Below are positions 1 to 64,000 of a DNA stretch of 64,000 bases, piece by piece. The stretch's first letter is position 1; every line of letters starts with the position of its first letter. A program made the translations under genes and the position numbers. Source of the DNA: Candidatus Palauibacter rhopaloidicola (GTDB lineage Bacteria; Gemmatimonadota; Gemmatimonadetes; Palauibacterales; Palauibacteraceae). Location of the stretch: the NCBI GenBank assembly GCA_026914155.1, contig JAPPGH010000056.1, positions 1 through 64,000 of the forward strand, in the 5' to 3' direction. Under the pieces are notes generated by a model, which was not told the origin of the DNA, searched no databases, and saw nothing but the letters and a program-made list of their open reading frames with translations.

Positions 1-203
1 TCGGGAGGGGGCGTCCACTCCATCGGCTCCCGACCAGTAACGGTCGTGAGCCAGCACACGACATGGTCCTTGGCTGTGGATCCGGGCACCCTCTCCGGTT
101 GCCCTGTGTGACGCTCAGCCAAAGACCCGCCAGCATTCCCAGCGACAGATTGCCCAGCCTACCCCACCCCCGCTGCGGGCTTCCTTCTCCACCTTCGACA
201 GCG

Positions 204-233
204 TTGACAATGCGCTAGCTTGGGCGGTAGCTA
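204..233 (+). promoter_or_regulatory. Candidate sigma70-type promoter of the nuclease island
   Basis: A perfect -35 hexamer TTGACA lies at 204-209 and TAGCTA at 228-233, 18 bases apart. This would start transcription near 240, just before the hairpin at 259-290 and the small ORF and nuclease gene downstream. The surrounding 1-390 stretch is less GC-rich than the rest of the window. Only sequence resemblance supports it. Confidence 0.4.
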
Positions 234-258
234 AGTCGTCCGGCGCGGACTCAGCGAC

Positions 259-290
259 CCAACATGCCGCAACCGCTGGCGGCATGTTGG
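259..290 (+). promoter_or_regulatory. Perfect 12-bp inverted repeat upstream of the nuclease operon
   Basis: The arms CCAACATGCCGC (259-270) and GCGGCATGTTGG (279-290) are exact reverse complements around the 8-base loop AACCGCTG. No T-run follows, so it is a poor intrinsic terminator. It lies between the candidate promoter and the nuclease gene, and the right arm contains the ATG (284) of the small ORF. It could be an operator or an RNA hairpin that hides that start. If a longer protein is encoded in this frame, the palindrome would instead lie inside coding sequence. Confidence 0.6.
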
Positions 291-385
291 TCTCCCTGTG
301 GCTGGTCGTTCTCTCACTTGGACTGATCGGTTCATTTGCCGCGCTGATCTCCCGATGGATCGAACGAAATCAGGCGAAGGAGTGA
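284..385 (+). CDS. Small single-transmembrane protein (33 aa), putative
   Basis: The reading frame from ATG 284 encodes 33 residues: a hydrophobic helix (residues 3-22, about LVSLWLVVLSLGLIGSFAAL) followed by a charged tail ISRWIERNQAKE. The stop (383-385) lies 4 bases before the nuclease start, so the two would be co-translated. The frame is open back to position 50 without any ATG, GTG or TTG, so the gene could be a longer protein with an unusual start or the remnant of one. The start codon sits inside the perfect hairpin at 259-290 and lacks an obvious Shine-Dalgarno sequence. A short membrane helix with a tryptophan and basic tail recalls type I toxin peptides, but that is shape only and not homology. 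Function is unknown. Confidence 0.35.
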   Translation: MLVSLWLVVLSLGLIGSFAALISRWIERNQAKE

Positions 386-389
386 CGGC

Positions 390-1907
390 ATGAAGGTGGC
401 GGATGCGATCAAGTGGATGTCGAAGCTTCCGTTGCAACGCATCGTGGACAGCTTCACGAAGGACTTCCCGAAACCCGACGAGGACCAAGCCCGGGACATC
501 ATTCTGCGAAACGTCGCGGAGCTCACCGACGCAAAACGAATCACGACCGTTCTCCAGTTCGACGGTCCATTCAAGGACCAGATCCGGCAGATCCTAATGC
601 TGGAGGCGTTCGTGAATCGGCCCGACTGGTCGGCATCGGAGCAGGATATCGTCGAGAGCCTGACCCGCTTGGAGCAGGATGTGCTCGACGCAGCAGCAGC
701 GGACGGGAGTCTGCGCTACGAGGACCCGGAGCGCATCGAAATCTTGAAGGACGTACTCAGAACAGCGCTGGACGACAAGCTGATCACTTTTCGTGAGCTG
801 AACCTGCTCCGTACTCTCCGCGACAGCCTTGGGCTGTCCGAGACCGTCTTCCGCATCGTGCTCGCCCAACTAAACCACTTTCCCCAACCAGGCAACGTCC
901 TGCACACGCCGAGTGAGTGCCGCGACGTGCTCAACGCGCTGCAACGGGGTGGCATCGTCTTCCATTGCAACAAGGCGGATGGCTCGCCCTACGTGATTCC
1001 GGACGAAATCCGGGCTTCCGTGATGGGAGCGCTTGGTATGGAACTCGGGCTGCACGCTTGGGGCCTGCTCCTCGACGCCCTCACGGTTACGCAGTTGAAG
1101 CAGGCGCTGGTCAAGAAGAAACTTCCCACTTCGGGCACGAAGTCGGAACTCAAGAGTCGGGTAATCTCCTCCGGCCTGAGTCCCAGCGCCGCGCTGCGCA
1201 TCCTGTCCACCGGGGATCTCCACGAACTGTGCTCCTCGCTTCCAGGCGTTCCGGTGAGCGGAACCAAAGCGCAGCGAATCCGACGAATCATCGGGTACTT
1301 CGCCAATCTGATAACGAAGGAGGTGTCGGAGGAGGCCTCTCCCGGCGAGCGATTCTACAAGTACCTGCCGGAACTCGCCCGGCGCGACCGGGAGAACCTG
1401 CTAGCGAACCAGATCATCAAGAAAGACCTTGATATCGAGCACGGGTTCGAGGCGGCAACGCGGTTTCTCTTCGAATCAAGGCTGGGGCTTGAGTTGATGG
1501 AATTGGCCGGGAGCGAGCACCCCGACGGATGCATCCGGTTCGGCGGCCGTCGCACGGCAAACGGAGATGTGCTGATGTGGGACAACAAAAGCACGGAGGC
1601 CGCCTACACGTTTCCGCCCTCGCACCTGAGGCAGTTCAAGCGCTATATCCGAGACGCACGTGACCCGGTTGCCTGCTTCCTCGTCATCGTCGCGAAGCCC
1701 GACGACTCCGCAATGGACAGCGTCTGGCAGCTGGCAGCCCAATGCACCGGTACCCAGATCTCCGTCATCGCCGCCGAGGACCTTGGCTGGATGGCAGAAG
1801 AATGGTGGTCGCGGAATCCCGATGGCCGATTCAACCTCGAAGTTCTCAACATGACCGGCATCTTGAATCGTCCGCTCCTCGAACATCGGATGAAACTTTT
1901 TCTCTAA
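390..1907 (+). CDS. SAP-domain protein with C-terminal FokI-like PD-(D/E)XK nuclease
   Basis: This 505-residue protein starts at ATG 390 behind an AAGGAG ribosome site. Residues 1-225 are helical and of unknown family; a stretch near 130-165 (DDKLITFRELNLLRTLRDS) looks like TerB-type helices. A SAP DNA-binding motif follows at about 231-264 (LTVTQLKQALVKKKLPTSG), with a second, weaker copy at about 272-305. The C-terminal third carries HPDG (377-380), then WDNKS with D398 and K400, then an aromatic/Q-F-K-R-Y segment. This is the same order as PDG...VDTK...Q..RY in the FokI cleavage domain, so a metal-dependent DNA cleavage domain of the PD-(D/E)XK fold is inferred. No methyltransferase or specificity subunit is seen beside it. 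It may be a stand-alone defence nuclease or a mobile-element endonuclease. Base composition is lower in GC than the neighbours, suggesting transfer. Confidence 0.7.
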   Translation: MKVADAIKWMSKLPLQRIVDSFTKDFPKPDEDQARDIILRNVAELTDAKRITTVLQFDGPFKDQIRQILMLEAFVNRPDWSASEQDIVESLTRLEQDVLDAAAADGSLRYEDPERIEILKDVLRTALDDKLITFRELNLLRTLRDSLGLSETVFRIVLAQLNHFPQPGNVLHTPSECRDVLNALQRGGIVFHCNKADGSPYVIPDEIRASVMGALGMELGLHAWGLLLDALTVTQLKQALVKKKLPTSGTKSELKSRVISSGLSPSAALRILSTGDLHELCSSLPGVPVSGTKAQRIRRIIGYFANLITKEVSEEASPGERFYKYLPELARRDRENLLANQIIKKDLDIEHGFEAATRFLFESRLGLELMELAGSEHPDGCIRFGGRRTANGDVLMWDNKSTEAAYTFPPSHLRQFKRYIRDARDPVACFLVIVAKPDDSAMDSVWQLAAQCTGTQISVIAAEDLGWMAEEWWSRNPDGRFNLEVLNMTGILNRPLLEHRMKLFL

Positions 1908-2042
1908 GCGCGGGCGGTGACCGGGGCGATCCTTCGATTCCGCTATCCGCCGCGCAAAGGGTGATCCCCGGGGTGACCCCAAGAGGACACACTAGATCGT
2001 AAATGATTGTAGAACATGATTTTATGGCCGTATTCTGCTCGG
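1908..2042. other. Island junction, AT-rich, no gene
   Basis: Between the nuclease stop and the surviving part of the FAD gene lies non-coding sequence. A GC-rich part (1908-1990) contains a short direct repeat GGGTGA within GGGTGATCCCC and GGGGTGACCCC. An AT-rich part (1990-2036) is unlike anything else in the window. Similarity of the minus-strand gene to its family stops at about 2042, so one boundary of the insertion or rearrangement is placed here. No tRNA or integrase gene is visible. The other boundary lies beyond the window. Confidence 0.5.
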
Positions 2043-2838
2043 ACTGGTTCGCGTTGCAGGCGAAGATCACCGCGTCGAACGTCTCCTCCACGCCGTTCTC
2101 ATCCTCGACCACGACGTGCGTGGGCCCTCGAACCACCCGGCGGACGGGCCGGTTGAGGTAGATTTTTTCCCGGAAATCGGCAGCGAGGTTCTCGTAGATC
2201 CGGCGCGTTCCCTGGTCCCAGGTCTGCATGGTCGTCGCGGCTTCGATGTCGAAGAACTCGAGATACCTGGAGAACAGCGAGGCGGGCATATCGAAGACAT
2301 TCGTCGCCATCAGGAAGTTGACGAACATCGGCTTCAGCACCTTGTACCTGAAGTCCCCGGAGAAACCGGCCACGTTCAGGACCGTGCCCATGCTGATGTA
2401 GTTGAAGGGATTGAGGCCGTTCACGAACTTCGACCGCGAATGGGTCAGCCGGCCGAACCGGTGCAGGAGCCGCAGGATGCGTTGGAACTTCGCAATCTCG
2501 AGCTGCAGCTGCTCCCGGATGTCCGAATCGAAATCGTGGGCGTAGGTCCCCCCGCGGTACTTCACGCTGTAGCTGAACCTTGTGTCGATCAGGTCGATGC
2601 CGAACTGCTCCAGCAACACCACGAAGTGCTGATAGACGGAGGGGATGCAGGCGGTGACCGAAATATCGAACGGGATCGCGCCGCCGTCGTCCTGGGGCAT
2701 GTCGGCGGTCACGGCATTCCCGCCGAGTTGCTCCCGGGCCTCGAACAGCCGGAAGTCGAACCGGTCCGAATCGTGATGCAGCGCCCATGCGGCCCCGAGG
2801 CCCGAGACGCCTCCGCCGACGATGGCGATGTTCTTCAT
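2042..2838 (-). pseudogene. FAD-dependent amine oxidase-type oxidoreductase, 3'-truncated
   Basis: The gene starts at ATG 2838 behind GGGGAGACGG. The first residues MKNIAIVGGGVSGLGAAW form an N-terminal FAD Rossmann motif, followed by LFEAREQLGGNA, the second flavin-binding element of NAD(P)/FAD amine-oxidase-like proteins (COG2907 type). Family-like sequence continues for about 266 residues to FDAVIFACNANQS, where the chain should run on for roughly another 150 residues to close the flavin site. Instead the frame enters the AT-rich junction and continues as unrelated sequence (EQNTAIKSCSTI) to a stop at 1846, antisense to the nuclease 3' end. The C-terminal part is therefore missing and the product is probably non-functional. 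An alternative in-frame ATG lies at 2865. Confidence 0.65.
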
Positions 2839-3032
2839 CCGTCTCCCCTTCCCGCGGGTGGTCATGTCCTCCCGTCCCGGAAACGTTGCCGCGCGGGTGC
2901 GTGTTCACACATGCGGACGCCGCCGGCGCGCGCGGCGAGCCTTGCTGTTCGGGGGCCGCCCGCACCAGTTTTTTCGGGCTGCGCCAACCTATGAACCACG
3001 AGATGGACGTCATGATTTTCCCTGGAGACAAG

Positions 3033-4193
3033 ATGATCAAGCGGACCCCACTGGCGATCTTCGCCGCCGGGCTTCTTCTGTCGACCGCAACTCCGGCGCT
3101 GAGCCAGGAGGTTATTCAGTCGGCGTACCACGACTACAGGCTCGTCCCCGTCGTCGAGGGGCTGGTACAGCCCTGGTCGATCGCGTTTCTGCCCGACGGC
3201 GAGATGCTCGTGACCGAGAAGGCGGGCACGCTGCGCGTCGTGCGCGACGGGATGCTGCTGCCCGAACCGGTCAGCGGCGTGCCGGCCGTGATCTCGGAGG
3301 GACAGGGCGGACTCCTCGACGTCGTGCCGCACCCGGACTTCGAGAGCAACCGGCTCCTCTACCTGAGCTTCTCGCAGCCGAACGAGACGGAGCGCGGAAC
3401 GACGGCGGTCATCCGCGGGCGGTACGAGAGCGGCGCGCTCACCGACATCGAGGAGATCTTCGTCGCGGTGTCCGAGGGCCGAGGTCACTACGGGTCACGC
3501 CTTGTATTCGACGGCCAGGGACACCTGTTCATCACCGTCGGCGAGCGGCAGGCTCCGGCCCGCGGCGATCTCGCCGCGCACCCCGCGCAGGATCTCTCGA
3601 ACCATCACGGCACTGTGAACCGGGTCTACGAGGACGGCACGATCCCGGAGGACAACCCGTTCATCGGCGACCCGAACGTACGCCCCGAGATCTGGAGCTA
3701 CGGACACCGCAACCAGCAGGGGATGGCCATGAACCCCGAGACGGGCGAGCTCTGGGCCACGGAGCACGGCCCGCAGGGCGGCGATGAGCTCAACCTCATC
3801 GAGCCGGGGCTCAACTACGGCTGGCCCGTCGTCGGCTACGGGGTGAACTACCGCTCGGGCTCCGCGATCCACGAGGGAACGCACAAGGAGGGGATGGAGC
3901 CTCCGGAGCACTACTGGGTGCCGTCGATCGCGGTTTCCGGACTTGTCTTCTACACGGGCGACCGGTTCCCGCACTGGAAGGGGAACCTGCTCGCGGGCGG
4001 GTTGGCCGGGGAGCAACTCGCGCGGCTCACGCTCGACGGGCAGGGGGTCGTCCGCGAGGAGACGCTCGTGCAGGGCTTCGGGCGCATCCGCGATGTCCGG
4101 CAGGGGCCGGACGGGCTGATCTACATCGCGATCGACAACCGGCGGGGCGAAGCGACCGCTATCCTCCGCATGGAGCCGGTCGCCACGCGATAG
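3033..4193 (+). CDS. PQQ-dependent sugar dehydrogenase (soluble glucose/sorbosone dehydrogenase family)
   Basis: The 386-residue protein is predicted to oxidise aldoses or similar sugars in the periplasm with pyrroloquinoline quinone. A signal peptide MIKRTPLAIFAAGLLLSTATP is followed by a cleavage site near ALSQE. The six-bladed propeller of the GSDH family (YliI/Asd-like) is recognised by LVQPWSIAFLPDGEMLVTEK, the GQGGLLDVVPHPDF segment, the SYGHRNQQGM block and the EHGPQGGDELN metal/PQQ block. ATG 3033 is chosen because GGAG lies 7 bases upstream and the signal peptide begins there; in-frame ATGs at 3003 and 2991 only add residues before the signal. The neighbouring FAD gene points away. 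Confidence 0.85.
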   Translation: MIKRTPLAIFAAGLLLSTATPALSQEVIQSAYHDYRLVPVVEGLVQPWSIAFLPDGEMLVTEKAGTLRVVRDGMLLPEPVSGVPAVISEGQGGLLDVVPHPDFESNRLLYLSFSQPNETERGTTAVIRGRYESGALTDIEEIFVAVSEGRGHYGSRLVFDGQGHLFITVGERQAPARGDLAAHPAQDLSNHHGTVNRVYEDGTIPEDNPFIGDPNVRPEIWSYGHRNQQGMAMNPETGELWATEHGPQGGDELNLIEPGLNYGWPVVGYGVNYRSGSAIHEGTHKEGMEPPEHYWVPSIAVSGLVFYTGDRFPHWKGNLLAGGLAGEQLARLTLDGQGVVREETLVQGFGRIRDVRQGPDGLIYIAIDNRRGEATAILRMEPVATR

Positions 4194-4202
4194 CGCGGTG
4201 TC

Positions 4203-5072
4203 TCAGCGGGCCGCCGACCCTTCGGGGACCACGGCCCGCCGGTAGGCTTCCGACAGCGCCCGGGTGACCTCGCCCGGGCGCCCGCTTCCCACGGGCCGGC
4301 CGTCCAGTTCGACGGTCGGCCGCACCTCCGTCGTCGTCCCCGTGAAGAAGATCTCTTCCGCGCCCCGGAGTTCGTCCGCCGTGAAGGCGCGTTCCCGGGC
4401 GGGGATGCCCAGCCCCGCGCACAGTTCGAGCGTGAAGGCGCGGGTGACGCCGTGCAGGATGTGGTTCGTGGCCGGGGCCGTCGTCACCTCTGCGCCGAGC
4501 ACCGCGAACACGTTGTTGTGCGTCCCCTCCTGCACCATCCCTTCGCGGATGAAGATCGCATCCTCGACGTCCGCCTCCACCGCGGCCTGCTGCGCGAGGA
4601 CGTTGGGCAGGAGGCCGGTCGTCTTGATGTCGGCGCGGGCCCAGCGCTGGTCGGGCAGCGTGATGGCGCCGAAGCCCCGCTCCCACCGCTCCGGCGTCGT
4701 GCGAACGAGTTCCTTCGCGAAGGCGTAGACCGTGGGCGGGACCGCCTCCTTCGGGAACGCGTGCGTGCGGGGGGCGGCGCCGCGCGTCACCTGCATGTAG
4801 AAGACGGAGAACTCCGCCGCGACGAGGTCGTTCCGCGCGATGAGTTCGTCACCGACGTCGGCGAGGGGAGCCACGTCCGCCTCGATCCGGAGCGTTCGGA
4901 GCCCCCATGCGAGCCGGGCCAGGTGGCGTTCGCGCAGGAAACAGCGGCCGGCGTACGCCGGGATCGCCTCGTAGACCGCGTCCGCGAACAGGAAGCCCCG
5001 GTCGTTCACCGAGACCCGCGCCTCGCCGACGGGCAGGTAGTCTCCGTTCAGATAGACGATGATGGTCCGCAA
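4203..5072 (-). CDS. Class IV PLP aminotransferase, D-amino-acid aminotransferase type
   Basis: This PLP enzyme of fold type IV (branched-chain/D-amino-acid aminotransferase and aminodeoxychorismate lyase group) shows VNDRGFLFADAVYE near the N-terminus. The Schiff-base lysine is in DIKTTGLLPNVLAQQ, followed by the IREGMVQEGTHNNVF phosphate-binding segment. The DIK...LLPNVLA signature is most like D-alanine aminotransferase, so D-amino-acid/2-oxo-acid exchange is the best guess. The start is uncertain. TTG 5072 gives 289 residues, the usual family length, with GGAGGGG immediately upstream but unusually close; the frame is open to 5186 with several GTGs. It converges on the sugar dehydrogenase with a 9-base gap and diverges from the serine hydrolase. 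Confidence 0.8.
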   Translation of the reverse strand: MRTIIVYLNGDYLPVGEARVSVNDRGFLFADAVYEAIPAYAGRCFLRERHLARLAWGLRTLRIEADVAPLADVGDELIARNDLVAAEFSVFYMQVTRGAAPRTHAFPKEAVPPTVYAFAKELVRTTPERWERGFGAITLPDQRWARADIKTTGLLPNVLAQQAAVEADVEDAIFIREGMVQEGTHNNVFAVLGAEVTTAPATNHILHGVTRAFTLELCAGLGIPARERAFTADELRGAEEIFFTGTTTEVRPTVELDGRPVGSGRPGEVTRALSEAYRRAVVPEGSAAR

Positions 5073-5294
5073 CCCCTCCGCTCTCGGGAAACCGTCCGCG
5101 GTCCCGCCGCGCCACCGGCCGGTCCGCACCACCGGCCGGCCCACCAGTGTCGACACTAGATGCCCGTCCCGAGCCCCGGCGGGCAAGTTCGGTCCCGATC
5201 TGGTTCACGTTCGTGCGCCGCGTTAGCGTTGAGCGGGCAAGCTCAGCGGGCGGGTTCCGCTGTCGGCCCGTTTCCTTCTGCTTTCGGAGGACCG
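5073..5294. promoter_or_regulatory. Divergent intergenic region with palindrome AGTGTCGACACT
   Basis: This 222-base gap separates the divergent aminotransferase and serine hydrolase genes and must hold both promoters, though no convincing -35/-10 pair stands out. A perfect 12-bp palindrome AGTGTCGACACT occupies 5146-5157, with near-symmetry one step further out (CCAGTGTCGACACTAG). It could be an operator shared by both genes. Its half-site TAGTGTCG resembles the outer end of the MITE-like element at 7371-7539, so an element remnant is a second possibility. Confidence 0.4.
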
Positions 5295-6512
5295 ATGACG
5301 GTTTCGCGGCGAGTTCGCGGCATCCCTGCCGCTCGGTGGCTCTTCCCGGCGATCATCCTGCTCTCGACGATCCTCGCGGGCGCGACGCGGTTCGCTCCGG
5401 CGGTGGCAGCGCAGGAAGCGCGCACGCTCTCCTACGGCGAACCGGAGGAGGTCGGGATGTCCCGCGCCGTCCTCGAGGGCGCCCTCGGCCTGTACCACGA
5501 GGCCGTCGAGCGGGGCGACATCGTGGGCGCCGTCCTGCTGGTCGCCCGCAACGGAAAGATCGTCCTCCACGAGGCGGTCGGCATGCGCGACAAGGAGCGG
5601 GGGCTCCCGATGGAGCGGAACTCGATGTTCCGCATGGCCTCCAACACGAAGCCCGTCGTGGCCACCGCGGTCGCGCAACTCGTCGAAGAGGGCAAGCTCT
5701 CCTACGACGACCTCGTACGGGAGTACATCCCCGAGTGGGACAACTACCGGGCGGGGTTCATCACCGTCGGACACCTGCTGTCCCACAGCAGCGGGCTCCG
5801 GATCCCCACGCTCTTCCTGCAGCCGCTGGGCGAGAACCCGACGCTGCAGAGCGAGTCGGCCCGCTTCGGCGCGATCGGGGCCGAGGTGACGCCGGGCGAG
5901 ACGTACTCCTACAACAATCCGGGCTACAACACGCTCGGCGCGCTGGTTGAGATCGCCTCCGGCCAGTTGCTGGAGGACCGGCTCATGGAGACGGTGTACG
6001 GACCGCTCGGGATGGCCGACAGCTACAACCACCACGCCGAGCACCCGGTCGGCGGGAAGGTCGACCGCATGGGCGCCGTCTATTACCAGCGCGGCCCCGA
6101 CGGCGACTGGACTCCCGGCGGCACGCCCGGAGGCCCGGTGGCCTTCCCGTTCGCGCGCGCCTCGGGCGGGATGATCTCGTCGGCGTGGGACTACGCGGTC
6201 TTCGCCCAGACCTTCCTGAACGGCGGCACCTATGACGGCGCCCGGATCCTGGCGCCGGAATCTGTCGAACTCATGACCTCGCCGAAGATCCACATCGCAG
6301 GAGAGGGGGACGAGGCGAGCTACTACGGGTACGGCTGGCGGCTCGCCGACGGCACGTACGGCCACGGAGGCTCGGACGGCACCAACGCGTGGCTCGACCC
6401 CGACCGCGAGATCATCGGTCTCGTGTTCACGCAGACGCCGCGCGGCGACAACCGCGGCACCCGCCTCGAGCGCTTCCGCGAACTCGTGAACCTCTCGCTC
6501 GAAGGCAACTGA
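5295..6512 (+). CDS. Secreted serine hydrolase, beta-lactamase/class C (penicillin-binding) family
   Basis: The 405-residue exported protein belongs to the beta-lactamase-related serine hydrolases (PF00144). Start ATG 5295 follows GGAGG. A long Sec signal covers about residues 1-38, ending near AVAAQ. The SxxK nucleophile motif is SNTK in FRMASNTKPV, the second motif is YSYNNPGYNTLG, and the third is HGGSDGT replacing KTG. These are the usual variants of esterase or D-alanyl-peptidase-like members rather than true AmpC. The substrate is unknown (peptide, ester or beta-lactam). The gene ends 12 bases before the convergent permease gene. Confidence 0.82.
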   Translation: MTVSRRVRGIPAARWLFPAIILLSTILAGATRFAPAVAAQEARTLSYGEPEEVGMSRAVLEGALGLYHEAVERGDIVGAVLLVARNGKIVLHEAVGMRDKERGLPMERNSMFRMASNTKPVVATAVAQLVEEGKLSYDDLVREYIPEWDNYRAGFITVGHLLSHSSGLRIPTLFLQPLGENPTLQSESARFGAIGAEVTPGETYSYNNPGYNTLGALVEIASGQLLEDRLMETVYGPLGMADSYNHHAEHPVGGKVDRMGAVYYQRGPDGDWTPGGTPGGPVAFPFARASGGMISSAWDYAVFAQTFLNGGTYDGARILAPESVELMTSPKIHIAGEGDEASYYGYGWRLADGTYGHGGSDGTNAWLDPDREIIGLVFTQTPRGDNRGTRLERFRELVNLSLEGN

Positions 6513-6524
6513 CGGCGCGGAGAT

Positions 6525-7334
6525 TCAGGCGGACGATCGGCGGCGGAGCCACTCGACGGTCAGCAGGAGCGCGAGGGCGAACACGACGAGGAAGGTGGCC
6601 ACGGCGAGGATCGCCGGGCTGATCTGTTCGCGGATGCCGGCCCACATCTGTCGCGGGATCGTCCGCTGTTCCAGTCCGCCCATGAAGAGGACGACGACGA
6701 CCTCGTCGAACGACGTGGCGAAGGCGAACAGGGCCCCCGAGATCACGCCCGGCGCGATGAGCGGCAGTTGCACGGTGCGGAAGATGCGCACCGGTCCCGC
6801 GCCGAGACTGGCCGCGGCCCGCGTCAGGTTGCGGTCGAAGCCCGCCAGCGTGGCGACGACCGTGATGACGACGAAGGGCATGCCGAGCGTGGCGTGGGCC
6901 AGGATGAGCCCAAGGTGCGTCTGGGCCAGGCCGACCTGGGTATAGAAGAAGAACATCCCGGCCGCGGAGATGATCACGGGCGTGACCATCGGCGAGATGA
7001 GGAGTCCCGTGATGAAGCGGCGGGCCGGCATGGCGGGACTCGAGAGCCCGAGGGCGGCGAGCGTGCCCAGCGCGGTCGCGAGCACCGTGGCGGAGAGGCC
7101 GATCACGAGGCTGTTCACGAGGCCCCGGGTCCAGGCCTCGTTCTCCAGGACCTCCCGGTACCAGCGCAGCGACCATGCCTCGGGGTCGAGCCGGAGCATC
7201 CCCTCGGTGAAGGTGAAGTAGGGCTCCGCGTTGAAGCTCAGCGGGACGATCACGATGATCGGCGCCACGAGAAAGATGAACACGAGGACGCAGAACGTGA
7301 GGTGCGCGAAGCGGCCGATGCGGGCTCCCGTCAC
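6525..7334 (-). CDS. ABC transporter permease, PotC type (polyamine-family importer)
   Basis: This 269-residue inner-membrane permease has six predicted helices. The EAA loop RAAASLGAGPVRIFRTVQLP contacts the ATPase. Length and loop sequence match PotC/YdcV-type subunits of spermidine/putrescine-family importers. Start GTG 7334. It is the last gene of a minus-strand set (ATPase, two binding proteins, PotB-type, PotC-type). Whereas potB and potC normally abut or overlap, here about 200 bases containing a palindromic element separate them, so its expression may depend on read-through across that element. The transported substrate cannot be read from sequence. Confidence 0.85.
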   Translation of the reverse strand: MTGARIGRFAHLTFCVLVFIFLVAPIIVIVPLSFNAEPYFTFTEGMLRLDPEAWSLRWYREVLENEAWTRGLVNSLVIGLSATVLATALGTLAALGLSSPAMPARRFITGLLISPMVTPVIISAAGMFFFYTQVGLAQTHLGLILAHATLGMPFVVITVVATLAGFDRNLTRAAASLGAGPVRIFRTVQLPLIAPGVISGALFAFATSFDEVVVVLFMGGLEQRTIPRQMWAGIREQISPAILAVATFLVVFALALLLTVEWLRRRSSA

Positions 7335-7370
7335 GGTCTCTCCGTCCCCCGAGGGTCTTGCGGCACCAGA

Positions 7371-7539
7371 CTAAAGTGTGGTGTCGCAGAAATCTGCGAG
7401 TCACCGAGAGTGCCGGGGCGCCGGCTTCCGCAAGGCGCTCCGACGAGGAATAGCAGAGCTATTTCGAGGAGGAGCAACGCAGCGGGGACGGATGCAGCGG
7501 CGCTCGAATGACCGCAGTATTTCTGCGACACTACACTAG
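7371..7539. mobile_element. MITE-like palindromic element between two permease genes
   Basis: Terminal inverted repeats of about 27 bases bound a 169-base element. The left end is CTAAAGTGTGGTGTCGCAG continuing to AAATCTGCG (7371-7398); the right end (7513-7539) is its complement with a few differences (reads CTAGTGTAGTGTCGCAG inward, then AAATACTGCG). Inside is a second imperfect palindrome: GCTCCGACGAGGAATAGC (7437-7454), AGA, GCTATTTCGAGGAGGAGC (7458-7475). There is no transposase, and CTA occurs at both edges. The right repeat supplies the TAG stop of the upstream permease gene. Size, nested symmetry and lack of coding potential fit a non-autonomous MITE or REP/BIME-like element. Confidence 0.65.
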
Positions 7540-8750
7540 CCCAGGCTCATGCGCTCGACGCCCACCAGCCGGTCGTAGAGCAGGTAGAGGACGAGCACCC
7601 CCGCGAGCAGGAGCGCGCCGAGCGCCGCCGCCAGCCCCCAGTTCAGCGACGTCTGCATGTGGTAGGCGACCATGTTCGAGATCAGCTGGCCGCTGCTTCC
7701 GCCCACCAGCGCCGGGGTGATGTAGTAGCCGATCGCGAGGATGAAGACGAGGAGCGATCCGGCCCCCACGCCGGGCAGCGTCTGCGGCCAGTACACCCGC
7801 CGGAACGCCTGCGCGGGGGTCGCGCCCATCGAGGCGGCGGCCCGCATGTGCAGCGGCGGGATCGAACGCATCACCGAGTACAGGGGCAGGACCATGAAGG
7901 GGAGCAGGACGTGCGTCATGGCCACGAGCGTGCCGGTCATGTTGTACACCATGGAGAGCCGGCCGTCGTCGCCGACGAGCCCGATCGCCACCAGCACGTC
8001 GTTGATCACTCCCTGTGTCTGGAGAAGGACGATCCACGACGTGGTGCGGACGAGGAGCGATGTCCAGAAGGGCACGAGGACGAGGGCGAGCAGCAGGTTG
8101 CCCCGGCGCGGCGGCGCGTGTGCGATGAGGTGCGCGATCGGGTAGCCGAGGATGAGGCAGAACACGGTGATCGCCAGGCTCACGAGCAGGGTGCGCCACA
8201 GGAGGGACAGGTAGATGCGCCGTTCCTCGGGCTGGGGGGCGACGGAGCCGTCCGGTAGGCGCTGCATGTCGATGGCGTTGAGGTAGTGGCGGGCCGTGAA
8301 GCGCTCGCCCGCCGCGCGGACGGCGTGCCAGGTCCCCGGGTCGACCCACGCGGAGTCCAGGCCCGCCAGCGCCTCGCGCCAGGGCCCGCCCGTCACGTCC
8401 TCGAGGTCCCGGGCGGTGCGCGTGAACACGCCGCGCAGCCCGCTCCGCAGCCGGTTCACGCGGCCGGCGACCTGCCCCAGCGTCCTCGCCTCGCGCGCCG
8501 ATCCGAGTTCCCGCGCCGCCGCCTCGTATACCGCCTCGGGAGGCAGCCCGTCGCCCTCCCATTCGCGCAGCGCGGCGAGGGTCGCGGGCAGCGCATCGGC
8601 GACCACCGGATCGTGGACGCTCCGCATCAGCATCGTCGCCAGCGGGGCCAGGAACGTGACGCCGAGGAAGACGAGGAGCGGCAGCACGAGCCCCATCGCC
8701 CGCAGCCGCTCGCGGGGGGGCGGTCCGACGCGGCTCAGCGCGCCAACCAC
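7536..8750 (-). CDS. ABC transporter permease, PotB type, with long N-terminal periplasmic insert
   Basis: The 404-residue permease is longer than the usual 280-300. A first membrane helix (about 18-40) is followed by about 150 hydrophilic residues (45-190) before the remaining five helices. Such inserts occur in some PotB/YdcU-like permeases of the polyamine/opine group. The EAA loop is MRAAASMGATPAQAFRRVYWP. The GTG start at 8750 overlaps the end of the preceding binding-protein gene by 16 bases, indicating coupled translation. The TAG stop falls within the terminal repeat of the MITE-like element, so the original 3' end may have been altered slightly by the insertion. Confidence 0.85.
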   Translation of the reverse strand: MVGALSRVGPPPRERLRAMGLVLPLLVFLGVTFLAPLATMLMRSVHDPVVADALPATLAALREWEGDGLPPEAVYEAAARELGSAREARTLGQVAGRVNRLRSGLRGVFTRTARDLEDVTGGPWREALAGLDSAWVDPGTWHAVRAAGERFTARHYLNAIDMQRLPDGSVAPQPEERRIYLSLLWRTLLVSLAITVFCLILGYPIAHLIAHAPPRRGNLLLALVLVPFWTSLLVRTTSWIVLLQTQGVINDVLVAIGLVGDDGRLSMVYNMTGTLVAMTHVLLPFMVLPLYSVMRSIPPLHMRAAASMGATPAQAFRRVYWPQTLPGVGAGSLLVFILAIGYYITPALVGGSSGQLISNMVAYHMQTSLNWGLAAALGALLLAGVLVLYLLYDRLVGVERMSLG

Positions 8751-9838
8751 GCGCTGAAGCGCTCGTTCAGCACGTCCTGGTTATCCACCCACCAGTCCCA
8801 GTCCCGCCGGAGCGCGCGCGCCATGTTGGGGGGATGCGTGGGCAGGTGCGGCCCCATCTCCACGCCGGTCTCCAGATGGGTGGTGATCAGCGGCGCGGCC
8901 GAGGCCCGGGCGGGGCCGTAGGAGATCCTGCGGCCGAGCGCCGCGAGCGCCTCAGCCGTACTCGCGAAGCTCACGAGCCGCATCGCCTCCTCGAGCCGCG
9001 GCGTGCCGGCGACGATGGCCAGCTGGTTGATGTCCAGGAGTTGCCCGTCCCAGACGATCTCGAACGGCTGGTTCTCCAGCACCTGGGCGTTGAAGATGCG
9101 CCCGTTGTAGGCCGTGCTCATGACGACTTCCCCGTCGGCCAGCATCTGCGGCGGCTGGGCGCCCGCTTCCCACCACACGACGTGATCCTTGATCGTGTCG
9201 AGCTTGCGGAACGCCCGGTCCAGGCCCTCCGGTGTGTCGAGCAGGGCGTACACCTCATCCGCCGGCACGCCGTCCGCCATGAGGGCGGATTCGAGGTTGA
9301 ACATGGGAACACGGCGCATCCCGCGGCGTCCGGGAAACTTCTCGAGATCGAAGAAATCGGCGATCGTCTCCGGTCTGTCGCCCGGGAAACGGCTCGCATC
9401 GAACGCGTAGATCGTGGACCAGACGACGACCCCGGCCCCGCAGTCGGAAAGGGTCCCGGACAAGAAGTCCTCCGCCGCCGGCGTCCCGTCCGCTCCGGGG
9501 GGCAGCACCTCCGTATCGATGTACTCCAGCAGCCCCTCGTCGCAGGCGAGAATGACGTCCGACACGTTCAGGTCCACGACGTCCCAGTAGACATTGCCCA
9601 CCTCCACCTGGGCGCGGATCTGGGCCAGAGCGCCGGTGAAGTCCTCGACATCCACCCGGATCCCGGTGGCGGCGGTGAACGGTTCGAACCACGCCTCCGT
9701 GCTCGCCTTCTGGTACGAGCCACCGTAGGAGACAGCGGTGATCGACTGGGCGGCCGCCTGTCCGGCGAGACACGCGACGAGAGCGGCGGCGTACACGGGG
9801 GTGCGCGCGGCGGCATGCGCGAGGGGGTCAGTTCGCAC
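8735..9838 (-). CDS. Periplasmic solute-binding protein, polyamine/PotD-like family (copy 2)
   Basis: The 367-residue extracellular binding protein (bacterial solute-binding family 1/8, PotD-like) has a Sec signal ending near GQAAAQ and no lipobox. The mature part begins ITAVSYGGSYQKASTEAW, typical of this ABC family. Shared blocks with the upstream copy include KFPGRRGMRRVP, VVWWEAGAQPPQMLADGEVV and MSTAYNGRIFNAQ. The two are about two thirds identical by eye and clearly arose by tandem duplication. GTG 9838 overlaps the end of copy 1 by 11 bases. A freely diffusing receptor beside a lipid-anchored one suggests the pair widens ligand range or capture. Confidence 0.85.
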   Translation of the reverse strand: MRTDPLAHAAARTPVYAAALVACLAGQAAAQSITAVSYGGSYQKASTEAWFEPFTAATGIRVDVEDFTGALAQIRAQVEVGNVYWDVVDLNVSDVILACDEGLLEYIDTEVLPPGADGTPAAEDFLSGTLSDCGAGVVVWSTIYAFDASRFPGDRPETIADFFDLEKFPGRRGMRRVPMFNLESALMADGVPADEVYALLDTPEGLDRAFRKLDTIKDHVVWWEAGAQPPQMLADGEVVMSTAYNGRIFNAQVLENQPFEIVWDGQLLDINQLAIVAGTPRLEEAMRLVSFASTAEALAALGRRISYGPARASAAPLITTHLETGVEMGPHLPTHPPNMARALRRDWDWWVDNQDVLNERFSAWLAR

Positions 9839-10958
9839 GGGTCAGCCAGGCGCTGAAGCGCTCGTTCAGCGCGTCCTGGTTGTCCACCCAGAACTCCCAG
9901 TCGTTCCGCAGGGCGCGCGCGATGTTCTCGGGGCTCGTGGGCAGATGGGGCGCCATCTCGACGCCGGTCGCCAGGTGCGTCGTGACGAGCGGCTCCCCGG
10001 ACCGGCGGGCCGGACCGTAGGAGATCCGGCGCGCGACGGCCGCCAGCGATTCCCCCGTCGTCGCGAACGCGACGAAGCGGAGCGCGTTCTCCAGCCGCGG
10101 CGTCCCCGCCACGATGCTCAACTGGCCGTAGTCGAGAACCTGGCCGTCCCACACGATGACGAACGGCTGCTCCTCCAGGATCTGGGCATTGAAGATGCGG
10201 CCATTGTAGGCCGTGCTCATCACGACTTCACCGTCCGCCAGCATCTGCGGCGGCTGTGCCCCCGCCTCCCACCAGACGACCTGGTCCTTGATCGTATCGA
10301 GCTTGTCGAAGGCGCGGTCGAGCCCTTCCGGCGTGCCGAGCGTGGCGTACACGTCGTCGAGCGCGACTCCGTCCGCGATGAGGGCGAATTCCAGGTTCAC
10401 CTGCGGGACGCGGCGCATTCCGCGGCGCCCCGGGAACTTCCCGAGGTCGAAGAAATCCGCCATCGTCGCGGGCCGCTCGTCCGGGAAGAGGTCGGCGTTA
10501 TACGCGTACACGGTGGAGTAGAAGAGCATCCCGGCCCCGCACTCCCCCTGCATCTCCGAATAGAAGTCCTCCCTCGCGGGCGTCCCGTCCGGGGCCGGCG
10601 GCAGCATGTCGATGTCGATCGGCTCCAGCAGACCTTCGTCGCAGCCCCGCATCGCGTCCGCCATCTCCAGGTCGACGACATCCCAGTAGACCGCATCGAC
10701 GTCGACCTGCGCCCGTATCTGAGCGAGGCCGCCGTTGTAATCCTCCATGTCCACGCGAATCCCGGTCTCCTCCATGAAGGGGACCTGGATGGCCCCGCGA
10801 TACGCCCGCCCGTAGGAGCCTCCCCAGGAAACGGCCGTGATCGCCGGATCTTCCGGCGCCTGCGGCCCGCACCCGAGCGTGAACGCCGCCGCGGCGGCGA
10901 GTACGGCGAGCGCCACGTTGTGCGGCGTGCGGACCGTAGACTTCCTGTTCGTATTCAT
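9828..10958 (-). CDS. Solute-binding lipoprotein, polyamine/PotD-like family (copy 1)
   Basis: This 376-residue paralogue of the adjacent gene starts at ATG 10958. Its signal sequence ends in a lipobox (FTLGC, Cys30), so it should be anchored in a membrane, unlike copy 2. The mature chain contains ITAVSWGGSYGRAYRGA and the same ligand-pocket blocks as copy 2. The acidic residues in VVDLEMADAM and the WWEAGAQPPQ region probably line the ligand cleft, by analogy with PotD. It lies 22 bases downstream of the ATPase gene and overlaps the next gene, so all five genes form one minus-strand operon. Confidence 0.85.
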   Translation of the reverse strand: MNTNRKSTVRTPHNVALAVLAAAAAFTLGCGPQAPEDPAITAVSWGGSYGRAYRGAIQVPFMEETGIRVDMEDYNGGLAQIRAQVDVDAVYWDVVDLEMADAMRGCDEGLLEPIDIDMLPPAPDGTPAREDFYSEMQGECGAGMLFYSTVYAYNADLFPDERPATMADFFDLGKFPGRRGMRRVPQVNLEFALIADGVALDDVYATLGTPEGLDRAFDKLDTIKDQVVWWEAGAQPPQMLADGEVVMSTAYNGRIFNAQILEEQPFVIVWDGQVLDYGQLSIVAGTPRLENALRFVAFATTGESLAAVARRISYGPARRSGEPLVTTHLATGVEMAPHLPTSPENIARALRNDWEFWVDNQDALNERFSAWLTRAN

Positions 10959-10980
10959 CCGTTTCTCCGATCTGTCGCCG

Positions 10981-12123
10981 TCATGCGCGGCTCTGCTCGT
11001 CCCCTTCGAAGTCCAGCGCGCGGCAGTCGTTGACGGTCCAGCCGATGCGGACGGTGTCGCCCACCATCATCGCTCCGTGCCCCACGATATTCGGGATCTT
11101 GGCCACGACGTCCCGGCCCCCGCAGGCGGCCAGCCGAACGCGCAGGTGGTCGCCAAGAAAGGTCATGTCCTCGATGGCGGCCTCGACCACGTTGTGGTAC
11201 AGGCCCTCCTCGGGCTTGATCGCGATCCGTTCGGGGCGAATCGAGAGCGTGACCGTATCGCCGACCCCGCACCGGGCGATGCGAAAGGCCCGGATCCGCT
11301 CGCCCCCCACATCCACATCGCACAGGTCATCCTCCACGAGCGTCACCTGGCCGTGGAGCCGGTTGTTCTCACCGATGAAGCGGGCCACGAACGCGCGTTC
11401 GGGCTCCTCGTAGAGCCCCTCCGCCCCGGCGATCTGCTCGATCCGGCCGCCGTTGAGGACGGCGATCCGATCCGACATCACCATCGCTTCCTGCTGGTCG
11501 TGGGTGACGTAGACGACGGTCACGCCGAGCCTCTGGTGGATGGAGCGGATCTCGTACTGCATCTCCTCGCGGAGGCTGCGGTCCAGGGCGCCGAGCGGCT
11601 CGTCCATCAGCACGAGTTCGGGTTCGAACACGAGGGCCCGCGCGATGGCCACGCGCTGCTGCTGACCGCCGGAAAGCTGGCCGGGCCGCCGGTCCTCGAG
11701 GCCGCCGAGGCGGACGAGGTCGAGCGCACGCTCGACGCGCTCGCGGCGCCGTTCCTCGGCGATGCCTCGCACTTCAAGCGGAAACGCGAGGTTCGCGCCC
11801 ACCGTCATGTGCGGAAAGAGCGCATAGTTCTGGAACACCATTCCGATCCCGCGCTTGCGGGGCGGAAGGTCCTGGACGGAGCGCCCTCCAATGCGGATCG
11901 CGCCGGACGTCGCGGTCTGAAAGCCCGCGAGCATCATCAGGATGGTCGTCTTCCCCGAACCGGAAGGACCGAGCAGGGTCACGAACTCGCCCTTGCCGAT
12001 GCGAAGGTTCAGGTCGTCCACCACCAGCGTGCGGCCGTCGTAACTCTTGCTCACGCCCTCGAACTCCACGTGCGCGGCCGGGCTGTGACGGTCGCTCTCC
12101 GCGCCGTTGGGACCCGCGATCAT
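10981..12123 (-). CDS. potA: ABC transporter ATP-binding protein, PotA type
   Basis: This 380-residue cytoplasmic ATPase powers the importer encoded downstream. Walker A GPSGSGKT is at about 52-59, followed by Q-loop FQNYALFPHMTVGANL, signature LSGGQQQRVA, Walker B LVLMDEPLGALD and switch THDQQEA. The C-terminal part (about 250-380) is a TOBE-type regulatory domain with SIRPERIAI, as in PotA/CUT1-type ATPases. ATG 12123 is chosen because family homology begins soon after it; the open frame extends further upstream without similarity. It is the first gene of the operon and is preceded by the tandem 21-bp repeat. The symbol reflects family, not proven polyamine substrate. Confidence 0.87.
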   Translation of the reverse strand: MIAGPNGAESDRHSPAAHVEFEGVSKSYDGRTLVVDDLNLRIGKGEFVTLLGPSGSGKTTILMMLAGFQTATSGAIRIGGRSVQDLPPRKRGIGMVFQNYALFPHMTVGANLAFPLEVRGIAEERRRERVERALDLVRLGGLEDRRPGQLSGGQQQRVAIARALVFEPELVLMDEPLGALDRSLREEMQYEIRSIHQRLGVTVVYVTHDQQEAMVMSDRIAVLNGGRIEQIAGAEGLYEEPERAFVARFIGENNRLHGQVTLVEDDLCDVDVGGERIRAFRIARCGVGDTVTLSIRPERIAIKPEEGLYHNVVEAAIEDMTFLGDHLRVRLAACGGRDVVAKIPNIVGHGAMMVGDTVRIGWTVNDCRALDFEGDEQSRA

Positions 12124-12148
12124 CTGGCGATTCTGCCTTGTTGTTCGG

Positions 12149-12190
12149 AATATGGAATGGTGATCGACCAATATGGGATGGTGATCGACC
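12149..12190 (-). repeat. Tandem 21-bp direct repeat upstream of the importer operon
   Basis: AATATGGAATGGTGATCGACC (first 20 bases AATATGGAATGGTGATCGAC, 12149-12169) is repeated with one change at 12170-12190 (A to G at the eighth base). The repeats lie 26-67 bases before the ATPase start codon, exactly two helical turns apart on centre, so a dimeric regulator could bind both on the same DNA face. A third related core, GGTCGACC, follows at about 12197-12204. This looks like an operator array but might be a small tandem duplication. Confidence 0.55.
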
Positions 12191-12274
12191 CCGGTTGAGG
12201 TCGACCAACTTGAAGGCGGCGGCGCCAATCCGCGAGTGCGCGCGGCCGAGGCTGTCTTGAGCGGAGGAGGAACG

Positions 12275-13318
12275 ATGAAGATCAGGAATCGGACGGCGGG
12301 ACGGGTCACGTGGGCGACCTGCCTGCTCGTTCCCGCGGCCGCGTTCGCCCTGGCGACCGGTGGAGCACCGGGCGCGAAGCTGGATTCGGCCTCCGCCGCG
12401 CAGGCCTTCATCTCCCTGCTCGACGAGGCGGGACGGGAGAAGGCGCTCTTCTCGCTCGACGACGAGGAGCGTTTCAACTGGCACTTCGTCCCGCGGGCCC
12501 GGAACGGACTGCCGCTCGCCGACATGACGACCGAGCAGCGAGGCGCCGCGCACGATCTCCTCCAGGCCGCCATGAGCAGCCAGGGATTCCTGAAGGCGAG
12601 CGCGATCATCGAACTGGAGCGCATCCTCGGACTCCTGGAAGGACGGCCCGAGCGCCGGGACCCGGAGAATTACTACGTGGCGATCTTCGGCGACCCGTCG
12701 GGAGACGGTCCGTGGGCGTGGCGGTTCGAGGGACATCACCTCTCCCTCAACTTCTCGTCGCCTTCGGGTGTGCTCACGGTGACCGGACCCGCGTTCATGG
12801 GGGCGAACCCGGCCCGCGTGCCATCGGGCCCGAAGGCGGGGTGGCGGCCGCTGGGGCGGGAGGAGGACCTGGCCCGGGCGCTCATGCGGAGCTTCACGCC
12901 GGAACAGCGCGAGCGGGCGACCCTCGCGACCGAGGCGCCCAGCGACATCCTCACCGGGAACGACCGCGAGGCCCGGCTCGACGCGTTCGAGGGTCTTCCC
13001 GCCGACGCCATGACGGCCGAGCAGCGCGCGGTCCTGTTCGAGATCGTGCACGAGTACGCCGGGAACGCGACGACGGGCGCCGACTGGATGGCGCGGCTGG
13101 AAAACGAGATCCCGGCGAGCGACATCCACTTCGCCTGGGCGGGACCGCTCGACCCCGGCGAGGGACACTACTACCGGGTCCACGCGCCGGTCTTCCTGAT
13201 CGAGTACGACAACACGCAGAACGACGCGAACCATGTCCACTCGGTGTGGCGGGATCTTCAGAACGACTTCGGGGGCGACGCGCTCGCGCGCCACTACGAG
13301 GAGTCCGACCACCACTGA
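12275..13318 (+). CDS. DUF3500 domain secreted protein
   Basis: This 347-residue exported protein has its start at ATG 12275 behind GGAGGAGG. A signal peptide spans about residues 1-28. The body matches the DUF3500 family layout: AFISLLDEAGREKALFSLDDEERFNWHFVPR near the start (given here in parts as FNWHFVPR), GLPLADMT, WAWRFEGHHLSLNFS, and a C-terminal HVHSVWRDLQNDFG. The conserved His-rich blocks (GHHLSLN, NHVHSVWRD) suggest metal binding, but no activity has been established for the family to my knowledge. It stands alone between divergent and convergent neighbours. Confidence 0.8.
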   Translation: MKIRNRTAGRVTWATCLLVPAAAFALATGGAPGAKLDSASAAQAFISLLDEAGREKALFSLDDEERFNWHFVPRARNGLPLADMTTEQRGAAHDLLQAAMSSQGFLKASAIIELERILGLLEGRPERRDPENYYVAIFGDPSGDGPWAWRFEGHHLSLNFSSPSGVLTVTGPAFMGANPARVPSGPKAGWRPLGREEDLARALMRSFTPEQRERATLATEAPSDILTGNDREARLDAFEGLPADAMTAEQRAVLFEIVHEYAGNATTGADWMARLENEIPASDIHFAWAGPLDPGEGHYYRVHAPVFLIEYDNTQNDANHVHSVWRDLQNDFGGDALARHYEESDHH

Positions 13319-13358
13319 CGGGGCGGCGGATCCGGCCCGCGCGCGGGGGCCGGCGTGG

Positions 13359-15794
13359 CTAGCGGCCGATGAGCCTCAGGAAGCGGTGATCGTCGCGCAC
13401 GCGCTCGAAGTCGTCCGCGTTCGGCAGGGTACGCCGTCGTCCGGGATTGAGTTCCACCGCCCGCTCCAGGGCGTTGAAGGCGTCCTCCTCGCGCCCGCTG
13501 TCGAGCAGGAGCGCGGCCAGCGTCACCCACGCGTTGTCGTTCTCCGGCGACCTGTCCGAGGCGTCGCGCGCCAGCGCCAGGGCGCCCGGCAGGTCGCCGT
13601 CCCGCCGCAGCCGCGAGGCTTCGCGCAGCATCTGGCCCGAACGGTACATGTCGAGGACCCGGCGCAGTTCGGCGAGCGGTTGATCGTGGTCGTCCACCCG
13701 GATGTCCACGACGCGGTCGCTGTAGCCCCCGTTGACCCGCGGCGCCACGACGAGGATGGCGCCGGACTGCATGCCGCGCGCGTCGCCGCCGGCCGCCTGC
13801 GCCGCGTCGAGCGCGTCCATCAGCCGCTCCGCGAGCGGCCCCGTGGACGATTCGAACGACGCCGCCATCGCGTCGACCACCTCGGGCCCGGTGAGGATGT
13901 TCCCCTGCGCGCAGTAATCCACGCCGCACCTGTGGCCCTTCCAGTCGCTCGCGCCGGCGCCGGTCCAGGCGGCCGTCCTTCCCTGCTGATCGAGGATGGC
14001 GACCTGGCGGCGGTCCCGGCCCTCGTCGCTCCCGACCATCATCTCGAGGGCCTCCTCCGGTGAGTAGCCGGCCTGGAGGAGTTCGATGCCGATCGCCCCG
14101 TACATGGGGTTCGCGGCGGCCTGGTGGGCGATGATCACGAGTCCGCCCTTCGCGTGCATCGCGCGGTTGCCGGCCCCGAACGCCTTCGACTGCACGCCCA
14201 TCCCCAGCTCGCCGGTCGCGGGATCGCGCCCGATGATCGAGTACGTGCCGAGGTAGTTCGGGTCGAGGAGGTTTTCGCGGTTCCCGGATGTCGGAATCAT
14301 TTGCGGCTCGGGGACCGCCTCGGGCGCAGCCCAGGCACCACCCAGCGCCCGATGGACCGCCAACCTCGCGAGCGCCAGGTCTCGCGTCGCCCCCGCCAGC
14401 GCCGCCTCGACGTTCAGGAGCGTGCGCAGGGCGTCGAGATAATCGGTGTAGCCCACGACCCCCGACTCGTACCGCTGCGACTGCAGCTCCATCGTCGCCA
14501 GTGCCTCCTCGCGCTGGGAGGCGAGGAACGCGTGCCGCCGCGTCTCGTTCTCCAGACCCGCGAGGGCGGTCTCGACTTCGTTCACCGCCGTCACCACGGT
14601 CCGTCCGTACATGTGGGCGGCCTCATCGAAGCGGCCCTCGGCCAGCGCGAGGTTGTTCCGGAGCCGGCCGGCCTGGAAGATGGGCGCGGTCAGGTTCGTG
14701 ATCAGGTTCGTGAACCATTGCTGCACGTCGAAGAGTTCCCCGGCGTCCGCGCTTGCGAGCCCGATGGAACCGGAGAGCGAGAGCGATGGGAGGAGTTGGG
14801 CCCGGCGCGCGCCGATACTGTAGCGGGCCGCGTCCAGCCGCTGGCCCGCCGCCCTCACGTCGGGCCGCTGGTGCAGGAGATCCGCCGGAATTCCGGCGGG
14901 CACGGGATCCGCCGCCAGTTGCGGCGCGAGGGCGTCGGGCAGGATCGCCTCGACATCCTCGCGATAGCCGCCCAACAGAACGGCCAGCCGTGCCTCGGCG
15001 CTCGTGAGCTGCGTCTCGATCTGCGGCAGCCCCGCCTGCGTGTTCCTGAGGTCCTGGCGAACCTGGGACAGCGTCCACGAGTCGATCAGGCCGCGATCGT
15101 AGCTGGTCGAAGCCAGCGACTCGCGTTCGAGCAGCACCTCCACCGTCTCGCGGGCCAATCCGGTCTGCCGCCGCAGGCTGACGATATCGAAGTACGTGGT
15201 GATGGTCTCGGCCAGGATGCCGATCCGCGCCGCATGGAAGTCCGATTCCGAGGCCAGGTATTCCGACCCCGCCGCCCGGGCGTCGTTGCGGGCGCGCCCC
15301 CAGAAGTCCAGCTCCCAGGCAAAATCCGCGCTGACCGAATACGTCGTCAGATCGATTCTGTCCGGAAACACGAAACCCGCGATCGAATCCCCCGGACCGC
15401 CCAGCCCGAGGGCCTGTATCTGCGCGCCGATGCCGGCGTCCGTCGGCGTGTCGGTATCGGTGACGTTTCCGCTGGCCCCCACGCTCGGGAAGAGGTCGGC
15501 CCGCGCGATGCGCGCCCTCGCGCGAGCCTGCCGGACGCGGGCTACCCCCGCGGCGAGGTCGAAGTTGGAGGCAAGCACGGAATCGACCACGGCGTCGAGC
15601 ACCGGATCGCGGAACGTCGTCCACCACTGCAGCGGCTCGTACGTCCCCGGCTGCAGGTCGGCCGAGAAGTCCTCCGGCATCTCCGCCACCGGCTCCGGAA
15701 GGGACGGCCCCGGAGCCAGGGAACAGGCGGAGAGCAGCAGGAGCGGGACGGCCCCCGGCAGTTTCGTCAGACGCGGTACTCCGGTGCGCGCCAT
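13359..15794 (-). CDS. Fusion: NodT-type outer-membrane efflux lipoprotein + DUF1028 Ntn-hydrolase + TPR
   Basis: One 811-residue frame joins normally separate proteins. Residues 1-495 form an RND outer-membrane factor of the NodT/OprM class: lipobox LLLSAC (Cys24), the coiled-coil hairpins, the duplicated porin strands (WELDFWGRARN and PIFQAGRLRNNL), and the HQRPDVRAAGQRLDAARYSIG block. Residues 514-740 form a DUF1028 domain beginning GTYSIIGRDPATGELGMGVQS (shown in part), with AHQAAANPMYGAIGIELL and GNILTGPEVVDAMA; the family belongs to the Ntn-hydrolase fold, whose nucleophile would be near Thr517. Residues 745-805 resemble a TPR pair. The linker (AAPEAVPEPQMIPTS) has no signal peptide of its own. 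A TorF-like porin gene lies 7 bases upstream; no RND pump or adaptor gene is present nearby. Confidence 0.75.
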   Translation of the reverse strand: MARTGVPRLTKLPGAVPLLLLSACSLAPGPSLPEPVAEMPEDFSADLQPGTYEPLQWWTTFRDPVLDAVVDSVLASNFDLAAGVARVRQARARARIARADLFPSVGASGNVTDTDTPTDAGIGAQIQALGLGGPGDSIAGFVFPDRIDLTTYSVSADFAWELDFWGRARNDARAAGSEYLASESDFHAARIGILAETITTYFDIVSLRRQTGLARETVEVLLERESLASTSYDRGLIDSWTLSQVRQDLRNTQAGLPQIETQLTSAEARLAVLLGGYREDVEAILPDALAPQLAADPVPAGIPADLLHQRPDVRAAGQRLDAARYSIGARRAQLLPSLSLSGSIGLASADAGELFDVQQWFTNLITNLTAPIFQAGRLRNNLALAEGRFDEAAHMYGRTVVTAVNEVETALAGLENETRRHAFLASQREEALATMELQSQRYESGVVGYTDYLDALRTLLNVEAALAGATRDLALARLAVHRALGGAWAAPEAVPEPQMIPTSGNRENLLDPNYLGTYSIIGRDPATGELGMGVQSKAFGAGNRAMHAKGGLVIIAHQAAANPMYGAIGIELLQAGYSPEEALEMMVGSDEGRDRRQVAILDQQGRTAAWTGAGASDWKGHRCGVDYCAQGNILTGPEVVDAMAASFESSTGPLAERLMDALDAAQAAGGDARGMQSGAILVVAPRVNGGYSDRVVDIRVDDHDQPLAELRRVLDMYRSGQMLREASRLRRDGDLPGALALARDASDRSPENDNAWVTLAALLLDSGREEDAFNALERAVELNPGRRRTLPNADDFERVRDDHRFLRLIGR

Positions 15795-15801
15795 CGCGTG
15801 C

Positions 15802-16524
15802 TCAGGGCGCGATGCTGAAGCCGAACACCAGGTGCGCCCGGTCCTGGTCGGGATTCAGGATGTACGCGACGCTCACCGGCACGGCGAAGGTGTCCGTGAT
15901 CGCGAGGTCCTTGCTCGCCGTAACCCCGAGGTTGACCACGGCGGCTTCGTCGGTGCCGTAGAAGTCGCTCTCGCCGCCCACGAAACCCATGTGCAGCTGC
16001 AACCCGACATCCACCCCGGAAATCGCGAAGGGCACGCCCACCTCCCCGTAAAACACGCTGCTCTCGGTGAGCATGCCTCCGAAGAGGGAGATCGGGAACG
16101 TCTCCGGCCCCGAGAAGGCGAGCGACATCTCCACCGTGTGCGCCGCACCGGCCCCGAAGCCCGCGCTGGCGTCGGGCGAAGGGAAGTAGTAGTCCGTGAT
16201 TCCCACCGCGACGGAGAGGCCCGATTCGGCCGTCACCGTGTAGGTCGCCCAGAGGTCGTTCTCGTTGGCGGAGGCGCCTGGGGCGGAGATGGAGTACGAA
16301 CCCCACGCGCCGAACTCGAGCCCTCCGGCCCCGAAGGTGATCGCCGGTTGCACGGCCATGGATTCACCGAAGTCGACGCCGCGCCAGACGTAGCGGCTCA
16401 CGACATCGGCCCCGATCGAGACCGACTGGCCCCACACGGGGACGGCGAAGGCGAAGAGGGCCACGACCGCGGCTGCGAGCCGGAGGCCCCGGAACCGGAA
16501 CGAATCTACGCGGATCACGGGCAC
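15802..16524 (-). CDS. TorF-type outer-membrane beta-barrel (Gcw_chp family)
   Basis: The 240-residue outer-membrane protein has a signal peptide ending near VWGQ. Directly after it is SIGADVVSRYVWRGVDFGES, the hallmark SRYVWRG segment of the TorF/Gcw_chp putative porins. The rest is alternating amphipathic beta strands ending in F-S-I-A-P without a terminal phenylalanine. GTG 16524 is preceded by GAGGAGAAG and overlaps the end of the transglutaminase gene by 10 bases, so translation is coupled. It probably forms a small pore for the products or substrates of this operon; the cargo is unknown. Confidence 0.75.
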   Translation of the reverse strand: MPVIRVDSFRFRGLRLAAAVVALFAFAVPVWGQSVSIGADVVSRYVWRGVDFGESMAVQPAITFGAGGLEFGAWGSYSISAPGASANENDLWATYTVTAESGLSVAVGITDYYFPSPDASAGFGAGAAHTVEMSLAFSGPETFPISLFGGMLTESSVFYGEVGVPFAISGVDVGLQLHMGFVGGESDFYGTDEAAVVNLGVTASKDLAITDTFAVPVSVAYILNPDQDRAHLVFGFSIAP

Positions 16525-17387
16525 GATTCTTCTCCTCTCTCAATGGTGACCCGGGTGCGGAGCATCGACTCCGCCGAACCCCGGAATACGCCGCGAGTGG
16601 GCGGAACATCGGCATAATCGCGGCCCACCGCGACCCGCACATGGCGCACGTCGCATTGTGTGTCGTTGGTCGGATCGAAGCCGACCCATCCCAGGCCGGG
16701 AAACCAGCTCTCGACCCAGGCGTGGCTTTCGCCGCTCGTTACACTACCGCCGTTCCCGCTGTCGGGACCCAGATAGCCGGAGACGTAACGGGTCGGGATC
16801 CCCCAGCCCCGCAGGATCGAGGCCATGACGTGAGCGTAGTCCTGGCACACACCCTCGCGGCTCTCGAGGATGCGCTCGATCGGCGAATCCACGGCGGTCG
16901 TACCTGGAATATAATCAAACGACTCATGAAGTCGGCTGCGCAGGGTCGTGGCGGTCGCCAGCGGGTCGTCCCCGCGTTCGAGGCCGCAGCTCTCGATGAA
17001 ATCGGCGAGGAGCGGCGAGGAGCGGACGAACCGGCTGGGTTGCAGCATCAGCCCGAGTTCGGGAGCGCTCGCCGCCGCGCCGAGCCGAGCCCACGCCTCT
17101 TCCCCGACCTGCAGGGGTATCTCCGGTATCGGGCCCACCTCCACGGTCGAACGTCCGACGATCGAGAGACGGCGATGCGTCCCGGGGCGATCGAAGAAGT
17201 GCCCCCGGTTGTGAAACGGTCCTTCGAACTCGAACACGGGACCGGACGGATCGGTCTCGATCGTGAACCCGCGCACGACCTGTCTTCGATCCTGCACGGG
17301 GCGCAGATAGAGCGTCATGACCGACGCCCGAACCGGCGCGCTGTACACGAACTCGACCGCGTGTTCGATCGTGTAACAGGCGATCAT
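16515..17387 (-). CDS. Transglutaminase-like cysteine protease domain protein
   Basis: The 290-residue protein has an N-terminal bacterial transglutaminase-like domain (IEHAVEFVYSAPVRASVMTL; Bact_transglu_N type) and the catalytic transglutaminase fold. The fold is recognised by GVCQDYAHVMASILRGWGIP (Cys), ESHAWVESWFPGLGWVGFDP (His) and the Asp of DPTND. Such proteins usually act as peptidases or amidases on peptide-like substrates. ATG 17387 overlaps the alpha-E gene's TGA as ATGA. Together with the next two genes it makes the conserved ATP-grasp/alpha-E/transglutaminase trio described in comparative work on amidoligase systems; a peptide tag or modified peptide made by the ligase may be processed by this enzyme. 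That role is inferred from the genomic association. Confidence 0.85.
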   Translation of the reverse strand: MIACYTIEHAVEFVYSAPVRASVMTLYLRPVQDRRQVVRGFTIETDPSGPVFEFEGPFHNRGHFFDRPGTHRRLSIVGRSTVEVGPIPEIPLQVGEEAWARLGAAASAPELGLMLQPSRFVRSSPLLADFIESCGLERGDDPLATATTLRSRLHESFDYIPGTTAVDSPIERILESREGVCQDYAHVMASILRGWGIPTRYVSGYLGPDSGNGGSVTSGESHAWVESWFPGLGWVGFDPTNDTQCDVRHVRVAVGRDYADVPPTRGVFRGSAESMLRTRVTIERGEESCP

Positions 17388-18388
17388 GACGGGAGCCCCG
17401 CGGTCACCGGATAGTCGACGTACGTGGCCTGCACGAGGTCGTGCAGGGTTCGGCTGTCGCGCGTCAGAGGTCCGAAGACCTCCCCGGATGCGGCATTGGA
17501 TGCGGCATCGGCGGCATCGGGTGCGGCTTCCGCCTCGCCCGGATCGAGTTCGAGTGCGGCCGAGACGCGAAGCGTCAGGCGGTGCGGCGCGGCGAGCGGC
17601 GGGCGTCCGCCCGCCGGGTCGATTCCCCGCAGCGTGGACTCGATGCGGCCGATCGCGTAGTGCAGCGAACGGGAAACCTCCGGGTTCCGCATCAGAAAGC
17701 CGAGCACGGAACCGCGATGCAACGTGAGCGACCGGTCCCGGCGGTAGGGTTCGAAGGCGCCGCACACGCGCAGCAGATCGGCCCAGGAGAGGGCCAGGCC
17801 GTCGCCGTCCGGGCGCCCGATCCGGTCCCACACGTCGAGCAGCACGATCTGCTGCTGCAGCCGCTCCACGTAACGGCCGAGTTCGAGGAAGCGCCAAGCA
17901 TCATCCCGCGCCATGTTGGCGTCCACGACCCCGGCGAGGAGCCGGAGCCGGTCGATCGCCTGGCTCACCAGGGCCGCCGGACCTTCGCCCCAGGCCTCGG
18001 CGAACTCCGTCTCCTGAAGCCAGAGGAACCCCTGGTTCAGACACACCCACACCCGCAGAGGCAGCCGGGGCCGGATCTCCCTGGCATTCTCCCGCGCCAT
18101 CCCCCAGCACGAGATCATCGATGCCGGGTTCGTCGTGTCCTCGACGAGGCCGCCCGTCAACGTGTAGGCATCCGCGATGAGGAAGGCTTCGGCCTCATCC
18201 ACATCGGCGGGCGCCTGGGGAGGGGACTGACTCAGAGCCCGATAGACAACCCGCCACCCGAGGGCGAGTTCGTCGGCGTCCGTATCCACGAGCCGGGTCA
18301 CCTGATATTCGAGCAGGCGGGCCGTGTTCTCGGTCCGTTCCGCATAGCGGCCGAGCCAATAGAAGTTCGCCGCCATCCGGGCTAGCAT
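17384..18388 (-). CDS. Alpha-E domain protein (DUF403)
   Basis: This 334-residue all-helical protein begins MLARMAANFYWLGRYAERTE (in part LARMAANFYWLGRY), the defining alpha-E signature, and ends with the conserved DLVQATYVDYPV. A run of alanine/aspartate-rich sequence (residues 282-310) is an unusual low-complexity insert. It has no catalytic motif that I can identify and is always found with circularly permuted ATP-grasp proteins, as here, suggesting a scaffold or co-factor of the ligase. The gene lies 45 bases after the ATP-grasp gene and overlaps the transglutaminase start by four bases. Confidence 0.85.
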   Translation of the reverse strand: MLARMAANFYWLGRYAERTENTARLLEYQVTRLVDTDADELALGWRVVYRALSQSPPQAPADVDEAEAFLIADAYTLTGGLVEDTTNPASMISCWGMARENAREIRPRLPLRVWVCLNQGFLWLQETEFAEAWGEGPAALVSQAIDRLRLLAGVVDANMARDDAWRFLELGRYVERLQQQIVLLDVWDRIGRPDGDGLALSWADLLRVCGAFEPYRRDRSLTLHRGSVLGFLMRNPEVSRSLHYAIGRIESTLRGIDPAGGRPPLAAPHRLTLRVSAALELDPGEAEAAPDAADAASNAASGEVFGPLTRDSRTLHDLVQATYVDYPVTAGLPS

Positions 18389-18408
18389 CGTCCGCCGCTC
18401 CTCACCCG

Positions 18409-18450
18409 GCCGCTACTCCCGAAGAATCCGCCGCTACTCACGGAGAATCC
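18409..18450 (-). repeat. 21-bp tandem duplication across a stop codon
   Basis: GCCGCTACTCCCGAAGAATCC (18409-18429; two changes) is repeated as GCCGCTACTCACGGAGAATCC (18430-18450). On the minus strand the second unit encodes the last residues ILRE and the TAG stop of the ATP-grasp protein; the first unit is a near copy that would encode ILRE-stop again just downstream. It fills half of the 45-base gap before the alpha-E gene. A slippage duplication is the simplest explanation. Confidence 0.6.
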
Positions 18451-19933
18451 AGAGATCCTTGCAGCCTCCGCCCTGGCTGGAGTTCACGACGAGGCTTCCC
18501 TTGCGCAGCGCCACGCGGCACAAACCCCCGGGCACGACATGCTGTCTTTCGCTCCCCTGGAGGACGAAGGGACGCAGGTCCACGTGGCGGGGCTCAAGCC
18601 GTCCGTCCACGAAGCAGCCCGCGCGGGAAAGGGGCAGCACCGGCTGCGAGATGTAGTTCGCCGGGTCGTTCCGCAGGTGCTCCGCGAACGCCTTGCGCTC
18701 AGCCTTCGTCGCGTGCGGGCCCACGAGCATCCCGTAGCCGCCGCTCCCGCCGACCTCCTTGACGACGAGCTCCTTCAGGTTGTCCAGCGTGTAGGCGAGG
18801 CCGTCCGGCTCCCGGCAGAGATGGGTTTCCACGTTGGCCAGGATCGGCTCTTCATCCAGGAAGTAACGGATGATGCGGGGGACGTACGCGTACAGGGCCT
18901 TGTCGTCCGCCACGCCGGTGCCCGGCGCGTTGGCGAGCACCAGGTTGCCGGCTCGGTAGGCGTGGAAGAGGCCGGCGGCCCCGAGCACGGAGTCGTCCCG
19001 GAAGGCGACCGGATCCACAAAATCGTCGTCGATCCGCCGGTAGAGCACGTCGATCCGCCGCAGACCCGCGGCCGTGCGGGCGTACAGCGTCGCGTCGTGC
19101 ACGACGAGATCCCGTCCCTCGACCAGGTCGACACCCATCTCGCCGGCCAGAAACGCGTGCTCGTAGTAGGCGGAGTTGTACCGGCCCGGCGTCAGCACCG
19201 CCATGCGCGGTGTCTCCCCGGTCCGCGAGAGCGACGCGAGCGTCGAGTAGAGGCGCTCCGGATAGTCCGCCACCTCGCGGACCCCGTACGCCCGATACAG
19301 GTAGGGGAAAGCCCATTTCATCGCGGTGCGGCAGGCGAGCATGTAGGAAACGCCCGACGGGACGCGGAGGTTGTCCTCCAGCACCGCGAAGGTGTCGCCC
19401 GCGCGCACGATGTCCGTCCCGCACACGGCGACGTAGACGTCGTGCGGCACCTTCATCCCCCGCATCTCGAGGCGGTACTGCGGACAGCCGAGCACGAGGT
19501 CGAGCGGGACGATGCCATCCCTCAGCGACTTCCCGTCGTGGTAGACGTCGCGCAGGAACAGGTTGAGGGCCGTGAGGCGCTGCTTCAGCCCCCGCTCGAT
19601 GTGATCCCACTCCTCGGCGGTGATGAGGCGCGGTACGCAGTCGATGGGGATGATCTGCTCCGAGACATCTTCGACACCGAGGACCGTGAACGTGATCCCC
19701 TCATGGACGAAACGCCGGTACACGCCGTCCTGCAGCCGCTCCAGATCTTCGGGGGGGATCCTGGAGAGGGCGGTCCCGAGGCGGCGCGCCCGCGCCCTGG
19801 GAGTCCCGTCCTCGTGAAACAACTCGTCGTGGAACGCGGCATCGAGTTCGTAGTGGCGGAAAGGCCCGGACCCCGCCGAGATCGCGGGGTCCGGGTCGGC
19901 ATAGCCGTGATCGACGAACTTCACCGCCGACAT
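18434..19933 (-). CDS. Circularly permuted type 2 ATP-grasp protein (amidoligase-like, DUF404/DUF407)
   Basis: The 499-residue protein belongs to the circularly permuted ATP-grasp family. Signatures are FTVLGVEDVSEQIIPIDCVP near the N-terminus, the VLEDNLRVPSGVSYML block, LANAPGTGVADDKALYAYVP and the C-terminal LVVKEVGGSGGYGMLVGP glycine-rich ATP-binding segment, ending in the typical VVNSSQGGGCKDLWIL. These enzymes are predicted to form amide or peptide-like bonds using ATP. ATG 19933 lies 25 bases after the ammonium transporter gene, so ammonium uptake and the ligase module may be co-transcribed. Its product and acceptor are not known. Full family length. Confidence 0.88.
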   Translation of the reverse strand: MSAVKFVDHGYADPDPAISAGSGPFRHYELDAAFHDELFHEDGTPRARARRLGTALSRIPPEDLERLQDGVYRRFVHEGITFTVLGVEDVSEQIIPIDCVPRLITAEEWDHIERGLKQRLTALNLFLRDVYHDGKSLRDGIVPLDLVLGCPQYRLEMRGMKVPHDVYVAVCGTDIVRAGDTFAVLEDNLRVPSGVSYMLACRTAMKWAFPYLYRAYGVREVADYPERLYSTLASLSRTGETPRMAVLTPGRYNSAYYEHAFLAGEMGVDLVEGRDLVVHDATLYARTAAGLRRIDVLYRRIDDDFVDPVAFRDDSVLGAAGLFHAYRAGNLVLANAPGTGVADDKALYAYVPRIIRYFLDEEPILANVETHLCREPDGLAYTLDNLKELVVKEVGGSGGYGMLVGPHATKAERKAFAEHLRNDPANYISQPVLPLSRAGCFVDGRLEPRHVDLRPFVLQGSERQHVVPGGLCRVALRKGSLVVNSSQGGGCKDLWILRE

Positions 19934-19957
19934 TGAACGCTACCCGTGGGCGGACGC

Positions 19958-21367
19958 TCAGTCCGCGTCGCGGAAGTCGTTGTCGTCGTCCGGATCCACC
20001 ATGAGGACGAATTCGGGATAGGCGTCGATCCCGAGTTCCGCCGCGTCCTGGCCGATGCTCTCGACGCTCCGCGACACGCGGACGCCCAGCGTCCTGTCCA
20101 GCACCGTCCAGAAGATCCAGGAAACGGAGAAGACGAACGCGCCGACGGCCGCGACGCCGGTCAACTGCGGGACGAAATCGCCGCCGGCCGCGATGCAGGT
20201 GGCGAGCGTGCCCCAGATGCCGGCGAACAGGTGCGCGGGCACGGCCCCGACCACGTCGTCGATCCGCCGCACCTCCAGCATCTTCAGCCCGAACATGCAC
20301 AGGAGGGAGCCGACGGCGCCGATCAGGATCGCCCACAGCGAGTTGGTGATGTTCGGTCCCGCCGTGATCGCCACCAGGCCGGAGATCGCCCCGTTGAGCG
20401 TGGCGAAGAGGTCGACCCGGCCGAGTATGGACCGCGACAGGCAGAGCGCCGTGATGACGCCGGCCGCGGCGGCGAGGTTCGTGTTCACGAGGATGTTGCT
20501 CATCGATACCGCGTTGACGACGCCGGAAAGGGCGAGTTCGGAGCCGCCGTTGAAGCCGAACCAGCCCATCCAGAGGATGAACACGCCCAGCGTGACCGCG
20601 GGGATGTTCGACGGGGGGGTCGGCTTGATGGAGCCGTCCTTGCGGTACTTGCCCCAGCGCGGACCCACGACGAGCGCGCCGGCGAGCGCCGCCCAGCCGC
20701 CGGTCGAGTGCACGATCGTCGAACCAGCGAAGTCCGAGAAACCCATCTGGTCGAGCCAGCCGCCGCCCCACGTCCACGCGCCGACGATCGGGTAGATGAC
20801 CGCGGTGAGCCCGCCCACGAAGACGAAGAAGGTCCAGAGCTTCACCCGTTCCGCCAGCGCGCCGGAGACGATCGAGGCGGTCGTGGCGACGAAGACCATC
20901 TGGAAGAACCAGTCCGACATCACGGCGTAGCCGTTCTCCGTCACGGCGGCGGCCGCGCCTTCGTTCCCACCGACGAGCGCGATCTCGTCGGCGGACGGGC
21001 CGTAAAGGAAGCTGATCGATCCGATCACGCTCCCGACATCGACGTACATGAGGTTGTAGCCGATGACGTAGTACATGAGACCCGCGATGGCGTACAGTCC
21101 GATGTTCTTCATGCAGATCATGGACGCGCTCTTGGACCGCACGGACCCGGCTTCCAGCATCGTGAACCCGGCGCACATCCACATCACGAGCACGCCCCAG
21201 ACGAGGAACGAGTACGTTTTGAGGACGAACCCGAGGTCTCCGGCGACGTCCTGCGCGGCGAGGAGGGCCGGCGCCAGGAGGAGGCCCGCGCCGGAGAGCA
21301 GCGCGGCGGCTGCGAGGTTCCTTCCCGCCGCGAACCGGCGGGACCAGCGTACCTGATGGGTGCTCAC
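19958..21367 (-). CDS. amt: Ammonium transporter
   Basis: This inner-membrane Amt/MEP/Rh-family channel has eleven predicted helices. Family marks include LGFVLKTYSFLVWGVLVMWM, the pore segment WTWGGGWLDQMGFSDFAGS, STIVHSTGGWAAL containing the first pore histidine, and VPAHLFAGIWGTLA with the second. GTG 21367 is preferred because AAGGAG lies six bases upstream and a signal peptide (to ALLAAQ) follows immediately; ATG 21403 is an alternative without a ribosome site. The C-terminus ends in an acidic tail DPDDDNDFRDAD. No glnK/PII gene accompanies it. It heads the run containing the ATP-grasp, alpha-E and transglutaminase genes. Confidence 0.9.
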   Translation of the reverse strand: MSTHQVRWSRRFAAGRNLAAAALLSGAGLLLAPALLAAQDVAGDLGFVLKTYSFLVWGVLVMWMCAGFTMLEAGSVRSKSASMICMKNIGLYAIAGLMYYVIGYNLMYVDVGSVIGSISFLYGPSADEIALVGGNEGAAAAVTENGYAVMSDWFFQMVFVATTASIVSGALAERVKLWTFFVFVGGLTAVIYPIVGAWTWGGGWLDQMGFSDFAGSTIVHSTGGWAALAGALVVGPRWGKYRKDGSIKPTPPSNIPAVTLGVFILWMGWFGFNGGSELALSGVVNAVSMSNILVNTNLAAAAGVITALCLSRSILGRVDLFATLNGAISGLVAITAGPNITNSLWAILIGAVGSLLCMFGLKMLEVRRIDDVVGAVPAHLFAGIWGTLATCIAAGGDFVPQLTGVAAVGAFVFSVSWIFWTVLDRTLGVRVSRSVESIGQDAAELGIDAYPEFVLMVDPDDDNDFRDAD

Positions 21368-21550
21368 GGCGGCTCCTTCTTCAACAGGTTCTTGTCCGAT
21401 CATGGCCCTTCGCGACTCGCGGTTTAGGTTGCGTCCCTGCTCGGCATCGCGCAACGGGTTCTCGGTGCGCCGGTAGCCGAACGGCGGTGGCCGGCTATCT
21501 TCGGGTGTGACCGGGCTACACCGGAATCTTCGACGAGAGGGCATATCACT

Positions 21551-22609
21551 ATGTGGAAACGCTCCATCGGAGTGGTCGCCGCATTTGGGCTGGGGCTGAC
21601 GCTCCCCACCGTCCACCCCCTCCTTGCCCAGGAAATCCGGGCGCGTGGCGGCTCCACCGTCACCGTGGGCGCGCGGATCCAGGCGCAATACGAGGCTTCG
21701 AGCGTCGACGAGACGCCTTCATCCTTCTTCATCCGCCGCGCGTGGGTGACCATCGACGGGAGGCTCAACGATCTCGTCACAGGCAGGGCCCAGTTCAACA
21801 TCGACGGCGCATCGGTGCTCGAAGCGTACCTGGAACTCACGCCGAGCGAAGCGTTGCAGATCCAGCTCGGGCAGTTCAAGAAGGGGATGTCCTACTTCTG
21901 GCTGGTGCCCAACGCATGGCTCCCGATCATTGAGCGGGACGCCAGGGTCACGGGGGTGGATCACTGCCCCGGCGTCGGGAGCGTATGCACGTTCGGCCGC
22001 CTCACCGACGCGCTGGGCCTGGACAACTACGAGCCGGGCATCCTCGCGCAGGGGCGCGTGAGCGAACTCTTCGGCTACCGGTTCACGCTCACCAACGGCG
22101 AGGGAATCGGGAACAAGGACGTGAACACCGGCAAGTCGGCCTCGGGCCAGCTCTCGCTCTTCCCCACCGGAGGGGACACGCGCGTGTCCGCCTACTTCGC
22201 CCTGGACGAGACGTTGAACAGCCGGGGCGAGACGATGGGCGTCCCGGCGATCGGGGCCGAGGTGGAACTCGGGACGTGGATGGGCGGTCCCCACCTGATC
22301 GCCAACGTCCTGCAGGGCCGCAACTGGAAGCTGAACGATGACGCGAAGTTCTCCGCCTTCCAGTTCATGGCCTTCTGGTATCTTCCCACCGCGCCGGAGT
22401 CCGGGTTCTCGGGGATCGAGCCGATGCTTCGGGTAAGCTGGGTCGATTCCGGTGCGGAACACCCGGAAAAGGTCACCGGGACGGTGGTCACGCCCGGCGT
22501 CATGGTGTACTTCACGGGCCGAAACGGGATCTCCACGAACGTGGACTTCTACAGCTCTGGCGGCCGGTCGGACTGGTCCTGGAAGGTGCAGGCGTTCGCT
22601 TTCTTCTGA
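21551..22609 (+). CDS. Porin, OprP/OprO phosphate-selective family
   Basis: The 352-residue outer-membrane barrel has a signal peptide ending LLAQ. VTVGARIQAQYEAS, FFIRRAWVTIDGRLND and LEAYLELTPSEALQIQLGQFK are the standard opening blocks of phosphate-selective porin O/P proteins, and the chain ends in aromatic FAFF, a typical barrel C-terminus. ATG 21551. The specificity-determining arginine ladder cannot be judged from sequence alone, so the anion is unknown. The gene is divergent from amt and ends in a strong terminator. Confidence 0.8.
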   Translation: MWKRSIGVVAAFGLGLTLPTVHPLLAQEIRARGGSTVTVGARIQAQYEASSVDETPSSFFIRRAWVTIDGRLNDLVTGRAQFNIDGASVLEAYLELTPSEALQIQLGQFKKGMSYFWLVPNAWLPIIERDARVTGVDHCPGVGSVCTFGRLTDALGLDNYEPGILAQGRVSELFGYRFTLTNGEGIGNKDVNTGKSASGQLSLFPTGGDTRVSAYFALDETLNSRGETMGVPAIGAEVELGTWMGGPHLIANVLQGRNWKLNDDAKFSAFQFMAFWYLPTAPESGFSGIEPMLRVSWVDSGAEHPEKVTGTVVTPGVMVYFTGRNGISTNVDFYSSGGRSDWSWKVQAFAFF

Positions 22610-22641
22610 TCGGGCCCGGACGGGCCGCGACGAATCAACGG

Positions 22642-22698
22642 ATCAGGGGGCGCGCCGGCGATCTGGCGCACCCCCTGATTCGTTTCCCGGTCTTTTTT
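22642..22698. terminator. Bidirectional intrinsic terminator
   Basis: ATCAGGGGGCGCGCC (22642-22656) pairs with GGCGCACCCCCTGAT (22665-22679) with one mismatch around an 8-base loop. A T-rich tract ending TCTTTTTT (22691-22698) follows on the plus strand. It lies between the convergent porin gene and the STAS gene and would stop the porin transcript; the symmetric stem may serve the opposite strand too. Confidence 0.8.
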
Positions 22699-23034
22699 CT
22701 ACTTGAAGCTCGCCTGAGCTTCCTCGACCGTATCGAAGACCTTGGTCAGCCGGACGAAACCGCTGACCTCCAGCACTTCGAGGATATTCTCCGGGACGTG
22801 GCACAGGGCGAGCCCACCGCCGGCCTGGTTGGTCTTGCGGATGGCGATCAACAGCGCCCGCAGCCCGGCACTGCTGATGTAGCGCAGGCTCCCGCAATCC
22901 AGGACCAGGTTGGTCGCTCCCCCATCGATGATGCCGGAGAGCTCCCCCTCGAAGTCCTTGGCGTTGCTGGAGTCTACGCGCCCGCTGACCACCCCTACGG
23001 CGGTATCTCCCGAATAGCTGGTCTCAATGTTCAT
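22699..23034 (-). CDS. STAS-domain anti-sigma-factor antagonist (SpoIIAA/RsbV-like)
   Basis: This 111-residue single-domain protein is the target of the kinase encoded upstream. The phosphorylation site is in RYISSAGLRAL (Ser54/Ser55), preceded by the strand NLVLDCGSL. Dephosphorylated antagonist binds the anti-sigma kinase and frees its partner in partner-switching systems. ATG 23034 overlaps the kinase stop by 11 bases, so the two are made together. No sigma factor gene is adjacent, hence the final target (a sigma factor or another output) lies elsewhere. Confidence 0.88.
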   Translation of the reverse strand: MNIETSYSGDTAVGVVSGRVDSSNAKDFEGELSGIIDGGATNLVLDCGSLRYISSAGLRALLIAIRKTNQAGGGLALCHVPENILEVLEVSGFVRLTKVFDTVEEAQASFK

Positions 23035-23554
23035 CTGGCGATTCCTCGGTTCCGGCAGCCCCCAGCGGCTGCCTTAGGGTAAGGCAGTTGAAACCCTCGA
23101 CCCGCTCGTACGCAAGCGTGTCAATAAAAGACTTCGTAAGGTGGATGCCAAGCCCCCCGATGGGACGATCTTCCGCCGCAAGGCTTATGTCGGGGGTCTC
23201 CGCGTCCTCAAGCGGGTTGAAGGGTCGGCCGTTGTCCCGGATCGTGATCTCAATGTCGGCGTCTTCGAGCCGAATGTCCACCGTGATGACCGGATCCCCC
23301 TTAACTCCCTCGAATCCGTAGGAGATGACGTTCGTCAGGAGTTCGTCCAGCGAGAGCTGAAAACGGAAGACGATGTCGTTGGAAAGCCCGCGCTCGAGGC
23401 AGAAGCGCTCGACCTCGTCCACCACGCGACGTGGCTCGCTCGGGTCCGGCTTGACGGCGATCCGCACTCCCGCTCCGCTCCTGTTGGCTGGCTGTCCACC
23501 CGCTGTTCCGGGGTCCTCGGCACCGAAACTACGCGCGCTGCCGAGGTTTGACAT
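23024..23554 (-). CDS. RsbW/SpoIIAB-like anti-sigma serine kinase (HATPase domain)
   Basis: The 176-residue protein has a GHKL ATPase domain with N-box LSLDELLTNVISYGF, G1 box RDNGRPFNP and GIHL after PIGGLG. It is predicted to bind and inhibit a sigma factor or other regulator and to phosphorylate the STAS protein encoded downstream. ATG 23554 gives a 40-residue disordered N-terminal extension before the domain; an ATG at 23671 is possible but adds proline/arginine-rich sequence without support. It is divergent from the PP2C phosphatase gene, completing a partner-switch set. Confidence 0.85.
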   Translation of the reverse strand: MSNLGSARSFGAEDPGTAGGQPANRSGAGVRIAVKPDPSEPRRVVDEVERFCLERGLSNDIVFRFQLSLDELLTNVISYGFEGVKGDPVITVDIRLEDADIEITIRDNGRPFNPLEDAETPDISLAAEDRPIGGLGIHLTKSFIDTLAYERVEGFNCLTLRQPLGAAGTEESPDEH

Positions 23555-23701
23555 ATTGCGCGGCCGGTCCCCGGTTGTGGAGATTCCCGCACCGCAGCGC
23601 GGGGACCCCCGCGCGAAATCGACAGGGACGATGACGACTGGACGCGGTTTCGGACAAGGGCGGGGACCCATGTTCGACGATTCACCTCAGCCGAGGCCTC
23701 G

Positions 23702-24859
23702 ATGCCGAAGATCCTGGTAGTAGACGACGAACCCGATCTGGAGCTGCTCCTCCGGCAGAAGTTCCGGCGCCGGATCCGCTCGGGCGAATTCACGCTGGTC
23801 TTCGCCCAGAACGGGGTCGAGGCCCTCTCGAAGTTGGAGAAACACGACGATGTCGACGTCGTGCTCTCCGACATCAACATGCCCGAGATGGACGGCCTCA
23901 CGCTGCTGGCGCAACTGGGCGAACTCGACCGCGACCTCCGCGCCGTCATGGTGACGGCCTACGGAGACATGAAGAACATCCGCACCGCCATGAACCGCGG
24001 TGCTTTCGATTTCGTCACCAAGCCGATCGACTTCGGTGACCTGGAAACCACCATCGCCAAGACCCTCGAGCACCTCGCGGTGATGCGAGCCGCGCTCCGG
24101 GACCGGGACGCGCTGGTGGCGTTGCGCCAGGAACTGGGCGTGGCGGCGAGGATGCAGGAGTCGATCCTGCCGACGAACTACCCCACCGACCCGCGCTACG
24201 AGCTTCACGCCTGGATGACGCCGGCCCGCGAGGTGGGAGGGGATTTCTACGACTTCTTCCGCCTCGAGGAAGACCACATGGCGATCGTCATGGCCGATGT
24301 CTCGGGCAAGGGCGTGCCGGCGGCCTTCTTCATGATGGTGAGCCGCACGCTGCTCAAGGGGACGGCGATCGGCGAGGCGGACCCCTCGATCTGTCTTGAT
24401 GAGGTGAACCGGCTTCTCATCAACGAGAACGAGGAGTCGATGTTCGTGACCCTCTTCTACACCAAGTTCAATCCCGTGAACGGTCAAGCCACGTTCGCGA
24501 ACGCCGGACACAATCTTCCGTTCCTCATCAAGGCGTCGGGAGAGGTCGAGCAGATCGTCTCCGATCCGGGACTCGTGCTCGGCATCATGTCCGGGGTCGA
24601 TTTCCCGAAGGGGTCGATCACGCTTGAGCCGGGCGATGCCGTCTTCTTCTACACGGACGGCGTGACGGAAGCGATGAACGAGGATGGCGTCGAACTCGGC
24701 GAAAAGGAGCTGGCCGAGGTGCTGGGCGAATGCCACGGCTCGTCGGCGGAAGACATCAACCGGCACGTGATCCGGGCTGTGCAGGAACACGCGGGAGAGG
24801 CGGACCAGTCCGACGACATCACCTGCCTGACTCTCCGGTACCTGGGGGCGCCCTCCTGA
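23702..24859 (+). CDS. Receiver-domain PP2C phosphatase (RsbU/SpoIIE-like)
   Basis: The 385-residue protein has a CheY-type receiver (residues 1-125; phospho-acceptor Asp57 in VLSDINMPEMDG, Lys in FVTKPID), a coiled linker with ARMQESILPTNYP, and a SpoIIE-type PP2C domain (REVGGDFYDFF, VMADVSGKGVPAAFFM, NAGHNLPFL, DAVFFYTDGVTEAMN, SDDITCLTL). Receiver phosphorylation would control dephosphorylation of the STAS antagonist. The TGA overlaps the start of the binding-protein gene (TGATG), linking it to the sensor kinase two genes downstream, which is the likely phosphodonor. Confidence 0.9.
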   Translation: MPKILVVDDEPDLELLLRQKFRRRIRSGEFTLVFAQNGVEALSKLEKHDDVDVVLSDINMPEMDGLTLLAQLGELDRDLRAVMVTAYGDMKNIRTAMNRGAFDFVTKPIDFGDLETTIAKTLEHLAVMRAALRDRDALVALRQELGVAARMQESILPTNYPTDPRYELHAWMTPAREVGGDFYDFFRLEEDHMAIVMADVSGKGVPAAFFMMVSRTLLKGTAIGEADPSICLDEVNRLLINENEESMFVTLFYTKFNPVNGQATFANAGHNLPFLIKASGEVEQIVSDPGLVLGIMSGVDFPKGSITLEPGDAVFFYTDGVTEAMNEDGVELGEKELAEVLGECHGSSAEDINRHVIRAVQEHAGEADQSDDITCLTLRYLGAPS

Positions 24860-26037
24860 TGCGGCGCCGGTCGATCGCGCTCGCGGCCGTCGTGGCGGCC
24901 GGCGCGCTGCCCGGCCCCGCCACGTCGCAGCAGGGCGAGGCCGCGACCGAGGGCGTGTACGCCGATTCCATCGTCTTCGGGCAGTCCGCGGCCCTCGAAG
25001 GGCCCGCCGGCGAACTGGGCCGCAACATGAACCTCGGCATCCGGGCCGCGTTCGAGGAGGCCAATCGGGAAGGCGGCGTCCACGGGCGCGTGCTCCGCCT
25101 CATCGTCCGCGACGACGGCTACGAACCGGAACCCGCCGTCGCCAACACGCAGGAACTCATCGAGCACGGCGTGTTCGGCCTCATCGGCGCCGTCGGCACG
25201 CCGACCTCCGCCGCCGCGGAACCCGGCGCGAGCGAAGCGGGCGTCCCCTACATCGGGGCGTTCACGGGCGCCGGCCTGCTGAGGGGCCCGGACCAGCGTT
25301 ACGTCGTGAACCTGCGGGCGTCCTACGGCCAGGAAACCAGGGAGATGGTGGACCGCCTCGTGGATGACCTCGACTTCCGGCGCATCGCGGTCTTCTACCA
25401 GGATGACAACTACGGGCTGGCGGGCCTGACGGGCGTCCGCAGCGCGATGGACGAGCGTGGCATGGCTCTCGTCAGCGAGGCCCCCTACATGCGGAACACG
25501 CGGGCCGTGAAGCGGGGGCTCCTCGACATCCAGGCCGGCGACCCGCAGGCCGTCATCATCATCGGCGCCTATATCCCCGTGGCGCACTTCATCCGTTGGG
25601 CGAGGAAGATCGGCCTCGACGCCCTGTTCGTGAACATCTCCTTCGTCGGCAGCTACGCCCTCCTCGACGAGCTGGGCCGTGCCGGCGACGGCGTCGTCGT
25701 GACGCAGGTCGTGCCCTTCCCCCGCGACCCCAGCGTCCCCGTGGTGGCGCGCTATCAGGCCGCGCTGCGGGCAGTCGATCCCTCCGCCCGGCCGGGCTTC
25801 GTGTCCCTGGAGGGCTATCTGGCCGGGCGGCTGGTCGTGGAGGCGCTGGCGGCCGGCGATCCGGCCGTTCGGCCCAGCCGGGAGTCCTTCCTCCGCACGC
25901 TGACGGAATCCGGCCCCATCGACCTCGGCGGGTTCACGGTCGAATACGGGGTGGAAGACAACCAGGGCTCGGACCTCGTGTTTCTGACCGTGATTCGGGA
26001 GGGCGAGTTCGTCCCCGTGACCCGGCTCTCGCGGTGA
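24859..26037 (+). CDS. Periplasmic binding protein, branched-chain amino-acid (LivJ/Peripla_BP_6) type
   Basis: The 392-residue exported receptor has a signal peptide ending near ATSQQ. The type I periplasmic binding fold is shown by IVFGQSAALEGPAGELGRNM, LIVRDDGYEPEPAVANTQEL, FGLIGAVGTPTSAAAEP and IAVFYQDDNYGLAGL. No ABC permease or ATPase gene lies nearby; instead it is locked by overlapping codons between a PP2C phosphatase and a sensor kinase (TGATG and GTGA). It is therefore probably the ligand-sensing component of that kinase rather than a transport subunit. The ligand is unknown; amides, amino acids or short organic acids are usual for the family. Confidence 0.85.
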   Translation: MRRRSIALAAVVAAGALPGPATSQQGEAATEGVYADSIVFGQSAALEGPAGELGRNMNLGIRAAFEEANREGGVHGRVLRLIVRDDGYEPEPAVANTQELIEHGVFGLIGAVGTPTSAAAEPGASEAGVPYIGAFTGAGLLRGPDQRYVVNLRASYGQETREMVDRLVDDLDFRRIAVFYQDDNYGLAGLTGVRSAMDERGMALVSEAPYMRNTRAVKRGLLDIQAGDPQAVIIIGAYIPVAHFIRWARKIGLDALFVNISFVGSYALLDELGRAGDGVVVTQVVPFPRDPSVPVVARYQAALRAVDPSARPGFVSLEGYLAGRLVVEALAAGDPAVRPSRESFLRTLTESGPIDLGGFTVEYGVEDNQGSDLVFLTVIREGEFVPVTRLSR

Positions 26038-28262
26038 GTACCGCGGGGCCTCCGGCGAAACAGAGCGACGAGCGCATCCACCGCGCCTTCGAGTGGGCGC
26101 TCGCGCGGCTTCCGGGCCGGATGGGGACGCGGGCGCGGGATGCGACCGGCGGGCGGTTCGGCATCGGCAGCCAGATCGTCGTCGGACTGGGCGGCGGCGT
26201 GCTCCTGACGATCAGCGCCATCCTTCTCGCGCTCCTCCTGATGACCATCGTGGAGCGGGGACAGAGCGAGGTCACGCAGGAACAGATCCCCTCGCTCCTC
26301 GCGGGCCACCGCGTGACCCAGCACAGCGAGGGGCTCCTGCGCGCATCTCCGCAGCTCCTGTCGGCCGCCGACCCCGCGACGCTGGCGGACGTCCGGGCCG
26401 CCGTCCTGCTGGAGCAGGACAGCCTCCAGTACTGGGTCGGGGAGGTCGGCGGCGGAGCGGGCATGGATGCGGATGTCGCGGATCTGGCCGAAGGCCTGGT
26501 GGCGAACATCAACGAGATCTACGAGTCGGTCAACAACCGGATGACCTACGCTGCCCGGCTCGCCGAGATGGCGGCGACCGTCGAGGAGACCGGACTCCGC
26601 CTGCAGTCGGTGCTCGAGGAGGCGATCGACGATCAGTATTTCTTCATGCGCACGGGGCTCCGCCAGCTGACGGACGTGCCGGCGCCGCGTGCCCAGCGCC
26701 AGGCGCAGGACGAAATCGAGCAGCTTGATGGCCTCCTGAACTTCAAGGCGTCGCAGAACCAGGCGATCACGCTCATCCAGCAGGCCTTCACCGAGACCGA
26801 TGCCGAACTGCTGCTCGCCAACCAGGGGCGCGTGGAGACCGCGCTTCGCGATGTGCGGGCGACGTTGCCCAGGATCCGCCCGCTCCTGAGGGAGACGCTG
26901 GCCGACGCGGTGAGCGTCCCCAGCGAGCTGTACGGAGGTCCCGGCGGCATCTTCCAGACCCGGCGGCGCGAACTGGAGGAGGTCGGTCTGGCCGAGGAAC
27001 TGCTCGAGCGCAACCGGCAGACGACGGCGGAACTCGACATGGGCGTCCGGGCGCTCATGGAGCGCGTCGAGGAGACCGCCCGGGATGCGGCCAGCCGCTC
27101 CGAGTTTCTCGTGCAGTTGGGGTTCTGGTTCCTCCTCGCCGTGATCCTGTTCACGATCGGCGCGGCCCGCGTCGCCTGGAAGACGTTCGGCCGCTCGCTC
27201 ATCGTTCGATTGAACAGCCTGTTCGCGACCACGCGGCGCATGTCGGAGGGCGACCTCGAAGTGAAGGTGGAGGTCGAGGGCAACGACGAAGTCACCGACA
27301 TGGCGCAGGCGCTGGAGGTCTTCCGCAAGCACGCGCTCGAGGTGCAGAGGCTGAACCTGGTCGAGAAGCTGGCGCAGGAGGTGCAGACGAAGAACGAGGC
27401 GCTGGAGCAGACGCTCGACGACCTCCGGCGTACGCAGGAACAGGTCATCACGCAGGAGAAGCTGGCCTCGCTCGGCGCGCTCACGGCGGGGGTCGCCCAC
27501 GAGATCCGCAACCCGCTCAACTTCGTGAACAACTTCGCGGTGCTGTCGAAGGAACTGATCGAGGAACTGCAGGAGGAGATGAAGGAGGTCGCGGACGGGA
27601 ACGCGGAACTGGACCGCGATTTCATCGATGAGGTCCTCGGCGACCTCGAGATGAACGTGACCAAGGTTCGGGAGCACGGAGGCCGGGCCGACCGCATCGT
27701 CGAGGGAATGCTGGCTCATTCGCGCGACGAGGCCGGCGCCGCCGAGACCATCGACGTCAACCAACTGGTCGACGAGTACGCGAAGCTCGCCTACCACGGC
27801 CTGCGCGGCACGGACTCCTCGTTCAACGTTACGCTGGACCGCGATTTCGATGACGAAGCCGGCGAGGTCACCGGCATCGCCCGCGACTTGAGCCGGGTCT
27901 TCCTGAACATCGTGACCAACGCCTGTCACGCGACGGCCGCCCGCAAGGAGGCGGAGGAGGACGCCGACTATTCGCCCACCGTCGCGCTCAGGACGAGGGG
28001 CTACGACGACCACGTCATCGTGTCGATTCGGGATAACGGCACCGGCATTCCGGACTCCATCGTCCGGAAGATCTTCGAACCGTTCTTCACGACGAAGTCG
28101 GGGACGCAGGGAACCGGGCTCGGGCTGTCGATCTCACGCGATATCGTCGTGGGCCACGGCGGCGAGCTCGAGGTGGAGAGCGAGCCGGGCGAGTTCACCG
28201 AGTTCCGGGTCAAGCTGCTCCGCGAGAGCAACATTTCAGAAGTGGCGGCGGCCGTGACATGA
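26034..28262 (+). CDS. Transmembrane sensor histidine kinase with large periplasmic helical domain
   Basis: This 742-residue kinase starts at GTG 26034, overlapping the previous stop. A membrane helix at about 45-72 and a second at about 365-385 enclose a periplasmic, helix-rich region of some 290 residues. The HAMP domain (about 390-445), a coiled coil (TQEQVITQEKLASLGALTAG) and the DHp box with His489 (GVAHEIRNPLNFVNNF) follow. The ATPase core has N-box FLNIVTNACHATAA, DNGTGIP and GTGLGLSIS. The coupled binding protein probably docks on the periplasmic domain. The phospho-acceptor is likely the receiver of the PP2C protein encoded first in the operon. Confidence 0.9.
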   Translation: MSTAGPPAKQSDERIHRAFEWALARLPGRMGTRARDATGGRFGIGSQIVVGLGGGVLLTISAILLALLLMTIVERGQSEVTQEQIPSLLAGHRVTQHSEGLLRASPQLLSAADPATLADVRAAVLLEQDSLQYWVGEVGGGAGMDADVADLAEGLVANINEIYESVNNRMTYAARLAEMAATVEETGLRLQSVLEEAIDDQYFFMRTGLRQLTDVPAPRAQRQAQDEIEQLDGLLNFKASQNQAITLIQQAFTETDAELLLANQGRVETALRDVRATLPRIRPLLRETLADAVSVPSELYGGPGGIFQTRRRELEEVGLAEELLERNRQTTAELDMGVRALMERVEETARDAASRSEFLVQLGFWFLLAVILFTIGAARVAWKTFGRSLIVRLNSLFATTRRMSEGDLEVKVEVEGNDEVTDMAQALEVFRKHALEVQRLNLVEKLAQEVQTKNEALEQTLDDLRRTQEQVITQEKLASLGALTAGVAHEIRNPLNFVNNFAVLSKELIEELQEEMKEVADGNAELDRDFIDEVLGDLEMNVTKVREHGGRADRIVEGMLAHSRDEAGAAETIDVNQLVDEYAKLAYHGLRGTDSSFNVTLDRDFDDEAGEVTGIARDLSRVFLNIVTNACHATAARKEAEEDADYSPTVALRTRGYDDHVIVSIRDNGTGIPDSIVRKIFEPFFTTKSGTQGTGLGLSISRDIVVGHGGELEVESEPGEFTEFRVKLLRESNISEVAAAVT

Positions 28263-28291
28263 GGGTTCGCCGCATGGATCATGGAGGGATC

Positions 28292-29941
28292 ATGAGAACG
28301 AAACGGTATTGCCGGATCGCCCTGACGATGGCCGGGGTCTTCCTCTTCGGCGCGGGATCGCTGCTCGCGCAGGTCGGACGCCCGGAAACGACTCCACGCG
28401 GGGACGACGAGGGCGACGGCCCCTACGACCGCCTGATTCTTCGCGGCGTCACGATCATCGATGGAACGGGCGCGCCGCCGCAGGGCCCCGTGGACATCGT
28501 CATCGAGGGCGACCGCATCGTCTCGGTCAACACCGTCGGCTTCCCGGGGCTCGACATCAGCGAGGATCGCCGGCCCGACGTGGAAATCGAGGACGATCCC
28601 GGCGCGAACGTGCACGAGGTCGACCTCTCCGGGCACTTCGTCATGCCCGGCTTCGTCGACATGCACGCGCACACCGGCGGCCTCCCCAAGGCGCCGCAGC
28701 CCGAGTACGTCTACAAGCTCTGGATGGCGCACGGGATCACGACCTCCCGCGGCGTGGGCCACGGGCCGATGATGTGGTCGCTCGAGGAGAAAGCGAAGGC
28801 GGCGCGCAACGAGATCGTCGCCCCGCGCATGTACACCTACGTGCGGCCCGGCGAGGCCTGGGGCCAGGGGCTGGTGCACTCGCCCGAGACGGCGCGCGAA
28901 TGGGTGCGCTGGGCGGCGGCGCAGGAAGTCGATGGACAGAAGATCGACGGGCTCAAGCTGGGCTCGTACGACCCGCCGATCATGGAGGCGCTGATCGACG
29001 AGGCGCGGCAGCACGGGCTCGGCACCGTGGCCCACCTCGGCCAGATGGGCGTGGGGCGGATGACCGCGCTCGACGCGGCCGAGATCGGGCTCGACATGAT
29101 GACCCACTACTACGGCCTGTTCGAGTCGATGCTGTCCGACTACAGCGTCCAGGACTGGCCGCTCGACTACAACTACCAGAACGAGCAGCACCGCTTCGGC
29201 AACGTCGCCCGGCTCTGGGACCAGGTCGACGGCCCCGGCTCGGAGAGCTGGAACGCGCTGCAGGAGCGCTTCCTCGAACTCGGGTTCGGGATCGATCCGA
29301 CGATGACGATCTACGAGGCGAGCCGGGACGTGATGGCCGCCCGCAACGCGGACTGGCACGAGGAGTACACGCTCCCCAGCCAGTGGGAGTTCTACCAGGC
29401 GAGCCGCGCCGCGCACGGCTCGTACTGGTTCTACTGGGGCACGGAGGAAGAGGTCGCGTGGCGGAACTTCTACAAGGTGTGGATGCAGTTCCTCAACGAG
29501 TTCAAGAACCGCGGCGGCCGGGTGACGACGGGCTCGGACTCGGGCTTCATCTACAAGCTGTACGGCTTCGACTACATCCGGGAGTTCGAACTGCTGCGCG
29601 AGGCCGGGTTCCACCCGGTGGAGGTCATCCGCTCGGCCACCCTGCACGGGGCGCAGGAGTTGAACGATCCCAAGGGGCTCCCGCCCGACTTCGGGATGAT
29701 CCGCCCCGGACTCAAGGCCGATTTCGTCGTCGTCGAGGAGAACCCGCTTCAGAACCTGAAGGTCCTGTACGGAAACGGCGCGCCGAGGCTCAACGACGAG
29801 ACCGGCGAGACGGAGCGCGTCGGCGGCATCAAGTACACGATCAAGGACGGCATCATCTACGACGCGAAGCGGATGCTGGCCGACGTGCGCGAGATGGTGC
29901 GGGCGGCGAAGGCCCAACTCGCGACGGAGGACGACGATTGA
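28292..29941 (+). CDS. Secreted amidohydrolase family protein
   Basis: The 549-residue metal-dependent hydrolase carries a Sec signal ending near SLLAQ. DRLILRGVTIIDGTG and FVMPGFVDMHAHTGG give the amidohydrolase strand and the HxH metal site; VAHLGQMGVG, MMTHYYG and TTGSDSGFIYKLYG provide further His/Asp ligands, and GLKADFVVVEENPLQNL is the C-terminal signature. The substrate is unknown. ATG 28292 has GGAGGG six bases upstream; ATG 28259, overlapping the kinase stop, would add eleven residues before the signal. It is followed with overlapping codons by the DUF305 gene. Confidence 0.82.
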   Translation: MRTKRYCRIALTMAGVFLFGAGSLLAQVGRPETTPRGDDEGDGPYDRLILRGVTIIDGTGAPPQGPVDIVIEGDRIVSVNTVGFPGLDISEDRRPDVEIEDDPGANVHEVDLSGHFVMPGFVDMHAHTGGLPKAPQPEYVYKLWMAHGITTSRGVGHGPMMWSLEEKAKAARNEIVAPRMYTYVRPGEAWGQGLVHSPETAREWVRWAAAQEVDGQKIDGLKLGSYDPPIMEALIDEARQHGLGTVAHLGQMGVGRMTALDAAEIGLDMMTHYYGLFESMLSDYSVQDWPLDYNYQNEQHRFGNVARLWDQVDGPGSESWNALQERFLELGFGIDPTMTIYEASRDVMAARNADWHEEYTLPSQWEFYQASRAAHGSYWFYWGTEEEVAWRNFYKVWMQFLNEFKNRGGRVTTGSDSGFIYKLYGFDYIREFELLREAGFHPVEVIRSATLHGAQELNDPKGLPPDFGMIRPGLKADFVVVEENPLQNLKVLYGNGAPRLNDETGETERVGGIKYTIKDGIIYDAKRMLADVREMVRAAKAQLATEDDD

Positions 29942-30642
29942 AGTTCGCGCGCGGGGCCGGGCTCCTGCTCGCGGCGCTGGCCGCGTGCCGCGGCGACGCG
30001 AGCGAGGGGGAGGCGCGGACGGTCCAGCCCGGCGCCCCCGGCGAGGCCACGCGCGTCCTGACCGTGGAGGAAGCCGCATCCCTCGAGCACGTCACGCACA
30101 CCGAGGCGGACGTACGCTTCATGCAGGGGATGATCCCGCATCACGCCCAGGCGCTGGAGATGGCCGCGCTCATCCAGGAGCGGACGGAGCACGAGGGGCT
30201 GCTCCTGCTCGGGCGCCGGATCGAGATCTCCCAGCGGGATGAGATCGCGTGGATGACGCGCTGGCTCGAGCGCCGCGGGGAGACGGCTCCGATGATGGGG
30301 GCCGGACACGCGCACGGACTCGGAGAGGGCGAACTCATGCCGGGGATGCTGTCGCACGAGGAGATGGCCGCCCTCGCCGCGGCACGCGGCTCCGAGTTCG
30401 ACCGGCTCTTCCTCGAAGGCATGATCAAGCATCATCAGGGCGCGCTCATGATGGTGGCGGAACTGTTCGACAGTCCTGGCGGAGGCCAGGAGACCGAGAT
30501 CTTCCGGTTCGCGGCGGATGTGGACGCGGACCAGGACATGGAGATCCTGCGCATGAGCGACATGTTGAACGCGATTCCAGGAGCGCTTATCGACGATTCA
30601 CGGAGGCAGGAGGTAGCAAGATGTCACGCAGAGAGACCTTGA
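29938..30642 (+). CDS. DUF305 lipoprotein
   Basis: The 234-residue lipoprotein is read from TTG 29938, whose TTGA overlaps the amidohydrolase stop. The lipobox is LAAC (Cys17). DUF305 consists of repeated ferritin-like helical units with HH pairs: FMQGMIPHHAQALEMAALI and LEGMIKHHQGALMMVAEL, plus MMGAGHAH. The His/Met content suggests copper or other metal binding, as proposed for DUF305 members. The gene runs 22 bases into the next gene. Confidence 0.82.
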   Translation: MKFARGAGLLLAALAACRGDASEGEARTVQPGAPGEATRVLTVEEAASLEHVTHTEADVRFMQGMIPHHAQALEMAALIQERTEHEGLLLLGRRIEISQRDEIAWMTRWLERRGETAPMMGAGHAHGLGEGELMPGMLSHEEMAALAAARGSEFDRLFLEGMIKHHQGALMMVAELFDSPGGGQETEIFRFAADVDADQDMEILRMSDMLNAIPGALIDDSRRQEVARCHAERP

Positions 30643-32474
30643 CCGTGGGACGGCGGATCGGCCGCCCGGCGGTGGCGTTGTTCGTGTTGGCGTTCGGCTG
30701 GCTGGCCGGCGCGGAGGCCCTGGCGGCCCAGGACCCGCCGCCACCCCCTCCGGAGGCCGTCTGGGAGTGGGATCCGGACGATCCGCGCATCGGGCTCGCG
30801 CCGGGCCTCCACGATGCCGGCATGGCGATCGGCAACCTGGAGCGGCTGGTCAGCCTTCCGAAGCCCGATCCGTTCCTCACGGACGAGGCCGGCGGGCGCG
30901 GGCCGACCAACTCGGACATCGCGTTCCAGGGAGATCTCGTCTTCCAGGGTAGCTACTGGGGCTTCCAGGTGTTCGACGCCTCGGATCCCGCCCAGCCCGA
31001 ACTCGTCGTTGCGGTCGTGTGCCCCGGCGGGCAGGGCGACGTCAGCGTGCACGAGAACCTTCTCTTCATGTCGGTCCAGCAGGCTTCGGCCCGGCTCGAC
31101 TGCGGCACGGAGGGGGTCCAGGACAGCGTCAGCACCGTGCGCCTGCAGGGGATCCGGATCTTCGACATCTCCGACATCGGGAATCCGCGCCAGGTGAAGA
31201 CCGTGCAGACGTGCCGCGGCTCCCACACGCACACGCTCGTGACCGATCCCGGCGACGACTCCCACGTCTACATCTACGTGTCGGGTACGGGACGTGTCCG
31301 GTCGGGCAGCGAACTCGAAGGCTGCTCCGGCCTGCCGGCCGAGGAGGACGGGAACACGGCGCTGTTCCGGATCGAGATCATCGAAGTGCCTGTGGATGCG
31401 CCCGAGAATGCGGAAGTCGTGAACATGCCGCGCATCTTCGCCGACCCCGAGACGGGGGATATCGCCGGGCTGTGGGCGGGAGGCGACCACGGCGAAGGCA
31501 CGCAGGCGTCCCGTCTCACGAACCAGTGCCACGACATCACGGTGCGCTCGGATCTCGGACTCGCCGCCGGAGCCTGCTCAGGGAACGGCATCCTGCTCGA
31601 CATCTCCGACCCCGAGAATCCGGTCCGCATCGACCAGGTCGTCGATCCGAACTTCGCCTACTGGCATTCGGCGACCTTCAACAACGACGGGACGGCGATC
31701 GTCTTCACGGACGAGTGGGGCGGCGGCGGAGCGCCGCGCTGCCGCGGCTCCGATCCGGAGACGTGGGGCGCCAACGCGATCTTCACGATCCGCGACCGCA
31801 AGATGGAGCTGGCGGGCTACTACAAGCTGCCGGTGCCGCAGACGGAGCAGGAGAACTGCGTGGCCCACAACGGGTCCATGATCCCGGTGCCCGGCCGCGA
31901 CATCATGGTGCAGGGCTGGTACCAGGGCGGCCTGTCGATCTTCGACTTCACGGATCCGGAGAATCCGTTCGAGATCGCCTATTTCGACCGTGGCCCTCTC
32001 GACGCGGTAGAGATGCTGAGCGGCGGCTACTGGTCGGCGTACTGGCACAACGGTGCGATCTACGGCGCGGAGATCGCGCGCGGCGTGGACGTGTTCCAGC
32101 TCGCCGTCAGCGAGCATCTGTCGCAGGCGGAGATCGACGCGGCGATGTCCGTGATGGTCGGCGATTCCAACGTGCAGAACCAGGAGCGGTTCGATTGGCC
32201 CGCGAGCTTCGCGGTCGCACGGTCGTACCTGGTCCAGATGCAGCGCGGCAGCGGCATCCGGGCCGAGCGCGGGGAGCGGGTGGCGTCGCTGCTCGACATG
32301 GCGGAGAGCCAATCCGGCGCCGAGCGGAGCGCCACGCTGGATGAATTGAACGCGGTCGCCGCCGAACTCGACGAGGACGCGCGTCTCGCCGCCAACGCGG
32401 CCGCGCCGGGAGATGCGCGGCGCCTGGCGCTGCTGGCCGACGCGATCCGCGACCTGACGGCCTCGCTGCGCTGA
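30621..32474 (+). CDS. LVIVD-repeat beta-propeller secreted protein
   Basis: This 617-residue exported protein has a signal peptide with cleavage near ALAAQ, followed by a short polyproline stretch. Repeated blade motifs such as FQVFDASDPAQPELV, IRIFDISDIGNPRQV, GILLDISDPENPVRI and LSIFDFTDPENPFEI are LVIVD repeats and predict a beta-propeller. HTHTLV and NQCHDIT are conserved positions that may bind ligands. The C-terminal 100 residues are helical. The function of the family is not established. ATG 30621 follows AGGAGGTAG. It forms an operon with the DUF305 lipoprotein and amidohydrolase. Confidence 0.75.
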   Translation: MSRRETLTVGRRIGRPAVALFVLAFGWLAGAEALAAQDPPPPPPEAVWEWDPDDPRIGLAPGLHDAGMAIGNLERLVSLPKPDPFLTDEAGGRGPTNSDIAFQGDLVFQGSYWGFQVFDASDPAQPELVVAVVCPGGQGDVSVHENLLFMSVQQASARLDCGTEGVQDSVSTVRLQGIRIFDISDIGNPRQVKTVQTCRGSHTHTLVTDPGDDSHVYIYVSGTGRVRSGSELEGCSGLPAEEDGNTALFRIEIIEVPVDAPENAEVVNMPRIFADPETGDIAGLWAGGDHGEGTQASRLTNQCHDITVRSDLGLAAGACSGNGILLDISDPENPVRIDQVVDPNFAYWHSATFNNDGTAIVFTDEWGGGGAPRCRGSDPETWGANAIFTIRDRKMELAGYYKLPVPQTEQENCVAHNGSMIPVPGRDIMVQGWYQGGLSIFDFTDPENPFEIAYFDRGPLDAVEMLSGGYWSAYWHNGAIYGAEIARGVDVFQLAVSEHLSQAEIDAAMSVMVGDSNVQNQERFDWPASFAVARSYLVQMQRGSGIRAERGERVASLLDMAESQSGAERSATLDELNAVAAELDEDARLAANAAAPGDARRLALLADAIRDLTASLR

Positions 32475-32491
32475 GCGACGCCATTCGAGGT

Positions 32492-32526
32492 GCGCTCCGG
32501 GGGGCCGCGTCCTCACCCCGGAGCGC
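32492..32526 (+). terminator. GC-rich hairpin downstream of the LVIVD gene
   Basis: GCGCTCCGGGG (32492-32502) and CCCCGGAGCGC (32516-32526) are perfect complements around a 13-base loop, 18 bases after the LVIVD stop. No T-run follows, so termination by itself is unsure; it may instead protect the mRNA 3' end. Confidence 0.5.
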
Positions 32527-32627
32527 GCTTCGCGTCGCGGGCCGGGCCCGGAGGCGGAACCGGGGCGCCCACCGAACCGTATGACAGCCTGACCGACGGC
32601 CGTCCCATCCCCGAAGCGGACCCTGCG

Positions 32628-33095
32628 ATGAAGCACGATTCCCCAACCGACGCCGCTCTTTCCACAGGCGGATTGACCCGAGGCATCGTCCCCGGGGGCA
32701 CCTTTCTGGCGGACTTCCTCTACCCCGAGCCGGCGGAGCGCCGGGTCGGGGCGATCATCGGCTGGTGGGAGAAACGCCGTCTCCCCTACAACCTCATCGT
32801 CGGCGGGACCGGGCTTGTGACGATGACGTTCGGCGCGGCGCTCACGGCGGTGGTCGCGACACTGCAACCGGTCGACCTGATCCGCGGGGCGATCTGGTGG
32901 GCCGTGTGGGCGAACGTGTGCTATACGCTGGGACCCGTCTTCGAGATCGCGCTCCAGAAGCTGTTCGGCGAACGGCTCCTTCCGGCCGGTCCCCTCCTCT
33001 TCCGGGCGGGCGTGACCATCGCCGTCGGCGTCACGCTGCTGCCTATCATCCCCCTCACGATCGGGTTCATCCTGAACTTCCTCGGACTGCTCTGA
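32628..33095 (+). CDS. Small membrane protein of unknown function
   Basis: The predicted 155-residue protein has about 45 cytoplasmic residues and then four hydrophobic segments (LIVGGTGLVTMTFGAAL, AIWWAVWANVCYTLGPVF, LLFRAGVTIAVGVTLLP, IPLTIGFILNFLGLL). I do not recognise a family. The start is ambiguous: ATG 32628 is used, with no good ribosome site. The stretch before it (32527-32627) holds no other feature that I can see. Confidence 0.6.
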   Translation: MKHDSPTDAALSTGGLTRGIVPGGTFLADFLYPEPAERRVGAIIGWWEKRRLPYNLIVGGTGLVTMTFGAALTAVVATLQPVDLIRGAIWWAVWANVCYTLGPVFEIALQKLFGERLLPAGPLLFRAGVTIAVGVTLLPIIPLTIGFILNFLGLL

Positions 33096-33127
33096 CGGCC
33101 GCGAGATGGGTCCCTTGGCTCCTGTGG

Positions 33128-33646
33128 GTGCTGGCGAGCGGAGTCGGCGGAGCCGCGGGCGTCGTCCCGGCGAGGATCATCGGTACGGCGATGGGCGAGG
33201 CCGTCCTCGGGGCCGTGGCGCTGGGCGGGGTCCTCGGCACCATCGCGACAGCCCAGTGGCTCATCATGCGGCGGCGCCTGTCCTGGGCGGCCCGGTGGGC
33301 GATGGCAAAGATCGCGGGTGGACTCGTGGGAGGTGCCGTCGCCCTTGGCCTGTTGGACGCACTGTCCGCGAACGGAAGTGAAACCCTGGGCGCCGTCCTG
33401 GGAACGCTCGCGGGACTGGCCGCGTTCGGCACGGTCCAATGGCTGATTCTCCGACGGGTCGCGCATGCCGGCGGGTGGGTGGCGGCAAGCGTCGCGGGCC
33501 TCGTCGCGGCCGGCCCCCTCGGCGTGGGCGTGCTGGGGTCGCTCGTTGGAGATGGCGGTGGATTCGGGGTCGTCTACGGGGCGATAACCGGCGCACGGTT
33601 CGTCTCAGTGATCTCGAAGCGCCCCGCTTCCGCGCCGGACGCCTGA
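33128..33646 (+). CDS. Glycine-rich multi-helix membrane protein of unknown function
   Basis: This frame encodes about 172 residues with repeated hydrophobic Gly/Ala-rich helices. Two similar units, LGTIATAQWLIMRRRLSWAARW and LAAFGTVQWLILRRVAHAGGW (cited as TAQWLIMRRR and TVQWLILRR), suggest an internal duplication of a helix-loop-helix. GTG 33128 is a tentative start; the frame also passes CTG 33092, which would overlap the preceding stop. No family is recognised. Probably co-transcribed with the preceding small membrane protein. Confidence 0.55.
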   Translation: MLASGVGGAAGVVPARIIGTAMGEAVLGAVALGGVLGTIATAQWLIMRRRLSWAARWAMAKIAGGLVGGAVALGLLDALSANGSETLGAVLGTLAGLAAFGTVQWLILRRVAHAGGWVAASVAGLVAAGPLGVGVLGSLVGDGGGFGVVYGAITGARFVSVISKRPASAPDA

Positions 33647-33657
33647 GCGAGCCGTCG

Positions 33658-33673
33658 CGTTCCCGCGGGAACG
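33658..33673. promoter_or_regulatory. 16-bp perfect palindrome (copy 1)
   Basis: CGTTCCCGCGGGAACG is an exact 16-bp palindrome lying in the 35-base gap between two convergent genes. An identical copy occurs at 44324-44339 just upstream of the DNA glycosylase gene. Here it could act as a short terminator stem or a protein site; the exact repetition favours a binding protein. Confidence 0.5.
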
Positions 33674-33681
33674 TACTGTCG

Positions 33682-34932
33682 TCAGTCGACGCCGATGGAG
33701 TGGGGGCCGATGTCGGCGAGTGACGGAGTCCCGACGGCGCCCATGGTGATGCGCAGTTCCTCGATCAGGATTTCCAGCACCCGCTCGACGCCCGCCTGGC
33801 CGAAGGCCCCGAGTCCCCACAGGTAGGGGCGCCCGATCGCCACCGCCGTGGCGCCGCGCGCGAGGCCCTTGAAGATGTCCGTGCCGCGGCGGAAACCTCC
33901 GTCGACGATGATCGGCACCTCGCCGCCCGCCACCTCAGCGACCTCCGGGAGCGCGTCGATCGTGGCGCGGCCGCTGCCCTCCGCGCGGCCGCCGTGGTTC
34001 GAGACCCAGATCCCATCCACACCGTGTTCCAGCGCGAGTTCGGCATCCTCGCGGGTGACGAGCCCCTTCACGACGATCCGCTGGTCGGTGATGTCGCGCA
34101 GGCGGTGCACGTAGTCCCATGTCATGGTGGGGCCGGCGCTGTCCGGCGGACCCTGGGGCAACCCCTCGTACATCGGCTTGACGGGGTCCGCGCGGCCGCC
34201 GCTGCGGTGGCAGCTCTCGCAGTTGCGATCGTCGATCCGCCGGTAGCGCTCCAGCGTGAGGCGGTTGCTCCCGCCAAGGAGGTCCACCGTGAGCACGATG
34301 ACGGGGCAATCGGCTTCGCGAACGCGGTTCACGAGCGCGACCGTCGCGTTCCAGTGGCGCGGCGCGTAGAGCTGATACCAGACCGGCTCCCCCCGCGCCT
34401 CGTTCACCGCCTCGACCCCCGTGGAACTCACCGACGAGAGCGTCTGCAGGTGGTTGCGGGCCGCGGCCGCCCGCGCGGTGGCGAGTTCGCCGTCGCGGTG
34501 GAAGGCGACCTGGCTCCCCGCCGGCGCGATCATCAGCGGCGTCGGCCACTCCCGCCCGAAGATCGAGACGCGCATGTCGAGGTTCGAGACGTCGACCAGC
34601 CGGCGCGCGCGGAGGTAGATGCGCTCCAGCGAGGCCCGGTTGTTCGCCTGCGTCCCCTCCCCGTCGACGCCCGTCTTGATGTACCCCCAGTGCGCCGTCG
34701 GGACCGTCTGCGCGGCCACCTTCTCCAGGTCGAAGACATCGAGGGCCTCCTGCGCCGACCCGACGAGGTCGTCGAGCGACCGCGCGGGCGCCTCCTGCGC
34801 CATGGCGCGCCCCACCAAGCCCAGGTCGCAACCCGCGAACGCACCCAGAAGCGGGCTGGCGGCGAGCCAGCGGAGGAGGTCGCGACGGTGGACGGCCTTC
34901 GATTCCGATCCCGGCTCCGGCGTGTCGTACAT
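33682..34932 (-). CDS. Exported FMN-dependent alpha-hydroxy-acid oxidase/dehydrogenase with CxxCH motif
   Basis: The 416-residue enzyme is of the glycolate/lactate oxidase family. A Tat-like leader (HRRDLLRWLAASPLLGAFAGC) precedes the FMN barrel: PLMIAPAGSQVAFHRDGE, TLSSVSSTG, WYQLYAPRH, VLTVDLLGGSNR, IVVKGLVTREDA and the catalytic His in WVSNHGGRAEGSGRATIDALPE (cited VSNHGGR). The usual loop after the fourth strand is replaced by RIDDRNCESCHRSGGRADP, which contains Cys238-E-S-Cys241-His242, a c-type haem attachment motif. Exported location would allow cytochrome maturation. Electrons could therefore leave the flavin through haem rather than oxygen. The oxidised hydroxy acid is probably L-lactate or glycolate, not provable here. 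Confidence 0.85.
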   Translation of the reverse strand: MYDTPEPGSESKAVHRRDLLRWLAASPLLGAFAGCDLGLVGRAMAQEAPARSLDDLVGSAQEALDVFDLEKVAAQTVPTAHWGYIKTGVDGEGTQANNRASLERIYLRARRLVDVSNLDMRVSIFGREWPTPLMIAPAGSQVAFHRDGELATARAAAARNHLQTLSSVSSTGVEAVNEARGEPVWYQLYAPRHWNATVALVNRVREADCPVIVLTVDLLGGSNRLTLERYRRIDDRNCESCHRSGGRADPVKPMYEGLPQGPPDSAGPTMTWDYVHRLRDITDQRIVVKGLVTREDAELALEHGVDGIWVSNHGGRAEGSGRATIDALPEVAEVAGGEVPIIVDGGFRRGTDIFKGLARGATAVAIGRPYLWGLGAFGQAGVERVLEILIEELRITMGAVGTPSLADIGPHSIGVD

Positions 34933-35196
34933 TCGGCGCTCCCGGTTGGCACCCCGCGACTGGCAGCCCGTGGCAAAGCCCTGCTGCGTTCACGGTGCCC
35001 GCCGCCACGGCCCGCGTCAACGCAGGTCGGCCGGAAACCCTTCGGGCAACGCCGAAATTCGATAAAATGTCTTTCAAGCGCCGATCCTTATCGGCGCCGC
35101 GTGCCCGAGGCTGTTCGCCCGCGGGCTCCACGCCCTTCGCGTGAGATCATTCGAGAGACGATTCAAGACGATTCGAGAGGAGAGGAACGCACCGCG
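34933..35196 (+). promoter_or_regulatory. Leader of the MoxR/Bat operon with 8-bp dyad
   Basis: This 264-base gap holds the promoter of the plus-strand MoxR operon and of the divergent hydroxy-acid oxidase. A perfect dyad GCGCCGAT-CCTT-ATCGGCGC lies at 35078-35097, just after an AT-rich patch (GATAAAATG, 35061-35069), and about 100 bases before the moxR start. Between 35145 and 35180 the sequence ATTCGAGAG/GATTCAAGAC/GATTCGAGAG is a degenerate tandem repeat. The dyad may be an operator or a leader hairpin. Confidence 0.4.
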
Positions 35197-36186
35197 GTGA
35201 GTCACGACATCGAAGCGATACAGGAGAAGATCCGCGAGCAGAGCGCCTTCGTGGAGCGGCTGGTCGACGAGGTGGGGCGCGTCATCGTGGGGCAGCGAAC
35301 CATGGTCGAGCGGCTGCTCATCGGCCTGCTCGCCGACGGCCATGTGCTCATGGAGGGAGTGCCGGGACTGGCGAAGACCCTCACGGTGCGGACGCTCGCG
35401 CAGGCGATCGACACCGGCTTCCAGAGGATCCAGTTCACGCCGGACCTCCTCCCCGCCGACCTCATCGGAACGCTGATCTTCGACCCCAAGCGGAGCGAGT
35501 TCCAGACCCGGAAGGGTCCGATCTTCTCCAACATCATCCTCGCCGACGAGATCAACCGGTCCCCCGCGAAGGTTCAGTCCGCGCTTCTCGAGGCGATGCA
35601 GGAACGGACGGTCACGCTCGGGGACGAGACCTTCCCCCTGGACGACCCGTTCCTCGTTCTCGCGACGCAGAATCCGATCGAGCAGGAAGGGACGTACCCG
35701 CTCCCCGAGGCCCAGGTGGACCGCTTCATGCTCAAGCTCTCCATCGGATATCCGGACAAGGAGGAGGAGCTGGAGATCATGCGGCGCATGGGCGTCGGGT
35801 CCGCGCCCGAGCCGCAGACGGTCGTCACGCCGGACGAGATCCTCCGGGCGCGCGGCGCCGTCGACCTCATCTACATGGACCGGCAGGTCGAGCGGTACAT
35901 CGTGGAACTGGTCTTCGCCTCGCGCGCCCCGGCCGACCACGGACTCGACGACCTCGCGGACCTCATCGCCTACGGCGGGTCGCCGAGAGCCAGCATCTGC
36001 CTGGCGCGCACGGCGCGGGCACACGCCTTCCTGCGGCACCGGGGCTACGTGACGCCGGAGGATGTGCGCTCCGTGGCCCTCGACGTCCTGCGGCACCGCG
36101 TGCTCGTCACCTACGAGGCCGAGGCCGAGGAAGTCACGAGCGAAGACGTAGTGAACCGCATCCTCGACAGCGTCGAGGTCCCGTAG
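35197..36186 (+). CDS. moxR: MoxR-family AAA+ ATPase
   Basis: This 329-residue AAA+ chaperone-like ATPase has Walker A GVPGLAKT (54-61), Walker B NIILADEINRSP (Asp117, Glu118), sensor LATQNPIEQEGTYPLPEAQ and the C-terminal lid with YGGSPRASICLARTARA. MoxR proteins act with DUF58 and vWA partners to mature or assemble envelope or metal-enzyme complexes. Start GTG 35197; a GAGAGGAG purine run lies upstream. It is the first of eight tightly spaced genes (to 43632). Confidence 0.92.
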   Translation: MSHDIEAIQEKIREQSAFVERLVDEVGRVIVGQRTMVERLLIGLLADGHVLMEGVPGLAKTLTVRTLAQAIDTGFQRIQFTPDLLPADLIGTLIFDPKRSEFQTRKGPIFSNIILADEINRSPAKVQSALLEAMQERTVTLGDETFPLDDPFLVLATQNPIEQEGTYPLPEAQVDRFMLKLSIGYPDKEEELEIMRRMGVGSAPEPQTVVTPDEILRARGAVDLIYMDRQVERYIVELVFASRAPADHGLDDLADLIAYGGSPRASICLARTARAHAFLRHRGYVTPEDVRSVALDVLRHRVLVTYEAEAEEVTSEDVVNRILDSVEVP

Positions 36187-36214
36187 GGGTTCGGGGGCAG
36201 GAGGGGATCGAGAG

Positions 36215-37090
36215 ATGATTCCGCGGGAGATCCTCCGGAAGGTCCGCCGCATCGAGATCACGACGCGGGGGCTCGTGGACCAGGTGTTCTCGGGCGAATA
36301 CCACTCCGTGTTCAAGGGACGCGGCATCAACTTCGCCGAGGTGCGCGAGTACGATTACGGCGATGATATCCGCACGATCGACTGGAACGTCACCGCCCGC
36401 ACCGGGACGCCCCACGTCAAGATCTTCGAGGAAGAGCGCGAACTCACGGTGATGCTGCTCGTCGACGTGAGCGCGTCCGGAGACTTCGGGACCCGCGAGC
36501 GCATGAAGGGAGACCTCGCCGTGGAGGTGTGCTCCCTCCTCGCCTTCAGCGCGATCAAGAACAACGACAAGGTCGGGCTCATCATCTTCAGCGACCGGGT
36601 CGAGAAGTTCGTCCCGCCCCGGAAGGGCCGGCGGCACGTCCTGCGCGTGCTGCGCGAGATGCTCTACCACGAACCCGCGGGCCGCGCGACGGACCTCGGC
36701 GCGGCGCTCGAATATCTCTCCCGCATCATCCGCCGGCGGGCGGTGGTGTTCGTGGTCTCCGATTTCGTCTCGAACCCCTTCGAGAAGGCGCTCGGGGTCG
36801 CGGGTCGGCGGCACGACGTCGTCGCCCTCCGCGTGAGAGACCGCCGGGAGTCGGAACTGCCGCCGATCGGACTCGTCGAACTCGAGGATGCGGAGACGGG
36901 AGAACGGATCGTCGTCGACACCTCGAACCGGGACTTCCGCGCGGCGTTCGCGAGCCGCGGGGAGGAGGCGCGCGCGGGTCAGGACCGCACCTTCCGGCGC
37001 AGCAAGGTCGATGTCGTGGACCTCAGTCCGGGACGCCCCTACCTGCGGCCGCTGATGCGCTTCTTCGAGGAACGGGGACGGCGCATATGA
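36215..37090 (+). CDS. DUF58 protein (vWA-like)
   Basis: The 291-residue protein has the DUF58 signature GRGINFAEVREYDYGDDIRTIDWNVTARTG (seen as FAEVREYDYGDD and IDWNVTART), followed by a vWA-like fold in which the metal site reads LLVDVSASGDFG (DVSAS). No membrane helix is seen, so it is probably cytoplasmic and works directly with the MoxR ATPase 28 bases upstream. ATG 36215. Length is normal for the family. Confidence 0.9.
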   Translation: MIPREILRKVRRIEITTRGLVDQVFSGEYHSVFKGRGINFAEVREYDYGDDIRTIDWNVTARTGTPHVKIFEEERELTVMLLVDVSASGDFGTRERMKGDLAVEVCSLLAFSAIKNNDKVGLIIFSDRVEKFVPPRKGRRHVLRVLREMLYHEPAGRATDLGAALEYLSRIIRRRAVVFVVSDFVSNPFEKALGVAGRRHDVVALRVRDRRESELPPIGLVELEDAETGERIVVDTSNRDFRAAFASRGEEARAGQDRTFRRSKVDVVDLSPGRPYLRPLMRFFEERGRRI

Positions 37091-38091
37091 GTCGCGGGTC
37101 GGGGCGCGGGAACCGCCGGGCCGCGATCGTGGGCCTCCTGTTCGCGTGCGGGGCGCTCGGCGCGGGCGGAGACCTCCGGGGACAGTCGCCGCGGGTCACG
37201 ATCAAGCCCGACACGACAGAGATCCATGTGGGCGATCCGCTTGCGTTGCGGCTCGCCGTCGAGCACCCGGCGGACTTCGCGGTGCGCTGGCCCGATTCCC
37301 TCTCGCTGGACCCCTTCGAGGCGCTGGCGCTCGAAGTGAGCCCGCCGGAGGCCTCGGCGGACGGCGCCCGCACTGCGGCGGTGCTTCACGTGACCGCATT
37401 CGAACTCGGGGAACTCGAGATCCCGTCCTTTATCCTCGAACTCACGGACGGAGGCGGCGGGACGACTACCGTCTCCACCGACCCGGTGGTCATCGGAGTG
37501 ACCACGGTCGGGCTCGACGAGGGCGGGGACATCCGCGACGTGACGGGTCCGCGCGCGATCGCGCGGGACTGGCTGCTCCTGTGGCCGTGGTTCCTGCTCG
37601 CCGCGGCTCTCGCCGGCCTCGGATACTGGTGGGGGCGCCGGCGGCGGCGCCGCCCCGGCCGGATCGACTCCCGCCCGGCGGTCCCCGCCCGGCCGGCGCA
37701 CGAGATCGCGTTCGAGGCCCTGGACCGGCTCGAGGCGTCCCCCCTGCTGGAGCGCGGCGAGATCAAGCCGTACCACATCGAGGTGTCCCGGATCATCCGC
37801 GCCTACCTCGAGGGTCGCTACCGGATCTGGGCGCTGGAGATGGTCACGCCGGACGTGATTTCGAGCCTGGGGCATGCCGGCGTGGACCCCGGCGTTCGAA
37901 CGGCCTTCGAGCGCTTCCTGGACGCCTGCGACCTCGTGAAGTTCGCGAAATGGCGGCCGGATGACGTGGCGTGCCGGAACATTCTCGCCGACGCGCGCTC
38001 GCTGGTGGAGCGGATGCAGTTCGTGGCCCAGCCACCCGTCGCGGAGCCCGAAGCGACGGTGGACGACCGGATCGAGGCGGCGGGGTCATGA
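37087..38091 (+). CDS. BatD/DUF4381-like single-pass membrane protein of the Bat operon
   Basis: The 334-residue protein has a signal peptide (to about residue 33, LRGQS), a periplasmic beta-rich domain (residues 34-155), a helix at about 160-182 (WLLLWPWFLLAAALAGLGYWW) followed by a basic stop-transfer RRRRRR, and a cytoplasmic helical domain. The last contains FEALDRLEASPLLERGEIKPYH and YRIWALEMVTPD, similar to the C-terminal part of BatD and DUF4381 proteins. ATGA overlap with DUF58 and with batA places it firmly in the operon. Specific function unknown. Confidence 0.75.
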   Translation: MSRGSGRGNRRAAIVGLLFACGALGAGGDLRGQSPRVTIKPDTTEIHVGDPLALRLAVEHPADFAVRWPDSLSLDPFEALALEVSPPEASADGARTAAVLHVTAFELGELEIPSFILELTDGGGGTTTVSTDPVVIGVTTVGLDEGGDIRDVTGPRAIARDWLLLWPWFLLAAALAGLGYWWGRRRRRRPGRIDSRPAVPARPAHEIAFEALDRLEASPLLERGEIKPYHIEVSRIIRAYLEGRYRIWALEMVTPDVISSLGHAGVDPGVRTAFERFLDACDLVKFAKWRPDDVACRNILADARSLVERMQFVAQPPVAEPEATVDDRIEAAGS

Positions 38092-39083
38092 TCCACCGGT
38101 TCGCGGATCCCGCGTTTCTCCTGCTCCTGCTTCTCCTCGTCCCGGCGCTCGCCTACCGGCACCTGGCGAAGGGAGGGCGCAGGGCCGGCACCCTGCGCTA
38201 CCCGGATCTCGCGCTCCTCCGCCACGCCGGGGCCGAGCGCACCGGCCGCCTGCGCCATGTGCCGCTGGCGCTGCGACTTCTCGCCCTCAGCGCGCTCATC
38301 GTCGCCTTCGCCCGTCCCCAGTCCGCCTCGACGAGCGAGGACGTGTCGACCGAGGGCGTCGACATCGTGATGGCCCTCGACATCTCCAGTTCCATGCTCG
38401 CGCAGGACCTGGCGCCCAACCGGCTGGAGGCCGCCAAGGAGGTTGCGGCGGACTTCGTCGAGCGTCGGCGCAACGACCGCATCGGACTCGTCGTGTTCGC
38501 GGGCCAGGCGTTCACGCAGGCCCCGCTCACGATCGACCACCCGGCCGTCTCCGCGGTCATGGCCGAGCTGGAGGTGGGGATGGTCGAGGACGGGACCGCG
38601 ATCGGACTCGGACTCGCGACCGCGCTCAAGCGACTCGAGTCCAGCCAGGCCGAGTCGCGGCTCATCGTGCTCCTCACCGACGGCCGGAACAACCGCGGCG
38701 AGATCGATCCGGCGACCGCCGCACAAATGGCCCGGGCGCTGGGGGTCAGGGTCTATACGATCGGGGCCGGTTCGCGGGGGACAGCCCCGGTTCCCGTCGA
38801 TGATCCGGTCTTCGGGCGGCGCCTCGTCTCGATTCCGGTGGACGTCGACGAACCGACGCTCACGGAAGTGGCTGAAGTCACCGGAGGCCGCTACTTCCGG
38901 GCCACGGACCGCGAGAGCCTCGAGCGCATCTACGAGGAGATCGACGCCCTCGAGACGACCGAGGTCGACGTGCAGAGCTTCACGCGGTACGGCGAACTCT
39001 TCCACTTCCCGCTCGCGGCGGGGCTCGGACTGCTGCTGCTTGAGATCGGGCTCGCGCAGACGGTCCTGCGAAGACTGCCGTAG
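38088..39083 (+). CDS. batA: BatA-type von Willebrand factor A membrane protein
   Basis: This 331-residue inner-membrane protein has N-terminal helices at about 8-24 and 58-75, a vWA domain, and a C-terminal helix (about 305-325). The MIDAS metal site is complete: DISSS (Asp98, Ser100, Ser102), the Thr in DGTAIG and LTDGRNN. BatA and BatB are thought to form complexes in the cell envelope that MoxR remodels; in Bacteroides the bat genes affect aerotolerance. ATG 38088 overlaps the previous stop. Confidence 0.88.
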   Translation: MIHRFADPAFLLLLLLLVPALAYRHLAKGGRRAGTLRYPDLALLRHAGAERTGRLRHVPLALRLLALSALIVAFARPQSASTSEDVSTEGVDIVMALDISSSMLAQDLAPNRLEAAKEVAADFVERRRNDRIGLVVFAGQAFTQAPLTIDHPAVSAVMAELEVGMVEDGTAIGLGLATALKRLESSQAESRLIVLLTDGRNNRGEIDPATAAQMARALGVRVYTIGAGSRGTAPVPVDDPVFGRRLVSIPVDVDEPTLTEVAEVTGGRYFRATDRESLERIYEEIDALETTEVDVQSFTRYGELFHFPLAAGLGLLLLEIGLAQTVLRRLP

Positions 39084-39102
39084 CGAGGGGGGAGGCGAGA
39101 TC

Positions 39103-40134
39103 GTGTTCCGCTTCGGGTTCGTCACGGCGCTGTTCGGACTGGCGCTCATCCCGCTGGCCGCCGGACTCATGTGGCGCGGCGCGGCGCAGCGGCGTCAGGC
39201 GCTGGCCCGCTTCGGCGATCTCGCGCTGGTTCGCCAGTTGAGCCGGAGCGTGAACTCGCGGGCCCGCGCCTGGAAGGCCGTCGGCCTCCTCGCCGTGCTC
39301 GGACTCTCCGTCGTCGCCGTCGCCCGTCCGCAGTTCGGCTCGCGCGTGGAGACCGTCCGCCGCGAGGGGATGGACATCGTCATCGCCCTCGACCTCTCCA
39401 CCTCGATGCTGGCGGAGGACCTCGCCCCCAACCGCCTGCAGCGCTCGAAGCTCGAAATCCAGCGCCTCATCGAGCGGCTGGATGGGGACCGCATCGGCCT
39501 CATCGCCTTTGCCGGCCAGGCCTTCGTCCAGAGCCCGCTGACCTCGGACTACGGGGCCGCGCGCCTCTTCCTCAACGCGATGGACACGGACCTCGTGCCC
39601 GTGCAGGGGACGGACCTCGGGGCCGCGCTCGAACTCGCGCTCGACGCCTTCTCCGACGCGCCGGTGGAGGCACGCGTCATCATCGTCGTCACCGATGGCG
39701 AAGACCACGAGGGGGGCATCGAGCCGGCCCTGGATCGCGCGCTCGAGGCCGGGGTTACGATCCACACGGTGGGCGTGGGTTCGGCGGACGGCGTCCCCAT
39801 TCCCGAGTACGACGCGGCGGGCCGGCCGGCCGGGTTCAAGCGCGACGAAGCGGGGGCCGTCGTCACGACCCGGCTCGACGAGACGACGTTGCGGGAGATC
39901 GCGACGCGAACGGGTGGCCAGCTCTACCGCAGCACCCCCGAAGCGAGCGAGTTGACCGCGCTAATCGAGGAGGTGTCGGAGTTGGGCGGACGGGAGATCG
40001 ACGCGCGCGAGGTCACCCAGTACGAGGAGCAGTTCCAGATATTCCTCGGGGCGGCGATTCTCCTATTGTTCCTGGAAGGCCTGTGGACGGACCGCAAGAA
40101 GACGGCGAGGGTCTGGAGAGGGAGGTTCTCGTGA
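39103..40134 (+). CDS. batB: BatB-type von Willebrand factor A membrane protein
   Basis: This 343-residue paralogue of BatA has the same topology: helices at about 5-22 and 58-76, a vWA domain with DLSTS (Asp97, Ser99, Ser101), GTDLG and VTDGEDHEGG, and a final helix about 318-335. GTG 39103 follows GGGGGGAGG. The two tandem vWA genes probably arose by duplication and act as a pair. Overlaps the TPR gene by four bases (GTGA). Confidence 0.88.
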   Translation: MFRFGFVTALFGLALIPLAAGLMWRGAAQRRQALARFGDLALVRQLSRSVNSRARAWKAVGLLAVLGLSVVAVARPQFGSRVETVRREGMDIVIALDLSTSMLAEDLAPNRLQRSKLEIQRLIERLDGDRIGLIAFAGQAFVQSPLTSDYGAARLFLNAMDTDLVPVQGTDLGAALELALDAFSDAPVEARVIIVVTDGEDHEGGIEPALDRALEAGVTIHTVGVGSADGVPIPEYDAAGRPAGFKRDEAGAVVTTRLDETTLREIATRTGGQLYRSTPEASELTALIEEVSELGGREIDAREVTQYEEQFQIFLGAAILLLFLEGLWTDRKKTARVWRGRFS

Positions 40135-40916
40135 GTGCGACGCGCGGCGGCAGCGGGCGGCTGTGGCTGCCCATGGTTATCGCGACGCTTGCGGCTGCGG
40201 CCGTGGCTCCGGGGGAGATCCGTGCGCAGGCGGGCCGGGTGGAGGCGCGCGAGGGGAACCGCCTCTACGAGGAGGGACGCTTCGCCGAGGCGCACGAGAA
40301 GTACCTGGAAGCGCTCCTCGAGGCCCCCGACTCCCCCATCATCCGGTTCAACGATGGGAACGCGCTCTACCGGGGCGAGAACTACGAGTCCGCGCTGGAG
40401 TCTTTCCGGGCCGCGGTGGAGAGCGGAGACCCGGCATTGGCGGGCGCCGCCTGGTACAACCTCGGCAACACGCTCTACCGGCAGGGTGCGCTCCCCGAGA
40501 GCCTGGAGGCCTTCAAGCAGGCGCTGCGGGCCGACCCGTCCGACGCCGACGCCAAGCACAACCTCGAGCGCGTGCTCGAACAGATGCAGGAGCAGCAGCA
40601 ACAGCAGCAGGGCGAAGGCGAGAGCGACGAGGAGAACGACGAGGAAAACGAGGACGAGGGCGAGGGCGAACCGCAACCGCAGGACGGCGAGCAGGATCCG
40701 GATCCCGAACAGGACCCGCAGAATCAGCCCGAACAGGAGCCGGAGCAGGAGCCGGACGAATCGGAACCGCAGCCGCAGGAGGGAACGCCTCCGCCGGGCG
40801 AGATGACAAGAGAGGAGGCCGAGCGGCTCCTGGACGCGATCCGGGAAGATCAGGATGAGGTGAACCGCCAGCCGCGCACGCCGACGCGCGGCACGAGGCC
40901 TCGCCGGGACTGGTGA
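40131..40916 (+). CDS. BatC-type TPR protein with acidic low-complexity tail
   Basis: The 261-residue exported protein has a signal peptide ending near IRAQA, then three TPR units (EGNRLYEEGRFAEAHEKYLE, NDGNALYRGENYESALESF, YNLGNTLYRQGALPESLEAF). From about residue 150 the chain becomes extremely rich in Gln, Glu, Asp and Pro, including a six-glutamine run and repeats such as DPDPEQDPQ and QEPEQEPDE. A short ordered tail with EEAERLLDAIREDQDEV follows. TPRs suggest a protein-binding role in the Bat complex. The repetitive coding sequence is prone to length variation. Confidence 0.82.
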   Translation: MSATRGGSGRLWLPMVIATLAAAAVAPGEIRAQAGRVEAREGNRLYEEGRFAEAHEKYLEALLEAPDSPIIRFNDGNALYRGENYESALESFRAAVESGDPALAGAAWYNLGNTLYRQGALPESLEAFKQALRADPSDADAKHNLERVLEQMQEQQQQQQGEGESDEENDEENEDEGEGEPQPQDGEQDPDPEQDPQNQPEQEPEQEPDESEPQPQEGTPPPGEMTREEAERLLDAIREDQDEVNRQPRTPTRGTRPRRDW

Positions 40917-42787
40917 TGCGAACCCTTCGACTCCCGGCCCGCAGCGGGCTCCCGGCCATCGTTGCCGTGTTCGGCTGGCTCCTGGGTTGTCTTCTCGGTC
41001 CAGGTACGCTCGCCGGGCAGGAAGTCACGGCCTCGGCGCACCTCGACCGCGGTGAGGTCGGCGTGGGACAGACCTTCACGCTCAACGTCGTCCTGGAGGG
41101 CGTCCAGCGCTTCGATCAGGACCCGGCCCTTCCCGACATGGCCGCCTTCGCCGCCTTCCTGAGCAGCGGGACCCAGACCTCCGTTCGGATCGTGAACGGC
41201 CAGACGACCGTCTCCCTCACCGTGCAGTACCGCTACCAGGCGACGGAGGAGGGCACGTTCGAGATCGGGCCGGTGACGGTCGAGGCGGGCGGCGAGACGC
41301 TGACCACGGAGCCGCTGAGCCTACGGGTGTCGTCGGCTCCGCCGCCGGCGCCGGGAGCGGAGGGAGCGCCCGCGGGGCAGCCCTCCGATCCGGGAACCAT
41401 CGGCCCGGACGACCTCTTCATCGTGGCCGAGCCGGACAAGCGCCGCGTGCGGGAGAACGAGCCGGTCATCGTCGAGTACCGGCTCTTCACGCGCGTCAAC
41501 GTGAGTTCGTACGGGGTCACGCGACTCCCCGGCACGGCGGGCTTCTGGGTCGAGGAGTTCGACCTCCCGCAACAGCCGCAGGTCGAGCAGATCGTGCGCG
41601 ACGGGGTCGCGTACGCGACCGCGGTGATCCGGAAGGTGGCGCTGTATCCGACGGGGCCGGGCACGAAGACGCTCGAACCGCTCGCGATCGAGGCGCAGGC
41701 CCGCGTGCAGCGGCGGTCGCGCGATCCGTTCGATGATGTGTTCGGGGGAGTCTTCAACCGGAGTTCCCTGTTCGGAGACGTCGTGACGGCGGGCGCCGCG
41801 TCCCGTCCGGTCGAGATCGAGGTGCTCCCCCTCCCCGCCGAGGGCCGACCCGCGGTCTTCACGGGTCTCGTGGGAGATCTGGCGGTCGCGAGTTCCGTCG
41901 ACCGCGACAGCCTGGCCGCGAACGAGGCGGTCACGTTGCGCGTGGAGGTGTCGGGTTCCGGCAACCTGAAAGCGCTGGCGCCGCCCGAACTCGCCTTCCC
42001 GCCGACCGTGGAGGCCTTTCCGCCCGAGGTGTCGGATCGCCTGCGAACCGCCGACGCGGGCGTCTCGGGGACGCGGAGCTGGGAGTACGTCCTCATCCCC
42101 CGTGCGCCCGGAACGCTGACGATACCGGGCGTGGACATGGGGTACTACGACACCGCGGCGGACCGTTACGAGATCGCGTCGGCGGCGCCGGTCGAGCTGC
42201 GGGTCACGGGCCGGGCGGTCGAGGACGCGCTGCCGGGAGCACGCGCGCGCGGCTCCGTCGAGGCCCTGCGCTCGGACATCCGCTTCATCCGGATCGACAC
42301 GCCGCGCTTCCGCCGCCGGGGTGAGACGCTGTTCGACCAGGCATGGTTCTGGATCGTCGCGCTTGCGCCCGTCGGCATGGTCGCGGGCGCGGCCGGGTTG
42401 CGCCGCCGCCGCGACCGGCTCGCCGGCGACCGGGCGTACGCCCGCGACCGCCGGGCCGCCCGCGTGGCGAAGAAGCGCCTCGCCCGGGCCGCCGGGCTCG
42501 CGGGAGGCGACGATGCGCGGGCCTTCTACGCCGAGACCGCCCAGGCGCTCGAGGGGTTCGTCGCCGACAAGCTCGACACTTCCGCGGCCGGGATGATCCG
42601 CGACGACCTCCGCGCCGCCCTGCTCCGCCGCGCCGCCCGCGAGCCCATCGTCGAAGAGTACTTCGCCGTCCTCGAAGCGTGCGACCGGCAGCGATTCGCC
42701 CCGGTCGGCGCCGAGATCGAAGAACGGAAGGCCTTCCTGGCCCGCGCCGAGTCCGTGCTGTCCGCCCTCGCGGGAGAACTCCGATGA
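40916..42787 (+). CDS. batD: BatD-type envelope protein (oxygen tolerance)
   Basis: The 623-residue protein has an N-terminal signal helix (about 12-38), long beta-rich repeats in the periplasm, one membrane helix near 480-500 (WFWIVALAPVGMVAGAAGL) and a helical cytoplasmic tail. Family marks are VTASAHLDRGEVGVGQTFTL, EEGTFEIGPVTVEAGGETL, LSGSGNLKAL-like VSGSGNLKALAPPEL and the closing IPRAPGTLTIPGVDMGYYD. BatD is the largest Bat subunit. Start ATG 40916 overlaps the preceding TGA; GTG 40913 is one codon earlier. Stop overlaps the next ATG. Confidence 0.85.
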   Translation: MRTLRLPARSGLPAIVAVFGWLLGCLLGPGTLAGQEVTASAHLDRGEVGVGQTFTLNVVLEGVQRFDQDPALPDMAAFAAFLSSGTQTSVRIVNGQTTVSLTVQYRYQATEEGTFEIGPVTVEAGGETLTTEPLSLRVSSAPPPAPGAEGAPAGQPSDPGTIGPDDLFIVAEPDKRRVRENEPVIVEYRLFTRVNVSSYGVTRLPGTAGFWVEEFDLPQQPQVEQIVRDGVAYATAVIRKVALYPTGPGTKTLEPLAIEAQARVQRRSRDPFDDVFGGVFNRSSLFGDVVTAGAASRPVEIEVLPLPAEGRPAVFTGLVGDLAVASSVDRDSLAANEAVTLRVEVSGSGNLKALAPPELAFPPTVEAFPPEVSDRLRTADAGVSGTRSWEYVLIPRAPGTLTIPGVDMGYYDTAADRYEIASAAPVELRVTGRAVEDALPGARARGSVEALRSDIRFIRIDTPRFRRRGETLFDQAWFWIVALAPVGMVAGAAGLRRRRDRLAGDRAYARDRRAARVAKKRLARAAGLAGGDDARAFYAETAQALEGFVADKLDTSAAGMIRDDLRAALLRRAAREPIVEEYFAVLEACDRQRFAPVGAEIEERKAFLARAESVLSALAGELR

Positions 42788-43632
42788 CCGCCGGCCGAAC
42801 CGCAGGGCGTCGGGGCGGACTCGCGGCGATCGGGCTCCCCGCCGTGCTACTGGCTCTGGCGGCAACGCTCGCTCCAGCCTCGTCGACCGGTTCGGCCTCG
42901 GCGGTGGGACTCGCCACCCCCCAAGAAGCGCCGGCCGCGGCGCCCGCCGACCGGTTCCAGGCGGGGAACAGCCGCTACCAGGCCGGAGACCACGAGGGGG
43001 CCCTCGAGGCCTGGCTCGGGCTGCACGAGGACGGGTTCGAGAGCGGCGAACTCCACTACAACATCGGCAACGCCTACTTCAGGCTCGGCGAACTGGGCCG
43101 GGCCATCCTCTTCTACGAGCGCGCCAAGGTCGCGCTGCCCCGCGATGAGAGCGTGCGGGTGAACCTCGAACTCGCGCGCTCCCTGACCGCCGACCAGATC
43201 ACGCCGCTTCCCGGATTCTGGGTGCCCCGCGTCGTCAGGTGGGCGGTGCAACTCGTGCCGCGCGCGTGGCTCATCGCGACTCTTGCGCTGGGCTACCTGG
43301 GGCTGGCGTCCATCCTGCTCTACCGGCTCCTCTCCACCGGACCGCCGCGCTGGACGCGCCACGCCGCCGTCGTCGCCGCCGCGCTCACCTTCGTCGTCGG
43401 CACGAACCTCCTGATCCGTGAATTCGGCGTCGGGCGCGCGGAGCGCGGGGTGATTCTGCAGACGGAGGCCGCCGTCCAGAGCGCGCCCTCCGACGATCCT
43501 TCGCTGCAGTTGTTCACGATTCACGAGGGGGCGGTGGTCCGGATCGACCGGAGATCGAGCGACTGGCTCGAGATCGTCCTGGAAGACGGCAAGGTCGGCT
43601 GGGTACGAGCCGGAGACCTCGAAACGATCTAA
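42784..43632 (+). CDS. BatE-type TPR and SH3 membrane protein
   Basis: The 282-residue protein has a signal helix, two TPR units (RFQAGNSRYQAGDHEGALEAW and LHYNIGNAYFRLGELGRAILFY, given in part), two membrane helices (about 165-185 and 200-215) and a C-terminal bacterial SH3-like domain ending DWLEIVLEDGKVGWVRAGDLETI (seen as GKVGWVRAGDLE). This is the usual BatE layout and closes the operon. Its TAA overlaps the stop of the convergent glycosylase gene. The SH3 domain may contact the cell wall. Confidence 0.82.
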   Translation: MTAGRTAGRRGGLAAIGLPAVLLALAATLAPASSTGSASAVGLATPQEAPAAAPADRFQAGNSRYQAGDHEGALEAWLGLHEDGFESGELHYNIGNAYFRLGELGRAILFYERAKVALPRDESVRVNLELARSLTADQITPLPGFWVPRVVRWAVQLVPRAWLIATLALGYLGLASILLYRLLSTGPPRWTRHAAVVAAALTFVVGTNLLIREFGVGRAERGVILQTEAAVQSAPSDDPSLQLFTIHEGAVVRIDRRSSDWLEIVLEDGKVGWVRAGDLETI

Positions 43633-44309
43633 CGGTTCGTGTCCCGGCGATCCCGCGAACCCACCGGAATCGTGTTTCTCCGCCGCATTTCCGTCGTGTA
43701 GTACTCCCAGAGCAGCCGCGCCGCCACGCTTCGCCAGGGTCGCCAGCGGCGGGCGATGTCGCGGAGCGTTTTCTCGTCGGGCCGCTGCCCGAGGCCGAGC
43801 GCGTGTCCCGCCGCGTTTCGCAGCGCGAGGTCGCCCGCCGGGAAGACGTCGCTGTGGCCGGCGCAGAACAGGAGATAGACCTCGGCCGTCCACACTCCGA
43901 TCCCTTTGAGCGTCGTCATGGCCGCGATGGACGCCTCGGCAGGCATGAGGCAGAGCGCCTGAGGATCGAGACGACCGCTTTGGACCGCCTCGGCGGCGCC
44001 CTTGAGCGTCGCCTCCTTGGACCGGGACAGCCCGATCCGGCGGCACTGCGCGTCGGAAAGCCCGGCCACCTGCGCCGGCTCGCAACCGCCCGCTTCCTGA
44101 ACCAGTCGCTCCCAGATCGCGGCGGCCGCCGCCTTCGAGACCATCTGCGCGACGATGGTCCGGGCGAGGCCCTCGAAACCGGGGGTCCTTCGCCGCAGCG
44201 GCACCGGCCCCGCCTTTTCGACGACCGCGGCGAGCCGTCCGTCGATCCGCACCAACGCCTCGAGGCCCTCGGCGATATCGTCGGGCGTTTCTATCGTTTT
44301 TCCCTGCAT
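43629..44309 (-). CDS. DNA-3-methyladenine glycosylase II (AlkA-type HhH-GPD)
   Basis: The 226-residue base-excision repair enzyme removes alkylated purines from DNA. The helix-hairpin-helix is LKGIGVWTAEVYLLFC (135-150) and the catalytic aspartate is Asp160 in VFPAGDLALRNA. TIVAQMVSKAAAAAIWERL matches the family's ILxQQvS-type helix, with Met in place of the second Gln. There is no Fe-S cluster cysteine set, consistent with AlkA rather than Nth/MutY. ATG 44309 is 15 bases downstream of the 16-bp palindrome, which is well placed to be its operator. Confidence 0.87.
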   Translation of the reverse strand: MQGKTIETPDDIAEGLEALVRIDGRLAAVVEKAGPVPLRRRTPGFEGLARTIVAQMVSKAAAAAIWERLVQEAGGCEPAQVAGLSDAQCRRIGLSRSKEATLKGAAEAVQSGRLDPQALCLMPAEASIAAMTTLKGIGVWTAEVYLLFCAGHSDVFPAGDLALRNAAGHALGLGQRPDEKTLRDIARRWRPWRSVAARLLWEYYTTEMRRRNTIPVGSRDRRDTNR

Positions 44310-44323
44310 TCATCCCCTCCGCG

Positions 44324-44339
44324 CGTTCCCGCGGGAACG
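44324..44339. promoter_or_regulatory. 16-bp perfect palindrome (copy 2), candidate operator of the glycosylase gene
   Basis: CGTTCCCGCGGGAACG repeats the palindrome at 33658-33673 exactly. Its edge is 15 bases from the glycosylase start and 50 bases from the divergent oxidase start, a usual operator position for either gene. A damage-responsive or redox repressor is conceivable. Confidence 0.55.
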
Positions 44340-44389
44340 TTTCGGCTGGCTCTCTGGCCGATCCCGGTACTTGGCGTCAGTCTTATTGC

Positions 44390-45664
44390 GTGAAACGTCG
44401 AACGCTGATCAGGACCGTGGGCGCCGCGGCGCTGGGCTCGACCCTCGGCGCGTGCTCCCCCGCCTGGCGCCGTTTTTCGCCAGACCCCGCCGCCTGGAGC
44501 CTCCCCCTCCTCCGCGTCGCTCCGGACCGCGTCATCCGGACCACCGTGGGTCTCAGGCCCTTCAGGCCCGCCGGTTTCCGCGTGGCCGCAGAGCGGCTGG
44601 ACGAGAAGACGGTCATCCACAACTACGGCCACGGCGGCGCGGGGATCTCCCTTTCGTGGGGGACGGGACTGCTCGCCTCCGAACTGGCCGACCCTCATCC
44701 TTCGAGGCAAGCCGCCGTCATCGGAGCCGGCGCCGTCGGCCTCGCCACCGCGCGGCAGCTTCAGCGCCGCGGGTTCGATGCGACGATCTACGCGCACGCC
44801 CTCCCGCCCGACACGACCTCGAACATGGCCTACGCCGGGTTCTCGCCGCTCTCCAACCTCGTGTCGGCCCCGGAACGGACCCCGGCCTTTGACGCCCAGT
44901 TCGACCGCGCCGTCCGCGCATCCTACGAGCAGATGCAACGTTGGGCCGGAGCCGGGCGCGGCGTGTCGTGGCTGACGACGTACACCTGGACGAACCGCCT
45001 CTCGGGTCGGCGCGTGGAAGATTCCGGACTCGACGAGACCGAGAGCGGCCTCGACCCGGGCCTCGACGTGGGCCCCACCGTGCTGCAGCCGGGAGAACAT
45101 CCCTTTCCCGGCACCTATGCCCTCCGCCGGCCGACGCTCCGCATCGAGCCGTCGATCTTTCTCGACCGGCTGATGGAGGAGTTCCTCCTCTTCGGCGGAC
45201 GCGTCCGGATCCGGAGCTTCGAGGCACCACGCGACCTCATGTCGCTCGACGAACCGCTCATCGCCAACTGCACCGGTCTCGGCTCGCGGGCCCTGTTCGG
45301 CGACGACACGATGACCCCGATCAAGGGCCAGCTCACCTTCCTCGCCCCGCAGCCCGGGATCGACTACAGCCTCGAAGGCAGCGCACCGGGCGGCGGCCGT
45401 ATCGGGATTCTCCCGCGTTCGGACGGGATCGCGCTCGGACATGTGATGGAGCGCGGCGACTGGAGCCTCGAACCGATCGAGGAGGCGATCGCGACCCGGC
45501 TCGACCGCGCGGGCCGGCTCATGGCGGCGATGGCGGACCACCCCTCGGGACTCGGCGGGGTCGCCGCCGTCCCCCGGTCACCCGCGATGCGTCACGCGCT
45601 CGAAGGCAACCCCGTGCCGGCGACCCCGCCCCCGGTCGAGAGCTTCTTCGACATCCAGTCCTAG
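44390..45664 (+). CDS. D-amino-acid-oxidase-like flavoprotein, circularly permuted, exported
   Basis: The 424-residue FAD enzyme has an exported/lipoprotein-type leader (MKRRTLIRTVGAAALGSTLG, Cys22). The C-terminal blocks of ordinary D-amino-acid oxidase come first: VGLRPFRPAGFRV (53-65) and VIHNYGHGGAGISLSWG (75-91), with the substrate-binding Arg and the FAD-contacting GHGG. The N-terminal Rossmann motif follows: AAVIGAGAVGLATARQL (108-124) and PPDTTSNMAYAG. The chain then runs through IANCTGLGSRALFG, PIKGQLTFL and IALGHVMERGDW and stops where VGLRP would normally follow. All elements are present but in rotated order. A D-amino acid or related amine oxidation outside the cytoplasm is inferred. 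GTG 44390. Confidence 0.8.
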   Translation: MKRRTLIRTVGAAALGSTLGACSPAWRRFSPDPAAWSLPLLRVAPDRVIRTTVGLRPFRPAGFRVAAERLDEKTVIHNYGHGGAGISLSWGTGLLASELADPHPSRQAAVIGAGAVGLATARQLQRRGFDATIYAHALPPDTTSNMAYAGFSPLSNLVSAPERTPAFDAQFDRAVRASYEQMQRWAGAGRGVSWLTTYTWTNRLSGRRVEDSGLDETESGLDPGLDVGPTVLQPGEHPFPGTYALRRPTLRIEPSIFLDRLMEEFLLFGGRVRIRSFEAPRDLMSLDEPLIANCTGLGSRALFGDDTMTPIKGQLTFLAPQPGIDYSLEGSAPGGGRIGILPRSDGIALGHVMERGDWSLEPIEEAIATRLDRAGRLMAAMADHPSGLGGVAAVPRSPAMRHALEGNPVPATPPPVESFFDIQS

Positions 45665-46356
45665 TCGTCCGCCAGCCGTTCGCGAAGCCTGCGCCCGATG
45701 GCCTCGATGACGGCGGCATCTTCGTCCGCGACCCCGCGCACCGAGAGCGCGACGCCGGGCGCAATCTCGATCCGCGCCCATCTTTCCACCTCGCCCAGGG
45801 GATCGTCGCCGCAGTCCGCAAGCTCCCGGAGCGCCACCAGCAACGCGGCCAACTCCGGATCGTCGGCGGGAGACGGCGCCGCCGGGCGAGGCCAGTGCAC
45901 TTCCTCCTCTCGCACCATCAGCCTGTCCGCGAGGGCGGCGTGCCGCTCCTCGAGGGCGGCATGCCGGGCCCGCGGGGGGGCGAAGGCGACCGGCGCCTCC
46001 GGCCGTTCCGCGGCGTCCGCCGTCCGTAGCGAGGAACCCCCGCCGGCGGACGAGCCGGACAGGAGGTCGGCGGTCACGGCGATGCGTCCGTCCGCGACGC
46101 CCGCGATCAGTTCCGGCGACGATCCCTCGAACACGGCTCCGATCTCGCGGAGCGGGGTCGCGGGCACCCTCCCCGCCCCCTCCGCCTCTCGGACCTGTCG
46201 AATGAACAACAGGCGGTCCCGCACGAGCTTGGGATAGCGGGTCTTCGGCCCCCTCCGGCCGACGCGCGGAAGCAGTCCGACCTGCACGTAGTAGGCGATC
46301 GTGCGCCGGCTGAACCCCGTCTCCTCTTCCAACTCCCGGGCCGTGTAACTGCGCAT
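45661..46356 (-). CDS. MerR-family transcriptional regulator
   Basis: The 231-residue regulator has an N-terminal winged helix of the MerR type, TARELEEETGFSRRTIAYYVQVGLLPRVGR, read here as AYYVQVGLLP, followed by TRYPKLVRDRLLFIRQVRE. The effector half (from about residue 75) has no metal-binding cysteine pair, and it contains an alanine-rich coiled region (ARHAALEERHAALADRLM), so it is not a metal sensor of the usual kind. ATG 46356. It is divergent from the ARPP-1 gene, with an operator-like palindrome between. Its 3' end overlaps the convergent oxidase stop by four bases. Confidence 0.85.
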   Translation of the reverse strand: MRSYTARELEEETGFSRRTIAYYVQVGLLPRVGRRGPKTRYPKLVRDRLLFIRQVREAEGAGRVPATPLREIGAVFEGSSPELIAGVADGRIAVTADLLSGSSAGGGSSLRTADAAERPEAPVAFAPPRARHAALEERHAALADRLMVREEEVHWPRPAAPSPADDPELAALLVALRELADCGDDPLGEVERWARIEIAPGVALSVRGVADEDAAVIEAIGRRLRERLADD

Positions 46357-46391
46357 GCCGTTTCCGCCGTTCCAATGCGTGAGTGACGTAT

Positions 46392-46444
46392 GCTGTCGTT
46401 TACCGACGACAGCCGTTGACTTGTCAGAATCTCCCCGCTACTGT
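46392..46444 (+). promoter_or_regulatory. Promoter and operator of the ARPP-1 gene
   Basis: A perfect inverted repeat GCTGTCGT-TTACCG-ACGACAGC (46392-46413) lies directly before -35 TTGACT (46416-46421) and -10 TACTGT (46439-46444), with a 17-base spacer. Further short dyads (TTGAC-TT-GTCAG at 46416 and TGTCA...TGACA at 46442-46466) overlap the promoter. The site is 35 bases from the MerR start, so the divergent regulator very probably binds here and controls both genes. Confidence 0.65.
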
Positions 46445-46484
46445 CAACAGCGTATCAACACTGACAATATCAAGGAGGGGAGAG

Positions 46485-47492
46485 ATGAACCAGATTACGA
46501 CCGCCATCGCCGGACTTGAGATCGGCGAACCGACCTTCTGCGGCGGCCTCACCGTGTTCCCCCTGCTTTCCCGGGAGACCTCGCATCTCGATTACCTGCT
46601 GCTGGGTGACGGGCTTCGCGAGGACCGGGTCACCGTGCGGGAGGTGTCCATGGGGGGCAGCGTCCCCGACCTCGAGGTGGAGAACCGGGCCGACCGTCCC
46701 CTGCTCATCGTGGACGGCGAGGAACTCGTCGGCGCCAAGCAGAACCGGGTCGCCAACCTCTCGCTGCTGCTCCCCGCCGGAAAGACGACGATCATCCCGG
46801 TCTCCTGCGTGGAACAGGGCCGCTGGTCGTACGACAGCCCCGGGTTCCAGGTGACGAACCGGATGCACTTCGCGAGCGGCCGCGCGGAGCGGTACGCGAG
46901 CGTGCAGGCGTCGATGCGCAGCGAGGGAACGCGGCGCTCCGACCAGGGCCGGGTGTGGAGTTCGATCGACGACAAGGCCATGGCGATGGACGCTCCATCG
47001 GAGACCGGCGCGATGAGCGAGATCTTCGAGCGCCACGCGACGGCGCTGGACGACTACGTGCGGGAAGTGGAGGCCGCTCCGGATCAGCTCGGCGCCATCT
47101 TCGCGGTGACGGGCGGCAACTGTGGACTGGATCTCTTCGACTGTCACGCCACCCTCGCCGCGTTCCTCCCCCGGCTCGTGCGAAGCTACGGCGTCGACGC
47201 GCTGGAGCGCCGCTCGGCGGGTGACAAGGCGGCGCCGGCCTCCGCGGCGCGAGACTTCCTCGACGGCTTGCGGGCGGGCTCCTGCGACGACCACCCGGCG
47301 GTCGGCCTCGGGCGCGACGTGGGGATCGTCGCCGAAGGCGCCATCGGAGGCGCGCTCGTCGTGGACGACACGATCGTGCACCTGACGGGGTTCTCCAACC
47401 GCCGGGCCAGCCGCGGCGAGCGTGACGGCGAACCGGTGTATGCGAACTACCACCAGAGGCGCGATGCCCTCCGCCGCCGGCACGCGAGCTAG
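46485..47492 (+). CDS. ARPP-1 (DUF6569) domain protein
   Basis: This 335-residue cytoplasmic protein matches the ARPP-1 family (named for association with ADP-ribosylglycohydrolase and rhodanese-phosphatase genes). Its features are LTVFPLLSRE, DYLLLGDGL, the conserved NRADRPLLIVDGEELVGAKQNRV (cited as LIVDGEELVGAKQNR), IIPVSCVEQGRW and the C-terminal HLTGF. The biochemical role is unknown; family context suggests NAD/ADP-ribose metabolism or stress. ATG 46485 follows AAGGAGGGG. A dedicated MerR regulator and strong promoter make it an inducible single-gene unit. After its stop a small hairpin CCGCCA-GCGCGT-TGGCGG (47510-47527, approximate) may end transcription. Confidence 0.75.
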   Translation: MNQITTAIAGLEIGEPTFCGGLTVFPLLSRETSHLDYLLLGDGLREDRVTVREVSMGGSVPDLEVENRADRPLLIVDGEELVGAKQNRVANLSLLLPAGKTTIIPVSCVEQGRWSYDSPGFQVTNRMHFASGRAERYASVQASMRSEGTRRSDQGRVWSSIDDKAMAMDAPSETGAMSEIFERHATALDDYVREVEAAPDQLGAIFAVTGGNCGLDLFDCHATLAAFLPRLVRSYGVDALERRSAGDKAAPASAARDFLDGLRAGSCDDHPAVGLGRDVGIVAEGAIGGALVVDDTIVHLTGFSNRRASRGERDGEPVYANYHQRRDALRRRHAS

Positions 47493-47557
47493 TAGTTTCC
47501 TTGCGCGACCCGCCAGCGCGTTGGCGGCGTTCCGGCTAACGATCGCGTGGAGGACGG

Positions 47558-48790
47558 GTGAAAACACCGGGGCGGGGCCGCGAGGCGGCGATGGTCTTCA
47601 TCTTCATCACCGTCTTCATCGACGTGCTGGGGATCGGGATCATCGTCCCCATCCTCCCCGAACTCATCAAGGAGTTCACGGGAGGAAGCACGGCGCGCGC
47701 GGGGCGCTGGTTCGGCGTGCTCGCGGCGACGTACGCCGTCACCCAGTTCTTCTTCGCGCCCATCCTGGGCTCGCTCTCGGACCGGGTCGGGCGCCGGCCC
47801 GTCATCCTGATCTCGCTGTTCGGTCTCGGGATCGACTACATCATCATGGGGCTCGCGCCCTCCATCGGCTGGCTCTTCGCGGGCCGCCTCATCGCGGGCG
47901 TGATGGGCGCGAGCATCACCACGGCGAACGCCTACGTCGCCGACGTCTCCGAACCCGACAAGCGGGCCCGGAACTTCGGACTCATCGGGGTCGCGTTCGG
48001 CCTCGGCTTCATCTTCGGCCCCGCCATCGGCGGGCTCCTGGGCGGGATCGACCTCCGGCTCCCCTTCTTCGCCGCGGCGGCACTCGCCCTCGTGAACGCG
48101 CTGTACGGCGTCTTCGTCCTCCCGGAATCGCTGCCGCTCGAGAAGCGCGACGCCTTCAGCTGGCTGAAGGCCAACCCGATCGGGAGCCTCTTCGTGCTGC
48201 GCTCGTACCCGCTGGTGGCCGGCCTCGCCGTGTCCTTCGTGTTCATGATCCTCGCGCAGCGCGGCCTCGAGACCGTGTGGGTGCTCTACACCGGCCACAA
48301 GTTCGGCTGGGACGAACTCGCAAACGGCCTGTCGCTGGCGCTCGTCGGACTCATGGCGGCCCTGGTCCAGGGGGTCCTGGTTCAGCCTGTGATCAAGCGC
48401 ACCGGGGAGCGCCGCGCGATCCTCGGCGGGCTCGCGCTGGCCGTGATCACGTACCTCGGCTACGGCCTCGCCACGCAGGGGTGGATGCTCATCGCCTTCA
48501 TCATCTTCGGCTCCATCGGGGGCGTCGCGGGCCCCGCGCTCCAGAGCCTCGTGGCGGGAGCCGTGGAGCCGCAGGATCAGGGGAAAGTCCAGGGAGGCCT
48601 CCAGTCGCTCATGAGCCTGACGAGCATCCTGAGCCCCCTGATCTTCACCAGCCTCCTGTTCAGCTACTTCACGTCACCCGCCGCCCCGGTGGAGTTGCCG
48701 GGCGCGCCCTTCCTGCTGGGCGCCGTGATGTACGCCACGGCCTTCGTGCTCGTGCTCCGCCTCTTCCGCCGCATCCCGACCGCCCGATAG
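47558..48790 (+). CDS. MFS transporter, TetA-like drug:H+ antiporter
   Basis: This 410-residue, 12-helix inner-membrane protein has motif A GSLSDRVGRRPVILIS between helices 2 and 3, FIDVLGIGIIVPILPELI in helix 1, GRLIAGVMGASITTANAYVAD and GFIFGPAIGGLLGG. This is the TCR/TetA(B/C) type arrangement. Substrates may be tetracycline-like or other small molecules. No TetR gene is adjacent. GTG 47558 is used; an ATG at 47591 is a possible internal start that would shorten the N-terminus by 11 residues. Confidence 0.85.
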   Translation: MKTPGRGREAAMVFIFITVFIDVLGIGIIVPILPELIKEFTGGSTARAGRWFGVLAATYAVTQFFFAPILGSLSDRVGRRPVILISLFGLGIDYIIMGLAPSIGWLFAGRLIAGVMGASITTANAYVADVSEPDKRARNFGLIGVAFGLGFIFGPAIGGLLGGIDLRLPFFAAAALALVNALYGVFVLPESLPLEKRDAFSWLKANPIGSLFVLRSYPLVAGLAVSFVFMILAQRGLETVWVLYTGHKFGWDELANGLSLALVGLMAALVQGVLVQPVIKRTGERRAILGGLALAVITYLGYGLATQGWMLIAFIIFGSIGGVAGPALQSLVAGAVEPQDQGKVQGGLQSLMSLTSILSPLIFTSLLFSYFTSPAAPVELPGAPFLLGAVMYATAFVLVLRLFRRIPTAR

Positions 48791-48823
48791 GCGTCGGTGG
48801 TCTGACGTCACCTGGCATTCGCC

Positions 48824-50944
48824 TCAGGACACTCCGAGTTGCTGGAGGAAGAAGGCGAGCTCCATGGCGGCGTTGCGCACGTTGCGGGTGAAGGAGCGGC
48901 CGCCGGCGTGCCCGGTGCGCGAGTCGTAGTCGAGGATCACTGGGAGGCCGGAACTCGAGGCGGCCTGGAGGCGCGCGGCCATCTTGCGGGCCTGGAGCGG
49001 GGGCACGCGGGTGTCGAGGTCGCCCTGCGTGAGCATGACCGCGGGATAGGCCACGCCGTCGCGCACGTTCTGGTAGGGAGAGAAGGTCCGCAGCACCTCG
49101 AACTCCTCGGCCACCGCCGCGTTCCCGTACTCGAGGAGCGCCGGCATGTTGTTCGTGTCGGTGAACTGGTAGAAGCGGACCATGTCGAGGTCGGGCAGGC
49201 CGCAGTAGACGGCGCGGAAGAGGTCCGGCCGCTTCGTGAGGGAGGCGGCGACGAGCAGCCCGCCGTTGCTCCCGCCGCGGATCGCGAGCCGGTCGGGGTT
49301 CGTGTAGCCGTTGTCGACCAGCCACTCAGCGGCGGCGATGAAGTCGGCGAACACGTTCGGCTTGTTCTCGAGCATGCCCGCCCGGTGCCACTCCTCGCCG
49401 AACTCGCCGCCGCCCCTCAGCGTCGCCATCGCGTACACGCCGCCCTGCTCCAGCCACGCCGCGGCACGCGTGTCGAAACGGGGCAGCAGGTTCACGTTGA
49501 AGCCGCCGTACCCGTACAGGAGGGCAGGGCTTCGCCCGTCCAGCGCGAGTCCCCGGCGGTGGGCGACGTACATCGGGGCCCGCGTCCCGTCCTCCGAGGT
49601 GTACCAGACCTGCTTCAGCTCGTATTCGGACCCGTCGAAGGGGACGGATGACGGGCGCCACTCCTCCGTCTCCATCGTCTCGAGGTCGAGCTTGAGGATG
49701 GTGGAGGGGGTGAGGAGCGACGTCAGCGTGAGGAGGGCCTCGGTTCCGTCATCTCCGTGTGAGCGCAGCGTCGCCACGTGGTGATCCGGAATCGGGATCT
49801 CGCCCTTCACGGCGCCGTCCGGCCCGTAGCGCACGATCCGGCTGCTCACGTCGCGCAGGTAGTCGGCATACAGGTCGTCGCCGATGAACCGGTATCCGGT
49901 GAGGAGATCCTCGCCCTCGGGCAGCACCTCCCGCCACCGCGCCGGATCGGGGTCCGGGTTTTCGAGGCTCACCGCGAGGATCCGATTCCTGGGCGCGTCC
50001 AGGTTCGTGAGCAGGTAGAGTTCATCGTCGACGAAGCGGGTGCTGAAGCGGGCGGGCGCGCCGACGATGAGCGGCGCGGGCGCCGTCCCGGAGCGCAGGT
50101 CGTGCAGGTACACGTCCGTCCGCGCCCAGCCGTGCTGAACGGTGTAGACGTGCCACCGGCCGTCGCCGCCCTGCGAGAAGCCCACGAACCGCTCGGGGCC
50201 GTGCCCCTCCCCGAACAGCTCCTCATCCTCGTCGAGGTCGGTCCCCAGCCGGTGATAGCGGATCCGCGCCCCCGTCTCCCGCGAGCGGCGGCTGTAGTAG
50301 AAGCCGTCCCCTTCCGGATCGAAGGAGACGTTTCCGTACAGGTAGGTCGGCAGGCGGTCGGGCAGGTCCTCGCCGCTCTCCAGGTCGCGGACGCGGTATT
50401 CCCGCTCGTCCCGGCCCCCGTCCCGGATGGCGTAGATCATGAGACGGCCGTCCGGCGAGAAGTCGATGATGCTCACGCTGGTCGTGGCGTCATCCCGGAG
50501 GTCGAGCGGGTCGATGACGACCTCGAACTCGCCTCCGGGGTCCACTGGGTCCACCGGGCCTTCCTGCGGCTCTTCCGGTGCCGGCCGGCGGTAGATCGCT
50601 CCGACCTCCCGGCCCGGCTTCCGGAACGAGAAGTACTCGTAGTCTCCGGCACGCCGCGGGAAGATCGCCCCGGGCGCGTCCATCAGCTCGCGCAGCCTGC
50701 CCTCGAGATCCGACCGCAGCGGCGTGTCGCCGACGATGCGTTCCGCGTAGGCGTTCTGCTCCGCGATCCAGGCACGGGTCTCGGAGCTCTCCTGGTCCTC
50801 GAGCCACCGGTAGTCGTCGGTGAACTCGACACCGTGCAGGGTGTCGACGACGGGAATCCGGACGGTCTCGGGCGGGGGCGGGTACGCCTCGCACGCCGCC
50901 ACGCAGACGGCGAGCGCGGCCAGCCGAAGCGGCGGGAGAGCCAT
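48824..50944 (-). CDS. Prolyl oligopeptidase (S9A) lipoprotein
   Basis: The 706-residue serine peptidase cleaves short peptides after proline. It has a lipoprotein leader (AALAVCVAAC) and then the start of the propeller (DDYRWLEDQES). The propeller gates access to the alpha/beta-hydrolase domain, where the triad is Ser559 (IRGGSNGGLL), an Asp in QGDLDTRVPP (642/644) and His679 (TGHAGGRS). The family's full length is present. Anchoring in the envelope suggests use of external peptides. ATG 50944. Confidence 0.9.
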   Translation of the reverse strand: MALPPLRLAALAVCVAACEAYPPPPETVRIPVVDTLHGVEFTDDYRWLEDQESSETRAWIAEQNAYAERIVGDTPLRSDLEGRLRELMDAPGAIFPRRAGDYEYFSFRKPGREVGAIYRRPAPEEPQEGPVDPVDPGGEFEVVIDPLDLRDDATTSVSIIDFSPDGRLMIYAIRDGGRDEREYRVRDLESGEDLPDRLPTYLYGNVSFDPEGDGFYYSRRSRETGARIRYHRLGTDLDEDEELFGEGHGPERFVGFSQGGDGRWHVYTVQHGWARTDVYLHDLRSGTAPAPLIVGAPARFSTRFVDDELYLLTNLDAPRNRILAVSLENPDPDPARWREVLPEGEDLLTGYRFIGDDLYADYLRDVSSRIVRYGPDGAVKGEIPIPDHHVATLRSHGDDGTEALLTLTSLLTPSTILKLDLETMETEEWRPSSVPFDGSEYELKQVWYTSEDGTRAPMYVAHRRGLALDGRSPALLYGYGGFNVNLLPRFDTRAAAWLEQGGVYAMATLRGGGEFGEEWHRAGMLENKPNVFADFIAAAEWLVDNGYTNPDRLAIRGGSNGGLLVAASLTKRPDLFRAVYCGLPDLDMVRFYQFTDTNNMPALLEYGNAAVAEEFEVLRTFSPYQNVRDGVAYPAVMLTQGDLDTRVPPLQARKMAARLQAASSSGLPVILDYDSRTGHAGGRSFTRNVRNAAMELAFFLQQLGVS

Positions 50945-50963
50945 GGCGCCTCCTGTCAGGCGG

Positions 50964-51839
50964 TCAGGGGGTGACGGTCACCCGGACGTAGGCATTGCTC
51001 CAGCAGCACTGGTCGCCGCCGGTGCTGTCGTTTGCGTCCCAGTTGTCGATGCGCGCGCGCAGGACGTATTCGCCCGGCTCACTGAACGTCGCCGCGGTCG
51101 TCGTCTCGCCGGTCCCGCCCTCGACCGTGATCTGCCACGGCTCGAACTCCACCGGCGCGGCGGGCCCCTGGTGCTTGAACCAGGTCACCTCCACGTCGAC
51201 CACCTGGTTCACGAGATCCTCGGGGTCGCGGACGGAGACCTCCTCGGTCCACAGCCGCAGCGTCAGGGGTTCGCCCACCTGAGCCGTGCGCGGCTCGCCC
51301 CACACGCCCTGGACGTGCTGGCCCGCCTCCCCCTCGGGGTCGAAGCGGACGAGGGGCGGTATCGACCCCATGGCCCGAGGGCCGTAATCGAGCTGCAGCG
51401 CCGGGGCAAAAACGCGGGCCGGCACGGGATACGTCACGCCGTTCGAGGTGATCGTCCACACGACGCGCTGCTCGCCATCACCGTACGATGCGGGCACCGT
51501 GACGGAGAACACGCCACGGTCCCGGCGCGGCCGCACCGGGAAGTGCGTCGGCTGCGCCCCGTCGAACTCGGCCGGCTCGATGAAGTTGTCCGGGCCGAGC
51601 GGGATTTCGAGGACTTCCCGGGTGTTCAGGTTGAAGTAACCGAAGGAGAAGGTGAAGGTGCCGTCGTCGTTGCGGTACCAACCCTCGAAGAACGGCGCCA
51701 CCGGCTCGCCCTTCGGCGGGATGGGCGCGAGAGGAAGCCGCTGCACCTGCTGGGCGTGAACGGGCTCCGGCCCCCCGACGAGGGCGACCGGCGCCACCTG
51801 GGCGGCGACCAGGACGGCCGCGATATGTACGCTGCGCAT
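50964..51839 (-). CDS. Secreted protein of unknown function, beta-sandwich type
   Basis: This 291-residue exported protein has a signal peptide ending near VHAQQ. VAPFFEGWYRNDDGTFTFSFGYFN and the closing FSEPGEYVLRARIDNWDAND (cut here) indicate two Ig-like or PKD-like beta domains; a CC pair (GGDQCCWSN) lies near the C-terminus. It sits 8 bases downstream of the cytochrome c/PHM-like gene on the same strand, so it is likely a partner of that oxidase. I do not recognise a named family. Confidence 0.65.
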   Translation of the reverse strand: MRSVHIAAVLVAAQVAPVALVGGPEPVHAQQVQRLPLAPIPPKGEPVAPFFEGWYRNDDGTFTFSFGYFNLNTREVLEIPLGPDNFIEPAEFDGAQPTHFPVRPRRDRGVFSVTVPASYGDGEQRVVWTITSNGVTYPVPARVFAPALQLDYGPRAMGSIPPLVRFDPEGEAGQHVQGVWGEPRTAQVGEPLTLRLWTEEVSVRDPEDLVNQVVDVEVTWFKHQGPAAPVEFEPWQITVEGGTGETTTAATFSEPGEYVLRARIDNWDANDSTGGDQCCWSNAYVRVTVTP

Positions 51840-51847
51840 GCCTCGGC

Positions 51848-53242
51848 TCAGTCGTTGTCGTTGCTGCTGTCGCCGGCGTCGTCGTCGGTCGCGAGTTTCT
51901 TTTCCCGCTCTTCGACGAGCCGCTGGAAGCCTTCCTCCGTGAGGTGCGTCACGGCAAGCCACGCGTGCGACATCTCATCCCCCGTGCGCGCGCCGCGCGC
52001 GTACCAGATCTCCGGATCGGGGGTCAGTTCGTTCTCCGCCGTGTTGTCGTACCATCCGGTCATGACGAGCACCGTCCCGGGCGGGAGGAGCGGCGCCACG
52101 TCATCCTCGTAGATGTAGCTGTGGTGCCAGCGGGCGTCGAAGTCCGTGACCATGCTGATGAGTTCGAGCCTGCCGTCGGGGTAGAGCGCCTGGATCGACA
52201 TCGCGTGCAGGTGCACATGCCCGTGCGGCTGGTAGCTGTCGAGCCTCACCGGGTGGTCCCAGCGGTAGAACCCCTGCGTCATCGCGGTCCCTCCCGGCGC
52301 CAGCGCGATGTCCCCCCTGAGAGGGTAGAGACGCAGGTCCTGCTGGAACTCGGGCTCATAGCCCTCCTCGTGGAACCAGATCCCGAGTTCGACCTGGTCG
52401 CCGGTCACCTCGTATCCCATGGGATAGTAGTGCGCGTCCCACTCGATCATGTCGTTCGCCTTCAGCATCCGCCCCGCGTCCGCGGGCACGATCTCCCCGA
52501 CCTTGCCCATCGCGTATTCGGAGAGGCTCTGGATGCGCCGGTACTCCCCTTCCTCGTTCAGCCTGAGCAGGCGCGGGATCGCGTGGTGCACGACCTGCCG
52601 CCCGGCGGGGAAGGAGGGACGCGTCTCGAAGGCCATCACCCAGCGATCCTCGTCGAGCCCCGTCGGCACCCGCGGCCGCCACCAGGTGTCGCCGCCCTCG
52701 GCCGGCACGTCGAACGGCTTCGACTTGATCACGTGATCGGGCGGGCCGAGGATATCCTCGAGCTGCCACTTCTGCTCGTCCGGCCACTCGATCGGGGGCG
52801 GCATGTCCGCCGGATTCCCTTCGGGCGCCCCGGCGTCGGCCCATGCGACGATCGTCCCGATGTCCTCCTCGCTCAGCCGCCAGTCATCCTTGATGTCCTG
52901 GATGCCGACGCCCGTGTCGAGGTGGAATGGCGGCATGAGCCGCTTCGAGACCAGCTCCTTCATGCGAGAGGCCCAGCGGCGCGTGTCCCGGTAGTCGAGG
53001 AGCGGCATCGGACCCACGGATCCCGGCCTGTGGCAGTTCTGGCAGTTCGCCTGGAGGATGGGGGCGACGTCCTTCGAGAACGTGACGTCGACCTCTGCCC
53101 CGGCCCCCTCCGCTCCGTTCGCCGCCGGCCCCTGTCCGGCGAGATCCCGGAACGTGAGACCCAGAGCCAGGGGCACCATGAACACGACAAGGGCCGTTGC
53201 ATGCGACCAGGCATGGCTCGAGTGACGATGCGATCCACGCAT
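51848..53242 (-). CDS. Cytochrome c / copper monooxygenase (PHM-like) secreted protein
   Basis: The 464-residue exported protein has an N-terminal signal helix (about 13-32), a c-type haem motif CQNCH (67-71, with methionine candidates in GPMPLL), and a region resembling the two beta domains of peptidylglycine-type monooxygenases. Copper-ligand candidates are VVHHAIPRLL, HGHVHLHAMSIQAL and WHHSYIYED. The family is usually annotated as ascorbate-dependent monooxygenase or thiol-disulfide isomerase-like. The haem probably supplies electrons to copper. It diverges from the PQQ alcohol dehydrogenase gene, another periplasmic redox enzyme. The tail is acidic (DDDAGDSSNDND). Confidence 0.7.
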   Translation of the reverse strand: MRGSHRHSSHAWSHATALVVFMVPLALGLTFRDLAGQGPAANGAEGAGAEVDVTFSKDVAPILQANCQNCHRPGSVGPMPLLDYRDTRRWASRMKELVSKRLMPPFHLDTGVGIQDIKDDWRLSEEDIGTIVAWADAGAPEGNPADMPPPIEWPDEQKWQLEDILGPPDHVIKSKPFDVPAEGGDTWWRPRVPTGLDEDRWVMAFETRPSFPAGRQVVHHAIPRLLRLNEEGEYRRIQSLSEYAMGKVGEIVPADAGRMLKANDMIEWDAHYYPMGYEVTGDQVELGIWFHEEGYEPEFQQDLRLYPLRGDIALAPGGTAMTQGFYRWDHPVRLDSYQPHGHVHLHAMSIQALYPDGRLELISMVTDFDARWHHSYIYEDDVAPLLPPGTVLVMTGWYDNTAENELTPDPEIWYARGARTGDEMSHAWLAVTHLTEEGFQRLVEEREKKLATDDDAGDSSNDND

Positions 53243-53389
53243 GAGACATCCTCCTCCAGCTGGAACTGCTCCGCTGCCGCGTCCGGCGACTCATCTTTAA
53301 TGCCCTGATACAGTGCGAAGAAACGTGGTCTGCGTGCAAGGAGACGTTGCGTCCCGGGAAACGCGCGTCCACGATGGAGTGTTATCCTT

Positions 53390-53406
53390 GCCGTACCCCG
53401 TACGGC
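53390..53406. promoter_or_regulatory. Dyad GCCGTAC-CCC-GTACGGC in a divergent intergenic region
   Basis: A perfect 7-bp inverted repeat around CCC lies 35 bases before the PQQ dehydrogenase start, within the 198-base gap between two divergent periplasmic redox genes. It is well placed for a shared operator. No convincing promoter hexamers were found in the gap. Confidence 0.4.
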
Positions 53407-53440
53407 GAACTGCGGAAGAGAGAACAGCGAGAGCGGACGG

Positions 53441-55507
53441 ATGATGAAGAACCACCGGAGCTGGCGGCCGAGCAGCACCCTTCTTCTTCCCCTTCTGTTC
53501 GGAGTCATTGCGGGAGCCCCCGCCGCGGCGCAGGGCCCGGGCGTGGAGGGAGCCGCGTGGACCTACTACGGGGGCGACGCCTGGCACACCCGCTACACGC
53601 CGGCGACGCAGATCGATGCTTCCAATTTCGAGAGCCTCGAGGTCGCGTGGCGCTGGGACGCTTCGAGCTTCGGGCCGAGCACGGCGCGGGCCACACCGTC
53701 CTACATCGACGGGAAGATGATCACGGTGACGGGCGAGAACCGGCATGTCATCGCCCTCGACCCCACCACGGGAAGGCTCCTGTGGAGCTTCGCCGAACCC
53801 ATGACCTGGCGGCACGAGTACTCGATGCGAAAGGCGTACGGGAAGGGCGTCGCCTACACCGAGGTCGATGGACGGGGCGTCGTCTACATCATCAGTCCCG
53901 GGTTCTTCCTCTACGCGCTCGACGCCGACACCGGACGGCCGCTCGAGAACTGGGGCGAGGCGGTGCCGCTGCCGGGGTTCCCATCCTCGGGGACGGTGGA
54001 CCTGGTGGCGGATCTCATCGAGGGCTGGGGACCGTGGGAGAGCCTGAACCAGGAGTACGACCCGGATCAGGGGATGCCGCTCGAGATCGGCTACATCACG
54101 GCGTCGTCCCCTCCGATCGTCGTCAACGACGTGGTCGTCGTCGGCAACTCCGCGGAGCAGGGCTACAACCAGACCCGGAAGGAGATGGTCCCGGGCGACA
54201 TCCTGGCTTATGACGCCCGCACCGGCGAGTTCAAGTGGAAGTTCCACATCATCCCGCGGCCGGGCGAGTTCGGGCACGAGACGTGGGAGAACGACGCCTG
54301 GCAGTGGACGGGTGACGTGTCCCCCTGGGCGCCGCTCTCGGCGGACCCCGAACTCGGACTCGTCTATCTCGTCACGAACGGCGCCACGATCGACTATTAC
54401 GGCGGTTTCCACCCCGGCGACAACCTCTTCGGCACGAGCATCGTCGCGCTGGACGTGGAGACGGGCGAGCGCCGCTGGCACTTCCAGTTCGTGCACCACG
54501 ACATCTGGAACTACGACACGCCGACCGCGCCGCTCCTCATGGACGTCGTCGTGGACGGCCGGCCGATCAAGGGCGTCTTCCAGGCGACGAAGCAGTCGTG
54601 GCTGTACGCGCTCGACCGCGAGACGGGCGAGCCGATCTGGCCCATCGAGGAGCGGCCGGTCCCGCAGTCGAAGGTGCCGGGCGAGAAGCTCGCCGAAACG
54701 CAGCCGCACCCGACGTGGCCCCTGCCCTACGACCTGCAGGGCCGCACCGAGCAGGACCTCATCGACTACACGCCCGAACTGCGCGAGATGGCGCTCGAGT
54801 ACGCGCGCGATAACGACCTCTTCGTGCCGCTCTTCAACCCGCCCACGCACGTCGGGAACCCCGACGGCGAGGGCGCGGCGCTCATCTGCCCCGGCGGGGG
54901 GGGCGGGGCCAACATCACGGGTCCGCCGGCGGCCGATCCCGTGGAGGGTGTGGTGTTCGTGACGTCGACCAGCGGGTGCTCGCCGGTCATGGTGGCGCCG
55001 GGGATCGAATCCGAGCTCGACGGGCCGGAGCAGACGGGCGTCACCCACTCCGAATTCTCCCGCGCGATCGGCGTCGTGACGGAGAGCACGGCGGACCAGG
55101 CGACGGTCGAGGGGCTGCGGATCTGGAAGGGGCCGGTAGGACGGATCACGGCAATCGACGTGAACACGGGCGAACACCTGTGGATGATCCCGCACGGCGA
55201 TGCGCCCGAGCGGCAGCAGGCGGTGATCCGCGACCATCCGATGCTGCAGGGGGTGGACGTGAATCCGAACCAGGGCCGGCGCGGCCATTCCGCCATGGTT
55301 GCAACTCCGACGCTCCTTCTTGCGTCTGGACAGACGAGCGATGGAACGCCGCACCTGTTCGCGATCGACAAGCGGACCGGCGAGCGCGTGGGGCAGGTGG
55401 AGTTGCCCGGCAACACGCGCTACGGGATGTCGAGCTGGGTCCACGAAGGCAAGCAGTATGTGATCATTCAGTTGACCGACGGACTTGCGGCGCTCGCCCT
55501 GCCCTGA
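53441..55507 (+). CDS. PQQ-dependent alcohol dehydrogenase (methanol/ethanol/glucose quinoprotein family)
   Basis: The 688-residue exported quinoprotein has a signal peptide ending near AAAQG. The eight-bladed propeller is recognised by WTYYGGDAWHTRYTPATQID, VIALDPTTGRLLWSF, YDARTGEFKWKFHIIPRPGE, the W-motif GERRWHFQFVHHDIWNYDTP and LYALDRETGEPIWPIEE. Such enzymes oxidise alcohols or sugars and pass electrons to a cytochrome or the quinone pool. The disulfide-cysteine ring pair of methanol dehydrogenase is not obvious. No C-terminal haem domain is present, so electrons must go to a separate cytochrome, possibly the divergently encoded one. ATG 53441. Confidence 0.85.
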   Translation: MMKNHRSWRPSSTLLLPLLFGVIAGAPAAAQGPGVEGAAWTYYGGDAWHTRYTPATQIDASNFESLEVAWRWDASSFGPSTARATPSYIDGKMITVTGENRHVIALDPTTGRLLWSFAEPMTWRHEYSMRKAYGKGVAYTEVDGRGVVYIISPGFFLYALDADTGRPLENWGEAVPLPGFPSSGTVDLVADLIEGWGPWESLNQEYDPDQGMPLEIGYITASSPPIVVNDVVVVGNSAEQGYNQTRKEMVPGDILAYDARTGEFKWKFHIIPRPGEFGHETWENDAWQWTGDVSPWAPLSADPELGLVYLVTNGATIDYYGGFHPGDNLFGTSIVALDVETGERRWHFQFVHHDIWNYDTPTAPLLMDVVVDGRPIKGVFQATKQSWLYALDRETGEPIWPIEERPVPQSKVPGEKLAETQPHPTWPLPYDLQGRTEQDLIDYTPELREMALEYARDNDLFVPLFNPPTHVGNPDGEGAALICPGGGGGANITGPPAADPVEGVVFVTSTSGCSPVMVAPGIESELDGPEQTGVTHSEFSRAIGVVTESTADQATVEGLRIWKGPVGRITAIDVNTGEHLWMIPHGDAPERQQAVIRDHPMLQGVDVNPNQGRRGHSAMVATPTLLLASGQTSDGTPHLFAIDKRTGERVGQVELPGNTRYGMSSWVHEGKQYVIIQLTDGLAALALP

Positions 55508-55565
55508 CGGCCACTCGGGCCGGACGGGCCGAACCCTTCTCAAGAGCCTAAGGAAGAAACAGAAA

Positions 55566-56237
55566 ATGCTGCGTGAACATCTGAATTTCCGACGCGCGGG
55601 CGGCTTTGTCGCCCTGGCGTTGTCCGTACTCGTCGCCGGGGCATGCATCGAGAGCGAGGACACGATGGAGCCCACGCCGGCGAACGAAGCGCCGGTCGCG
55701 GTCGGCGTAGTGCCGCCGCTGGCGGTGGCGGCCGGCGACCATGTCGTCGTGGACGTGTCGGGCTTTTTCCAGGATCCGGACGGCGACCCGCTGGTGTACG
55801 GTGCGGGGACATCGAACGCGCTCGTGGCCGGCGTCTCCGTTTCGGGCAGCATGATGACCGTGGTGGGGGTCGGGACCGGCCAGGCGGCCGGGTTGATATT
55901 CGCTCGCGATCAGGCCGGCGGGGAGGCCGTGCAGAACTTCCTGATCACGGTGCCGAACCAGCCGCCGGTCGCGGCCCAGGCCCTCCCGGCGCTGAGCCTG
56001 ACCACGGGTCAGGTAAGCCAGTTGAACCTTTCGCAGTACTTCAGCGATCCGGAGGGCGACGACCTGACGTTCAGTGTCACGACCGGGAACACGCTCGTCG
56101 CGGTGGGCGCGGTCTCGGGCAGCACCCTCACGGTGGTCGGCGTGACGGTGGGGAGTACGACGATCACGGTCACGGCGCGGGACGCGGACGGCGGCGAGGT
56201 CCAGCAGGAAACGCCGGTGGTGGTGAGAAGCCGCTAG
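55566..56237 (+). CDS. Lipoprotein with two cadherin/Ig-like repeats
   Basis: The 223-residue protein has a lipobox (LVAGAC) and then two tandem repeats. Each contains the calcium-binding type DPDGDPL / DPEGDDL segment after LNLSQYFS or VDVSGFFQ, followed by a valine-rich strand and ending in a DADGGE or DQAGGE turn. This is the cadherin/dystroglycan-like or Ig-like pattern found in surface adhesins. ATG 55566, with AAGGAAG upstream. It may be co-transcribed with the PQQ dehydrogenase (58-base gap). Function unknown. Confidence 0.7.
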   Translation: MLREHLNFRRAGGFVALALSVLVAGACIESEDTMEPTPANEAPVAVGVVPPLAVAAGDHVVVDVSGFFQDPDGDPLVYGAGTSNALVAGVSVSGSMMTVVGVGTGQAAGLIFARDQAGGEAVQNFLITVPNQPPVAAQALPALSLTTGQVSQLNLSQYFSDPEGDDLTFSVTTGNTLVAVGAVSGSTLTVVGVTVGSTTITVTARDADGGEVQQETPVVVRSR

Positions 56238-56314
56238 AATCGGCGAGGGCGATGTGACCCGTCCGGGGATTGCTTCGTGTTAGGAGTGACACACCGAAAA
56301 AACCCGGTCGGCGC

Positions 56315-56334
56315 GAGCGAAGGAAATTTCGCTC
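56315..56334. promoter_or_regulatory. 7-bp dyad before the outer-membrane protein gene
   Basis: GAGCGAA-GGAAAT-TTCGCTC is a perfect dyad 21 bases before the GTG start of the next gene. It is close enough to the ribosome site to be a leader hairpin, or it may be an operator. Confidence 0.35.
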
Positions 56335-56355
56335 AGGCGCCTTGAAGGAGGCAAC

Positions 56356-57102
56356 GTGAAGTACCGATTCAGACAGTCCTCGATGGCGGCCGTCCTCGCC
56401 GTCATCGGGGGAGCCTGGGCGGCCGAAGCGCTCTCGGCGCAGGACTTTCTCTTCGGGCGTCCTTCCGTCACGCTCGGCGCCCGAATCGGGTACGCCATAC
56501 CCCGCGCGGACAGCGAGATCTTCGACTTCACGCGCAGGGAACTGACGGTCGAGAAGGAGGACTTCAACGCGGTGGCGCTCGCCGCCGACCTCGGCATCCG
56601 GCTCTCCGACCGCATCGACCTGGCGCTGGGCATCGGGTACGAGAACAGCGAGATCGACTCCGAGTCGCGGGAATTCATCGGCACGGACGACTTGCCGATC
56701 CTGCAGACGACGGATTTCCGCCGCATCCCGTTCACGATCGGTCTGAAGGCCTATCTCACGGAGCGGGGGCGGCGGATCAGCGATCTCGCCTGGATTCCGG
56801 GCAAGTTCGCTCCCTTCGTCGGGGGCGGCGTCGGTCTCATGTGGTACGAATTCGCGCAGGAAGGCGAATTCGTCGACTACGAAACGCTGGACATCTTCTA
56901 CGATTATTTCTCGTCCAGCGATGCATCCGCGCTCGCCTACGTGACGGCCGGATTGGACTACTCGCTCGGGCTGCGGTGGATTTTGACCGCCGAAGCCCGT
57001 TATTCTTGGGCCAGCGCGGCCATGGGTCAGGGCTTCGTCGGGTTCGACAAGATCGACCTGAACGGACTTCGCGCCGCGTTCGGCTTCTCGGTACGGCTGT
57101 AA
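56356..57102 (+). CDS. Outer-membrane beta-barrel protein (OmpA/OMP_b-brl type)
   Basis: The 248-residue exported protein has a signal peptide ending near ALSAQ and a small barrel of alternating strands (PSVTLGARIGYAIPR, LAADLGIRLSDRIDLALGIGY, FAPFVGGGVGLMWYEF), ending in FGFSVRL. This is the common outer-membrane beta-barrel domain fold. It has no transport motif. GTG 56356 follows GAAGGAGG. Function unknown. Confidence 0.72.
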   Translation: MKYRFRQSSMAAVLAVIGGAWAAEALSAQDFLFGRPSVTLGARIGYAIPRADSEIFDFTRRELTVEKEDFNAVALAADLGIRLSDRIDLALGIGYENSEIDSESREFIGTDDLPILQTTDFRRIPFTIGLKAYLTERGRRISDLAWIPGKFAPFVGGGVGLMWYEFAQEGEFVDYETLDIFYDYFSSSDASALAYVTAGLDYSLGLRWILTAEARYSWASAAMGQGFVGFDKIDLNGLRAAFGFSVRL

Positions 57103-57120
57103 ACCTCGAGGGTTGGTCAC

Positions 57121-58293
57121 ATGATGGAACAGCGAACTGCTGGAATCGGCTCCGCTCTTTTCGTGGCGGCCGGCATGATGCTCGCGGCCGGGCCGCTGTC
57201 GACCGCGGCAGCGCAGGAGATGGACGAACGCTGGCTCGCCTGGATGGGTTGCTGGCAGCCCGTTCGAACTTCGACGACCGCGGACGCGCCTGAATCGCTG
57301 CTCTGCTTCCGGCCGAGCGCGGAAGAGGCCGGCGTCGAGATGATCGCGGTCGAAGACGGCGAGATCGCGGCCCGGGAAGTCGTGCGCGCGGATGGACAGC
57401 CCAACGACGCAACCCTGGACGGCTGCAGCGGATCGCGCAGCGCAGTCTTCGCCTCGCGTCCGGGCCGGGTGTTCATGGATGTGGACCAGGTCTGCGAGGG
57501 TGGCGTCGACCGATCATCGAGCGGGATGTTCGCGATGATCTCGTCGGACGCCTGGATCGACGCGCGGGTCGTCACGGTCGGCGATGAGAAGCTGACGTGG
57601 GTGACGCGATACCGCCTGGCCACGCAGAGCCAGGCCGAGGCCGTCGGCTTGGGCGAGATCGCGGCCGACCGGAGCATGGCCGTGCGCTCGTTGCGGCTCG
57701 CGGCATCCGGACGGTACTCGGTCGACGACATCATCGAGGCGCAGGCTCACGTGGATCCCGACGCCGTGGAGGCCTGGATCGTCGAACACGAGACACCCCT
57801 CGCGGTCGACGCCGGCCGGCTCCTCCAACTCGCCGATGCCGGCGTGTCGGAAGGGGTCATCGACATGATGATCGCGCGGAGCTATCCGGAGCGCTTCGCG
57901 GTGTCCACGGGCGGCGACGGAGGCGAACGGCCCTGGCGCGGCGTGGGTAGCGGATACTACGACCCGTTCTACGGCTGGGGTTATCCCTACTACGGCCGCT
58001 TCGGCTACCGTTACGGTTACGGCTACTCGCCCTTCGGTTTCGGCTACGGCTATCCCTACGGATACGGGTACGGCTACGGCTATGGCTACGGTCCGACGAT
58101 CATCCGCACGCAGCCCGCGAACAGCGGCGGCCGGGTGATCAACGGACGCGGCTACAGCAGCGGAACCTCCAGAGTCGGAACACGGCCGACCGGGTCTTCG
58201 CGGGGGACGGCGTCGATCGGTTCCTCGGGCCGGTCGAGCGGGGGGAGCTCGACGGGACGGACGGCGCGGCGTCGCGGCGGCGGAGGTCTCTGA
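57121..58293 (+). CDS. Secreted protein with Gly/Tyr-rich repeat tail, unknown function
   Basis: The 390-residue exported protein (signal to about residue 31) has an ordered region with conserved cysteines (WMGCWQP, LLCFRP, DGCSGSR, QVCEGG), which may form two disulfides, and a helical part (SVDDIIEAQAHVDPDAVEAW). From about residue 277 it becomes a low-complexity chain of Gly-Tyr-Gly/Pro-Tyr-Gly units (YGYGYGYGYGYG), then a Ser/Gly/Arg-rich tail ending TARRRGGGGL. Such tails occur in aggregation-prone or surface proteins. Strong terminator follows. Confidence 0.7.
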   Translation: MMEQRTAGIGSALFVAAGMMLAAGPLSTAAAQEMDERWLAWMGCWQPVRTSTTADAPESLLCFRPSAEEAGVEMIAVEDGEIAAREVVRADGQPNDATLDGCSGSRSAVFASRPGRVFMDVDQVCEGGVDRSSSGMFAMISSDAWIDARVVTVGDEKLTWVTRYRLATQSQAEAVGLGEIAADRSMAVRSLRLAASGRYSVDDIIEAQAHVDPDAVEAWIVEHETPLAVDAGRLLQLADAGVSEGVIDMMIARSYPERFAVSTGGDGGERPWRGVGSGYYDPFYGWGYPYYGRFGYRYGYGYSPFGFGYGYPYGYGYGYGYGYGPTIIRTQPANSGGRVINGRGYSSGTSRVGTRPTGSSRGTASIGSSGRSSGGSSTGRTARRRGGGGL

Positions 58294-58325
58294 GTCCCGC
58301 TCTCCAACCCAGCGGACAGCTCTTC

Positions 58326-58352
58326 GAAAGGGCCCGGTCTTCCGGGCCCTTT
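58326..58352 (+). terminator. Intrinsic terminator after the Gly/Tyr-rich protein gene
   Basis: GAAAGGGCCCGG-TCTT-CCGGGCCCTTTC forms a near-perfect 12-bp stem with a 4-base loop about 35 bases after the stop codon. The T-tract is short (CCTTTCG), but stem stability makes termination likely. Confidence 0.7.
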
Positions 58353-58435
58353 CGCGTTCCACGTCTCGCGCCCGAAGCTCGCGAAGCGCAGATTGGCGTT
58401 GCGGCCGATTCCGATGCCGGCACCGAGGAGGAACG

Positions 58436-59524
58436 ATGAACGTGGACCGACCCGCCGCGCGCCCCTTCACCTACGTCGCGATCGGCGTCCTCGGACTCGC
58501 TGCTGCCGCCGCGGTCCTCATTCAGCCCGACGCGGCCCGCACACAGACCACGGCCGGCGACTGGGAGCCCCCGCTCACCGCGCACGGCCATCCTGACCTG
58601 CAGGGGAACTGGACCAACCAGACGCTGACTCCTTTCGAACGGCCCGAGGGCCGGGGACCCGTGCTGAGCCCGGACGAGGTCGTCGCCATAGAGGGCGGAC
58701 AGGCGCAGACCGTCGCCGAACGGACGGCTCCCGTAGATCCGGACCGGCCATTGCCGCCGGGCGGTGAGCACCGGGTCTGCATCGATGGGGCCACGACGTG
58801 CTACGACGAGTTCTACCGCGAGCCGGGCGAACGAGTGGCGATCGTGAACGGCGAGCCGCGCAGCTCCCTCGTCACGGACCCGCCCGATGGACGGATCCCG
58901 GATCTCACGCCGGAGGCCCGGCGGCAGCTCGAGGAGGCGGCGGAGTTCCGCAGCCGATTCGGCCAGTACGATCACCCCGAGCTTCGGCCGCTCGCGGAAC
59001 GGTGCATCGTATCGTTCGGATCGAGCGCCGGGCCGCCGATGCTCCCCAATTACTGGTACAACAACAGCTATACGATCGCGCAGAGCGAGGATTTCGTCGT
59101 GATCATGGCCGAGATGGTGCACGACGCGCGGATCATCCCCATCCGTGATCCGCAGGAGCAGCTCGAGAGCCGGCTCGAGCCGGAGCACGTCACGCCGTGG
59201 TTCGGAAGTTCGGTCGGCTGGTGGGAGGATGGAACGCTCGTCGTCGAGACGACGAACCTGAACCCCGAGCACGCGTTCCGGGGGGTGCCGCCATCGAAGG
59301 ATCGGAAGGTCGTCGAGCGCTTCACGCGCGTGGACGAGGAGACGATCCTCTACGAGTTCACGATCGACGATCCCGCGGTGTACACGAGCTCGTGGGGCGG
59401 ACAGGTCCCCTTCAAGCGCTTCGACCATCTGCTGTACGAGTACGCGTGCCACGAAGGCAATTACGCCATGTTCAACGTGCTGAGCGGCGCGCGCTACCAG
59501 GAGCGGATGGGGGGGAATCCGTAG
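58436..59524 (+). CDS. Secreted protein of unknown function (family common in Acidobacteria/Gemmatimonadota)
   Basis: The 362-residue exported protein has a signal helix (about 12-32). HGHPDLQGNWTNQTLTPFERP, RIPDLTPEARRQLEE, ERCIVSFGSSAGPPMLPN, EMVHDARIIPI and the closing KRFDHLLYEYACHEGNYAMFN are the conserved blocks of a widespread but uncharacterised soil/marine family. It may be an enzyme with lipocalin-like beta strands. ATG 58436. The 3' end contains a seven-G run (59509-59515) in which a -1 slip would lead into the next gene's frame. Confidence 0.7.
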   Translation: MNVDRPAARPFTYVAIGVLGLAAAAAVLIQPDAARTQTTAGDWEPPLTAHGHPDLQGNWTNQTLTPFERPEGRGPVLSPDEVVAIEGGQAQTVAERTAPVDPDRPLPPGGEHRVCIDGATTCYDEFYREPGERVAIVNGEPRSSLVTDPPDGRIPDLTPEARRQLEEAAEFRSRFGQYDHPELRPLAERCIVSFGSSAGPPMLPNYWYNNSYTIAQSEDFVVIMAEMVHDARIIPIRDPQEQLESRLEPEHVTPWFGSSVGWWEDGTLVVETTNLNPEHAFRGVPPSKDRKVVERFTRVDEETILYEFTIDDPAVYTSSWGGQVPFKRFDHLLYEYACHEGNYAMFNVLSGARYQERMGGNP

Positions 59525-59694
59525 CCCGCCCGCCGACTTGCCTGCGTTCGCTCGTCGCCGCGCTGGCGGTGGCGGGCTGCGCCGCCGATCGTCCGCCGGA
59601 GAGCGCGGCCGAAGCGGAGCGCGCCCCGGCCGGGGTGCTCGGCCTTCGTCCGGGCCCTTCGCCCGATCGATCCTCGCCTGACTGGGAGCCGCCC

Positions 59695-60675
59695 GTGAAA
59701 GTCGTCGTCGCCGATCTGTGGCCCGGCCGCACGGCCGAACTCGCGGAGGTCGCCCCGGGCGTGGACCTCGTCGTCGTCGGAGACGGACAGGCCGCGGCAG
59801 CCGAGGCGCACGACGCCGACGCGGTCCTCGGCGTGCTGAACGCGGACATCCTCGCCGCCGGCGACCGGCTCCGCTGGGTACAGCTCGCCTCGGCCGGCGT
59901 CGAACGCTACCTCGCGTTGCCCGGGCTCTCCGACGCCGAGAACCTCGTCATCACCAACGCCCAGCGGATCTTCGCACCGGGCGGCGCGGAGCACGCGCTC
60001 GGCATGGCGCTCGTGCTGGCGCGACGGTTCCACACGGCGCTCGACCTGCAGCGCGAGCGGCGCTGGGACATCCGGCCGCTGACCGGGCCGTCTCCCTACC
60101 GCGGCGAGGGCAGCCAGCTACTCGAACTTCGCGGCCGCACGATGCTCGTCATCGGACTCGGCGGGATCGGAACGGAAACCGCCCGCATCGCGCACGGGAT
60201 CGGCATGCGGGTCATCGCCACACGGAACAGCAGTCGCGAAGGGCCCGATTTCGTGGAGCGGGTCGGGCTGGCGTCGGAACTGCTGGATCTGGTTCCCGAG
60301 GCGGACGTCATCGTCAACGCCCTGCCGCTCACGCCGGAGACGGACGGCGTCATCGACGAGGCCTTCTTCGAGCTGACGCGGCCCACCGCGCTCTACATCA
60401 CCCTCGGCCGCGGACGCACAACGAACACGGCGGCGCTCGTCCGCGCGCTGAGGGAGGGCCGGATCGCGGGCGCGGGGCTGGACGTGGTGGATCCCGAGCC
60501 GCTCCCGCGGGACCACGTCCTCTGGTCGATGCCGAACGTGATCATCACGCCGCACCTCGGCGGCGACTCCGATGAACACATGGAGCGGATGTGGACGCTC
60601 TTCCGCGAGAACCTGCGCCGCTTCGCGGCCGGCGAGCGGCTCCTGGCCGTCGTCGACCGGGAGCGCGGCTACTAG
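59695..60675 (+). CDS. D-2-hydroxyacid dehydrogenase (NAD-dependent), possible lipoprotein form
   Basis: The enzyme reduces 2-oxo acids to D-2-hydroxy acids. The NAD-binding fold is LVIGLGGIGTETARIAHGIG; the substrate/catalytic elements are RGRTTNTAALVRAL (Arg region), DVVDPEPLP with acidic residues, and TPHLGGDS with the catalytic histidine. GTG 59695 gives 326 residues, the normal length. However, the frame continues upstream through RSLVAALAVAGC (Cys from 59578), a convincing lipobox, without an ATG, GTG or TTG start. A non-canonical start (for example CTG 59542) or a frameshift from the previous gene would make an anchored form. Confidence 0.82.
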   Translation: MKVVVADLWPGRTAELAEVAPGVDLVVVGDGQAAAAEAHDADAVLGVLNADILAAGDRLRWVQLASAGVERYLALPGLSDAENLVITNAQRIFAPGGAEHALGMALVLARRFHTALDLQRERRWDIRPLTGPSPYRGEGSQLLELRGRTMLVIGLGGIGTETARIAHGIGMRVIATRNSSREGPDFVERVGLASELLDLVPEADVIVNALPLTPETDGVIDEAFFELTRPTALYITLGRGRTTNTAALVRALREGRIAGAGLDVVDPEPLPRDHVLWSMPNVIITPHLGGDSDEHMERMWTLFRENLRRFAAGERLLAVVDRERGY

Positions 60676-60696
60676 CGCGGCTAACGCGGCTTCCGG

Positions 60697-61569
60697 CTAG
60701 CCGCCGCGGACCTGGAACGTGAGCGTGGCCCAGTTCGACTCGTAGTCGAGGTCAGGCTCCGACGGCGTCTCCACCATGTGAATCGTCCGGATGTACCACC
60801 TGCCCCCGCCGACGAGCGGGATCGTCGCGACGCCGTCCGCGTTCGTGCGAACGTCGACTGCCTCGTCGTGTGCACCGGTCTCGTCGTGCGAGTGGGGGTT
60901 GAATTCGTAGTTCGCGTAAAGGAGCGCGTTCTCGACCGGTTCGCCCGCGCGGAGGAAGCGCACCTCGAGCTCGTCGCCGACGACGAGATCGTACGGATTC
61001 TGCAGCGGGATGATCTCCACCGGATAGCCGAGTTCCTCCGCCCATTCGCCGCTTCGGTCGTCGCCCACCTGGACGATCGCCTTCACGTGCTTGCTGTAGC
61101 GCTCGACTGCGTCGTCGTCCGTCTTCCCTGCCGCTTCGCGCTGCGCGATCTCGTCGACCAGGCCCTCGTGAGCCAGGTATTCGTAGAAAGCCGTCGCATC
61201 GAGCGGGATCACGCGGGCCGCCGTGGACACGCCGATCGTGTAGGTCCCGGCCGAGCCCGTCTCAAACGTCAGCAGCGCCGTGTCGACGCTGTCCGCGTGC
61301 CAGTGGAACATCGCCGTGTCGCGCCACGCCTCGGTCGGTGGGTGTACGACCCCATCCGGTCCCACGATGCTCACATCCAGCATGCGGTCGCGCGTGATGT
61401 GGTTCTCGCTCTCGTCGAAGTCTCCGTTGAAGAGCGCAACGACGTTCGTCGAGTTCGGCTCCAGGAAGAAACTCTCGAGCTTCAGGTACATCGTGTGCGC
61501 CCGCGCCGTCGCGACGATGGCGACGGTCAGCGCTGCGGTCGTCAACAGAACACGGCGTCCTACGGTCAT
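60697..61569 (-). CDS. DUF4198 secreted protein
   Basis: The 290-residue exported protein has a signal ending near ARAHTMYLK. DUF4198 is recognised by HTMYLKLESFFLEPNS, NALLYANYEFNPHSHD and a C-terminal TNADGVATIPLVGGGRWYIR, which is a CNA-B or metal-binding beta-sandwich like those found with nickel or cobalt uptake genes. The His-rich HSHDETGAHDE segment is compatible with metal binding. ATG 61569 has GGGAG eight bases upstream; a TTG at 61575 would add two residues. Confidence 0.8.
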   Translation of the reverse strand: MTVGRRVLLTTAALTVAIVATARAHTMYLKLESFFLEPNSTNVVALFNGDFDESENHITRDRMLDVSIVGPDGVVHPPTEAWRDTAMFHWHADSVDTALLTFETGSAGTYTIGVSTAARVIPLDATAFYEYLAHEGLVDEIAQREAAGKTDDDAVERYSKHVKAIVQVGDDRSGEWAEELGYPVEIIPLQNPYDLVVGDELEVRFLRAGEPVENALLYANYEFNPHSHDETGAHDEAVDVRTNADGVATIPLVGGGRWYIRTIHMVETPSEPDLDYESNWATLTFQVRGG

Positions 61570-61690
61570 TTCCAATACTCCCGGTCGGCAACTCTTCAGG
61601 TCTCCGGCGTGTCGATGAACATGACAGGATCAGCCCGAGTTCGGCCATAGCGTTCGTATCCCGGCCACCTGTCTCGCTGTTTTCACGCAG

Positions 61691-61745
61691 TTGACGTGCG
61701 CAAGTCCGGATTCACATACTCTAAAATACAGAGTGCTCTGCAGAG
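61691..61745 (+). promoter_or_regulatory. Promoter/operator of the membrane protein-winged helix operon
   Basis: TTGACG (61691-61696) is a -35 candidate, with a TACTCT or TAAAAT -10 about 20-25 bases further, so spacing is not ideal. Over and just after it lie two palindromes: ACTCT-AAAATAC-AGAGT (61718-61734) and CTCTGCAGAG (61736-61745). The shared half-site CTCT/AGAG suggests a dimeric winged-helix regulator, most simply the one encoded second in the operon. Confidence 0.6.
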
Positions 61746-61753
61746 AGGATTCG

Positions 61754-62371
61754 ATGAGCGAAGCGAACGCAAGACAGCGGATGGGAGACGACCTGGCGGT
61801 CATCCGTCGGCTGATGGAGGACGCACGGGAGACGGTGTCGAACAACGGCTGGCACTATGTGTTGTGGGGCAGCGTGCTCGCGGTCGCCGAGGTCTTCGAC
61901 TACTGGGCGGAGAGCGGCGCGCTTCCCGTCTCGCCCCGTGTTGTCTGGAGCACCGCACTCGGACTCGGCTGGGGGATCTCCATACTGCTGCGCCGTTGGA
62001 GCCGAAAGCACGCCGCGGTCGACTCGTTGGCCAACAGGATTCTCGGCGCAATCTGGATCGGATGCGGCCTTGGGTTGATGCTGCTCGGACTCTGCGGGGC
62101 CCAGACCGGAACGCTGCCGGGCCCGATCACTCCGGCGGTGATGACCATGCCGATCGGGACGGCCTTCTTTGCGTCGTCCTCTCTGTGCGATCGCGCGTTG
62201 TTCCGGGTGTTGGCCATCTCCTGGTGGGCCCTGGGTGGCGCGATGCTGATCTGGCCGCACCCCGCCAACAATCTGGTGATGTCGGCCGGACTGATCCTGT
62301 TCATGGCGGGACCGGGGTTTCTGTTGACCCGCCGCGCCGGGAAACCCGCCCGGATGGAGCTTGTCGCATGA
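61754..62371 (+). CDS. Multi-helix membrane protein, partner of a winged-helix regulator
   Basis: The 205-residue protein has about 45 N-terminal cytoplasmic residues including a helix (MGDDLAVIRRLMEDARETV), followed by five to six hydrophobic helices: YVLWGSVLAVAEVFDYW, VVWSTALGLGWGISILL, ILGAIWIGCGLGLMLLGL, AVMTMPIGTAFFASS and LVMSAGLILFMAGPGFLL. I do not recognise the family, but a membrane protein coupled by ATGA to a small winged-helix regulator is a common two-gene arrangement. ATG 61754 is behind AGAGAGGA. Confidence 0.75.
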   Translation: MSEANARQRMGDDLAVIRRLMEDARETVSNNGWHYVLWGSVLAVAEVFDYWAESGALPVSPRVVWSTALGLGWGISILLRRWSRKHAAVDSLANRILGAIWIGCGLGLMLLGLCGAQTGTLPGPITPAVMTMPIGTAFFASSSLCDRALFRVLAISWWALGGAMLIWPHPANNLVMSAGLILFMAGPGFLLTRRAGKPARMELVA

Positions 62372-62697
62372 CGCCATATGACTACCGCGATCTCGATCCG
62401 TTGATTCACTCAAGGATCCGACTCTCGGTCCTCGCCATTCTCGCCAGTGTCGAGGATGCGGAGTTCACGTACCTGCGGGACCAGGTCAAGACCACCGACG
62501 GCAACCTTGGAGCGCACCTTCGCAAGCTTGAGGACGCGGGGTACGTTCGCGTGAGCAAGAGCTTTGTCGGCCGGAGACCCGTCACGAGATACCGGACAAC
62601 CGAGACGGGGCGCGGGGCCTTCCGGGACTACGTCGGCCGTCTGGAGTGGATCCTGCATTCGCTGCCGCCGGATGCGGACCATCGCGAGGCAGGCTGA
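62368..62697 (+). CDS. Winged-helix transcriptional regulator (HTH_34/ArsR-like)
   Basis: The 109-residue DNA-binding protein is almost entirely one winged helix: IRLSVLAILASVEDAEFTYLR, then KTTDGNLGAHLRKLEDAGYVRV (recognition helix GNLGAHLRKLE), the wing VGRRPVTRYRTTETGR, and a C-terminal dimer helix. It probably represses its own operon by binding the palindromes at 61718-61745. Start overlaps the previous stop (ATGA). Confidence 0.88.
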   Translation: MTPYDYRDLDPLIHSRIRLSVLAILASVEDAEFTYLRDQVKTTDGNLGAHLRKLEDAGYVRVSKSFVGRRPVTRYRTTETGRGAFRDYVGRLEWILHSLPPDADHREAG

Positions 62698-62707
62698 AGC
62701 CGTCAAG

Positions 62708-64000
62708 ATGCAGGGGGCGGCTCTCCTCACGGTCTGGATCTGCATCTTTACCCTCGTACCGGCCGGCCTCCCCGGACAGGAGTCGTCCCGTGTGCAGGGA
62801 AGTGTACGCGAGCCTGCGGGGGGAGCGATTGGCGGGGCGGACGTGTTCCTGCTCGAGACGCTGGAAGGGGCGCTCACGGATTCCGCGGGCGTCTTCAGCT
62901 TCGAATCCGCCGCGGAGGGTCCGGTGACGCTGGTGGTGCAGCGTTTCGGGTACCTGGAGGTTAGACGGACAATACAACTCCCACGCGCGGCTCCTGTCCC
63001 GATCGTCATGGAACTGGCGCCGGTGGCGCTGGAGCCGATCCGCGTCGAAGCCGGCACCTATCGGTTGGGCAGCCTCCCCGACGTCATTCTCAGCGACCTC
63101 GATGTCGTGCGCACGCCCGGGGCGGCGGCAGACCCTTTCCGGGCGATCCAGACGTTCCCGGGACTCCAGAACGTCGGAGAGGGAGCGGGGCTCTTCGTGC
63201 GCGGGGGCGACCTGTCCGAGACCCGAGTGATGCTGGACGGAGCCACGGTCATCTCTCCATTCCGGCTCGATACCGATCGGACCGTCTCGTTCGGGCGCTT
63301 CGACCCCTTTCAACTGCAGGGCACGCACTTCTCGGCGGGCGGCTTCGGCGTGGAATACGGCGACGCCCTCTCCGCCGTGGCCGATCTCCGCAGCGTGGGC
63401 AAGCCGACGCGGAGCGAACTCAATCTGGGCGCTTCCGTGGCCGGAGTGTCGGGGCGGGCGGCCCTCGACGCGTCCGAGTCTCTGGGCGGGTGGGTGACGG
63501 TGTCACGCTCGGACACCGACCTGCTGATGCGTCTCAACGGACGCAGGTCGGAGTTCGATCAGGTTCCCGCTTCAACCGACCTGAGCGCAGGCGCGGAATG
63601 GTCCTACCGCAACAGTGGCAACGTGAAGGCGTTCGGGTTGTATCAGACCGACCGCGTCGGCGTCCTGATCGACGACCCCGGGCACTCGGGCACCTACCGG
63701 TCGGACGCGCGAGCGGATCTTCTTGCCGTCTCCGGTTTCGACGCGTTCGGGGCGTTCGGCGTGACGTGGAGCGTGGCAACCAGCGGGTCGCGGAAGGATG
63801 AGGATTTTGGAGCGTTCCGCCTCGAACGGGAGGACAGGCTCACGCAGGCACGCGTGAAGCTCGACGTCCATGTGGTCCGTGGTGTCGCGCTGGCCGGCGG
63901 GACCGAATTCGAGGGCCGGAACGCAGACATCGCCGGCGCGGTGCCGGCGGGTTCGCACGACAACGCGCCCGGCGCGCCGACGACGGTCTTCCGCAGCCGC
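62708..64000 (+). CDS. TonB-dependent receptor with carboxypeptidase-regulatory-like N-domain (partial)
   Basis: The frame is open to the end of the window (431 codons), so the C-terminal barrel is missing. A signal peptide (to about LPGQE) is followed by a CarboxypepD_reg-like domain (RVQGSVREPAGGAIGGADVFL; TDSAGVFSFE) and the plug: IQTFPGLQNVGEGAGLFVRGG, SETRVMLDGATVI, and FSAGGFGVEYGDALSAVADL. It then enters barrel strands. It probably imports a large nutrient such as a siderophore, glycan or peptide. ATG 62708 is used; ATG 62672, overlapping the regulator gene, is also in frame. Confidence 0.82.
   Translation, partial: MQGAALLTVWICIFTLVPAGLPGQESSRVQGSVREPAGGAIGGADVFLLETLEGALTDSAGVFSFESAAEGPVTLVVQRFGYLEVRRTIQLPRAAPVPIVMELAPVALEPIRVEAGTYRLGSLPDVILSDLDVVRTPGAAADPFRAIQTFPGLQNVGEGAGLFVRGGDLSETRVMLDGATVISPFRLDTDRTVSFGRFDPFQLQGTHFSAGGFGVEYGDALSAVADLRSVGKPTRSELNLGASVAGVSGRAALDASESLGGWVTVSRSDTDLLMRLNGRRSEFDQVPASTDLSAGAEWSYRNSGNVKAFGLYQTDRVGVLIDDPGHSGTYRSDARADLLAVSGFDAFGAFGVTWSVATSGSRKDEDFGAFRLEREDRLTQARVKLDVHVVRGVALAGGTEFEGRNADIAGAVPAGSHDNAPGAPTTVFRSR

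Follow-up and report, generated by a model that had tools for sequence, protein, structure and literature searches.

Stand-alone nucleases, membrane-coupled nucleases and mobile islands with defence cargo are the closest described counterparts of the locus analysed here. It lies at the start of a 64,000-nucleotide stretch of DNA from Candidatus Palauibacter rhopaloidicola (the window) and encodes a protein of 505 residues. The type IIS enzyme FokI (cleavage domain PF09254) resembles this protein in its catalytic order, PDG...DxK, and in its fold. However, the recognition domains of FokI were not detected in the window protein, which has SAP motifs and a TerB-like N-terminal region, and no cognate methylase was found in the island end within the window or in the visible island of a near-identical copy (L019). 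Shedu (SduA; PMC12904381) is likewise a stand-alone nuclease with a possibly sensing N-terminal region, a C-terminal PD-(D/E)XK domain and no modification enzyme, but no PADLOC Shedu model matches our protein, whose nuclease is FokI-type and accompanied by SAP. Zorya, a membrane-coupled nuclease (PMC12904381), embodies the idea of a membrane protein joined to a nuclease, as does a pair that we found in Acidimicrobiia-group relatives; the membrane protein of that pair is a K+-type ion channel (TVGYGD filter), its coupling to the nuclease is putative, and the channel does not stand beside the window copy. Integrase-borne islands and phage satellites, finally, share with the window island a tyrosine integrase at one end, att sites and defence-type cargo at the other, whereas the window island is inserted inside an FAD oxidoreductase gene and its visible part contains no satellite or phage-packaging genes. 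Literature searches on SAP in anti-phage systems, on FokI with SAP and TerB and on ion channels with nucleases, which covered part of the literature, returned no matching system. Since the combination occurs in no library or paper found in this search, we regard the nuclease family as undescribed, and class its protein as a putative mobile-element-borne PD-(D/E)XK defence-type nuclease, a kind that is already known.

The window, whose first position is a contig edge (G000:C59:1), has the features collected in Table 1. The original prediction had described a short membrane ORF and a nuclease ORF separated by 4 bases, lower in GC than their neighbours and adjacent to a disrupted gene. This geometry was recovered exactly. 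The GC content of the pair (284-1907) is 59.7%; segments of the same length from elsewhere in the window have 68.8 ± 2.0%, and none of them falls this low. The disrupted neighbour is a minus-strand FAD/amine oxidoreductase gene, broken because the island integrated within it, and its open frame extends into the island so that it spans 1846-2865. The perfect inverted repeat upstream of the nuclease may have a regulatory role.

Table 1 Features of the island end and of genes near related nucleases (window positions unless a locus is named)
Feature	Position	Strand	Basis or remark
Contig-edge end of the island's variable middle	1-24		Alignment
Palindrome GGCTCCCGACCAGTAACGGTCGTGAGCC, marking the left limit of the conserved end of the island	25-52		Cargo differs between genomes beyond the palindrome
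Perfect 12-bp inverted repeat upstream of the nuclease	259-290 (arms 259-270/279-290)		Contains the would-be ATG of the 33-aa ORF
33-aa hydrophobic ORF	284-385	+	ATG start, one hydrophobic stretch; probably not a gene
505-aa TerB-like/SAP/FokI-type nuclease	390-1907	+	ORF, Pfam, Foldseek
TerB-like helical region, weak (residues 82-154)	633-851	+	Pfam, 11/15 members, best E = 0.0011
SAP motif (residues 228-259)	1071-1166	+	Pfam PF02037, E = 7.9e-10, above cut-off
Second SAP-like helical unit (residues 265-305)	1182-1304	+	Predicted helices; motif by eye
FokI-type PD-(D/E)XK domain; D379 (1524-1526), D398 (1581-1583), K400 (1587-1589)	1320-1904	+	Pfam, alignment, Foldseek
Non-coding attR arm of the island	1908-2043		Alignment
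attR crossover core CTGGTTC (GAACCAG in host-gene sense), 7 bp	2044-2050		Near-identity of island copies stops just past the core
N-terminal half of the FAD/amine oxidoreductase gene that the island interrupts	2051-2865	-	Pfam, alignment
K+-type ion channel near nuclease	L026:10034-10831; L028:9599-10519; L030:9658-10503; L091:9310-10107; L034:9917-10747 (halovirus)		
HNH/GmrSD_C-type lipoprotein-like gene near nuclease	L019:4967-5806; L058:8300-9331; L091:6698-7543		Three independent contexts
DRT UG21 reverse transcriptase directly downstream of nuclease	L024:9570-11486		

The 505-residue protein belongs to a real, constrained family. Comparison with six relatives gave dN/dS values of 0.10-0.14, which demonstrates strong purifying constraint. 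The SAP motif was matched in 12 of 15 family members. Of the several SAP motifs proposed originally, this one is confirmed by Pfam, while the other is only SAP-like, as judged by eye; its helices reached a pLDDT of ~82-91 up to residue 300, dropping at residues 301-305, in a full-length AlphaFold run. This whole-protein model (pLDDT 51.7) was usable only in the SAP region, which modelled well. In the N-terminal half, the match to TerB (PF05099) has an E-value of 0.023 in the window protein, below the curated cut-off.

The FokI cleavage domain was matched in 13 of 15 relatives, although in the window protein alone the match (residues 352-425; E = 1.2e-4) stays under the Pfam cut-off. The motifs follow the order of FokI, i.e., PDG (378-380) and then WDNK (397-400). 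Residues D398 and K400 are invariant in the family alignment, and D379 is kept in all bacterial relatives aligned, within HPDG or, in three of them, HADG. Two haloarchaeal relatives have ATG or SSG in place of PDG and lack the first catalytic Asp; cutting may thus not be universal in the family. We modelled residues 311-505 (pTM 0.72) and used the model for a Foldseek search, in which FokI provided the sole PDB matches below 1e-3 (2fok and 1fok, the top three), the best being 2fok with an E-value of 3.8e-5 and a probability of 1.00. Searching the PDB with a profile of all family members yielded chance matches only, because FokI is too distant by sequence. The SAP and FokI-order nuclease core and its PD-(D/E)XK fold, both proposed originally, are thus supported. 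Among the PADLOC and NCBIfam models, only a marginal REase_II match was obtained (PADLOC, E = 0.0028), and for two relatives PADLOC gave no match. PHROGs gave no match, and a library of viral-protein structures gave nothing below 1e-3.

The FokI-type catalytic domain raises the question of whether the protein is a type IIS restriction enzyme whose methylase is encoded elsewhere. We consider this highly improbable. As originally noted, no methylase or specificity subunit lies beside the nuclease, and the visible island of L019 also lacks a methylase; the one seen near the relative L021 is part of L021's own restriction-modification fusion. Moreover, the SAP and TerB-like parts occupy the place of the FokI recognition domains.

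The short ORF fared differently. It had been put forward as a membrane partner of the nuclease, and its 4-base spacing and hydrophobic sequence in the window would suit a toxin-antitoxin or effector pair. Yet the frame is intact only in the near-identical trio formed by the window, L018 and L019: the aligned DNA of L020, L022, L024, L028, L029 and L030 contains indels or stops or has no ATG, and searches of Pfam, PADLOC and NCBIfam returned no family match. We therefore rejected the ORF as a conserved partner, its frame being broken or absent in every relative outside the trio, an outcome that the original prediction had itself named as refuting it, and judge a peptide-nuclease pair to be the least credible of the readings considered. 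What survives of the pairing is the notion of a membrane partner, which reappears as an ion channel in the Acidimicrobiia-group relatives (see below).

We next turn to the island itself. Positions 25-2050 are the end of a tyrosine-integrase mobile island, with the nuclease at attR. In related genomes the FAD/amine oxidoreductase is uninterrupted (...NANQTLM...), whereas the window copy is broken at GAACCAG. The other half of the host gene adjoins a tyrosine integrase with Arm, core-binding and catalytic domains on G225:C160 (L019, L053) and on G059:C158 (L052), and both halves of the split gene were found together with the integrase in G225:C160 and in G059:C158/C46. These copies give the layout (L019 and G059) attL, integrase, HNH gene (GmrSD_C match), variable cargo, palindrome, nuclease and attR. 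The locus thus has what marks a tyrosine-integrase island: the integrase, attL and attR at one site, and an uninterrupted target elsewhere. attL and the integrase were read in L019 and G059. The genome of the window itself (G000) is incomplete: a sequence search of its contigs did not recover the attL half, so the complete island is not seen there in one piece. Contig C3 of this genome opens with a sequence 98% identical to window positions 1-55, but does not carry the missing half. The core CTGGTTC occurs 25 times in the window against ~6 expected; the core alone can therefore not set the integration site, and the flanking arms must matter.

Palindromes of the type at 25-52 occur at four loci in the whole genome, compared to none for a control pattern; besides the window copy, these are C3:48, C43:19787 and C2:63154. 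Palindromes of this type flank the variable part of the island and possibly mark a point of cargo exchange.

Sequence comparison of the island copies revealed a very recent transfer. Window positions 25-2050 share 99.6% identity with L019 (JAPPJO010000134), and L019 in turn is 99.7% identical over 2.1 kb to L018 (VXMI01000033; genome G059), which belongs to another family of the same class. The differences of the window copy lie nearly all within the first 100 bases; beyond these, only three differences from L018 remain in ~1,900 positions (99.8%). Just past 2050, within the FAD/amine oxidoreductase gene, the identity of window and L018 falls to ~82%. At the other end, the integrases of G225:C160 and G059:C158 are 98.7% identical, while the host-gene halves there share only ~81%. 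This contrast between a near-identical island and a diverged host gene shows that one and the same island recently entered both bacterial families, each time at an identical core. L018 and L019 belong to separate assemblies, and at the island ends the sequence continues into host DNA, which makes a simple artefact of assembly unlikely. Besides the split gene on G225:C160, G225 possesses an intact one, and the split gene shares 95-96% identity with the intact gene of genus g1; G225:C160 is therefore probably a mis-binned contig of the window's genus. The hosts are probably sponge symbionts, as judged from sample names such as RHO2, which match a study that sampled Rhopaloeides odorabile. The introduction of a sponge-microbiome survey calls evidence for such gene transfer lacking (PMC8163846). 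With the two junctions and the target site resolved, the island documents cleanly that genes moved very recently from one bacterial family to another, probably inside sponge microbiomes.

The distribution of the gene also bears on whether the island acquired a housekeeping repair nuclease. In three congeners, copies of 56-58% identity occupy a fixed chromosomal place among housekeeping genes, as would be expected of a repair enzyme. Nevertheless, the gene is patchy, with 5 of 17 congeners and 13 of the 298 genomes sampled from the phylum carrying it, and it moved in near-identical form between families, which makes a repair function very improbable. Three readings, namely a type IIS enzyme whose methylase lies far away, a repair nuclease and a peptide-nuclease pair, are all much less likely than the two further alternatives discussed below. 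Among plasmid and phage proteins, only haloarchaeal relatives were found (~22% identical), one on a plasmid of Natrinema, where an integrase lies upstream of it, and one in the Halorubrum virus Humcor1, an induced provirus. A search of viral contigs gave one match, to a contig with the same protein as Humcor1.

It had been suggested to check whether known defence genes lie near homologues of the nuclease, and they do. L021 neighbours a BsuBI/PstI restriction-modification fusion and an ImmA/IrrE-type gene, L022 a Dsr1 and a PDC-S26 gene, L023 an HNH gene, L025 NucS and DUF4268, L029 McrBC and L058 OLD. In L024, the reverse transcriptase listed in Table 1 is accompanied by a type IV Mrr, PDC-S26 and an AAA/nSTAND-like ATPase. 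At a PADLOC threshold of E ≤ 1e-15, at least 10 of 49 neighbours of relatives had matches (a conservative tally), compared to 1 of 48 control genes, which all come from the remainder of the window, a single 61-kb stretch of a single genome (Fisher p = 0.004). This evidence stems mostly from relatives at 80-90% identity and not from the island itself, which carries one defence-like gene only (GmrSD_C/HNH).

Taken together, the domains and fold, the island location, the purifying selection, the defence-rich neighbourhoods and the relatives on a plasmid and a provirus suggest that the 505-residue protein is probably an anti-invader nuclease, directed against phages or plasmids and carried on a tyrosine-integrase genomic island. 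The defence role proposed originally is thus favoured, as far as sequence and gene context can tell. Alternatively, the nuclease might serve the island, cutting rivals or an empty target for the island's own spread, maintenance or recombination (mobility or homing) rather than protecting the cell. It is one of two conserved island ends, with integrase and HNH gene at attL, nuclease at attR and variable cargo between, and its relatives on a plasmid and a provirus would fit such a role as well. However, for site-specific insertion the integrase is enough, most relatives reside at other places with no close copy of the island integrase in the flanks examined, and many genes near those relatives are of the defence type. 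We therefore consider a nuclease in the service of the island unlikely.

As an anti-invader nuclease, the protein would grip DNA through its SAP unit or units, and its FokI-type domain would cut when two copies meet by dimerisation. The N-terminal TerB-like half would hold the enzyme off until infection, as no methylase protects the host DNA. If this holds true, the family adds a FokI-type, modification-independent nuclease to prokaryotic immunity.

A candidate partner emerged from the Acidimicrobiia-group relatives. In L026, L028/L030 and L091, a gene downstream of the nuclease and in the same orientation encodes an Ion_trans/Ion_trans_2 channel; nuclease and channel are the only DNA that these three unrelated chromosomal sites have in common. 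In the four Acidimicrobiia-group genomes, the best channel match is the copy beside the nuclease. In the halovirus, a channel lies ~0.5 kb from the nuclease, but on the opposite strand and with a membrane-hydrolase gene between. This raises the possibility, compatible and partly overlapping with the defence reading, that the family natively combines a nuclease with a K+-type channel and that the window copy is reduced, its channel being lost or unlinked. As no channel was found in the flanks of the nuclease in the Gemmatimonadota loci checked, including the window, or near it on the Natrinema plasmid, we regard this as possible but doubtful. In the Acidimicrobiia-group, the channel may couple membrane disturbance to the nuclease and would then provide a possible activation route, while the window copy would work without a channel or with an unlinked partner. 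More tentative still is the full picture of a putative new anti-invader system, in which a SAP/FokI-type nuclease core works with a K+-type channel that reports membrane disturbance in the Acidimicrobiia-group, and perhaps in haloarchaeal viruses, and is passed between sponge symbionts as a cassette at the end of integrase islands that interrupt an FAD oxidoreductase gene.

The HNH gene of the island also has counterparts elsewhere. Related lipoprotein-like genes adjoin the nuclease in L058 and L091, although they are rare, with 0-3 per genome in the ten genomes searched. Such a gene lies near the nuclease at 3 of 12 loci, for which a rough binomial estimate gives p ~1.5e-4, bearing in mind that defence genes cluster anyway. 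The integrase family at the same end of the island reaches up to 9 or more copies per genome and was detected in 33 of 198 genomes (G000 and 32 others of the class), in 4 of 89 genera.
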